Shown here in pieces: positions 1-41,027 of a stretch of DNA of 41,027 nucleotides. Location: assembly GCA_014190095.1 (NCBI GenBank), contig BJFW01000008.1, positions 1 to 41,027 of the forward strand. The letters run 5' to 3'. Below the pieces are notes generated by a model. That model did no database searches, was not told the origin of the DNA, and was given only the letters and a program-made list of their open reading frames with translations. How positions within the stretch are numbered: position 1 is the first letter of the stretch; the number at the start of each line of letters is the position of its first letter. Source of the DNA: Actinomycetes bacterium. Its GTDB lineage: Bacteria > Actinomycetota > Acidimicrobiia > Acidimicrobiales > Ilumatobacteraceae. The position numbers were made by a program, and so were the translations under genes.

Positions 1-1402
1 AAAAGTGCTTGTGCTCACCACGATCAATATCGCGTGTCGTCACTTCGGCAATTGAAACGGTGGTGTCTATTAGCGGTATTGACGTTCCGTCATAAGCAAG
101 CATGCGCATGCCCGCAAGCGATCCTGCGTTGTCGCCATCGAGCGCAATCACTTGACCGCGACTCGATGGGTTATTCGCGTCGGCAAGCGACTCGCCGTCC
201 ATTCGCACATATTGCAAAGTCTCTTCAACAACTCCGTATGGCTCACTGGCCACGATGAAACGGTCTTCGGCAATACCGACATACAAACCTTGACCGCTGC
301 CGCGAAGTGCCAGCATCATCGAGTTTGGTTCGTCAGCGCTTGCAACTGCAATTGCCACACTGCCTTCAAACTCGGCAACAGTTTCTCTAAACGCATCCAC
401 AAATGCCATTCCTGCTGCGTTCTTGCGCGCAACCACAGTTGGAATGACCTTTGCATCGGTGGTAATTGGCTCTGCAATATGCAGTCCGTTGCGCACTTTG
501 ATGTCGGCATGGTTATCGACGTCGCCATTGAGTGCGGCAAGCATGTACGGAGCAGCTGAATTGCCACCCACTTCTTCGCTGTTTACTGGATGCGCATTTG
601 GTTCAGAAATAATTCCGACGCTCGCCCAACGTGTGTGCCCAAGGATGGACACTCGAGCGTTCGGTTGGCTGATAAGCAGCCGCAACAACGCGTCATTGGA
701 AACCGTTGTGCGCATGGCACGGGTGTTATCACCAAGTTCACCAATTTCAGCCGCTGCTTTATACACAAACGACCATGCTCGACTGCCTGCACCAACGCGC
801 ACCGAGCCGTTGGTAAACAGCGTGTCATCAAGTCGACCGGCTAGCAACGGAGCAACTCGCTTGTCGGTTACGTCTAAGCCATGGCCCCACACCAGCACAT
901 GCACGCCGGCAGAGTCACGACCGCGAACTTCCATGCGATCAAGTGCAGAAAAAGCCTGCTGAATTGATAGGTATGCATTGCGTGCACTTGCACTTGCGTC
1001 TTTGCCTGCTAATTCGCCAACAGCCTTTGCTGTGCGTAATCGATCGTTTCGTAACGACCAGGTGGCGTCGCGCAGAGCAATGAGTTCGTTACTGCGACGT
1101 TCTACTTCGCGGGTTGACAGCCCAGACTCTGATTCCAATTGCGTTTCGGCTCCGCTTGCCAAGCCGTCTAATTGATCGACACGTGAAACTAGGCCACTCA
1201 CCAAAGCGATGTTGTCAATCAGCGTTCCAAGCCCAGATTCACCGCGTAAGGCCGCATCTGCTTCGGCTACCAACCGACCAGATTCAGCAATGTTCCCCGC
1301 AGCACCGGCAGCAATTGCTCGGTCAAGGGCATCCAGAATGTCGGCGGCAAGTGGCAATGGTCTTGCCGAGGGCCGCGACACAACGCAGATGATGCCGCAC
1401 AT
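1..1402 (-). CDS. glmS: glutamine-fructose-6-phosphate aminotransferase-like protein (GlmS family, N-terminal glutaminase part, truncated by window start)
   Basis: Manual minus-strand translation from complement(1400..1402): MCGIICVV (N-terminal Cys nucleophile), RMEVRGRDSAG, ILGHTRWASVG, NAHPV, ALNGDVDNH, TTRDIDRGE. Open to position 2. Not in the ORF track because it runs off the window. Confidence 0.85.
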   Translation of the reverse strand, partial: MCGIICVVSRPSARPLPLAADILDALDRAIAAGAAGNIAESGRLVAEADAALRGESGLGTLIDNIALVSGLVSRVDQLDGLASGAETQLESESGLSTREVERRSNELIALRDATWSLRNDRLRTAKAVGELAGKDASASARNAYLSIQQAFSALDRMEVRGRDSAGVHVLVWGHGLDVTDKRVAPLLAGRLDDTLFTNGSVRVGAGSRAWSFVYKAAAEIGELGDNTRAMRTTVSNDALLRLLISQPNARVSILGHTRWASVGIISEPNAHPVNSEEVGGNSAAPYMLAALNGDVDNHADIKVRNGLHIAEPITTDAKVIPTVVARKNAAGMAFVDAFRETVAEFEGSVAIAVASADEPNSMMLALRGSGQGLYVGIAEDRFIVASEPYGVVEETLQYVRMDGESLADANNPSSRGQVIALDGDNAGSLAGMRMLAYDGTSIPLIDTTVSIAEVTTRDIDRGEHKHF

Positions 1403-1411
1403 GGTTACAGG

Positions 1412-2722
1412 TTACCGAGCCCCGCCGAAGCGCTGCGATACAACCTCGGCAAGCCCTTGTGCCACAGCGTCTGCGGTTTCTTGGCTTGCAGCTTCCACCA
1501 TCACACGAACAACCGGCTCGGTTCCGCTTGTTCGCAACAGCACGCGACCAATTCCATCCAAACGCTTTGTTGCGTCCGCGATTTCGGTCGCAAGTTCGTC
1601 AGCCGGGCTGTTCACAACTTGTGCAACACGAATGTTGATCAAGGTTTGTGGAAGTGAAGTCATTGCATTGCGCGCAAGTGTTGCCAGCGGTTTTGCTTCT
1701 CGTCGAACTAAGTCCACAAGCATTGCCCCTGCTAGCAAGCCGTCGCCCGTTGTTGCATAGTCACGATAAATAATGTGGCCGCTTTGCTCGCCACCCAACA
1801 CCACTCCGTGTTCGTCGAAGGCGACAAGAACGTTTCTGTCGCCAACTGGTGTGGTGACCACATTGATTCCCGCTTTTGTCATTGCTTGATGAAAACCAGC
1901 GTTTGTCATCACCGTTACTGCAACCGAGTTTGACTTCAACATTCCACGTTTGTGCAGATCAATCGCAGCAAGTGCAATCAAATGATCGCCGTCTACAACG
2001 TCACCAATATGGTCCACAGCAATCACACGGTCTCCGTCACCATCAAATGCAAGACCTAAATCAGCCTTGTGTAAGCGAACTGCTTCACTCACCACTTCTG
2101 GATGTGTTGCACCGCAACCTTCGTTGATGTTCTTTCCATTTGGTCGATCGTTCAACACAATGACCGTTGCACCCAGTCGGGCGAAAACTTCTGGCGCGAC
2201 ATCGCTCATTGCACCATTGGCGCAATCCAAGACCACGCGAATGTTGGCAAAAGCTAAAACTGGAAACAGGCCAACAATGTGGGCCGCATACTCGCCGAGC
2301 AAATCAACTTGTGCAGCAGAAGCAGCAGGCACTGTGGTCGAACCAGTCATGTGCGATTCAATTGCGTCTTGTTGTGCATCGCTCAACTTCACGCCGCCAT
2401 TGGCAAAGAGTTTCACGCCATTGTCTGAGTACGGGTTGTGTGATGCAGTAATCGCCGCGCTGCCACAGCCTCGTTTCGCGGCCAAAAATGCAATCGCCGG
2501 TGTTGGGGCTACTCCGAGTAATTCGACTGACACACCACCTGCAAGTAACCCGTTCGCGAGTGCGGTCTCCAATCGTTTGCCAGATTCACGAGTGTCACGT
2601 CCTACCAAAACTTTGGTGACACCAAGTTGACGCGCAGCAACCAACCCAAGTTCTGCAACATATTCCTCGGTAAGTTCCGTGAAGGCGACTCCACGCACAC
2701 CGTCGGTGCCAAATCGAAGCAT
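1412..2722 (-). CDS. glmM: phosphoglucosamine mutase
   Basis: FGTDGVRG N-terminus, ITASHNPYSDNGVK phosphoserine loop, DGDGDR metal loop, RTSGTEPVVRVMVEA C-terminus. Confidence 0.97.
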   Translation of the reverse strand: MLRFGTDGVRGVAFTELTEEYVAELGLVAARQLGVTKVLVGRDTRESGKRLETALANGLLAGGVSVELLGVAPTPAIAFLAAKRGCGSAAITASHNPYSDNGVKLFANGGVKLSDAQQDAIESHMTGSTTVPAASAAQVDLLGEYAAHIVGLFPVLAFANIRVVLDCANGAMSDVAPEVFARLGATVIVLNDRPNGKNINEGCGATHPEVVSEAVRLHKADLGLAFDGDGDRVIAVDHIGDVVDGDHLIALAAIDLHKRGMLKSNSVAVTVMTNAGFHQAMTKAGINVVTTPVGDRNVLVAFDEHGVVLGGEQSGHIIYRDYATTGDGLLAGAMLVDLVRREAKPLATLARNAMTSLPQTLINIRVAQVVNSPADELATEIADATKRLDGIGRVLLRTSGTEPVVRVMVEAASQETADAVAQGLAEVVSQRFGGAR

Positions 2723-2771
2723 CGTTTACACACACATCCGCGCGACGAACATCGCGCGAACCAACACGTGA

Positions 2772-3167
2772 TTAACGCTTCGTGTACTGAGGCGCCTTGC
2801 GCGCCTTCTTGAGGCCGTACTTCTTGCTTTCCTTCTTGCGCGAATCGCGAGTAAGCAAGCCAGCCTTACGAAGCACTGAGCGCTTTGTTTCATCCAACTC
2901 GAGAATGGAGCGAGCAATCGCCATCCGAAGTGCGCCAGCCTGGCCAGCAATTCCGCCACCCTGAATGTCACAGTCAACGTCGTATGTCGTTTCTGCTTCC
3001 ACAACACGAAAAGCTTCGGTTGCTGCGGCACGCTGCAATGCGTTTGGAAAGTAATCCTCAAACTCGCGTCCATTGATTACTACCTTGCCCGTACCTGGAC
3101 GCAAACGCACACGTGCGACTGCTTCCTTGCGGCGACCGGTTGTCTGTGTCAGTGGCTTTGTTCCCAC
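2772..3167 (-). CDS. rpsI: 30S ribosomal protein S9
   Basis: TGRRKEAVARVRL...PGTGKVVINGR; C-terminal KKARKAPQYTKR. Confidence 0.97.
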   Translation of the reverse strand: MGTKPLTQTTGRRKEAVARVRLRPGTGKVVINGREFEDYFPNALQRAAATEAFRVVEAETTYDVDCDIQGGGIAGQAGALRMAIARSILELDETKRSVLRKAGLLTRDSRKKESKKYGLKKARKAPQYTKR

Positions 3168-3195
3168 GGTTGCTCCTCTATTCGATCTTTGTTAA

Positions 3196-3645
3196 TCAGC
3201 GCGCTTTTGCGTGCGGTATGTTCAAAACTTTTGGTGCTTGCGCTTCGTGACCGTGCTCTGGTCCTGCGTGAACCTTCAACTTCTTAATCATCTGACGACC
3301 CAGTGGCCCTTTAGGCAACATGCCGCGGATGGTGCGACGAATTGCATCTTCTGGCTTACGGCTCAACAAGTTGCCGTAAGTCTGTGAGCGCAAACCGCCT
3401 GGGTAACCGCTGTAGTCGTGAACGAGTTCTTTTTCTGCCTTGCCGCTGGTAAGAACGATCTTCGATGCATTGACGATGACAACGTGGTCGCCAGTGTCCA
3501 TGTGCATGGAGAACATTGGCTTGTGCTTGCCGCGCAAAATTGCTGCGACTTCTGTGCACATGCGACCAAGAACCAAGCCGTCAGCATCAACAACATGCCA
3601 CTCGCGCTTAATTTCACTCGCTTTTGGACTGTACGTGCGCATCAT
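3196..3645 (-). CDS. rplM: 50S ribosomal protein L13
   Basis: WHVVDADGLVLGRM, GDHVVIVNASKIVLTSGK, GMLPKGPLGRQM; precedes rpsI. Confidence 0.97.
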   Translation of the reverse strand: MMRTYSPKASEIKREWHVVDADGLVLGRMCTEVAAILRGKHKPMFSMHMDTGDHVVIVNASKIVLTSGKAEKELVHDYSGYPGGLRSQTYGNLLSRKPEDAIRRTIRGMLPKGPLGRQMIKKLKVHAGPEHGHEAQAPKVLNIPHAKAR

Positions 3646-3735
3646 AAAAAACTACTTTCGAAAACTGAGGACTTGGCCGAAAACTCCGCCAAACGCTGCC
3701 CCTATGGACCGTTTCAGGATAGGGGTCGAGAGGGC

Positions 3736-4515
3736 CTAATCACAATCGGCTGGGTAGCCAACTTCCCACAAAATCAGGCCTTGTGGGGGTGCTACGGGTG
3801 CTGCCTGTGCCCTATCACCAGAAACGATGAGTCCACGCATATCGCTTGGCGGGCGCTTGCCCAAACCAATCTCGATGAAGGTGCCGACCAGCGCTCGGAC
3901 CATTTGATGGCAAAACGCATTAGCCCGAATATCAAACCTCAACACTCCCTCGCCAAGGTCGCGCCACTCAGCATTCATCACGTGCCGACGCATGGAGTGC
4001 TCAAAGGTGTCATGTTCATCGGCAGGTTTTGGCTTGCGACAAAACGCCGAGAAATCATGTTCGCCAATGACCGCATCGGATGCGAGCTGCATGGCTCGAA
4101 GCTTGAGTGGCTTCATGATGTGCCAAGCCGAATCGACCATAAAGGGATTAGGCGTTTCGGTATTCAATACGGTGTAGCGATACGAGCGCCACAGCGCAGA
4201 GTACCGTGCGTGAAAGTCAGGCTTTGTCCACACCGCTTCACGCACTGCAACAGACGGGCCACACAACGAGTTCAATTGCTTCATTAAGACTGGCAAATTC
4301 ACGCGGTCTGGCAGATCTGCGCCAATGATTTGTCCCCACGCATGCACACCTGCGTCAGTACGTCCAGCAGGAGTGATCTTTACTTCTTCTTGCAGAATTT
4401 GTGCGAGTGCGCCTTCAATCGCGGACGCGACCGTGTCAACTCCAGGATTAGTAGCAAAGCCATGAAATTGATCGCCCTTGTAGGCGATCGTCATGCGTGC
4501 GCGACGCATGGCCAT
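3736..4515 (-). CDS. truA: tRNA pseudouridine(38-40) synthase TruA
   Basis: AYKGDQFHGFATN, GRTDAGVHAWGQ, FLMVRALVG-like QMVRALVGTFIEIG; next to rplQ as in many bacteria. Confidence 0.95.
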   Translation of the reverse strand: MAMRRARMTIAYKGDQFHGFATNPGVDTVASAIEGALAQILQEEVKITPAGRTDAGVHAWGQIIGADLPDRVNLPVLMKQLNSLCGPSVAVREAVWTKPDFHARYSALWRSYRYTVLNTETPNPFMVDSAWHIMKPLKLRAMQLASDAVIGEHDFSAFCRKPKPADEHDTFEHSMRRHVMNAEWRDLGEGVLRFDIRANAFCHQMVRALVGTFIEIGLGKRPPSDMRGLIVSGDRAQAAPVAPPQGLILWEVGYPADCD

Positions 4516-4521
4516 GATGAA

Positions 4522-4893
4522 TCAGACGAGTTCGATGCGCGCCATTGGTGCATTGTCACCATGGCGTGGACCAAGCTTGAGCACGCGGGTGTATCCACCA
4601 TTGCGGCCGGTGTAGCGAGGTGCAACAACGTTGACCAACTTGTTGGTCATTTCCTTGTCATTCAAGTACGACTGGATCTGACGAATGCGGTGAATGCGCA
4701 TTGGGCCTTCACCCTGCGCCTTGATTGCCTTCGTGATCAACTTCTCAGCGATTGGGCGAAGCGCCTTGGCCTTGCCCTCGGTGGTCACAATGCCCTCAGC
4801 AGCAAAAAGTGATGCAGCGAGGTTCGCCATCAACAACTTTTGATGGTGTGCGCTATGTCCGAAGCTTCGGGCTCGTCTTGGTGTTGCTGGCAT
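4522..4893 (-). CDS. rplQ: 50S ribosomal protein L17
   Basis: HSAHHQKLLMANLAASLF, TTEGKAKALRPIAEKLIT. Confidence 0.95.
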   Translation of the reverse strand: MPATPRRARSFGHSAHHQKLLMANLAASLFAAEGIVTTEGKAKALRPIAEKLITKAIKAQGEGPMRIHRIRQIQSYLNDKEMTNKLVNVVAPRYTGRNGGYTRVLKLGPRHGDNAPMARIELV

Positions 4894-4934
4894 GTCTCAT
4901 CGTCTCCTATGAAGTGGTGCGTATTGGTGCGCTA

Positions 4935-5864
4935 TCAGATGCGCAGTGACAATCCGCGTTCGTCGAGCTTCAATTTGATTTCATCCAACGACTTCTGACC
5001 GAAGTTGGTGATGTTCAAAAGATCTTCTTCACTGCGAAGCAGCAATTCGCCAACAGTGTTGACCTGTGCACGCTTCAAGCAGTTACGTGGACGCTCGCTC
5101 AAGTCGAGGTCTTCAATGCTCAAGTCGAGGTCTGGTGAACCGGCACCCGTGCCTGCAAGCTCACCAAGTTCGAGTGCCATAGGCGCATCGCTCATGGTTG
5201 CTACAAGGTCGACCAATGAACGAAGTGTTGCGCCTGCTGATGCAAGTGCCTCACGTGGCTCAATGGTTCCATCGGTTTCGATGTCGATGATGATCTTGTC
5301 GTAGTTCGTTGACTGCTCAACACGTGTTGGCTCTACGAGGTAGGTGCAACGACGTACTGGTGAGAAAATTGCATCAATAGGAATGATGCCAATGACCTTG
5401 CGGGTGTCGCGATCGCTTGATGCATAACCTTTGCCACGCTCGATGGTGAGGTCTACAACCAAACGGCCCTTTGCTGACAAGGTTGCAATGTGCTGTGACT
5501 TGTTGAGAATTTCAACACCAGTAGGGCACACAATGTCGGCAGCAGTGATGTCTGCTGGACCCTTCACATCAAGTGTGATGACTACCGGTTCGTCGCCTTC
5601 AGAGACAACAACAATGTCCTTCAAGTTCAAAATGATTTCGGTTACATCTTCAGTGATGCCTTCAATGACATCAAACTCATGAAGAGCCGACTCGAACTTA
5701 ACCGAGGTAATTGCTGCGCCAGGAATTGACGACAACAACATGCGGCGAAGCGAGTTTCCAATGGTGTGACCCAAGCCTGGCTCGAGTGGACCAATCGAAA
5801 ACTTCTGACGGTTGCCTTCTGGCGTACCGATTGCTTCAACTGATGGGCGCTGAATAACAAGCAT
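4935..5864 (-). CDS. rpoA: DNA-directed RNA polymerase subunit alpha
   Basis: EPLEPGLGHTIGNSLRRMLLSS-type motif, RNCLKRAQVNTVGELLLRSEEDLLNITNFGQKSLDEI alpha-CTD. Confidence 0.98.
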   Translation of the reverse strand: MLVIQRPSVEAIGTPEGNRQKFSIGPLEPGLGHTIGNSLRRMLLSSIPGAAITSVKFESALHEFDVIEGITEDVTEIILNLKDIVVVSEGDEPVVITLDVKGPADITAADIVCPTGVEILNKSQHIATLSAKGRLVVDLTIERGKGYASSDRDTRKVIGIIPIDAIFSPVRRCTYLVEPTRVEQSTNYDKIIIDIETDGTIEPREALASAGATLRSLVDLVATMSDAPMALELGELAGTGAGSPDLDLSIEDLDLSERPRNCLKRAQVNTVGELLLRSEEDLLNITNFGQKSLDEIKLKLDERGLSLRI

Positions 5865-5895
5865 TGATATCTCCTATTGCCAATTCGTTTAGGGG

Positions 5896-6513
5896 TTACT
5901 TCGAGTAAAGCTCAACAATGAGCTGTTCGCGTACTGGTACATCGATTTGTTCGCGTGATGGAAGTTCGCGAACGGTGACCTGCTTGCCACCTTCTGCACG
6001 ATCGATCCAACCAACCATTTTGTGGTCGAGAGTGTCAATATTGTGCTGAATAACGATCATGTTTGCAGCCTTTTCAGAAAGCGTGACAACTTGTCCACGA
6101 CCAACGCTGTATGAAGGAATGTTCACGCGCTTGCCGTCGACCAACACGAGGCCATGGCTTACGAACTGACGTGCCTGTGGACGGCTATTTGCCCAACCTG
6201 CGCGGTACACCACGTTGTCCAAGCGGCACTCAAGCAAGCGCAACAGGTTCTCACCGGTTGGGCCAGCCAAACGTGAGGCCTCTTCGTACGCCTTACGGAA
6301 CTGGCGTTCAAGCACACCGTAGATGTACTTAGCCTTCTGTTTTTCCTGCAATTGCAAGAGGTATTCACTGCCAGCACCACGACGACGCGTGCGGCCATGT
6401 GTTCCTGGTGGGAATGGACGACGTTCAAGAGCCTTTGAGCCCTTGGTGTTCTCGTAAATGTTGACACCGAGACGGCGCGAAATACGCACCTTTGGTCCTG
6501 TATAGCGAGCCAT
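5896..6513 (-). CDS. rpsD: 30S ribosomal protein S4 (cysteine-free form)
   Basis: MARYTGPKVRISRRLG, LLRLLECRLDNVVYRAGWANSRPQARQFVSHGLVLVDGKRVNIPS (S4 domain). Confidence 0.97.
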   Translation of the reverse strand: MARYTGPKVRISRRLGVNIYENTKGSKALERRPFPPGTHGRTRRRGAGSEYLLQLQEKQKAKYIYGVLERQFRKAYEEASRLAGPTGENLLRLLECRLDNVVYRAGWANSRPQARQFVSHGLVLVDGKRVNIPSYSVGRGQVVTLSEKAANMIVIQHNIDTLDHKMVGWIDRAEGGKQVTVRELPSREQIDVPVREQLIVELYSK

Positions 6514-6516
6514 GAC

Positions 6517-6909
6517 TTACGGCCTCTTTCGCTTTGGCTGGAGGCAACCGTTGTGCGGAACTGGCGTTACATCTTTAATGCCAGACACTTCGATGCCAAG
6601 GTTTTGAATAGAACGCAGTGCGGTATCGCGACCCGAACCTGGGCCCTTTACATGCACTTCAACGCGACGAAGACCTTGTTCCATTGCTGCACGGCCAGCT
6701 TTTTCGGCTGCCATTTGTGCTGCGTATGGAGTGGACTTGCGCGAACCGGAGAATCCAACGCCACCCGACGATGCCCACGAAATGACATTGCCTTCCGTGT
6801 CGGTGATGGACACGATGGTGTTGTTGAACGAACTCTTAATGTGTACAACGCCGGTCGCAATATTTTTGCGATCGCGCTTGCGCTTACGGGGTGCTGGTGC
6901 CTTTGCCAT
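6517..6909 (-). CDS. rpsK: 30S ribosomal protein S11
   Basis: [36 protein letters not shown]. Confidence 0.98.
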
Positions 6910-6912
6910 GAT

Positions 6913-7293
6913 TTACTTCCTCACTGCCATCTTCTTGTTGGCCACAGTCTTCTTCGGACCCTTGCGAGTACGAGCGTTGGTGTGTGTTCGCTGACCACGT
7001 ACAGGGAGACCCTTGCGGTGACGCGTTCCTTGGTATGAACCAATTTCAATCTTGCGCTTGATGTCGGTTTGTACGTCGCGGCGAAGGTCGCCTTCAACCG
7101 TGAGGTTTTGTTCGATGTACATACGAATCTTGTTGACTTCAGAGTCGGTGAGATTGCGAACACGGGTGTCTGGGTTGAGATCAAGTTCCTTGCACATCTT
7201 CTGCGCCGTGGTGTTACCAATGCCGAAAATGTAGGTCAACGAAATCACCAAACGCTTTTCGCGTGGGATGTCTACTCCTGAAATACGTGCCAT
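6913..7293 (-). CDS. rpsM: 30S ribosomal protein S13
   Basis: [49 protein letters not shown]. Confidence 0.98.
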
Positions 7294-7306
7294 CTGATGT
7301 TCCTTC

Positions 7307-7420
7307 TCAGCCTTGACGTTGCTTGTGACGAGGGTTTTCGCAAATCACCATCACGCGACCGTGCCGGCGAATGACCTTGCACTTTTCGCAAATTTTCTTG
7401 ACGCTTGGTTTAACTTTCAC
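7307..7420 (-). CDS. rpmJ: 50S ribosomal protein L36 (zinc-ribbon form)
   Basis: Manual translation from GTG at complement(7418..7420): [37 protein letters not shown]. Below the ORF-track length cut-off. Confidence 0.95.
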
Positions 7421-7462
7421 TTCGAGCCTCGTGATTGGTGTTCGATTATTGGGTTATGAAAT

Positions 7463-7705
7463 CTATTTATGTCGGTATGTAATGCGGCCTCGAGTGAGGT
7501 CATATGGCGTTAGCTCTACTTGGACTTTGTCCCCTGGCAAGATGCGGATGTAATTCATTCGCATCTTTCCTGAAATATGAGCTAACACTGTGTGTCCGTT
7601 TTCGAGTTCGACGCGAAACATTGCGTTAGGCAGCGACTCTGTAATTGTGCCTTCCAGCACAATTGCATCTTCTTTGTTTTTTGGCAGGGCTTTCTCCTCA
7701 AACAC
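7463..7705 (-). CDS. infA: translation initiation factor IF-1 (true start may be CTG at complement(7685..7687))
   Basis: [63 protein letters not shown]. Confidence 0.96.
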
Positions 7706-7821
7706 ACGGACATAGAAGCCAGTCGGAAGGAAATCCCTCCAAAAGGCGAAGGGTTATGCTACCGCCGCATTCCCCTGCCCCAAAACCCCAAAACACAGGG
7801 AGATGGGTGATTTCAGCAGGG

Positions 7822-8490
7822 TCATGATGAGCGATTCTTGATGCCGGCAACGGCCGCGCGGAGGCGGGCAAATACCTCATCTGGGGATCCAAGACCATCC
7901 ACTACAGCCAGTTTGTTCTGGTCTTTGTAATAGGAAATCAATGGTGAGGTCATGGCGTCATATAAGTCGAGGCGATGGTTAATGGCGTCGGGGGTGTCAT
8001 CGGCACGTTGCACCACAGATCCTCCACACTTTTCACACACCCAGGGGTTGGATTCATTTCCAGATGCCACATAGTTGGCTTGGCACTGCTCACAAACGCG
8101 ACGTGCCGACAATCGACTGAGCACCAACTCGCGCTTCACCTCAAGGTCTATAACGATGTCAATTGGGCGAACTTCGCTGATGTGATCAAGCGCCTGTGCC
8201 TGCGCCACCGTTCGCGGGAAGCCGTCCAAAATGAATCCGTTCACGCGGGCATCTTCTTCACCTATGCGACCTTGCACCAGGCTGATCATGAGCTCGTCAT
8301 TTACCAACTCGCCCTTGTCAAGCACTTCCTTGACAGCACGGCCAAGCGGCGAGTCTTTGCGTACTGCAGCGCGCAACATTTCACCAGTGGAGATATGAGG
8401 TGCACCAAATTCAGAAGCAATGCGCACGCACTGCGTGCCTTTCCCTGCGCCTTGACGGCCGAGCATGATGATGCGAATTGCGTTTGACAT
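7822..8490 (-). CDS. adk: adenylate kinase with Cys4 zinc lid
   Basis: LGRQGAGKGTQ P-loop, DGFPRT, lid CEQCQANY...WVCEKCGG. Confidence 0.97.
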   Translation of the reverse strand: MSNAIRIIMLGRQGAGKGTQCVRIASEFGAPHISTGEMLRAAVRKDSPLGRAVKEVLDKGELVNDELMISLVQGRIGEEDARVNGFILDGFPRTVAQAQALDHISEVRPIDIVIDLEVKRELVLSRLSARRVCEQCQANYVASGNESNPWVCEKCGGSVVQRADDTPDAINHRLDLYDAMTSPLISYYKDQNKLAVVDGLGSPDEVFARLRAAVAGIKNRSS

Positions 8491-8542
8491 AGCGGTGAAT
8501 CTTTAGTGAATATCCTGAAACGTGTTTCCTAGAGAGGAAACG

Positions 8543-9904
8543 TCACTTCAAGAAGCCCTCGTAGTTGCGCTGCATCAATTGACTATCAATTTGGCGCATC
8601 AGTTCAAGCGCTACACCAACCGCAATCAACACGGTGGTTCCTGCAAATGGGAATGACTGCACATCGCCTACCCACAAAATGATGTACGGCAAGATGGCGA
8701 TAAAAGCAACGAACATTGCTCCAGGAAGCGTGATCCGGTTCACCGTCTTTGCCAAGAAACTTTCAGTCTGCGGTCCTGGACGAATTCCTGGAATGAATCC
8801 GCCTTGCTTGCGCAGTTGGTCTGCCTGGCGAATTGGGTCGAATGCAATGGAGTTATAGAAGTATGCAAACGCAATGATCAACAGGAAAAAGACCGAGATG
8901 TACAACAAGTTTTGGCTATTCACCAAATAGTTGTTCACAAACGAGGCGATAGAGCCACGCCAACCCTCACCGCTGCCGAGCATGTTCGACAACAGAACTG
9001 GCAACAACAGCACAGAGCTCGCAAAAATAATTGGCACGATTCCGGCCTGGTTCACCTTCAATGGGATGTACGTGTTTTGGCCACCGTATTGCTTGCGACC
9101 AACTACACGTTTTGCAAACTGCACAGGAATTCGGCGACTACCAAGTTCGACACGAACTACTGCGAACAAAATTCCGATTGAAACTGCAACCAGCACGATG
9201 AACGTAATAGTTTTCTTGCTTTGCAAGAGCGAGTAATAGTTGTATGGAAGACCGCTGACAACCGAAGCAAAGATCAACATTGACATTCCGTTGCCGATTC
9301 CGCGTTGGCTGATCAACTCACCAATCCACATGAGCAATGCCGTGCCTGCAACAAGTGTTGGAATGACAAGCAATGCGCGAGGCATGAACGGATCGAGCAA
9401 CACAACGTCTGGCGCAGTTGCAGCCGCACCCAAGAATGCCGAGCCATTTCCTTGGCCAAAAATGAACGTGAGTCCAGCGCCTTGCAAGGTGGCAATACCA
9501 ATTGCTACGTAGCGAGTCCACTGAGTGATCTTGCGTTGGCCAGTTGCACCTTCTTGTTGCCACTGTTCAAGCTTTGGAATAACCACACCAAGAACCTGCA
9601 TGATGATGCTTGCCGTGATGTACGGCATGATTCCCAAAGCAAAAATGGAGAAGCTTCCAAAAGCTCCACCCGAAAACAAGTTCAAGAATCCAAGTGCACC
9701 TTGTGAGTCTGAGGCTTCACGCAATTGGCGCACTGCCTGAGCATCAATGCCTGGAGCTCGCAGTGCAGCGCCAAAGCGATACAAAGCAATCATGGCCAAG
9801 GTGAACAACACCTTGTTACGAAGGTCTTCCACCTTGAAGATGTTCTTCACGTTCGACAACATCGTGGGTGCTCCTGTACTTGAAGCGCGCCGGCGAACCG
9901 GCAC
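8543..9904 (-). CDS. secY: preprotein translocase subunit SecY
   Basis: Multi-TM protein; IFALGIMPYITASIIMQ, ISQRGIGNGMSMLIFA, RKQGGFIPGIRPG. Confidence 0.97.
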   Translation of the reverse strand: MPVRRRASSTGAPTMLSNVKNIFKVEDLRNKVLFTLAMIALYRFGAALRAPGIDAQAVRQLREASDSQGALGFLNLFSGGAFGSFSIFALGIMPYITASIIMQVLGVVIPKLEQWQQEGATGQRKITQWTRYVAIGIATLQGAGLTFIFGQGNGSAFLGAAATAPDVVLLDPFMPRALLVIPTLVAGTALLMWIGELISQRGIGNGMSMLIFASVVSGLPYNYYSLLQSKKTITFIVLVAVSIGILFAVVRVELGSRRIPVQFAKRVVGRKQYGGQNTYIPLKVNQAGIVPIIFASSVLLLPVLLSNMLGSGEGWRGSIASFVNNYLVNSQNLLYISVFFLLIIAFAYFYNSIAFDPIRQADQLRKQGGFIPGIRPGPQTESFLAKTVNRITLPGAMFVAFIAILPYIILWVGDVQSFPFAGTTVLIAVGVALELMRQIDSQLMQRNYEGFLK

Positions 9905-9911
9905 GACATCA

Positions 9912-10400
9912 CTATCGGTTAGTGAACTGGTTGCCCTTAGCGGCTGGACGTGGGCCCTTGTGCGGCATTGGCAAGATGGTCACAGATCCACCGGCAGCAA
10001 TAATTGCCTGCTCAGCAGTCTTTGATACAGCATGTGCTGAAACGCTCACAGCCTTGGTGATTTTTCCGCGACCAAGCACCTTGATGAGGGTGTTCTTGTG
10101 AGCTGCACTCTTATCAACGAGCACCTTTGGGTTTACTTCTGCAAGACCCAAAGCTTCGATGACATCGAGGTTTACTGCGTAGTACTCAACGCGGAACGGG
10201 TTATTAAAACCCTTCAACTTTGGTACGCGTTGCTTCAACGGCATCTGACCACCTTCAAAGCCTCGCTTCACGGTGTTACGGGCGTATTGACCCTTCGTAC
10301 CGCGACCTGCAGTCTTTCCACCTTTACCGCCGATACCACGACCGACGCGCTTTGGTTTCTTCGTTGATCCCTTTGCTGGGGCGAGTTGATCTACACGCAT
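9912..10400 (-). CDS. rplO: 50S ribosomal protein L15
   Basis: KRVGRGIGGKGGKTAGRGTKGQYAR, FEGGQMPLKQRVPKLKGF. Confidence 0.96.
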   Translation of the reverse strand: MRVDQLAPAKGSTKKPKRVGRGIGGKGGKTAGRGTKGQYARNTVKRGFEGGQMPLKQRVPKLKGFNNPFRVEYYAVNLDVIEALGLAEVNPKVLVDKSAAHKNTLIKVLGRGKITKAVSVSAHAVSKTAEQAIIAAGGSVTILPMPHKGPRPAAKGNQFTNR

Positions 10401-10403
10401 GAC

Positions 10404-10742
10404 TTACTTGCCTTCCTTGATTTCAATGAGGTGAGGAACACGTGCGATCATGCCGCGAATTTCCGGACGATCAGGCAACGTATTGGTGTGGCCAATTCGA
10501 CGCAATCCAAGAGCGCGCAATGTTGCACGGTTCTTTGGCTTGTTGCCGATTTCTGAACGCACCTGGGTAACAGTGATGGTCGCACCAGTTGGTTCAACCT
10601 TCACACGCTTTACTTTGCGAGTTGACGTGTTGCCAGATGCTGCCTTCAATGCAGCGGCTGCTGCGCGTTGTTCTGCTGCAGCCTTCTTTGCTGCCGGCTT
10701 ACGGTCGCGTGTAGTGCGACCTGGTTTTTTGAATGCTGCCAT
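10404..10742 (-). CDS. rpmD: 50S ribosomal protein L30 with about 54-aa N-terminal Ala/Lys/Arg extension
   Basis: C-terminal L30 domain ITVTQVRSEIGNKPKNRATLRALGLRRIGHTNTLPDRPEIRGMIARVPHLIEI; GGAGGT upstream of the ATG. Confidence 0.92.
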   Translation of the reverse strand: MAAFKKPGRTTRDRKPAAKKAAAEQRAAAAALKAASGNTSTRKVKRVKVEPTGATITVTQVRSEIGNKPKNRATLRALGLRRIGHTNTLPDRPEIRGMIARVPHLIEIKEGK

Positions 10743-10744
10743 GA

Positions 10745-11314
10745 CTAGTGAGCACCTCCGTTTGACTTCTTGCGCTCGTTGAACGCACGAAGGAGACCTT
10801 TTGGAACAAAAGAGTCAGCTGGAATTCCGCGACGCTTTGCAACTTCGTCCGGGCTCTGCAAATCCTTCAAACCATTGATCGTTGCGCGAGCAACGTTGAT
10901 GGCATTTGATGAACCAAGCGACTTCGCGAGTACGTCGTGAATGCCGGCTTCTTCAAGAATGATTCGAGCAGCGCCACCAGCAATAACTCCGGTACCAGGA
11001 GCAGCAGGCTTCAGCAATACGCGGCCTGCGCCATTGATTCCCAAAATTTGGTGAGTGATGGTTGAACCGGCAAGAGCAACACTGAACAAGTTGCGCTTTG
11101 CTTCTTCGGTTCCCTTTTGGATTGCCAAAGGAACTTCCTTTGCCTTTCCATAACCAAGACCTACGCGACCTGCACCGTCACCGATAACAACAAGTGCGGT
11201 GAACGAAAAGCGACGTCCACCCTTCACTACCTTTGCCACTCGGTTGATGTGCACTACGCGTGATTCGCGGAGCTGACCTGGTTCGGTCGTGCGTGCGTTT
11301 GAAATATCAGTCAT
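10745..11314 (-). CDS. rpsE: 30S ribosomal protein S5
   Basis: [47 protein letters not shown]. Confidence 0.97.
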
Positions 11315-11691
11315 TAGAACTCCAACCCTGCTTCTCGGGCAGCATCTGCTGCCGCTGCTACGCGACCGTGGTACAAGAATCCACCGCGGTCATAAACAAC
11401 TTTTGTTACTCCTGCAGCCTTTGCGCGCTGCGCAACGAGTGTTCCGATGCGCTTTGCTGCTTCAACATTTGAACCGCCACCCAACTTGCGCTGATCTGGT
11501 TCAACAGTTGAAGCCGAAGCAACGGTGTGTCCGTCGAGATCGTTGATCAACTGCACGGTGATGTGCTTATTGCTGCGATAAACGGCGAGACGTGGACGCT
11601 CGGCGGTGCCAGTGATCTTCTTGCGTACGCGACGGTGGCGACGCAAGCGACCTGCATGGCGCTGGCTTGATACTGATGTCATAGTCGTCAA
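11314..11691 (-). CDS. rplR: 50S ribosomal protein L18
   Basis: [46 protein letters not shown]. Confidence 0.97.
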
Positions 11692-11700
11692 ATCTCCCGA

Positions 11701-12243
11701 TTACTTCTTGCCGGTCTTGCCTGCTTTACGCAGGACCTTTTCATTGAGGTAACGCACACCCTTGCCCTTGTATGGCTCCGGCTTGCGAATTTCGCGAATG
11801 TTCGCTGCAACTTGGCCAACAACTTCTTTATCAGCACCCTTGACGATGATTTTCGTCTGCGCAGGAACTTCGAACGTAACTCCTTCAGGAGCATCGATCA
11901 CCACTGGATGTGAAAAACCAAGAGCCAACTTCAACTTGCTTGGACCCTGAGCTTCTGCACGGTAACCAACGCCGATGATGTCGAGTTCTTTGGTGTAACC
12001 CTCGGTAACACCGATCATCATGTTGTTGACCAATGTTCGAACTAAACCGTGACGTGCACGTGAATCGCGCTCTTCGTTGTCGCGAGTTACGACGATGGTG
12101 TTTTCTTCGCGAGCGATGGAAACTCCAGTTGGGAACACACGTGACAGCGTGCCTTTCGGACCTTTTACGGTCAGCGAAAGACCAGCGATAGTGACGTCGA
12201 CACCGTTAGGCACAACGACTGCTGCATTTCCGATACGTGACAT
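11701..12243 (-). CDS. rplF: 50S ribosomal protein L6
   Basis: MSRIGNAAVVVPNGVDVTIAG start at complement(12241..12243); RKPEPYKGKGVRYLNE C-terminal motif. The ORF track's longer start (12303) is rejected. Confidence 0.95.
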   Translation of the reverse strand: MSRIGNAAVVVPNGVDVTIAGLSLTVKGPKGTLSRVFPTGVSIAREENTIVVTRDNEERDSRARHGLVRTLVNNMMIGVTEGYTKELDIIGVGYRAEAQGPSKLKLALGFSHPVVIDAPEGVTFEVPAQTKIIVKGADKEVVGQVAANIREIRKPEPYKGKGVRYLNEKVLRKAGKTGKK

Positions 12244-12274
12244 ATGAGTACTTCTTTCCTCTACTGGTTTCCGC

Positions 12275-12676
12275 TTACCAAACGAAGCACATGACTTCAC
12301 CACCCACGTTGCGCTGGCGCGCTTCGCGGTCGGTCATGAGCCCTTGGCTGGTGGACAGGACAGCAACACCAAGACCACCTAACACGCGTGGTACTTCAGT
12401 TGCATTGCGGTACACGCGAAGACCCGGTGTGGATACTCGCTTAATACCTTGAATGGTGCGCTTACGGTCATCGGAATACTTCAAACCAATCTTCAACGAC
12501 TTACCCGGACCATTTGGGTTGTCGATAAGACCGAAGTCAGTGATGTATCCCTCTTTCTTCAGCACTTCTGCGAGCGCTGACTTCTGCTTTGAGGCAGGCA
12601 TCAACACTTCGTCTTTCATTGCTGCATTCGCGTTGCGAATGCGCGTAAGCATGTCGGCGATCGGATCAGTCATCAT
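12275..12676 (-). CDS. rpsH: 30S ribosomal protein S8
   Basis: [31 protein letters not shown]-terminal [26 protein letters not shown]. Confidence 0.97.
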
Positions 12677-12683
12677 GACGCAA

Positions 12684-12869
12684 TCACCAACTTGCCTTGG
12701 TCAAACCAGGGATTTCACCGGCATGGGCCATCTTGCGAAGGCACAGGCGGCACAATCCGAATTTGCGATATACAGCACGCGCGCGTCCGCATTTCTGGCA
12801 ACGTGAGTAACCACGTACCTTGAACTTTGGCGTTTTGTTCGCTTTATTAACGAGTGATTTCTTTGCCAT
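12684..12869 (-). CDS. rpsZ: 30S ribosomal protein S14 type Z (zinc-binding)
   Basis: 61 aa; [39 protein letters not shown]. Confidence 0.96.
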
Positions 12870-12881
12870 ATGGTCCTCTAC

Positions 12882-13508
12882 TTACTTCTTCTTCTTGGCT
12901 GAGCGTTTTGCCGCTCCGCGAGCTTTTTTGGATGATGCTGGTTCTTCGCCCTTACGGAATGGGAAACCAAAAGCATCAAGAAGTGCTTTTCCATCGAGGT
13001 CGGTATTTGCAGTGGTGACAATGGTGATGTCCATACCGCGTGTGGTGTCTACCTTGTCGTAGCTCACTTCGGTGAATACCAACTGCTCAGTAAGACCAAA
13101 TGTGTAGTTGCCATGACCGTCCCATGACTTGCCTGGGAGACCACGGAAGTCGCGAATACGAGGAATTGCAACTGCGATCAAACGATCGAGGAATTCCCAC
13201 ATGCGATCTCCACGTAGCGTCACTTTGCAACCGATTGCTTGGTTCTCACGAAGTTTGAACGATGCAATTGACGTGCGTGACTTGGTGACGATTGGCTTTT
13301 GACCAGAGATTGCAGTGAGGTCGGCAACTGCTCCGTCAATGAGTGACGACTGTTGAGTTGCGCGGCCAACACCCATGTTGATCACGATCTTTTCGAAGGT
13401 TGGCACTTGCATGACATTTTTTACGCCGAGTTGCTGAATGAGTTCGGCGCGCACAACGTCGTTGTAGTGCGACTTCAAGCGTGGTTGGTATGCGACTGCA
13501 GCAGTCAT
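12882..13508 (-). CDS. rplE: 50S ribosomal protein L5 with Lys-rich C-terminal tail
   Basis: [53 protein letters not shown]. Confidence 0.96.
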
Positions 13509-13813
13509 CAGATTTCATCTCCGGTGCTCTTGGCAACGCGCACCTTGGTGCCGTCGGCCTTGATCTTGTAACCAACGCGAGTTGGCTTTCCCTTGTGCAC
13601 CAACATGACATTTGAAGCATCGACAGGCATGTCCTTATCAATGATTCCGCCGGTGTTGGCTGTTTGTCCGCGGGCAGCAGTGTGGCGTTTCGCGGTGTTC
13701 ACACCAGCGACTTTCACTTTGTTGCTCTTCGGACTTACTTCTGTAATTTCGCCCGTCTTGCCCTTGTCTTTTCCGGCAATAACGATGACGGTGTCACCCT
13801 TTTTCAACTTCAT
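13508..13813 (-). CDS. rplX: 50S ribosomal protein L24
   Basis: [21 protein letters not shown] (KOW motif). Confidence 0.95.
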
Positions 13814-13815
13814 GG

Positions 13816-14184
13816 TTACAACACCTCCGGTGCAAGCGAAATGATTCGCATGAACTTCTTGTCACGGAGCTCACGACCAACTGGTCCGAAAATACGGGTT
13901 CCGCGTGGGGTGAGATCGTCCTTAATCAGTACTGCTGCGTTTTCGTCGAAGCGGATATAGCTGCCGTCTGGACGACGCTTTTCCTTCTTCACACGAACTA
14001 CTACGCAACGAACAACTTCGCCCTTCTTAACTCCGGCGCCAGGAATTGCGTCCTTAACCGTGCCAATGAAGACGTCACCAATTGATGCATAACGACGGCG
14101 TGTTCCACCAAGAACCTTGATGCACAGCACTTCTTTTGCGCCACTGTTGTCAGCAACGCGAAGACGGGACTCTTGCTGGATCAT
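13816..14184 (-). CDS. rplN: 50S ribosomal protein L14
   Basis: [53 protein letters not shown]. Confidence 0.98.
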
Positions 14185-14474
14185 TTTGCACGCTCCAATA
14201 CTTCAACGAGGCGCCAACGCTTTTGCTTTGACATTGGGCGAGTTTCCATTACGCGAACGCGGTCACCGATTTGTGCATCGTTGGCCTCGTCGTGTGCGTA
14301 CAACTTCTTGGTGCGCTGAACGAACTTCGAGTAACGCGGGTGGCGTACTCGCTCAACGATTGAAATAACAATCGTCTTGTTCATCTTGTTTGACACCACG
14401 ATGCCTTCGCGCACCTTACGGGCGTTACGAAGAGCTTCGTCTGTTGTTGCAGATGTGGTTGTTGATTCGGTCAT
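14181..14474 (-). CDS. rpsQ: 30S ribosomal protein S17
   Basis: [40 protein letters not shown]. Confidence 0.96.
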
Positions 14475-14481
14475 GACTTAC

Positions 14482-14700
14482 TCACTTCCCTGCTGATTCA
14501 GCAGCAGCGATTTCCTGCTGACGAATGAGAGTATTGATACGTGCAATTTGCTTCTTCACTGCGCCCAACTCGGCTGTGTTGTCGAGTTGACCCGTCGCAT
14601 GACGGAAACGCAGGTTGAGAGCTTCTTGCTTTGACTTGCGGAGTTCGTCCACCAAAGTGGCGAGATCCATGTCGCGGAGATCGGCTAGTTCACGTGCCAT
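14482..14700 (-). CDS. rpmC: 50S ribosomal protein L29
   Basis: LVDELRKSKQEALNLRFRHATGQLDNTAELGAVKKQIARINTLIRQ. Confidence 0.95.
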   Translation of the reverse strand: MARELADLRDMDLATLVDELRKSKQEALNLRFRHATGQLDNTAELGAVKKQIARINTLIRQQEIAAAESAGK

Positions 14701-14701
14701 G

Positions 14702-15118
14702 TCAGATTGCCTCCTCGCGGCTTACGACGCGGGCCTTGATTGGCAACTTTTGCACTGCGCGATCAAGTGCTTGGTGCGCAGTTGCTGCGTTTGGGTACGA
14801 CAGTTCAAACATGATGCGACCTGGCTTAACCACGGCAACCCACAATTCGGGGTTTCCTTTTCCGGAACCCATGCGAGTTTCGGCTGGCTTCTTGGTCACT
14901 GACTTGTCAGGGAAAATGTTGATCCATACTTTTCCACCACGCTTGATGTGACGGGTCATGGCAATACGCGCCGCTTCAATTTGGCGCGCGGTGATCCAGC
15001 CTGGTTCAAGTGCCTGAATGCCGTACTCACCGAAAGCGAGTTCGTTTCCACCCTTTGACACACCAGTCATACGACCACGGTGATGCTTACGGTGTTTTAC
15101 TTTGCGAGGTGACAACAT
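14702..15118 (-). CDS. rplP: 50S ribosomal protein L16
   Basis: [62 protein letters not shown]. Confidence 0.98.
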
Positions 15119-15121
15119 GAT

Positions 15122-16000
15122 TTACTCCCGACCAAACTTCGGTGTCTCGTGGGTGTCCACGATTCGACGTTGGATGTCTTCTTCTTCCGCCAACAAGCGC
15201 TCGAACTCTGGATCGGCTTCCTTCACCAGTGGAACGATTTCGGTGTCAGCAATGTCAGCAATTCGTGGACCTGCTGAAGTGACAACCTTCAACGTGGCAT
15301 CTGAATGTCCTGACGTTTGACCAACAGCCATTGCTGCTTCACGAGCAATGCGATCGTCATTTGGGCTCTTGTACGGAAGGATTTCGCCCTTGTACAACCA
15401 CACCTTTACGCCGATGCGGCCTGCTGAAGTTGCTGCTTCACGGAATCCGTAGTCGATGTCTGCACGCAATGTGTGCAATGGAACACGACCTTCGCGGTAC
15501 CACTCGGTGCGGCACATTTCTGCTCCACCAAGACGACCTGAACACTGAATTCGAATTCCTTCTGCGCCGTACTTCTGTGCGTTCTGCACAGCACGCTTCA
15601 TAGCGCGACGGAAAGCAATACGGTTCAACAACTGGTCAGCAACACCCTGTGCCACAAGAGCGGCATCGAGTTCAGCTTGCTTGATTTCGGTGATGTTCAA
15701 CTGCACTTTGTTGTTACCGGTCATCGCGGTAAGACCTGCGCGTAGTTCATCTGCCTTCTGACCCTTACGACCAATCACGATGCCCGGACGAGCAGTGTGA
15801 ATATCGATGCGGAGCTTGTCGCGTGTGCGCTCAATTTCAATGCGGCTTACTGCTGCATCGGCGAGCTGCACCGTGAGATAGTCGCGGATCTTCCAGTCCT
15901 CGGTGAGGTAATGACGGTATTCCTTCTGGCTGAACCAACGACTCTTCCAGTCGGTGGTGATTCCCAGGCGGAAACCGTATGGATTAATTTTCTGGCCCAT
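15122..16000 (-). CDS. rpsC: 30S ribosomal protein S3
   Basis: [29 protein letters not shown] (KH), [31 protein letters not shown]. Confidence 0.97.
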
Positions 16001-16548
16001 CAGTTCTCCTCACCAGATTCGTTGGTGCTGTCAGTTGAGTCTTGTGAATTGTCTGCATCGGGCTTCGCTGCGCGTGCACGACTAGCTGCAACACGTGCTG
16101 AACGGCTGACCACCTTGGTGCCACCCTTTGCCTCGGCGCTTTGTTCACGAATGGCCAACATTTTGTCGGTCATGGTGTCGACCACGATGGTGATATGTGA
16201 AGTGCGCTTCAAGATTTGAGCAGCACGACCCTTTGCACGTGGACGGAAACGCTTCAATGTCGGACCTTCATCTGCAAAGCAAGCTTTGACGTACAAGTCT
16301 TCTGCAACTTTTGAATCATTGTTTACTGCGTTGGCTACAGCCGATGCGAGCAACTTGCGAATGTCGTGTGCCGAGTCGCGCTGGATGAGCGACAGCAAAC
16401 TGTCGGCTTCCTGCACTTGAAGACCACGAACGTGGTTCAGTACAACACGAATCTTTGAAGCCGACATGCGGACATTCATTGCCTTCGCGCGAGTACCGCT
16501 AGATACGCCAACCTTGTTGGTTGCTTCGTTGAGTTTTGGACCGGTCAT
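16000..16548 (-). CDS. rplV: 50S ribosomal protein L22 with extended C-terminus
   Basis: [44 protein letters not shown]. Confidence 0.96.
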
Positions 16549-16551
16549 GGC

Positions 16552-16836
16552 TTACTTCTGCCCTGCTGCAGCTTTTTCTTGTGCTGCGTGGAACCTAAAG
16601 GTGCGAGTTGGTGAGAACTCGCCCAGCTTGTGTCCAACCATTGACTCGCTGACGTAAACAGGTACGTGCTTGCGGCCGTCATGGACAGCAAAGGTGTGAC
16701 CAATCATGTCTGGAATGATCGTGCTGCGACGTGACCAGGTCTTGATGACCTTGCGCTCGCCGCTTTCGTTCATAGCATCCAGTTTCTTGAGCAAGTGCTC
16801 ATCAACGAATGCGCCTTTTTTCAAACTACGAGTCAT
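16552..16836 (-). CDS. rpsS: 30S ribosomal protein S19
   Basis: [65 protein letters not shown]. Confidence 0.98.
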
Positions 16837-16839
16837 GTG

Positions 16840-17676
16840 TTATGCCCGGCCCTTTCCTGAACGACGACGGCGAACGATGAGTTGTTGTGATGACTTGTTC
16901 TTGTTACGGGTACGACGCTCTGGTTTACCCCAAGGTGAAACTGGATGGCGTCCACCGGATGTCTTACCTTCACCACCACCGTGTGGGTGGTCGACAGGGT
17001 TCATAACAACACCGCGTGATTGTGGGCGAACACCCTTCCAACGGTTACGTCCGGCTTTACCAATCTTGATGAGTTCGTGCTCTGCGTTACCGACTTCACC
17101 GATAGTTGCACGGCAGTCGATTGGAACGCGACGCATTTCAGAACTTGGCATACGCAATGTTGCGAAGTCGCCTTCTTTTGCAACGAGCTGCACAGCCATT
17201 CCTGCTGAACGACCAACTTTGCCACCCTGACCCGGGCGCAATTCAATGTTGTGAACGACGGTACCTACAGGCAAGTAACGAAGTGGCAACGCATTGCCAA
17301 CTTTGATGTCTGCCTTTGGTCCGCTCTGAACACGCATGCCAACTTCAAGACCCTTAGGAGCAAGGATGTATGCCTTTGATCCGTCGGCGTAATGCAAGAG
17401 CGCGATGCGGCACGTGCGGTTTGGATCGTATTCAATTGCTGCAACCTTGGCTTCGTACTGGTCATAGTTGCGCTTGAAATCGATGATGCGGTACTGCTGC
17501 TTGTGTCCACCACCTTGGTGACGCGAAGTTACGCGACCATAGACGTTGCGACCACCAGCAGAGGTCTTCTTTGCAAGCAACGTCTTTTCAGGCGTGCTCT
17601 TGGTGATGTCAGCGAAGTCGGACACCGTTTGAAAACGGCGACCGGCACTCGTTGGTTTACGTTTGCGAATTCCCAT
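16840..17676 (-). CDS. rplB: 50S ribosomal protein L2
   Basis: [57 protein letters not shown]. Confidence 0.98.
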
Positions 17677-17698
17677 ATTTCGTCTCTTTCAGCTCGCT

Positions 17699-17989
17699 CT
17701 AGTTCTCGAACAACGGGATTTCATTTCCCGCTTCAAGAGTGACGATGGCCCGTTTGGTGTTTGGACGCTGACCAAAGCGGTTGGTTCCGCGAGTCTGGCG
17801 CATCTTGCCACGACGGTTGAGAGTGTTCACGCGACGAACCTTGACGTTCCAAATGGCTTCGACTGCGTCACTAATTTCTGGCTTGCTGGAGTCTGGGTGT
17901 ACTTCAAATGTGTACGTTCCCTTGTCCATCAATGAGTAGCTCTTCTCCGAAATGATCGGGCGAAGGATGATGTCGCGTGGATCTTTCAC
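17699..17989 (-). CDS. rplW: 50S ribosomal protein L23
   Basis: [56 protein letters not shown]. Confidence 0.97.
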
Positions 17990-18636
17990 TTTGCGGCCTC
18001 CTTGACCTTCGGCAAGCTTGCTGTTGTAAACACAAGCCAGTCGTTGCAGAGAATGTCGTAGGCGTTGAGTTCTGGGGTGATTACCACCTGAACATTGCTC
18101 AAGTTGCGGAATGACTTGCTGGCGACCTCATCATCGCGATCTACAACGATCATGATCTTGCCGTCGAGACCAAGTGAGTTCAACAACAACGTTGCATCCT
18201 TGGTGCTCGGCTTGTCGAAACTAAACTTGTCAACAACAACTACCTTGCCTTCAAGCGCACGATCAGACAATGCTGAACGAAGTGCCAAAGCAATCATTTT
18301 CTTTGGTGTGCGTTGTGTGTATTTGCGTGGCTTTGGTCCGAGTGCAACAGCACCACCACTGAAGTGCGGTGCACGAATTGAACCTTGACGAGCGCCACCA
18401 GTTCCTTTTTGGCCGAATGGCTTCTTGCCACCACCGCGAACTTCGGAGCGTGTCTTCGTGCTCTGTGTACCTGAACGACGGTGTGCCAACTGTGCAGTAA
18501 CCACTTGGTGCATTACTGGAATGTTTGGCTCGATGCCGAAAAACTCTGCTGGCAAAGTTGCCGAGCCAGTTTTTTCTGCTGCCGCTTTAGGAGCTGCTTT
18601 CTTCGCAGCTTTCTTTACTGGTTTTGCAGTTGCCAT
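17986..18636 (-). CDS. rplD: 50S ribosomal protein L4 with atypical Lys/Ala N-terminus
   Basis: [55 protein letters not shown]. Confidence 0.96.
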
Positions 18637-18640
18637 CGCG

Positions 18641-19279
18641 TTACTTTCCCTTCACCGCGTTACGCACGATTACGACGCCACCGTTTGGACCAGGAACTGA
18701 ACCCTTCACCAACAGCAGACCGCGCTCGAGATCGGCTTGTACAACTTCAAGATTCAAGGTGGTCGTTTGTGCGTGACCCATGTGGCCAGCCATGCGCAAG
18801 CCCTTGAATACACGACCAGGAAATGAGCATGAACCGATAGAACCTGGCGCACGGTGGTGCTTGTGGTTACCGTGACTTGCTCCTTGACCAGCAAAGTTGT
18901 GGCGCTTCATTCCACCTGCGAAACCCTTACCACGACTTACCGCAGTGACGTCAACGCGCTCGCCTGCAGCAAGTGTGTCCACAGTGATTTCTTGTCCAAC
19001 GGTGAAGCCATCAACTGACTCGAGACGAAGCTCGACGAGTCGACGGCCTGCAGCAACGCTGGCCTTTGCGAAGTGACCAGACTCGGCCTTGGTTAGTTTC
19101 TTCGGATCCTTTTGACCGTAAGTGACTTGCAAGGCTGCATAGCCGTCACGCTCACCGGTCTTAACTTGGACCACACGGGCTGGTTCAACACGCAGCACAG
19201 TTACGGGAATGATGCGCTGGTCATCTCCCCAAATCTGTGTCATGCCGACCTTCTCGCCGACGATTGCTTTTTGTGCCAT
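18641..19279 (-). CDS. rplC: 50S ribosomal protein L3
   Basis: AIVGEKVGMTQIW, GGMKRHNFAGQGASHGNHKHHRAPGSIGSCSFPGRVFKGLRMAGHMGHAQTT. Confidence 0.98.
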   Translation of the reverse strand: MAQKAIVGEKVGMTQIWGDDQRIIPVTVLRVEPARVVQVKTGERDGYAALQVTYGQKDPKKLTKAESGHFAKASVAAGRRLVELRLESVDGFTVGQEITVDTLAAGERVDVTAVSRGKGFAGGMKRHNFAGQGASHGNHKHHRAPGSIGSCSFPGRVFKGLRMAGHMGHAQTTTLNLEVVQADLERGLLLVKGSVPGPNGGVVIVRNAVKGK

Positions 19280-19345
19280 AACGGCGACCCTTTTCTCGTT
19301 CGTGTAGTTCGATGTGTCTGTACTTGTTCATTTTTTGCAATGTTT

Positions 19346-19477
19346 AAACATCGCCGTTCACGCAAATGCTCCGCTCGGCAAAAGCCGGCGGAGCACCGAA
19401 AACAGTGGTGCTGCAATGTCCCCCTTGCGGGGCTCTTGCAGACGTCGATTGTGACGCCTCAAACTTTGGCGATGTTT
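19346..19477 (-). promoter_or_regulatory. candidate structured 5' leader RNA of rplC (closing stem plus hairpin arms with alternative pairing)
   Basis: 10-nt perfect inverted repeat 19346-19355 (aaacatcgcc) / 19468-19477 (ggcgatgttt) enclosing hairpins at 19367-19395, 19392-19412, 19411-19441 and 19441-19458. Confidence 0.6.
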
Positions 19478-19562
19478 CCAACTGGATGTCGGACATGTCG
19501 CTAATGCGGAGTTGAAACTCTATCGGCGCAAATTCAGGCTTCCCAACGCCCAAAACAAGGGT

Positions 19563-19577
19563 TTCGGCCAGGCCGAA
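19563..19577 (-). terminator. weak candidate terminator downstream of the HtrA-like gene
   Basis: Inverted repeat ttcggcc-a-ggccgaa, followed on the minus strand by ACCCTTGTTTT; starts about 10 nt beyond the stop. Confidence 0.3.
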
Positions 19578-19586
19578 CGGGGCGAA

Positions 19587-20771
19587 TTAGTCGCCGGTTC
19601 GGGCCACCAATTTGGCCTTCACGGTGATCCGTTTGCCGTCCCGAAGCAGCTCAATTTCGACGGTTTGACCGGGGCTGGCATCGCGAATTGCGGCCACCAG
19701 ACCCGCCTGTCCGTCAATTGGCTCTCCATCAACAGACAGCACAATGTCGCTTTCTCTAATGCCAGCAAGGCTTGCAGGGGAATTTGGCTGGACGCTAGAG
19801 ATAATTGCCCCCTGGCCGCCGTCTGTCCGCTCGGCCAGACCTACCCCCAAAAAACCCTCTTGACGAGCCTGGCCGCCTGCCTGGCTGCGAAGTTGCTCGA
19901 GGACAGGCACGATTTCGTCCACCGCGATGGAAAAGCCCACATTGTTGGCGGCCGAATTGGCGTCGCTCCGAGCCACGGCCGTATTGATGCCAACAACTTC
20001 GCCTCGGAAATTCACCAGTGGTCCACCTGAGTTACCCGAGGAAATCGCAGCATCCGTTTGAATAAGACCATTCAAGGCCCCTGACTCGGTGATGATCGTT
20101 CGCTTCAGTGCAGAAATTATTCCCGAAGTTACCGTTGGTCCGCCATCAAGATCGAGCGCGTAGCCAATGGCAATTACTCCATCACCAATACGAATGGTTC
20201 CTGGTTGCGCAAATGTTGCTGGCTTCAAATCTGTTGCTTCAATCTTCAACAATGCAAGATCGTTACCGGGATCAGACGCCAATACTTTGGCTAGACGTGG
20301 TTCAGTTTCACCAGCAAAACGAACTTTAACTTCGGTTGCATCGGCAACCACGTGCGCGTTGGTCAAGATCTCTCCATCGGCAGTGAGCACCACTCCGGTA
20401 CCCGTGCCCTCACCCGTTGTCATTCCATCATCAATTGAACTTGAAATGGTGACAACACTGTCGGCCATTGCGTTAGCAACCTGCGCAATAACAGTGTCGC
20501 CCACACTTTCATCATCTGGACTTACTTGGCTCGTGACGAGAGGAGAGTTTGATGATTGAATTGAAGAACTTGAACCAAAAGACAGATCCCAATTGTCTGC
20601 GACTTCATTTCCAACAAGTCCACCAACAAAACCAACTACCAAGGTCAACAGCACGCCAATTGTGCGACGTGGTGATTTATTTGACGCACCCTGGGCAGGT
20701 GGAGCCGGTGGTGGGGGCAGCGGTGAACTGAATTCGTTTTCTTCAGGGGACGGGGTCATCCAACTAGTCAT
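19587..20771 (-). CDS. membrane-anchored HtrA/DegP-like S1C serine protease with PDZ domain
   Basis: Pro-rich N-terminus, one TM (IGVLLTLVVGFVGGLVG), triad motifs TNAHVV / DPGNDLALLKI / SSGNSGGPL, PDZ GFLGVGLAE...NSPASLAGIRESDIVLSVDGEPI. Confidence 0.93.
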   Translation of the reverse strand: MTSWMTPSPEENEFSSPLPPPPAPPAQGASNKSPRRTIGVLLTLVVGFVGGLVGNEVADNWDLSFGSSSSIQSSNSPLVTSQVSPDDESVGDTVIAQVANAMADSVVTISSSIDDGMTTGEGTGTGVVLTADGEILTNAHVVADATEVKVRFAGETEPRLAKVLASDPGNDLALLKIEATDLKPATFAQPGTIRIGDGVIAIGYALDLDGGPTVTSGIISALKRTIITESGALNGLIQTDAAISSGNSGGPLVNFRGEVVGINTAVARSDANSAANNVGFSIAVDEIVPVLEQLRSQAGGQARQEGFLGVGLAERTDGGQGAIISSVQPNSPASLAGIRESDIVLSVDGEPIDGQAGLVAAIRDASPGQTVEIELLRDGKRITVKAKLVARTGD

Positions 20772-20834
20772 GACTTTGTTCTATCGCAAAATCAGCAAAG
20801 TAAGCCATCAGAAACATGCATTCTTTACCAATTC

Positions 20835-20863
20835 TTGAAATCGCTCGTTCCGCTTGCCATAAG
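20835..20863 (+). promoter_or_regulatory. candidate sigma70-type promoter for the plus-strand GNAT gene
   Basis: TTGAAA (20835-20840), 17-nt spacer, CATAAG (20858-20863), 17 nt upstream of the GTG start. Confidence 0.3.
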
Positions 20864-20880
20864 CCGCTAAGTTCGCCCAT

Positions 20881-21408
20881 GTGCAAGCACCGCAATCTTC
20901 GATCAAAATTCGTCGCGCCACAGTTGCTGATGCTGCCTCAATTGTAGAAATTTACAACCACGAGGTTCAATTTGAGACCTCAACCTTTGACCTTGTGCCC
21001 CGCACGCTCGATGCACAGCAAGCATGGATCAGCGCTCGCAGTGGTGCATTTTCTGCAATCGTTGCAATTGATGAAACTGACACAGTTGTTGGGTTCGGTG
21101 CTCTAAGCGAATACCGAGATCGTGCTGCATATAAAACCTCGGTAGAAAACTCGGTCTACGTAAAGAGAGATCTTGCGCGCTCAGGAATTGGTCGCTTGAT
21201 TCTGACCAACTTGTTGCAGCAAGCTGCCGACTCTGGTTTTCATTCGGTGATGGCGCGAATCGAAGCGTCAAGCACTGCATCACGTGGACTGCACGAAGCG
21301 TGCGGCTTTACGTTGGTGGGAATTGAGCGTGAAATCGGTCGCAAGTTTGGTCGTTGGCTTGACGTGGCAATAATGCAATGCCTCTTACATGAACAACCCG
21401 GTATCTAA
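20881..21408 (+). CDS. GNAT N-acetyltransferase (phosphinothricin/amino-acid acetyltransferase-like)
   Basis: IRRATVADAASIVEIYNHEV, SVYVKRDLARSGIGRLILTNLLQQA, ARIEASSTASRGLHEACGFTLVGIEREIGRKFGRWLD. GTG start. Confidence 0.88.
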   Translation: MQAPQSSIKIRRATVADAASIVEIYNHEVQFETSTFDLVPRTLDAQQAWISARSGAFSAIVAIDETDTVVGFGALSEYRDRAAYKTSVENSVYVKRDLARSGIGRLILTNLLQQAADSGFHSVMARIEASSTASRGLHEACGFTLVGIEREIGRKFGRWLDVAIMQCLLHEQPGI

Positions 21409-21411
21409 GGA

Positions 21412-22425
21412 CTACCCCAGTAAATCGTTAGTGATTGGTTCACCAACTGCAATATCACGTTTTACTTTCATGCCCGAAATGCGCGAGAAATCATCTGGCG
21501 ATAATCCACCTGCGGGTCGTACCGAGCGAACATTGAGTTCGGTGATCTGATCGCCAGCTTTGATTGCAGTCACTGCTCGCAGTGAACGACGAAATTTCAA
21601 ACTGTTTACTTCAGATGCAGACGGGCCAAAGCGTGCGGTGCCTAATGCACTTGAAGCCTCTCGAATGTCGCGAATCATTGCAGCAAACTCGTGTGGCTCT
21701 AAAGAAAACGCTCCATCTGGGCCACCATCGCTTCGGCGCATAGTGATGTGCTTTTCAATAATGGTTGCACCAAGTGCGACGGCACTAATTGCAGTTACCG
21801 ACGTCATGGTGTGATCTGAAAGTCCAACAGGAATTCCCCACTTTGCGATCATGGTCGGAATTGCAGCCAGATCCATTTCCGAACTATTTGCGGGGTAGGT
21901 GGAGTTGCAACGAAGCACTGAAACTTGCGGCGCACCTGCACCTTGCGCCGCTTTAACCGCAGCATCAATTTCATCCAACGTCGACATACCTGTCGACATA
22001 ATCATTGGCTTGCCCTTTGATGCAACATAACGAATGAGTGGAAGGTCAACTAGTTCGAACGATGCAATTTTGTAGGTCGCAATGTTGAACTTCTCAAGAA
22101 AATCAACAGCAGTGTTATCAAACGGGCTCGATAGCCAATCGATGCCAAGTTTGTTTGCTTCGGCAACCAAGTCACCGGTCCATTCCCAAGGAGTCATCGC
22201 TTCGGCATACAAGTCTGCAAGCTGACGACCGTCCCACAGTGTTCCGCCACTTACGCGGAAGTCGGGGTGATCGGAGCGCACCGTAATGGTCTCTGCCGTG
22301 TAGTGCTGAAACTTCACCGCATCGGCACCGGCTTCGTGAGCGGCATGAATAACTTCAAGTGCCCGAGTTTTGCTACCTCCATGATTGGCAGATAGCTCGG
22401 CAATGACATACACAGGTTTACCCAT
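21412..22425 (-). CDS. pseI: pseudaminic acid synthase (NeuB/PseI family with SAF domain)
   Basis: VIAELSANHGGSKTRALEVIHAAHEAGADAVKFQ, KIASFELVDLPLIRYVASKGKPMIMSTGM, LRCNSTYPANSSEMDL, GLSDHT, EKHITMRRSDGGPDGAFSLEP, C-terminal SAF-like RSLRAVTAIKAGDQIT. Confidence 0.88.
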   Translation of the reverse strand: MGKPVYVIAELSANHGGSKTRALEVIHAAHEAGADAVKFQHYTAETITVRSDHPDFRVSGGTLWDGRQLADLYAEAMTPWEWTGDLVAEANKLGIDWLSSPFDNTAVDFLEKFNIATYKIASFELVDLPLIRYVASKGKPMIMSTGMSTLDEIDAAVKAAQGAGAPQVSVLRCNSTYPANSSEMDLAAIPTMIAKWGIPVGLSDHTMTSVTAISAVALGATIIEKHITMRRSDGGPDGAFSLEPHEFAAMIRDIREASSALGTARFGPSASEVNSLKFRRSLRAVTAIKAGDQITELNVRSVRPAGGLSPDDFSRISGMKVKRDIAVGEPITNDLLG

Positions 22426-22978
22426 TAATGCTCACCCCCTTTTCGCTCAGCTTCTGCAGAACACGTGATTCAGACATATTCCACGACTCACGTGTTAGTT
22501 CAAGTGTAACTACCGACAACATTTCATCACCGCGCTTCACGGCATCGATCTGTAAGCCTGTGCGCACATAGCCAACGCTTTCGTATAGTCCAATTGCATT
22601 TTCGTTCTGTGCAACGGCTTCGCATTTCACAACATCTACGACCAACTCATTGAATGCGTAACGGAACGAGAGCGCGCACGCGGCCTGCGCAACGCCTTTG
22701 CCACGTGCATTCATATCTGCCAAATACATTCCCCACTCACATGAACTTCCTTGGCTGGAAACGCCTGTAAGAAAAACTGAACCTACTGCGACACCATCTG
22801 CAACGATTTTCCAATACACCTTGGACGCATCAGCGAGCATGGCGTCAAACCACGAATTGTGCTCTTCTTCGCCTATCTGATGGTTTGTGTACATCCACTT
22901 CGAAACGGACGGGTCGTTTCTCCACTCGCGAAGTGACAATTTATCGGCAGGCGAAATTCGAACAAGTCCCACAATCAC
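22418..22978 (-). CDS. pseH: GNAT acetyltransferase, PseH-like (UDP-sugar amine N-acetyltransferase)
   Basis: LREWRNDPSVSKWMYTNHQIGEEEHNSWFDAM, VGSVFLTGV, NENAIGLYESVGYVRTG; overlaps both pseG and pseI. Confidence 0.82.
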   Translation of the reverse strand: MIVGLVRISPADKLSLREWRNDPSVSKWMYTNHQIGEEEHNSWFDAMLADASKVYWKIVADGVAVGSVFLTGVSSQGSSCEWGMYLADMNARGKGVAQAACALSFRYAFNELVVDVVKCEAVAQNENAIGLYESVGYVRTGLQIDAVKRGDEMLSVVTLELTRESWNMSESRVLQKLSEKGVSING

Positions 22979-23982
22979 GCGATTGCTCCGAGTTCACGCG
23001 CCACCATGCTTGCGCCATGAGCAACACCCGTGCTTAGGGCTGCACCGCGCATGGCAGAAGTTCCGCTCAAAATGCATGATTGCACTTCGTTCAACACAGC
23101 GTCAATGTTGAACCGAACACGGCAGTCAACGACACGTGTGAATCCAAGTTTCTTTGCTGCATTTGCTGATGCAAACTGATTATCAGCAACAACTAAGCCA
23201 ATTGATGGTGTACCCACTGCACATGCTTCCCACAACGACGAGCCTGCTGCAAGCACGGCAACATGGGCACTCGCCAAACTCGAAACGTAATCCTGCTGTT
23301 CAATCAGAGTTACATTCCCCAACTGATCTGCCAACTTTTGGATGTGTACTCGCTGAGTGTTGGTGTGGCCAACTGCAACGCGGATCTGCAAACCAGTTTC
23401 AGCCAATGCCTCAACAATTGGTGCCGTAAGTCCAAGGAAGTCGGCACCACCCATTGCAACGAACACTTCACCTTCGCGAGACGACAAGTTCATTGCGGCG
23501 ACTTCACGAACTTCTTTGCGCACCATCGCATATTGCAAACCAAGCAAAAGTTTTGGGTTGCCTTGAAGTTGTGCATACATCGATGCAGATGCATGCGGAT
23601 TTTGATTAATCACAGCACTCGGCGTCTGGGCATTCGTTTCTGCATTGTCATCAACTACAGCAAAAGGTGTGCTACTGGCTTCAAGCACTGCAAAAAACTC
23701 GCGGGAAAACTCGTAGCCGTCAACTACAACGATATTGGCATTGCGCTGAAGCACGAATTGAGCGTCTTCACTAGACCGGGGAGCACACGCAAGCTCAACC
23801 AATTCAACGCCACATGATGTGGCGAGCGACTGAAGACTTGGCGCGAGCTCGAAAGAAACGAGCTCGACGCCAAAACCTTCGTCGAGTAACGCCTCACCAA
23901 GCGAAAGTGATCGCATGACATGTCCAACCCCGATAGAGCTGGACGCATCTGCCCGCAGCACTGCAACCTTTCGGTTAACCAT
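22975..23982 (-). CDS. pseG: PseG-like UDP-2,4-diacetamido-2,4,6-trideoxy-beta-L-altropyranose hydrolase
   Basis: LRADASSSIGVGHVMRSLSLGEAL, VVDGYEFS, VFVAMGGADFLGLTAPIVEAL, AVLAAGSSLWEACAVGTPSIGLVVADNQ (GT-B UDP-binding motif). Confidence 0.88.
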   Translation of the reverse strand: MVNRKVAVLRADASSSIGVGHVMRSLSLGEALLDEGFGVELVSFELAPSLQSLATSCGVELVELACAPRSSEDAQFVLQRNANIVVVDGYEFSREFFAVLEASSTPFAVVDDNAETNAQTPSAVINQNPHASASMYAQLQGNPKLLLGLQYAMVRKEVREVAAMNLSSREGEVFVAMGGADFLGLTAPIVEALAETGLQIRVAVGHTNTQRVHIQKLADQLGNVTLIEQQDYVSSLASAHVAVLAAGSSLWEACAVGTPSIGLVVADNQFASANAAKKLGFTRVVDCRVRFNIDAVLNEVQSCILSGTSAMRGAALSTGVAHGASMVARELGAIA

Positions 23983-24032
23983 GTACTACGCACCCTAATT
24001 GAAGGGCGTTTATCGCCTGTGAAGAACTGAAA

Positions 24033-24347
24033 TTAACTGTTCTGCAGCTTGATTTCGATGTCAACGCCAGCAGGCAGTTCAATGCGCTGGAGGCTGTCAA
24101 TGGTCTTCGCGTTTGGTTCCACGATGTCGATGAGACGCTTGTGAATGCGCATTTCGAAATGCTCACGTGAGTCTTTGTCGACGTGTGGTCCACGGATCAC
24201 CGTGTAACGGTGGTTGTCCGTAGGCAACGGAATTGGACCGCGCACTGTCGCGTTGGTTCGAGCAACAGTCTCGACGATCTTCTTTGAAGACTCATCGATG
24301 ATCTGATGATCGAATGCCTTGAGACGGATGCGGATGCTTGATGACAT
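24033..24347 (-). CDS. rpsJ: 30S ribosomal protein S10
   Basis: [39 protein letters not shown]. Confidence 0.98.
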
Positions 24348-24368
24348 GAAGTTCAGCCAGTCAGTTCG

Positions 24369-25553
24369 TTATTTGAGGATCTTGACTACGCGACCTGCAC
24401 CAACGGTACGGCCACCTTCACGGATTGCGAAACGAAGACCTTCGTCCATGGCGATTGGCTTGCCCAATTCCACGGTCATCATCACGTTGTCACCAGGCAT
24501 CACCATTTCGGTGCCCTTTGGCAACTCAACGGTTCCGGTTACGTCTGTGGTGCGGAAGAAGAACTGTGGACGGTAGTTGTTGAAGAATGGCTTGTGACGG
24601 CCGCCTTCTTCCTTCGTCAACACGTACACCTGACCTTCGAAGTTGGTGTGAGGTGTGATTGAACCTGGAGCACAAAGCACCTGTCCACGCTCAACGTCTT
24701 CCTTCTTGGTTCCGCGAAGAAGTGCACCAATGTTGTCGCCTGCTTGACCTTCATCGAGCAACTTGCGGAACATTTCAACACCTGTGCAAGTGGTCTTCTG
24801 TGTGTCACGGAGACCAACGATTTCGATGTCGTCACCAGTGTGAACCTTGCCCTGCTCTACCTTGCCGGTTACTACAGTTCCACGACCAGTGATCGTGAAC
24901 ACGTCTTCAATTGGCATGAGGAATGGCTTGTCGAGTTCGCGCTTTGGCTCTGGGATTGAGTCGTCACATGCGCGGATCAAGTTCATGACCTGCTCTTGTG
25001 CTTCTGCATCACCTTGGAGTGCCTTCAACGCTGACACGCGAACTACCGGAGCAGTGTCACCAGGGAACTCGTATGAGTTGAGCAAGTCACGAACTTCAAT
25101 TTCAACGAGTTCGAGGAGCTCTTCGTCTTCCACCATGTCTGCCTTGTTCAAGGCAACAACGATGTATGGAACGCCAACTTGGCGTGCGAGCAACACGTGC
25201 TCACGAGTCTGTGGCATTGGGCCGTCAGTTGCAGCAACCACGAGGATTGCGCCGTCAACCTGAGCAGCACCAGTGATCATGTTCTTGATGTAGTCAGCGT
25301 GACCTGGCATGTCAACGTGTGCGTAGTGGCGCTTCTCTGACTCGTATTCAATGTGCGCGATCGAGATCGTGATACCACGAGCCTTCTCTTCTGGCGCCTT
25401 GTCGATCTGATCAAAAGCGGTTACTTCAGCCAAACCCTTGGTTGCCAAAGTGGCAGAGATGGCTGCAGTCAACGTGGTTTTACCGTGGTCAATGTGACCC
25501 ATGGTTCCAATGTTGACGTGTGGCTTGTTGCGCTCGAATTTTGCCTTTGACAT
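24369..25553 (-). CDS. tuf: elongation factor Tu
   Basis: [48 protein letters not shown]-terminal [15 protein letters not shown]. Confidence 0.99.
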
Positions 25554-25620
25554 TGCTACTCCTTGTGTTCTTTTCTCTGAATTTGTTCTTTGGTTATGTA
25601 AATCGTGATGCTCGTGTTAG

Positions 25621-27702
25621 CTATTCGCCGCGCACGCGCTTGATAATTTCTTCTGAAACAACCGCCGGCACCTGCTGATAGCTGTGAAATTGCATCGTGT
25701 AGGTTGCCCGACCCTGTGTGCGCGAACGCAGGTCTGTACTGTATCCGAACATTTCCGAAAGCGGAACCTGCGCCTTAATGTTCTGCGCGTTGCCATTGGC
25801 TTCCATGCCCTCAATACGGCCACGGCGGCTGGACAAGTCGCCCATTACGTCGCCCATGTAGTCATCTGGGGTCACTACCTCAACAGCCATGATTGGCTCG
25901 AGGATGATTGGGCCTGCAGCCTGGGCTGCCTTGCGGAACGCCATTTGACCGGCAATTTTGAATGCCATTTCGCTGGAGTCAACGTCGTGGTATTGACCGT
26001 CAACAAGCGACACTTTCACGTCCACTGTTGGGTATCCAGCAAGCACGCCGTTATCGAGCGCTGACTGAATTCCTTGGTTGGTTGGCTGAATGTATTCGCG
26101 AGGAATACGTCCACCAGTGATTTCGTCTTCGAACACATAGCCACCGCCGACGCCGCTTGGCTCGACAGTGATCTTGACAACTGCGAACTGACCCGAACCA
26201 CCCGACTGCTTGATGTGTCGGTATTCCACCGACTCCACCTTCTTGGTGATGGTTTCGCGGTACGCAACTTGTGGCTTACCAACAGTTGCATCCACGCCGA
26301 ATTCGCGCTGCATGCGGTCTACGAGAACTTCAAGGTGCAATTCACCCATTCCCGAAATAACAGTTTGAGCTGTTTCTTCGTCAGTGCGAACACGGAAGGT
26401 TGGGTCTTCGTCTGACAATGACTTGAGCGCTTTGCCCAACTTGTCTTGGTCGGCCTTTGTCTTTGGCTCGATCGCAACGTGAATAACAGGCTCTGGGAAC
26501 TCCATTCGCTCCAAGATGATCGCGTTGCTGCGATCACACAAGGTGTCACCAGTGGTGACTTCCTTGAAACCAAGTCCGGCAACAATGTCACCCGCATAAG
26601 CGGTGTCGATGTCTTCGCGTTGGTTTGCGTGCATCAAGAGCAAACGACCAATGCGCTCACGCTTTTCTTTGGTGGAGTTGTAGCACTCTTCACCTTTTGA
26701 GATTTTTCCTGAGTACACACGGAAGTAGGTAAGGCGACCGAATGGGTCAGCAACGATTTTGAATGCAAGTGCCGAGAATGGCGCTGCGTCGTCTGGCTTA
26801 CGAGTTAAAACTTCATCGCTGTCTGGCTTGAGGCCTTCGGTGTCTGGAATATCGAGAGGGCTTGGCATGTAATCAACAACGGCGTCGAGCATTTGTTGCA
26901 CGCCCTTGTTCTTGAATGCTGAACCACACAAGATTGGAACGAATGAGAATGCAAGAGTTCCCTTACGAATACCTGCACGCAATTCGGCTTCGCCGAGGTC
27001 GCCCTCTTCAAGGTATTTCTCCATGAGTACTTCGTCTTCGCTAGCAACAATGTCAAGCAATTCAGCACGGTATTGCTTTGCCTTCTCAAGGTACTCGGCA
27101 GGAATGTCTACGTCTGAATACTTCGAATCTTTTTCGTCACCGTCCCAGACCACTGCCTTCATCTTCACGATGTCGATGAGGCCCTTGAACTCAGCTTCGC
27201 CACCATAAGGAAGTTGCAAAACGGCAGGAACTGCTTGCAAACGATCCTTAATCATGTCGAGGGTGCGATAGAAGTTTGCACCAGTGCGGTCCATTTTGTT
27301 GATGAAGCACATACGAGGAACTTTGTACTTGTTTGCCTGGCGCCACACAGTTTCGGTCTGTGGCTCCACACCAGCAACTGAGTCAAACACTGCAACTGCA
27401 CCGTCTAGTACGCGCAATGAGCGCTCTACTTCAACCGTGAAGTCCACGTGACCAGGTGTGTCAATGATATTGATGCGATGATCGCGCCAGAACGCTGTGG
27501 TTGCCGCCGAGGTGATGGTGATTCCACGCTCCTGCTCCTGAATCATGTGGTCCATCACGGCTCCACCTTCGTGAACTTCACCGATCTTGTATGTCTTTCC
27601 GGTGTAGTACAAAATGCGCTCTGTCGTTGTTGTTTTACCAGCATCGATGTGGGCCATGATGCCGATATTGCGGTACATGTTCAATGGAAAATCACGTGAC
27701 AT
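25621..27702 (-). CDS. fusA: elongation factor G
   Basis: [74 protein letters not shown]. Confidence 0.99.
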
Positions 27703-27730
27703 GGGGGTTCTTCCTCAGACTTCGGGCTGA

Positions 27731-28201
27731 CTACCAGCGGTAGTGAGCAAACGCCTTGTTCGACTCGGCCATTTTTTGCATGTCGTCACGCTTCTTCATT
27801 GATGCGCCCAAACCATTTGATGCATCAAGCAATTCTGCGGACAGGCACTCAGCCATTGTCTTTTCACGACGAGCGCGTGCATTGTCTACCAACCAACGAA
27901 TGGCAAGCGTTGTTGCGCGGCGTGGTCGAACTTCTACTGGAACTTGGTACGTAGCACCACCAACGCGACGGCTACGAACTTCTAGTGGTGGCTTCACGTT
28001 GTCAATCGCGCGCTTCACAGTTGACAATGGCTCGCTACCAGTCTTAATTTCGATTGCCTTCATCGCTTCGTACACGATTGATTCAGCAGTGCTCTTCTTG
28101 CCGTGCAACATCACTTTGTTGACAACCTGAGTAATGAGCAATGAACGATAAACCGGATCTGGAATCATCTCGCGGCGAGTTGCTGGACCTTTACGTGACA
28201 T
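27731..28201 (-). CDS. rpsG: 30S ribosomal protein S7
   Basis: [64 protein letters not shown]. Confidence 0.98.
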
Positions 28202-28210
28202 GTGATGTAC

Positions 28211-28579
28211 CTATTTCTTCTTTGCGCCGTAACGGCTACGGGCTTGCTTACGATCTTTAACACCAGCTGCATCAAGTGCGCCGCGAATAACTTTGTAGCG
28301 AACACCTGGTAAGTCACGCACACGACCACCGCGAACCAACACGATGGAGTGCTCTTGCAAGTTGTGTCCTTCGCCTGGAATGTAGGCAGTGATTTCAACT
28401 CCGCTGGTCAAACGAACACGCGCTACCTTACGCAAAGCCGAGTTTGGCTTCTTAGGCGTTGTGGTAAATACGCGTGTGCATACTCCACGTCGCTGTGGTG
28501 ATCCCTTGAGCGCCGGGGTCTTGGTTTTTGTCGACTTGGTGCTACGACCTTGTCGAATCAGCTGCTGAATTGTGGGCAC
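28211..28579 (-). CDS. rpsL: 30S ribosomal protein S12
   Basis: [69 protein letters not shown] start. Confidence 0.99.
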
Positions 28580-28665
28580 GCGTTTACCTTTACTGTTGCT
28601 TTCGTACTTGTGGAATCAAGCGCACTGGACAAGCCAAAGCGCGAGACAACGGACTGAAAATCCTA

Positions 28666-28700
28666 CGGTTGCAGGTCGCCATACGGCAACCTGCAAACCG
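28666..28700 (-). terminator. candidate terminator/processing hairpin between rpoC and rpsL
   Basis: cggttgcaggtcgccatacggcaacctgcaaaccg: about 15 bp with one bulge and a 4-nt loop; only a short U-run (ATTTTC) follows on the minus strand, and the gene downstream on the minus strand is not rpsL but the hairpin lies 3' of rpoC. Confidence 0.4.
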
Positions 28701-28730
28701 CTAGACCGTGCGCCCCTTTCAGGGTGCGAA

Positions 28731-31700
28731 TTATTGAGCCTGTTCGGCAGATCCTTGTGAATCCTCGGAAATATAGGTTCCGTGGAGACCTGCCAAGAAT
28801 GCTGCTGGATCTTCTTCATCATCGCTCGAGTAGTAGGCCATTGGAACATAGTCCGGGGCACTTACATCGAACATGTTGTAGCGGTCCATACCGGAGCCAG
28901 CCGGGATCAACTTACCGATGATGATGTTTTCCTTCAGACCGACCAAGTTGTCACCCTTACCGTCAATTGCGGCTTCGGTGAGAACGCGGGTGGTCTCTTG
29001 GAACGATGCTGCAGACAGCCACGACTCGGTTGCCAGCGATGCCTTGGTGATACCCATGAGTTCTGGGCGGCCTTCGGCTGGACGCTTGCCCTGTTCAACC
29101 ATTGCACGGTTGGTGTCACGGAACACCTTTGCATCGGCTCGCTCGCCTGGCAAGAAGTGAGTATCGCCAGGTTCTTGAACGCCTACGCGACGGGTCATCT
29201 GACGAACAATCAATTCAATGTGCTTGTCGTGGATCGATACACCTTGGTCGCGATACACCTTCTGTACTTCTTCTACTAGGTACACCTGTGTTTCGCGTGG
29301 TCCCTTGATCTCCATCAGTTCTTTTGGATCAAGTGGGCCTTCGGTGACACGATCGCCAGCGGTGATGTCTTGTCCATCTTTAACGATTGGACGGCTACCA
29401 GTTGGCAAGATGATTTCGTGTTCAACACCTTGGTCGTCGATGACATGGATTGGAATTCCCTTGCCTTCGTCTTCAAGAATGCGTACAACACCAGTTGCGC
29501 GAGCCAAACGTGCTGAACCGCGTGGGTTACGCGCTTCAAAGAGTTCAACAACGCGGGGCAAACCGCCTGCGATGTCTTTTCCTGCAACACCACCAGTGTG
29601 GAAAGTACGCATGGTGAGCTGGGTTCCCGGTTCACCAATTGATTGCGCTGCGATTACACCAACTGCTTCGCCCAACTCAATGGACTGACCAGTTGCGAGT
29701 GAGCGTCCGTAACAGAACTTGCACACACCAACTTCGGCATCGCAGGTAAGTACTGAACGAACACGTACGCGGTTGACCTTTGCGTCGTCGCGAAGTGCGT
29801 CGACATCATCGTCACCCAAAATGGTGTTCTTCGGCAGTACGCGACCATCGCTGAGTTCAACTTCGTTCAACAATGCACGACCGAACAACTTGGTTTCCAA
29901 GTATGCGCGAGTGTTTGCAGTGTCTTTCTGAACGTTGTCTACCCACACGCCAAGTGTGGTTCCGCAATCGTCTTCACGAACAATGAGTTCCTGTGCAACG
30001 TCGTGCAAACGACGTGTGAGGTAACCCGAGTCGGCGGTACGTAGAGCGGTGTCCACGAGGCCCTTACGAGCACCTGGAGTAGCAATGAAGTATTCAAGTG
30101 TTTCCAAGCCTTCACGGAAGTTGCTCTTAATCGGACGAGGAATCATGTCACCACGAGGGTTAGCCACGAGTCCGCGCATACCTGCGATCTGACGCATCTG
30201 AGTCATGTTTCCACGAGCACCAGAGCCGATCATCATGTCGACTGGGTTGTACTTCAAAGCCTTGAACTCAGTTTCCATTGCCTTTTGAACGTCTGCTGTT
30301 GCATCTGTCCAAATGCGAACTTCTTGCTGACGGCGCTCGCCGTCAGTGATGATTCCGCGACGGAACTGCTGCTCCACCTTCTCGGCTTGCTTTTCGTAGT
30401 CATCCAAGATGGCACGCTTTGCCTTTGGAGTCTTTACGTCATCAACTGAAACGGTAAGACCAGACTGCGTTGCATAGCGGTAGCACAAGTCTTTAATGCC
30501 ATCGAGTGCCAAAGCAATTTCGGACTTAGTGAAGTGATCGCTCAAACGCTCCACGATCACACCAAATTCGCGCTTGCGAAGTGTGTCGTTGATGTGTCCA
30601 AACTTCTTCACGAAGCCGGCTGGCAAACGCTCTTCAAACAACAAACGACCCGGTGTGGTGTCCACGTAGATCTGCTTGCCGTTTTCGTCGCGCTCAGCGA
30701 TTTTGATCTTGGCGTGAAGAGCAACGTCACCACTGTCAAGTGCACGAACTACTTCGTACAACTGGCGGTAAACGTGGCCTTCGCCCTTTGCTCCATCGCG
30801 CTGATCGGTGAGGTAATACCCGCCAATCACCAAGTCCTGCTGTGGAGTCACGATTGGGCGACCTGAAGCTGGCGACAAAATGTTGTTTGCACTCAGCATG
30901 AGCACACGTGCTTCTGCTTGTGCTTCAACCGACAACGGCAAGTGAACTGCCATCTGGTCACCATCGAAGTCAGCGTTAAATGCTGTACATACGAGTGGGT
31001 GCAACTGAATTGCCTTGCCCTCTACAAGCAATGGTTCGAATGCCTGAATACCCAAACGGTGCAATGTAGGAGCACGGTTCAACAGAACTGGGTGTTCCTT
31101 AATGACATCTTCAAGCACGTCCCACACCTGTGGCCTACGACGCTCAACCATGCGCTTTGCACTCTTAATATTTTGTGCAAGCTGCTGATCGACCAAACGC
31201 TTCATCACGAATGGCTTGAACAATTCGAGTGCCATCAACTTTGGCAGACCGCATTGCTGCAGGCGCAATGTTGGACCGGCAACGATTACTGAACGACCCG
31301 AGTAGTCAACGCGCTTTCCGAGCAAGTTCTGACGGAAGCGACCTTGCTTACCCTTCAACATGTCAGACAACGACTTGAGCGGACGGTTACCAGGACCAGT
31401 TACCGGACGACCACGACGACCATTGTCGAACAAGGCATCTGATGCTTCTTGCAACATGCGCTTTTCGTTGTTGACGATGATTTCTGGTGCACCAAGATCG
31501 AGCAAGCGACGCAAACGGTTGTTGCGGTTGATTACGCGACGGTACAAGTCGTTCAAGTCTGAAGTGGCAAAGCGACCACCATCAAGCTGCACCATTGGGC
31601 GCAGGTCTGGAGGAATAACAGGAATAACGTCGAGGACCATTGCCTTCGGGTTATTTACCAAACGACCAGCATCATCACGACGGTTGAACGAAGCAATGAT

Positions 31701-32660
31701 CTTCAGGCGCTTGATTGCCTTCTGCTTACGCTGCGTGCTGAGCACCTTGCCGTTGTAGCCATTCATGATGGCGTCACGGAGTGCAATTTCTTCAGCATCG
31801 AAGTCGATGGTGTCAATGAGCGACTTAATCGACTCTGCACCAGTGCCACCAACGAAGTATTCGCCGTAACGATCCTTCACTTCACGCCACAACTCTTCGT
31901 CTTCCACGATCATGCGTGAGTGCATCTTGCAGAACGTGTCATGTGCACGCTGGATCAAGTCGAGCTCTTTGCCATAACGCTCAGTGATGGTGGTGAGATC
32001 TTTGTCGATCAACTTTTGACGTGCGCGAACATCGGCGTCTTTAGCACCCGACTTCTCGAGTTCCTTCAGCTCTGCTTCGGCATCTTTTTGACGCTGCTTC
32101 AAGTCGCGTTCGCGATTCTTGATGAGTTGTTCCTTGTCTTCAAGCAACACTTCTTCAAGTTCGGTCATGTCGGCATGACGCTTGTCTACATCGACACTGC
32201 TCACCAACCAGGCGGCAAAGTAAATGACCTTTTCAAGCTGCTTCGCCTTGATTTCATCGCGTGGCTCAAGACCACCCAACAAATAGGCCAACCATGAACG
32301 GGTTCCGCGTAGGTACCAAATGTGAACAACTGGTGCAGCCAATTCGATGTGGCCCATGCGCTCACGACGAACTTTGGAACGGGTTACTTCAACGCCGCAC
32401 TTTTCGCAGATGATGCCCTTGAAGCGCACACGCTTGTACTTACCGCAGTAGCACTCCCAGTCTCGGGTTGGTCCGAATGTCTTTTCACAGAAGAGACCAT
32501 CACGCTCTGGGCGCAAGGTGCGGTAGTTAATGGTTTCAGGCTTCTTTACTTCACCACGTGACCAGTTGCGAATGTCATCTGCAGTGGCCAAACCAATGCG
32601 CAACTGTTCGAAACTATTGACGTCAACCTTGTTCTTGAATTCGGTTACTGCGTCGGACAT
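28731..32660 (-). CDS. rpoC: DNA-directed RNA polymerase subunit beta'
   Basis: [40 protein letters not shown]. Start chosen at [25 protein letters not shown] with GAGGA just upstream. Confidence 0.97.
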
Positions 32661-32715
32661 ATTTTCCTCTTCTCGTTCTTCTCTGCTCGTCAAATTCTCT
32701 GGTTAGTAAGTGGCG

Positions 32716-35700
32716 TTAGAAAGCGCGTTGTTCGCGGCGACGTTCACGGTCACGGTCATCTGCATCAGAGCCACGCTCTGGACGCGAAATGTCGATTCCG
32801 AGTTCCTGTGTTGCACGGAAGACGTCTTCGTCCATGTCGGCAAGTTCAATGTTCTTGCCTTCATTGGAGATGACTTCGACGTCAAGGCACAAAGCCTGCA
32901 TTTCCTTCATGAGCACCTTGAAGCTCTCAGGAATGCCTGGCTCAGGGATGTTTTCGCCCTTCACGATTGCCTCGTACACGCGAACGCGTCCGAGTACGTC
33001 GTCTGACTTAATGGTGAGCAATTCCTGCAAGCAGTAAGCAGCACCGTAAGCCTCAAGAGCCCACACTTCCATTTCACCGAAGCGCTGACCACCGAATTGA
33101 GCCTTACCACCCAACGGTTGCTGAGTGATCATGCTGTATGGCCCAGTTGAACGCGCGTGGATCTTGTCGTCAACCATGTGTGACAACTTGATGATGTACA
33201 TGTAACCAACCATGGTTGGGTTGTCGTAGTACTCACCGGTGCGACCGTTGCGAAGTTGTGTCTTACCATCGTCGCCGATCAGACGCTTACCATCAACCGA
33301 TTCTGGGTTGAGGTTCCTCAAGATCGACTGAATGGTCGGGTGTGGACCAGCGGCTTCATCTTCGTCCCAGTGCGCGCCGTCGAACACCGGCGTTGCAACA
33401 AATGTTGAAGGCTTGGTGTTGATGCGTGTCTTGGTTTCGGTACCGCGAATTGGCGTGTCTCCAACAACTTTGTTGTTCTTAACGTCGCTCCAACCCCAAC
33501 GTGCGCAATAGCCAAGGTGCGCTTCAAGCACCTGACCAATATTCATTCGGCTTGGAACACCAAGTGGGTTCAAGATGATGTCGACAGGAGTTCCGTCTTC
33601 CATGTATGGCATGTCTTCGATTGGGAGAATCTTGGAGATAACACCCTTGTTACCGTGACGTCCTGCCAACTTGTCGCCCACGCTGATCTTGCGCTTCTGC
33701 GCAACATAAATGCGGACCAACTGGTTTACACCTGGTGGCAATTCGTCGCCGGCTTCGCGGTCTCCCGCTTCGCGTGACAACACCTTCACGTCAATAACTT
33801 TGCCGCTCTCACCGTGTGGAACCTTGAGGCTGGTGTCGCGAACTTCACGAGCCTTCTCACCGAAGATTGCGCGCAGCAGGCGCTCTTCTGGAGTGAGTTC
33901 GGTTTCACCCTTTGGAGTGACTTTTCCAACCAGAACATCGCCAGGACCAACTTCGGCACCCACGCGGATAATTCCACGATCGTCAAGGTCGGCAAGAATG
34001 TCGTCGCTCAGGTTTGGAATGTCGCGAGTGATTTCTTCTGGTCCGAGCTTGGTGTCACGAGCGTCAACTTCGTACTCCTTGATGTGGATTGACGTAAGTA
34101 CGTCTTCCTTCACCAAACGCTCGCTCAAGATGATTGCGTCCTCGAAGTTGTAGCCCTCCCATGGCATAAATGCCACGAGCAAGTTCTTTCCAAGTGCAAG
34201 TTCACCCATGTCGGTTGAAGGACCGTCACAAATCAAGTCGCCCTTAGCAACTTTCTGACCTTCCTTCACACGAATGATGTGGTTAATGCTGGTGTCTTGG
34301 TTTGAACGACGGAACTTGAACAATTTGTGTTCTCCGTCGGCCTTCTTCAAGTTGTCATAAGCAATGGTGATTTGGTCACCTGTTACCGAAGTAACGGTTC
34401 CTGAATCTTTTGCCAAGATGAGGTCTGCACCGTCACGCGCTGCACGTGCTTCGATGCCGGTTCCAATGTATGGAGCCTCCGCGCGGAGCAATGGCACAGC
34501 CTGGCGTTGCATGTTGGCACCCATGAGCGCGCGGTTTGCATCGTCGTGCTCCAAGAACGGAATCAACGCAGTAGCCACCGAAATAATTTGGCGAGCCGAA
34601 ACGTCGATGAAGTCCACTTCTGTTCCAGGTACGTAACCAATGTCGGTGGTTGAACCGAAGAAGCTTTCTGCTTCAAGCATCTTCTTCAAGTCATCCAAGC
34701 TGGCTGCCTGAGGTGAACGACGTACGAGTACGCGATCTGCCTTGAAGGTACCGTCTGGATTCAACGCAGTGTTTGCCTGCGCAACGACGTAGTTTTCTTC
34801 TTCGTCTGCTGGCATGTACACGATTTCGTCGGTGACCTTGCCGTTGCGAACGCGACGGTATGGGCTCTCGATGAATCCGAATGGGTTGACGCGTGCATAG
34901 GTTGACAACGCACCAATCAGACCAATGTTTGGTCCTTCTGGCGTTTCAATTGGGCACATACGGCCGTAGTGCGAAAAGTGAACGTCGCGAACTTCGAAAC
35001 CTGCGCGCTCACGGCTGAGACCACCAGGTCCGAGTGCCGACAAACGACGACGGTGCGTAAGTCCCGACAATGGGTTCACTTGGTCCATGAACTGCGACAA
35101 CTGTGAAGTTCCGAAGAACTCCTTGATTGCAGCAACAACTGGACGCACGTTGATGAGTGTTTGTGGCGAAATTGCTTCCACATCTTGTGTGGTCATGCGC
35201 TCGCGAACAACACGTTCCATACGTGACAAACCGATACGAACCTGGTTCTGAATCAATTCACCAACCGAACGAATACGACGGTTTGCAAAGTGGTCTTGAT
35301 CGTCGAGGCGGTAGCCCGGCTCTTGCTTCACAAGGTGCAACAAGTACGTGATGGTTGCAAGAACTTCGCAACGGCTGAGGACATCTTGTCCTTCAGCTGG
35401 AACGTCAAGCTTGCCAAGTTCGGTGCCGACTTTCATGTCGAACAACTTGCCAATCTTTTCGATTTCTGCACCCAACTTGCGGTTTAACTTGTAGCGACCG
35501 ACGCGTGACAAGTCGTAGCGACGATTCTCGAAGAATGCGCCTTCGAAATATGCGCGTGCTGCTTCAACGTTTGGTGGTTCGCCCGGACGAGCGCGCTTGT
35601 AAATCTCAACAAGTGCTTCTTCGCGAGTTGGAGCGATTGGACGCTCCTTTTCCCACTGACCTTCAAGGAAGTCAAAGTAATTCACGAAACGATCGAGGAA

Positions 35701-36354
35701 GCCTGGAGCGTTTTCTTCGTCGTAACCAAGAGCGCGCAACAGAGTGAAAATTCCGATGCGGCGCTTACGTGCAACGCGGGTTCCAGCGGTGACGTCTTTA
35801 CCTGGCTTCTGCTCTACGTCGAACTCCAACCACTCACCGCGGTACGGGTGGATGGTTCCCTTTACCAACTGATGCTTCGACAAGTTACGCAAGCGATAAC
35901 GCTCACCTGGTTCGAAAATAACGCCTGGTGAACGAACCAACTGACTCACCACAACACGCTCGGTGCCGTTAATAATGAAGGTGCCCTTTTCGGTCATCTT
36001 TGGGAAGTCGCCCATGAACACAACTTGCTCTTTGATTTCGCCGGTTGGCTTGTTCAAGAAACGTGCGCGCACAAATACTGGCGACGCATACGTCATGTCA
36101 CGTTCGCGGCACTCCGCAACGGTGAACTTTGGTTTTGGACAAAGATCTTCATCGTCTGGGTCGAATTCAAGTTCGAGTTGAAGATCGTCGCTGAATCCTT
36201 TGATTGGCGAAATATCTTCGAAAGCTTCCTTCAATCCTTCTTTAAGGAACCAATCAAAACTCTCGCGTTGTACCGCGATGAGGTCTGGAAGTTCGAGGGT
36301 TTCTGGAAGGGTCGCGAACGAATACCGTTCGCGTGCAGACGCACGTGAGGCCAC
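32716..36354 (-). CDS. rpoB: DNA-directed RNA polymerase subunit beta
   Basis: [67 protein letters not shown] start. Confidence 0.98.
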
Positions 36355-36498
36355 TGAGTTACTCCTGATCGAGAAGTGATGAATACGAATCGACGAGCCA
36401 GATGAACTTCTTTGAGGGAAGGTTCAGGGGGCTACGCACGGCAACGGACTAGGCTACCGCCGCTTTTGCGGTTTTTACCTGGTCCTGATAGACGGCTG

Positions 36499-36525
36499 AA
36501 GCCCGAGGCTTTCGCCCCGGGGCTT
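36499..36525 (-). promoter_or_regulatory. candidate attenuator/processing hairpin between rplL and rpoB
   Basis: Minus-strand AAGCCC-C-GGGGC-GAAA-GCCTC-GGGCTT: 11 bp including one G-U, one bulge, GAAA tetraloop; 20 nt after the rplL stop. Confidence 0.45.
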
Positions 36526-36545
36526 ACAGACCTAAATGGCTGAAA

Positions 36546-36926
36546 TTACGCGAGTTCGACGACTGCGCCGGCTTCTTCCAACTTGGCCTTTGCCTTCTCG
36601 GCATCGTCCTTGCTGGCACCCTCAAGTACAGGCTTTGGAGCACCGTCTACGAGGTCCTTTGCTTCCTTCAAGCCGAGGCTGGTGAGTTCGCGTACAACTT
36701 TGATGACCTGAATTTTCTGAGCTCCGCCTTCTTTCAAGATGACAGTGAACTCATCCTTTTCTGCGGCTGCTGGGGCGGCTGCTGCCGCTCCGCCTGCTGC
36801 TGCAACAGCAACTGGTGCTGCTGCGGTCACGCCGAACTTCTCTTCGAACGCATCGAGGAGGTCCTTCAGTTCGATTACTGACAATTCTGCGATTCCGTCA
36901 AGAATCTGGTCTTTGGTGAGTGCCAT
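36546..36926 (-). CDS. rplL: 50S ribosomal protein L7/L12
   Basis: [69 protein letters not shown]. Confidence 0.98.
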
Positions 36927-36989
36927 TTCTTTTCTCCTATTTTTCTGTATTGATCTTGGTTATTGGGATTGGTTTCTTGAACGTGGCAA

Positions 36990-37520
36990 TTACGCCGCAT
37001 CCTTCGATTCGATAAGCGCCTTGATGCCGTAAGCGGCACGACGCATTGGAGCCTGGAGCAAGTTCGCGGTCTTGCTGAGTGGGGCCTTGAGGGCACCGGC
37101 GAACATGGACAACAGAACTTCGCGGCTTGGCAAGTCGGCAAGAGCCTTCAACTGCACTGCATCAACGGTCTTTCCGCCAATGACGCCACCCTTCAACACC
37201 AACAATGGGTTGGTTGCTGCATGGTCGCGAAGTGCCTTTGCTGCTGCTGAAGCATCGCCCTTCACAAAAGTGATTGCGGTTGGGCCAACAAGGAAGTCGG
37301 ACAAACCTTCGAAACCGGCTTCTTGTGCTGCGCGGCTTGCGAGTGTGTTCTTGTACACCTTGTACTCAGCACCATGCGGGCGCAATGAGCGGCGCAACTT
37401 GGCGAGTGAACCTACGGTCATACCGCGGTATTCGGTAATGAGTGCTGCGTCTGAAGCTTCGAGCTTTTCGCGTACTTCGGAAACTACTGCTGCCTTCTCG
37501 GCGTTTGGTGATGTTGTCAT
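36990..37520 (-). CDS. rplJ: 50S ribosomal protein L10
   Basis: VREKLEASDAALITEYRGMTVGSLAKLRRSLRPHGAEYKVYKNTLASRAA; precedes rplL. Confidence 0.97.
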   Translation of the reverse strand: MTTSPNAEKAAVVSEVREKLEASDAALITEYRGMTVGSLAKLRRSLRPHGAEYKVYKNTLASRAAQEAGFEGLSDFLVGPTAITFVKGDASAAAKALRDHAATNPLLVLKGGVIGGKTVDAVQLKALADLPSREVLLSMFAGALKAPLSKTANLLQAPMRRAAYGIKALIESKDAA

Positions 37521-37752
37521 CGTTGCCCTTTGGTTGCTTTCGAATGAGGAATTGTGTTTCCGGCGCGGGCGCTCGGACAGTTCAACGAACGCTCTCTGCG
37601 CTGCGACTGGTGTCGCGCTCTTCGAGTATTCGCCTCGTTTGGCAAGACTTTCGTCTTATTCATGTTCCGCGTTTTGCGAAACAACCAAATGTCTGTGGCG
37701 AGCAACCGAACCGAATAAATCGGATTGGGTTGTTATGTGAGTGGTCAGGCTA
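37521..37752 (-). promoter_or_regulatory. candidate L10-type leader region of rplJ
   Basis: Long non-coding region 5' of rplJ with hairpins AAGAC-GAAA-GTCTT (37644-37657) and CGAC-ACCA-GTCG (37604-37615). Position matches known L10 leaders; consensus not verified. Confidence 0.4.
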
Positions 37753-37781
37753 GCGGGGTGTTTTGGGTATTGACACCCCGC
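37753..37781 (-). terminator. candidate terminator/attenuator after rplA
   Basis: Perfect 9-bp inverted repeat gcggggtgt / acaccccgc with 11-nt loop, about 20 nt after the rplA stop; no U-tract. Confidence 0.45.
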
Positions 37782-37799
37782 CAAACCAAACCGAATTAC

Positions 37800-38486
37800 T
37801 TAGTAGGAACTGGAGTCAACGCGGACACTTGGACCCATGGTTGACGAAACCGACACCTTCTTTACGTACTTACCCTTTGCCGAGGCTGGGCGGGCACGCA
37901 TGAGTTCATCCATAACTGCAGCAAAGTTGGCTTCAAGAGCCGACAGTTCGAAGCTGGCCTTGCCAACTGGAACCTGCACGTTGCCGTAGCGGTCGGTGCG
38001 GTATTCAACTTTTCCGCCCTTAAATTCGGTTACGGCGCGACCAACGTCGTTGGTTACGGTTCCCGTCTTTGGGTTTGGCATCAAACCACGTGGTCCGAGC
38101 GCGCGGCCCAACTTACCCACCATTGGCATGAGGTCTGGAGTGGAAATCGCAATGTCGAAGTCCATCTTCCCGCCTTCAATGGCGGCTGCAAGATCGTCGG
38201 TTCCCACAATGTCGGCACCAGCGTCACGAGCAGCCTGTGCTGCTTCACCCGCTGCGAACACGGCTACGCGGACGGTCTTGCCGGTTCCCGAAGGAAGGGC
38301 GACGGTTCCACGAACTGCCTGATCGGCCTTACGTGGGTCAAGTCCCAAACGCACTACCAGTTCGATGGTTTCATCGAACTTAGCGGTTGCCATGGTCTTG
38401 ACCTTGTTCAACGCATCGCTCGACGAAAACGCCGCTTCGATGTCGTAACTGGCAATTGCTGCTTTGTATTTCTTTCCTAGTGGCAT
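37800..38486 (-). CDS. rplA: 50S ribosomal protein L1
   Basis: GKKYKAAIASYD, KFDETIELVVRLGLDPRKADQAVRGTVALPSGTGK, MPMVGKLGRALGPRGLMPNPKTGTVT. Confidence 0.98.
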   Translation of the reverse strand: MPLGKKYKAAIASYDIEAAFSSSDALNKVKTMATAKFDETIELVVRLGLDPRKADQAVRGTVALPSGTGKTVRVAVFAAGEAAQAARDAGADIVGTDDLAAAIEGGKMDFDIAISTPDLMPMVGKLGRALGPRGLMPNPKTGTVTNDVGRAVTEFKGGKVEYRTDRYGNVQVPVGKASFELSALEANFAAVMDELMRARPASAKGKYVKKVSVSSTMGPSVRVDSSSY

Positions 38487-38563
38487 GAAGCCTCCCTCAT
38501 GGTTGTGTCGTTCGGGCGAGGTCGTCCCGATCCGACGTTTATATATGTATGTGAACTGATTAC

Positions 38564-38992
38564 TCAGCCAACAACGGTAAGACCCATTGAACGGGCAGTT
38601 CCGCGGACCTGAAGTTTTGCGGCTTCCATGTCATTGGCGTTGAGGTCTGGCATTTTGATCTTGGCAACTTCTTCAATGTCTTTTTCAGTGACACTGCCGG
38701 CAACTTCTTTGCCTGGATTCTTTGCTGCCTTTTCCAAACCAGCCTTCTGACGAAGCAGAACTGGTGTTGGTGGGGTCTTCAAAATAAAGGTGAAGGTACG
38801 GTCTTCGCAGATTGAAATTTCAACTGGAATGATCGTTCCTGCTTGTGCTTCAGTTGCAGCGTTGTACTGCTTCACGAAGTCCATGATCTGGATTCCGTGT
38901 GGTCCGAGTGCTGTACCTACTGGTGGTGCAGGCGTCGCTTTTCCAGCTGGAATCTGGATCTTGACGATTGCTACAACGTCTTTCTTTGCCAT
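38564..38992 (-). CDS. rplK: 50S ribosomal protein L11
   Basis: [57 protein letters not shown]. Confidence 0.98.
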
Positions 38993-39022
38993 GACGAGTG
39001 TTCTTTCTTTCTTGGAAGTTGT

Positions 39023-39700
39023 TTAGAGCTTTGCCACTTGGCTGAAGTCCATCTCCACCAAGGTCTCGCGACCGAAGATGTTGACGAGCACTTTCAGCTT
39101 CATGTGATCTGGGTTGATTTCAGCGACTTGACCGGAGAAGTCGGCGAATGGGCCTTCCTTCACGCGTACGCCTTCGCCAATTTCGTATTCGAGCTTTGGT
39201 GCTTTGCGCTTCGGCGCCGACTGTCCGTCGCCCTTTGCAGAAAGGAATGTTTCAACTTCACGACGTGACAATGGTGTTGGCTTCTGACCTTTTTGGCTTT
39301 GACCAACAAAACCCGTAACACCTGGAGTGTTGCGAATGCAGAACCATGTGTCGTCATCCATTTCGCAACGCACAAGCAAGTAACCAGGGAAAACTTTCTT
39401 TTGCACGGTTTGCTTGCGGCCACCCTTGAATTCGACAACGTCTTCCATTGGAATGACGATTTCGTAAATGCGATCTTCAATTTGCATGGACTGAATACGT
39501 GCTTGCATTGACTGCTGCACTTTCTTTTCATATCCACTCTGTGAATGCACGACATACCACGAACCAGGACGCAACCATGGTCGATCGATTACTTCCTCTT
39601 CGTCTTCAACCTCGTTACCGGTGAGATCGAAGGCAACGTCAGGCGCAACCGTGTCGGTTGTGTTGAGGTCTTCAGAGGTGAGAGTTGCGTCGTCAGTCAT
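39023..39700 (-). CDS. nusG: transcription termination/antitermination protein NusG
   Basis: WYVVHSQSGYEKKVQQSM, FPGYLLVRCEMDDDTWFCIRNTPGVTGFVG, KOW GEGVRVKEGPFADFSGQVAEI. Confidence 0.97.
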   Translation of the reverse strand: MTDDATLTSEDLNTTDTVAPDVAFDLTGNEVEDEEEVIDRPWLRPGSWYVVHSQSGYEKKVQQSMQARIQSMQIEDRIYEIVIPMEDVVEFKGGRKQTVQKKVFPGYLLVRCEMDDDTWFCIRNTPGVTGFVGQSQKGQKPTPLSRREVETFLSAKGDGQSAPKRKAPKLEYEIGEGVRVKEGPFADFSGQVAEINPDHMKLKVLVNIFGRETLVEMDFSQVAKL

Positions 39701-39722
39701 AATTCAGCCGTTCGGTCTGGGG

Positions 39723-40028
39723 TCAGTCCTTGTAAAGCCAGCCAGAAAGTATGCCAAAGACAGCGTCCATTCCACCCACGAACGCCGTAATGACCACAAC
39801 GGTGACCAACACGATGATCGAATAGCGGCGAATTTCTGGCCACTTCGGCCACGCGACCTTGCGCATTTCATCGCGAACTTCGCGAATGTATTGAGCAGGA
39901 CTCGTGCGCTCTTTCTTCACCTGGCTCGCGACAGTAGGCCGGGGTTGGCGAATAGGCGCACCCTGGTCATTTACTGCGCCCATCTTTTGCATGGCGCGCT
40001 TCTGCTGTCGGTTGAGATCCATGGACAT
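39723..40028 (-). CDS. secE: preprotein translocase subunit SecE
   Basis: YIREVRDEMRKVAWPKWPEIRRYSIIVLVTVVVITAFVGGMDAVFGILSGWLY; single TM; precedes nusG. Confidence 0.94.
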   Translation of the reverse strand: MSMDLNRQQKRAMQKMGAVNDQGAPIRQPRPTVASQVKKERTSPAQYIREVRDEMRKVAWPKWPEIRRYSIIVLVTVVVITAFVGGMDAVFGILSGWLYKD

Positions 40029-40091
40029 AGCGGAGTTTGAGCCTATCGGGGGGGTTGCCGCACTAATTGGGGTCGGACCACAAGAAATTTG

Positions 40092-40164
40092 CAGGGCAGG
40101 AGGGATTTGAACCCCCGACCATCGGTTTTGGAGACCGGCGCTCTACCAACTGAGCTACTGCCCT
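40092..40164 (-). tRNA. tRNA-Trp (anticodon CCA)
   Basis: Minus strand AGGGCAG-TA-GCTC-AGTTGGTA-GAGC-G-CCGGT-CTCCAAA-ACCGA-TGGTC-GGGGG-TTCAAAT-CCCTC-CTGCCCT-G; 7-bp acceptor stem; anticodon CCA; 3' CCA not encoded. Confidence 0.95.
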
Positions 40165-40237
40165 AAATAGCGAAGGTGAGGCTACCAGCCATTATCTGTA
40201 TGACCTATGGACACTCAGCCCCAAATGTGAGGCGAAG

Positions 40238-40804
40238 TTACTTCGCGGGGCCTTGTTCGCACAGCCACTGCATAGCCATATGGAAAATGATCAATTGGAG
40301 ATCTTCGGCAATTTGCATGTCATCGATAGCGAAGTGAATCGGGTGCTTGGCAAGGTCTTTGCATTTGCCGCCCGAGTAGCCAAGAACTGCGAATGTTTCC
40401 ATTCCCAACTTGTTGCCCATCTCTAACGCGTTCACCACGTTTGCAGAATTGCCACTGCCCGAGAACACCACCAAGATGTCACCTGCGTCTGCTTTCACAC
40501 GCAGTTGCTCTGAATAAATGTTTTCGTAACCAATGTCGTTTGCAAGACAGGTAATGACTGCTGGGTTAGCGCTTAATGAATCGATGCGTAACCCAATTCC
40601 GTTCTTAACACCAGCGCCATACAAGAAGTCGTTTGCAAGATGGTTCGCATTTCCTGCTGAGCCGCCATTGCCACACAAGTAAATGGTCTTTTTGTTTTTC
40701 CAGGCAAGTTGCATGGCAGCAGCAAGTTTTGGAACTTCTTTCATCGCAGGAAGATCAAGCGCTGTGTGCATGCGCTTGATGTATTCGCTAATCAACTGTT
40801 CCAT
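40238..40804 (-). CDS. SIS-domain sugar-phosphate isomerase, GmhA-like
   Basis: IYLCGNGGSAGNANHLANDFLYG, SANPAVITCLANDIGYENIYSEQL, ILVVFSGSGNSANVVNALEMGNKLGMETFAVLGYSGGK. Confidence 0.85.
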   Translation of the reverse strand: MEQLISEYIKRMHTALDLPAMKEVPKLAAAMQLAWKNKKTIYLCGNGGSAGNANHLANDFLYGAGVKNGIGLRIDSLSANPAVITCLANDIGYENIYSEQLRVKADAGDILVVFSGSGNSANVVNALEMGNKLGMETFAVLGYSGGKCKDLAKHPIHFAIDDMQIAEDLQLIIFHMAMQWLCEQGPAK

Positions 40805-40814
40805 AGTTCCAAAC

Positions 40815-41027
40815 CTAACTTTGCGACCTGTTCATTACCTCGTCAAACGTTCCTTCGTCAACAATACGCCCTGCGTCAAGGCGGTATAGGCGATCGCAAT
40901 ATTCAACGGTGCTCAAACGGTGTGCCACGATGATGACTGTCTTGTCACCCTGCAATGCTTGGACCGCTTGCATCACACCCTTTTCTGTTTCAGTATCAAG
41001 CGAACTCGTTGCCTCATCCAGCACCAG
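40815..41027 (-). CDS. ABC transporter ATP-binding protein, C-terminal fragment (truncated by window end)
   Basis: LVLDEATSSLDTETEKGVMQAVQAL...KTVIIVAHRLSTVEYCDRLYRLDAGRIVDEGTFDEVM (Walker B, D-loop, H-loop); open through the window edge. Confidence 0.9.
   Translation of the reverse strand: MVLDEATSSLDTETEKGVMQAVQALQGDKTVIIVAHRLSTVEYCDRLYRLDAGRIVDEGTFDEVMNRSQS

Follow-up and report, generated by a model that had tools for sequence, protein, structure and literature searches.

A conserved tandem-hairpin RNA in front of rplC in Acidimicrobiia, a probable ribosomal leader

Introduction

What stands in front of rplC, the gene for ribosomal protein L3, when other genes have come between it and rpsJ? 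The question is raised by a stretch of 41,027 nucleotides (contig BJFW01000008.1), referred to here as the window, whose source belongs to the Ilumatobacteraceae of the class Acidimicrobiia, the L3 encoded in it matching that of named MAGs of the family at 99-100%. Along the minus strand, fusA, tuf and rpsJ (24033-24347) are followed by an insert and then by rplC (18641-19279; Pfam Ribosomal_L3), rplD (17986-18636; Pfam Ribosomal_L4) and the rest of the ribosomal block. The insert carries PseG-like, GNAT and NeuB genes, a plus-strand GNAT gene, and a gene for HtrA (19587-20771).

The inserted DNA (19587-24000) has features of its own. The HtrA-like protein is a trypsin-PDZ protease, and in several members of the family its gene also lies upstream of the RNA described below. 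The NeuB/GNAT/PseG-like cluster resembles one for the synthesis of nonulosonic (pseudaminic-type) acids, and the plus-strand GNAT comes in addition to it.

From the cloverleaf to two tandem hairpins

The first-pass annotation of this DNA had placed a candidate cis-regulatory RNA in front of rplC, and all the stems that it listed are found: a perfect 10-nt inverted repeat (19346-19355/19468-19477), GGCGUC-ACAAUC-GACGUC (19441-19458), CUGCAA...CCCC-GCAA-GGGG...UUGCAG (19411-19441) and UGCUCCGC...GCGGAGCA (19367-19395). The segment 19340-19480 (minus strand) folds with an energy of -68.1 kcal/mol; dinucleotide shuffles average -43.6 +/- 3.8, and 0 of 200 do as well (z = -6.43). These stems had been assembled into a cloverleaf, in which the inverted repeat closes three arms, and this arrangement draws on the perfection of the 10-bp repeat in the source genome and on its being the minimum-free-energy structure when the segment is folded alone. 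What has been conserved is instead a pair of tandem hairpins, P1 and P2. In the predicted transcript (19510-19250), P2 pairs with a probability of about 1.0 and P1 of 0.2-0.7; the closing stem, given these natural flanks, reaches only about 3%, and therefore falls outside the conserved element together with the first arm. Among the five nearest relatives the closing stem is 88% paired with zero two-sided changes, 4 of its 10 pairs are broken in L036, and farther out in the genus it is missing. Nor has the first arm (GGCGUC/GACGUC) been conserved: pairing of the 5' block with the 25 nt before it is no better than with shuffles. The cloverleaf is, in our judgement, scarcely credible.

The conserved element occupies 19357-19451 on the minus strand, as do all its parts, and comprises a 5' AAYYGAYGUC block, hairpin P1, a linker, the G+C-rich hairpin P2 and a YYGCGUG tail. 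The 5' block (AAUCGACGU, 19442-19450; class consensus AAYYGAYGU) is apparently unpaired, and its A, A, G, A, G and U columns have frequencies of 0.82-0.98 in 178 distinct sequences. P1 (19411-19441) is built from an outer helix (CUGCAA/UUGCAG), an inner helix (CCCC/GGGG) and a GCAA loop, and is interrupted by an asymmetric internal loop, GAG/GACA in the window, whose class form is an invariant G opposite RACC. The linker (19397-19410) has the class consensus CACAACCGA, and the window copy starts with CACCAC. P2 (19366-19396) reads GUGCUCCGCCGGC-UUUU-GCCGAGCGGAGCAU and contains a near-invariant GCUCCG/CGGAGC, with 94-97% of cells paired and two-sided changes at 5-6 of its 9 pairs. In the tail (UUGCGUGAA, 19357-19365; class YYGCGUGAR), the G, C, G, U and G columns have frequencies of 0.84-0.97.

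Further downstream lies the Shine-Dalgarno-like AAAAGGG of rplC (19288-19294, minus strand); an SD-like motif within the 20 nt preceding the start codon is present in 161 of 193 loci. In many lineages (within L193-L270), tail and SD are separated by an additional G+C-rich hairpin, for example AGCCCCTCGGGGCT, which is lineage-specific and not conserved in sequence. A coding role for the motif was considered and rejected, since its lengths show no preference modulo 3 (57/71/65) and every frame contains stops.

Conservation and covariation

Across the Ilumatobacteraceae, the regions upstream of rplC (97 distinct) have one obvious block in common, absent only where a contig end cuts the locus. In an alignment of 47 diverse copies (A1), 97.2% of the cells are paired, against 33-57% when the partners are slid, and two-sided changes occur at 12 of 17 pairs. 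A second alignment (A2) was made from 100 loci of the class that had been found by covariance model R1 alone, with gene context unused. Here 95.0% of the cells are paired, compared with 83.2% after shuffling and 37-53% after sliding, percentages that lean towards the model because the loci were both found and aligned with R1. Less affected by this selection are the two-sided changes, seen at 14 of 17 pairs in 189 cells and covering all five outer and three inner modelled pairs of P1, and a scan of all columns. None of 500 shuffles reached A2 on any of five measures. In the all-against-all scan (APC-corrected G statistic, 178 distinct sequences), the seven strongest pairs all fall within P1 and P2, namely the five outer P1 pairs, one inner P1 pair and pair 2/8 of P2. 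The element is a conserved RNA in front of rplC that has evolved to keep its fold.

The central proposal of the first-pass annotation, a cis-acting RNA upstream of rplC that had so far gone uncatalogued, is thereby upheld. Covariation in the homologous upstream regions, whose absence it had set against the proposal, is strong, and a scan of the window and six relatives against Rfam 15 at gathering score returned no match, the best permissive one being a chance resemblance to SNORD34.

A structured, conserved RNA with unpaired conserved residues upstream of a single gene could also be a riboswitch, in which a small ligand such as a nucleotide alarmone would control ribosomal protein synthesis. 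Yet the element has two hairpins only, the scan of 178 sequences showed no conserved multi-branch pocket or pseudoknot, and every locus examined has the element only before rplC. We hold this reading to be very improbable.

Distribution and linkage to rplC

Covariance model R1 detects the element in 174 of 395 Acidimicrobiia genomes, and a second model, R2, in 186 of 395, representing 101 of 183 genera; across the class it occurs once per genome. The source genome itself has one convincing R1 match, its three further matches being weak (E > 0.05). In all 193 loci examined, 100 of them retrieved by the model alone, the element precedes the rplC start by 7-193 nt (median 47), and in 17 loci only 7-20 nt separate the tail from the start codon. 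The nearest gene before the element is rpsJ in some loci (L151, L166, L168, L175, L177, L179, L180 and L183), and in others an HtrA gene intervenes (L150, L156, L158, L169 and L174), so that the leader stays with rplC when HtrA and other genes separate the latter from rpsJ.

When 20 apparently missing loci of the class were re-searched, five proved positive under a sensitive search. Four loci (L297, L298, L301 and L302) retain P1, with its GUC/GUU prefix and RACC loop, beside a diverged P2; this P1 pattern also occurs in 3-8 of 50 shuffles, and single cases are therefore weak. Six more distant members of the class have no leader and an rpsJ-rplC gap of about 60 nt or less, and two class genomes (L303 and L304) are real exceptions, with long rpsJ-rplC spacers and no detectable element. 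A spread beyond the class was rejected, as the outside matches that were fetched lacked rplC and, where aligned, mainly P2 matched. Second copies in some f4 genomes were likewise discarded, both of the two fetched having a poor P1 and a terminator-like P2. These weak second matches (L339:2635-2726 and L340:2663-2781), the former lying after an aquaporin-like ORF, are G+C-rich hairpins followed by UUUUGCGU, and are probably intrinsic terminators resembling P2.

Some database titles deserve a remark. Records named 'Bifidobacterium breve' (L101, L113, L123 and L124) and 'Ferrithrix thermotolerans' (L082, L083 and L090) encode an L3 that is 83-85% identical to that of the window, and have the leader where the upstream DNA is complete; these titles look like mis-assigned MAG names.

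A promoter-like sequence and a probable transcription unit

Upstream of the element on the minus strand, a -35-like box, TTGGGA (19541-19546), and a -10-like box, TAGAGT (19517-19522; family pattern CGATAG[AC]GTT), are separated by a spacer of 18. Of 153 non-redundant loci, 84 have the general pattern TTGNNN-N16-19-TANNNT before the motif, where shuffled sequences give 4.0 +/- 2.1 and the reverse strand 2, and 38 have the more specific [CG]G[AG]TAG[CAG]GT, where shuffled sequences give 0.5; the -10 box has a median position 44 nt upstream of the element in these loci. Judged from these boxes, transcription in the window would start near 19510. A start downstream of 19346, which the first-pass annotation had set against its own proposal, is not what this promoter-like sequence, lying upstream of the element, would predict. 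A terminator-like hairpin (19577-19563) follows HtrA, in a scan whose total is close to the number expected by chance. Taken together, the promoter-like pair and this hairpin point to a separate transcription unit that begins with rplC. The -10 box that recurs in front of the leaders is TAG[AC]GT, often within CGATAG[AC]GTT, rather than TATAAT, and may mark the promoters of ribosomal genes throughout the family.

Stable tandem hairpins near the beginning of a strongly expressed mRNA could also serve its processing or stability, with RNase III or RNase E entry deciding where the message of the rplC operon begins, a role that would tolerate the distance of 7-193 nt to the start codon. On the other hand, the promoter-like sequence already puts the 5' end near the motif, and near-invariant loop and single-stranded nucleotides (G/ACC, YYGCGUG) go beyond simple processing needs, which leaves a processing element distinctly unlikely.

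Proposed regulation and candidate ligands

Our preferred reading, which we consider probable, is that 19357-19451 (minus strand) is one copy of a class-wide autogenous ribosomal leader (r-leader) of the rplC-rplD operon in Acidimicrobiia. The upstream promoter would yield an mRNA with the two tandem hairpins in its 5' UTR, followed by rplC, the first gene of the controlled operon, rplD, the second, and the remaining ribosomal genes. A ribosomal protein of the operon, when in excess, would bind the leader (the P1 internal loop; P2 with the tail) in place of its rRNA site, and the bound leader would lower expression of the operon. For start codons 7-20 nt past the tail, the simplest mechanism would be steric repression, with ribosome entry blocked; for the more remote ones, at up to 193 nt, control would have to tolerate distance, through a trapped initiation complex or through an effect on transcription or decay. 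The near-invariant unpaired residues (the G opposite RACC, the 5' AAYYGAYGUC block and the YYGCGUG tail), together with the near-invariant P2 stem, fit a protein-binding site.

The likeliest ligand is L4, the product of rplD, then L3, then others. L4 is put first because the rule in the field favours a precedent ligand encoded in the operon (PMC7247131), and by this analogy, which the first-pass annotation had likewise called plausible, we advance it tentatively; L3 is possible, with a lesser chance. An r-leader often, though not always, imitates the rRNA site of its protein. The choice here rests on analogy because no similarity beyond chance to the 23S/16S rRNA of the class was found: local alignments with the rRNAs in L292 were no better than shuffles, and 22 geometric matches in rRNA sequence were judged to be chance. 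A doubtful variant is a new class of r-leader at an unusual place, after rpsJ and before rplC, whose ligand lies outside those of the surveyed leaders (L3, for instance). The protein would recognise the internal loop of P1 (G opposite RACC), and the output would tolerate distance. If this were true, a bacterial class would have re-invented the control of its largest ribosomal operon and shifted it off rpsJ.

Several specific mechanisms were tried and rejected. Sequestration of the SD by the linker (GGCAACAACC with GGUUGCC) is suggestive by eye in Ilumatobacteraceae, but permuted pairings are as good (p = 0.65 and 0.84). An alternative helix between the tail and the 3' strand of P1 is 79.8% paired, against 79.5% in shuffles (187/500). 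Against intrinsic termination, most distinct sequences have no more than 2-3 U among the 8 nt that follow P2. A related idea is a transcription attenuator or pausing element, in which P2 and the tail would terminate weakly, perhaps helped by Rho or NusA, in response to growth rate or transcription-translation coupling and without a ribosomal protein ligand. P2 is indeed a strong G+C-rich hairpin, it is followed by GGGGCUUUUUCGUG in one genus-level group (L131 and relatives), and the weak secondary matches of the model, G+C-rich hairpins followed by U-runs, look like terminators. The scarcity of U in most members nevertheless speaks against an attenuator, as does the terminator scan, which did not call P2 of the window, and the conservation of the P1 internal loop and 5' block would be left unexplained; we regard this reading as unlikely.

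If the autogenous r-leader is accepted, it defines an independent ribosomal operon from rplC onward, which would explain the harmless insertion of genes between rpsJ and rplC, and it probably lets the cell tune its output of ribosomal proteins. The carriers are a large group of bacteria from soil and water, most of them uncultured, and class-wide covariation in about 100 genera makes the ligand and the mechanism directly testable.

Comparison with known ribosomal leaders

The element lies consistently upstream of a ribosomal protein operon and has a conserved secondary structure with covariation, the marks of an r-leader, and we class it as a new RNA family within a known kind (ribosomal leader), with a covariance model ready for a database family. 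No actinobacterial leader of rplC or of an S10-type operon appears in Table 1 of the r-leader survey (PMC7247131), and the main texts of the open-licence literature held no description of the element. The actinobacterial L17 and L31 r-leaders are of the same phylum and kind, but belong to different genes (rplQ and rpmE) and do not match here (PMC7247131). The Firmicutes S10 r-leader, mentioned in the same survey, is also the leader of an S10-type operon, but comes from another phylum and gave no Rfam match here (PMC7247131).

Two systems come closer. In E. coli, L4 represses its own S10 operon by transcription and translation, through a site narrowly distributed in gammaproteobacteria; its leader, like the present one, is structured and precedes an operon with L3, L4 and the following ribosomal proteins (PMC10931766). 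That leader lies upstream of rpsJ, however, whereas the element described here lies between rpsJ (or inserted genes) and rplC, and its structure is different, with no Rfam match here. The other is the candidate L4 r-leader of Archaeoglobi (Eckert and Weinberg 2020), for which L4 was inferred from precedent, the precedent ligand encoded in an operon being taken as the likeliest, with a confidence that varies greatly among such predictions (PMC7247131). It is archaeal, and is set apart from the element by the Rfam scans of the window and relatives, which gave no match, rather than by alignment; like the leader in Acidimicrobiia, it precedes a listed set of regulated genes that begins with rplC and rplD.
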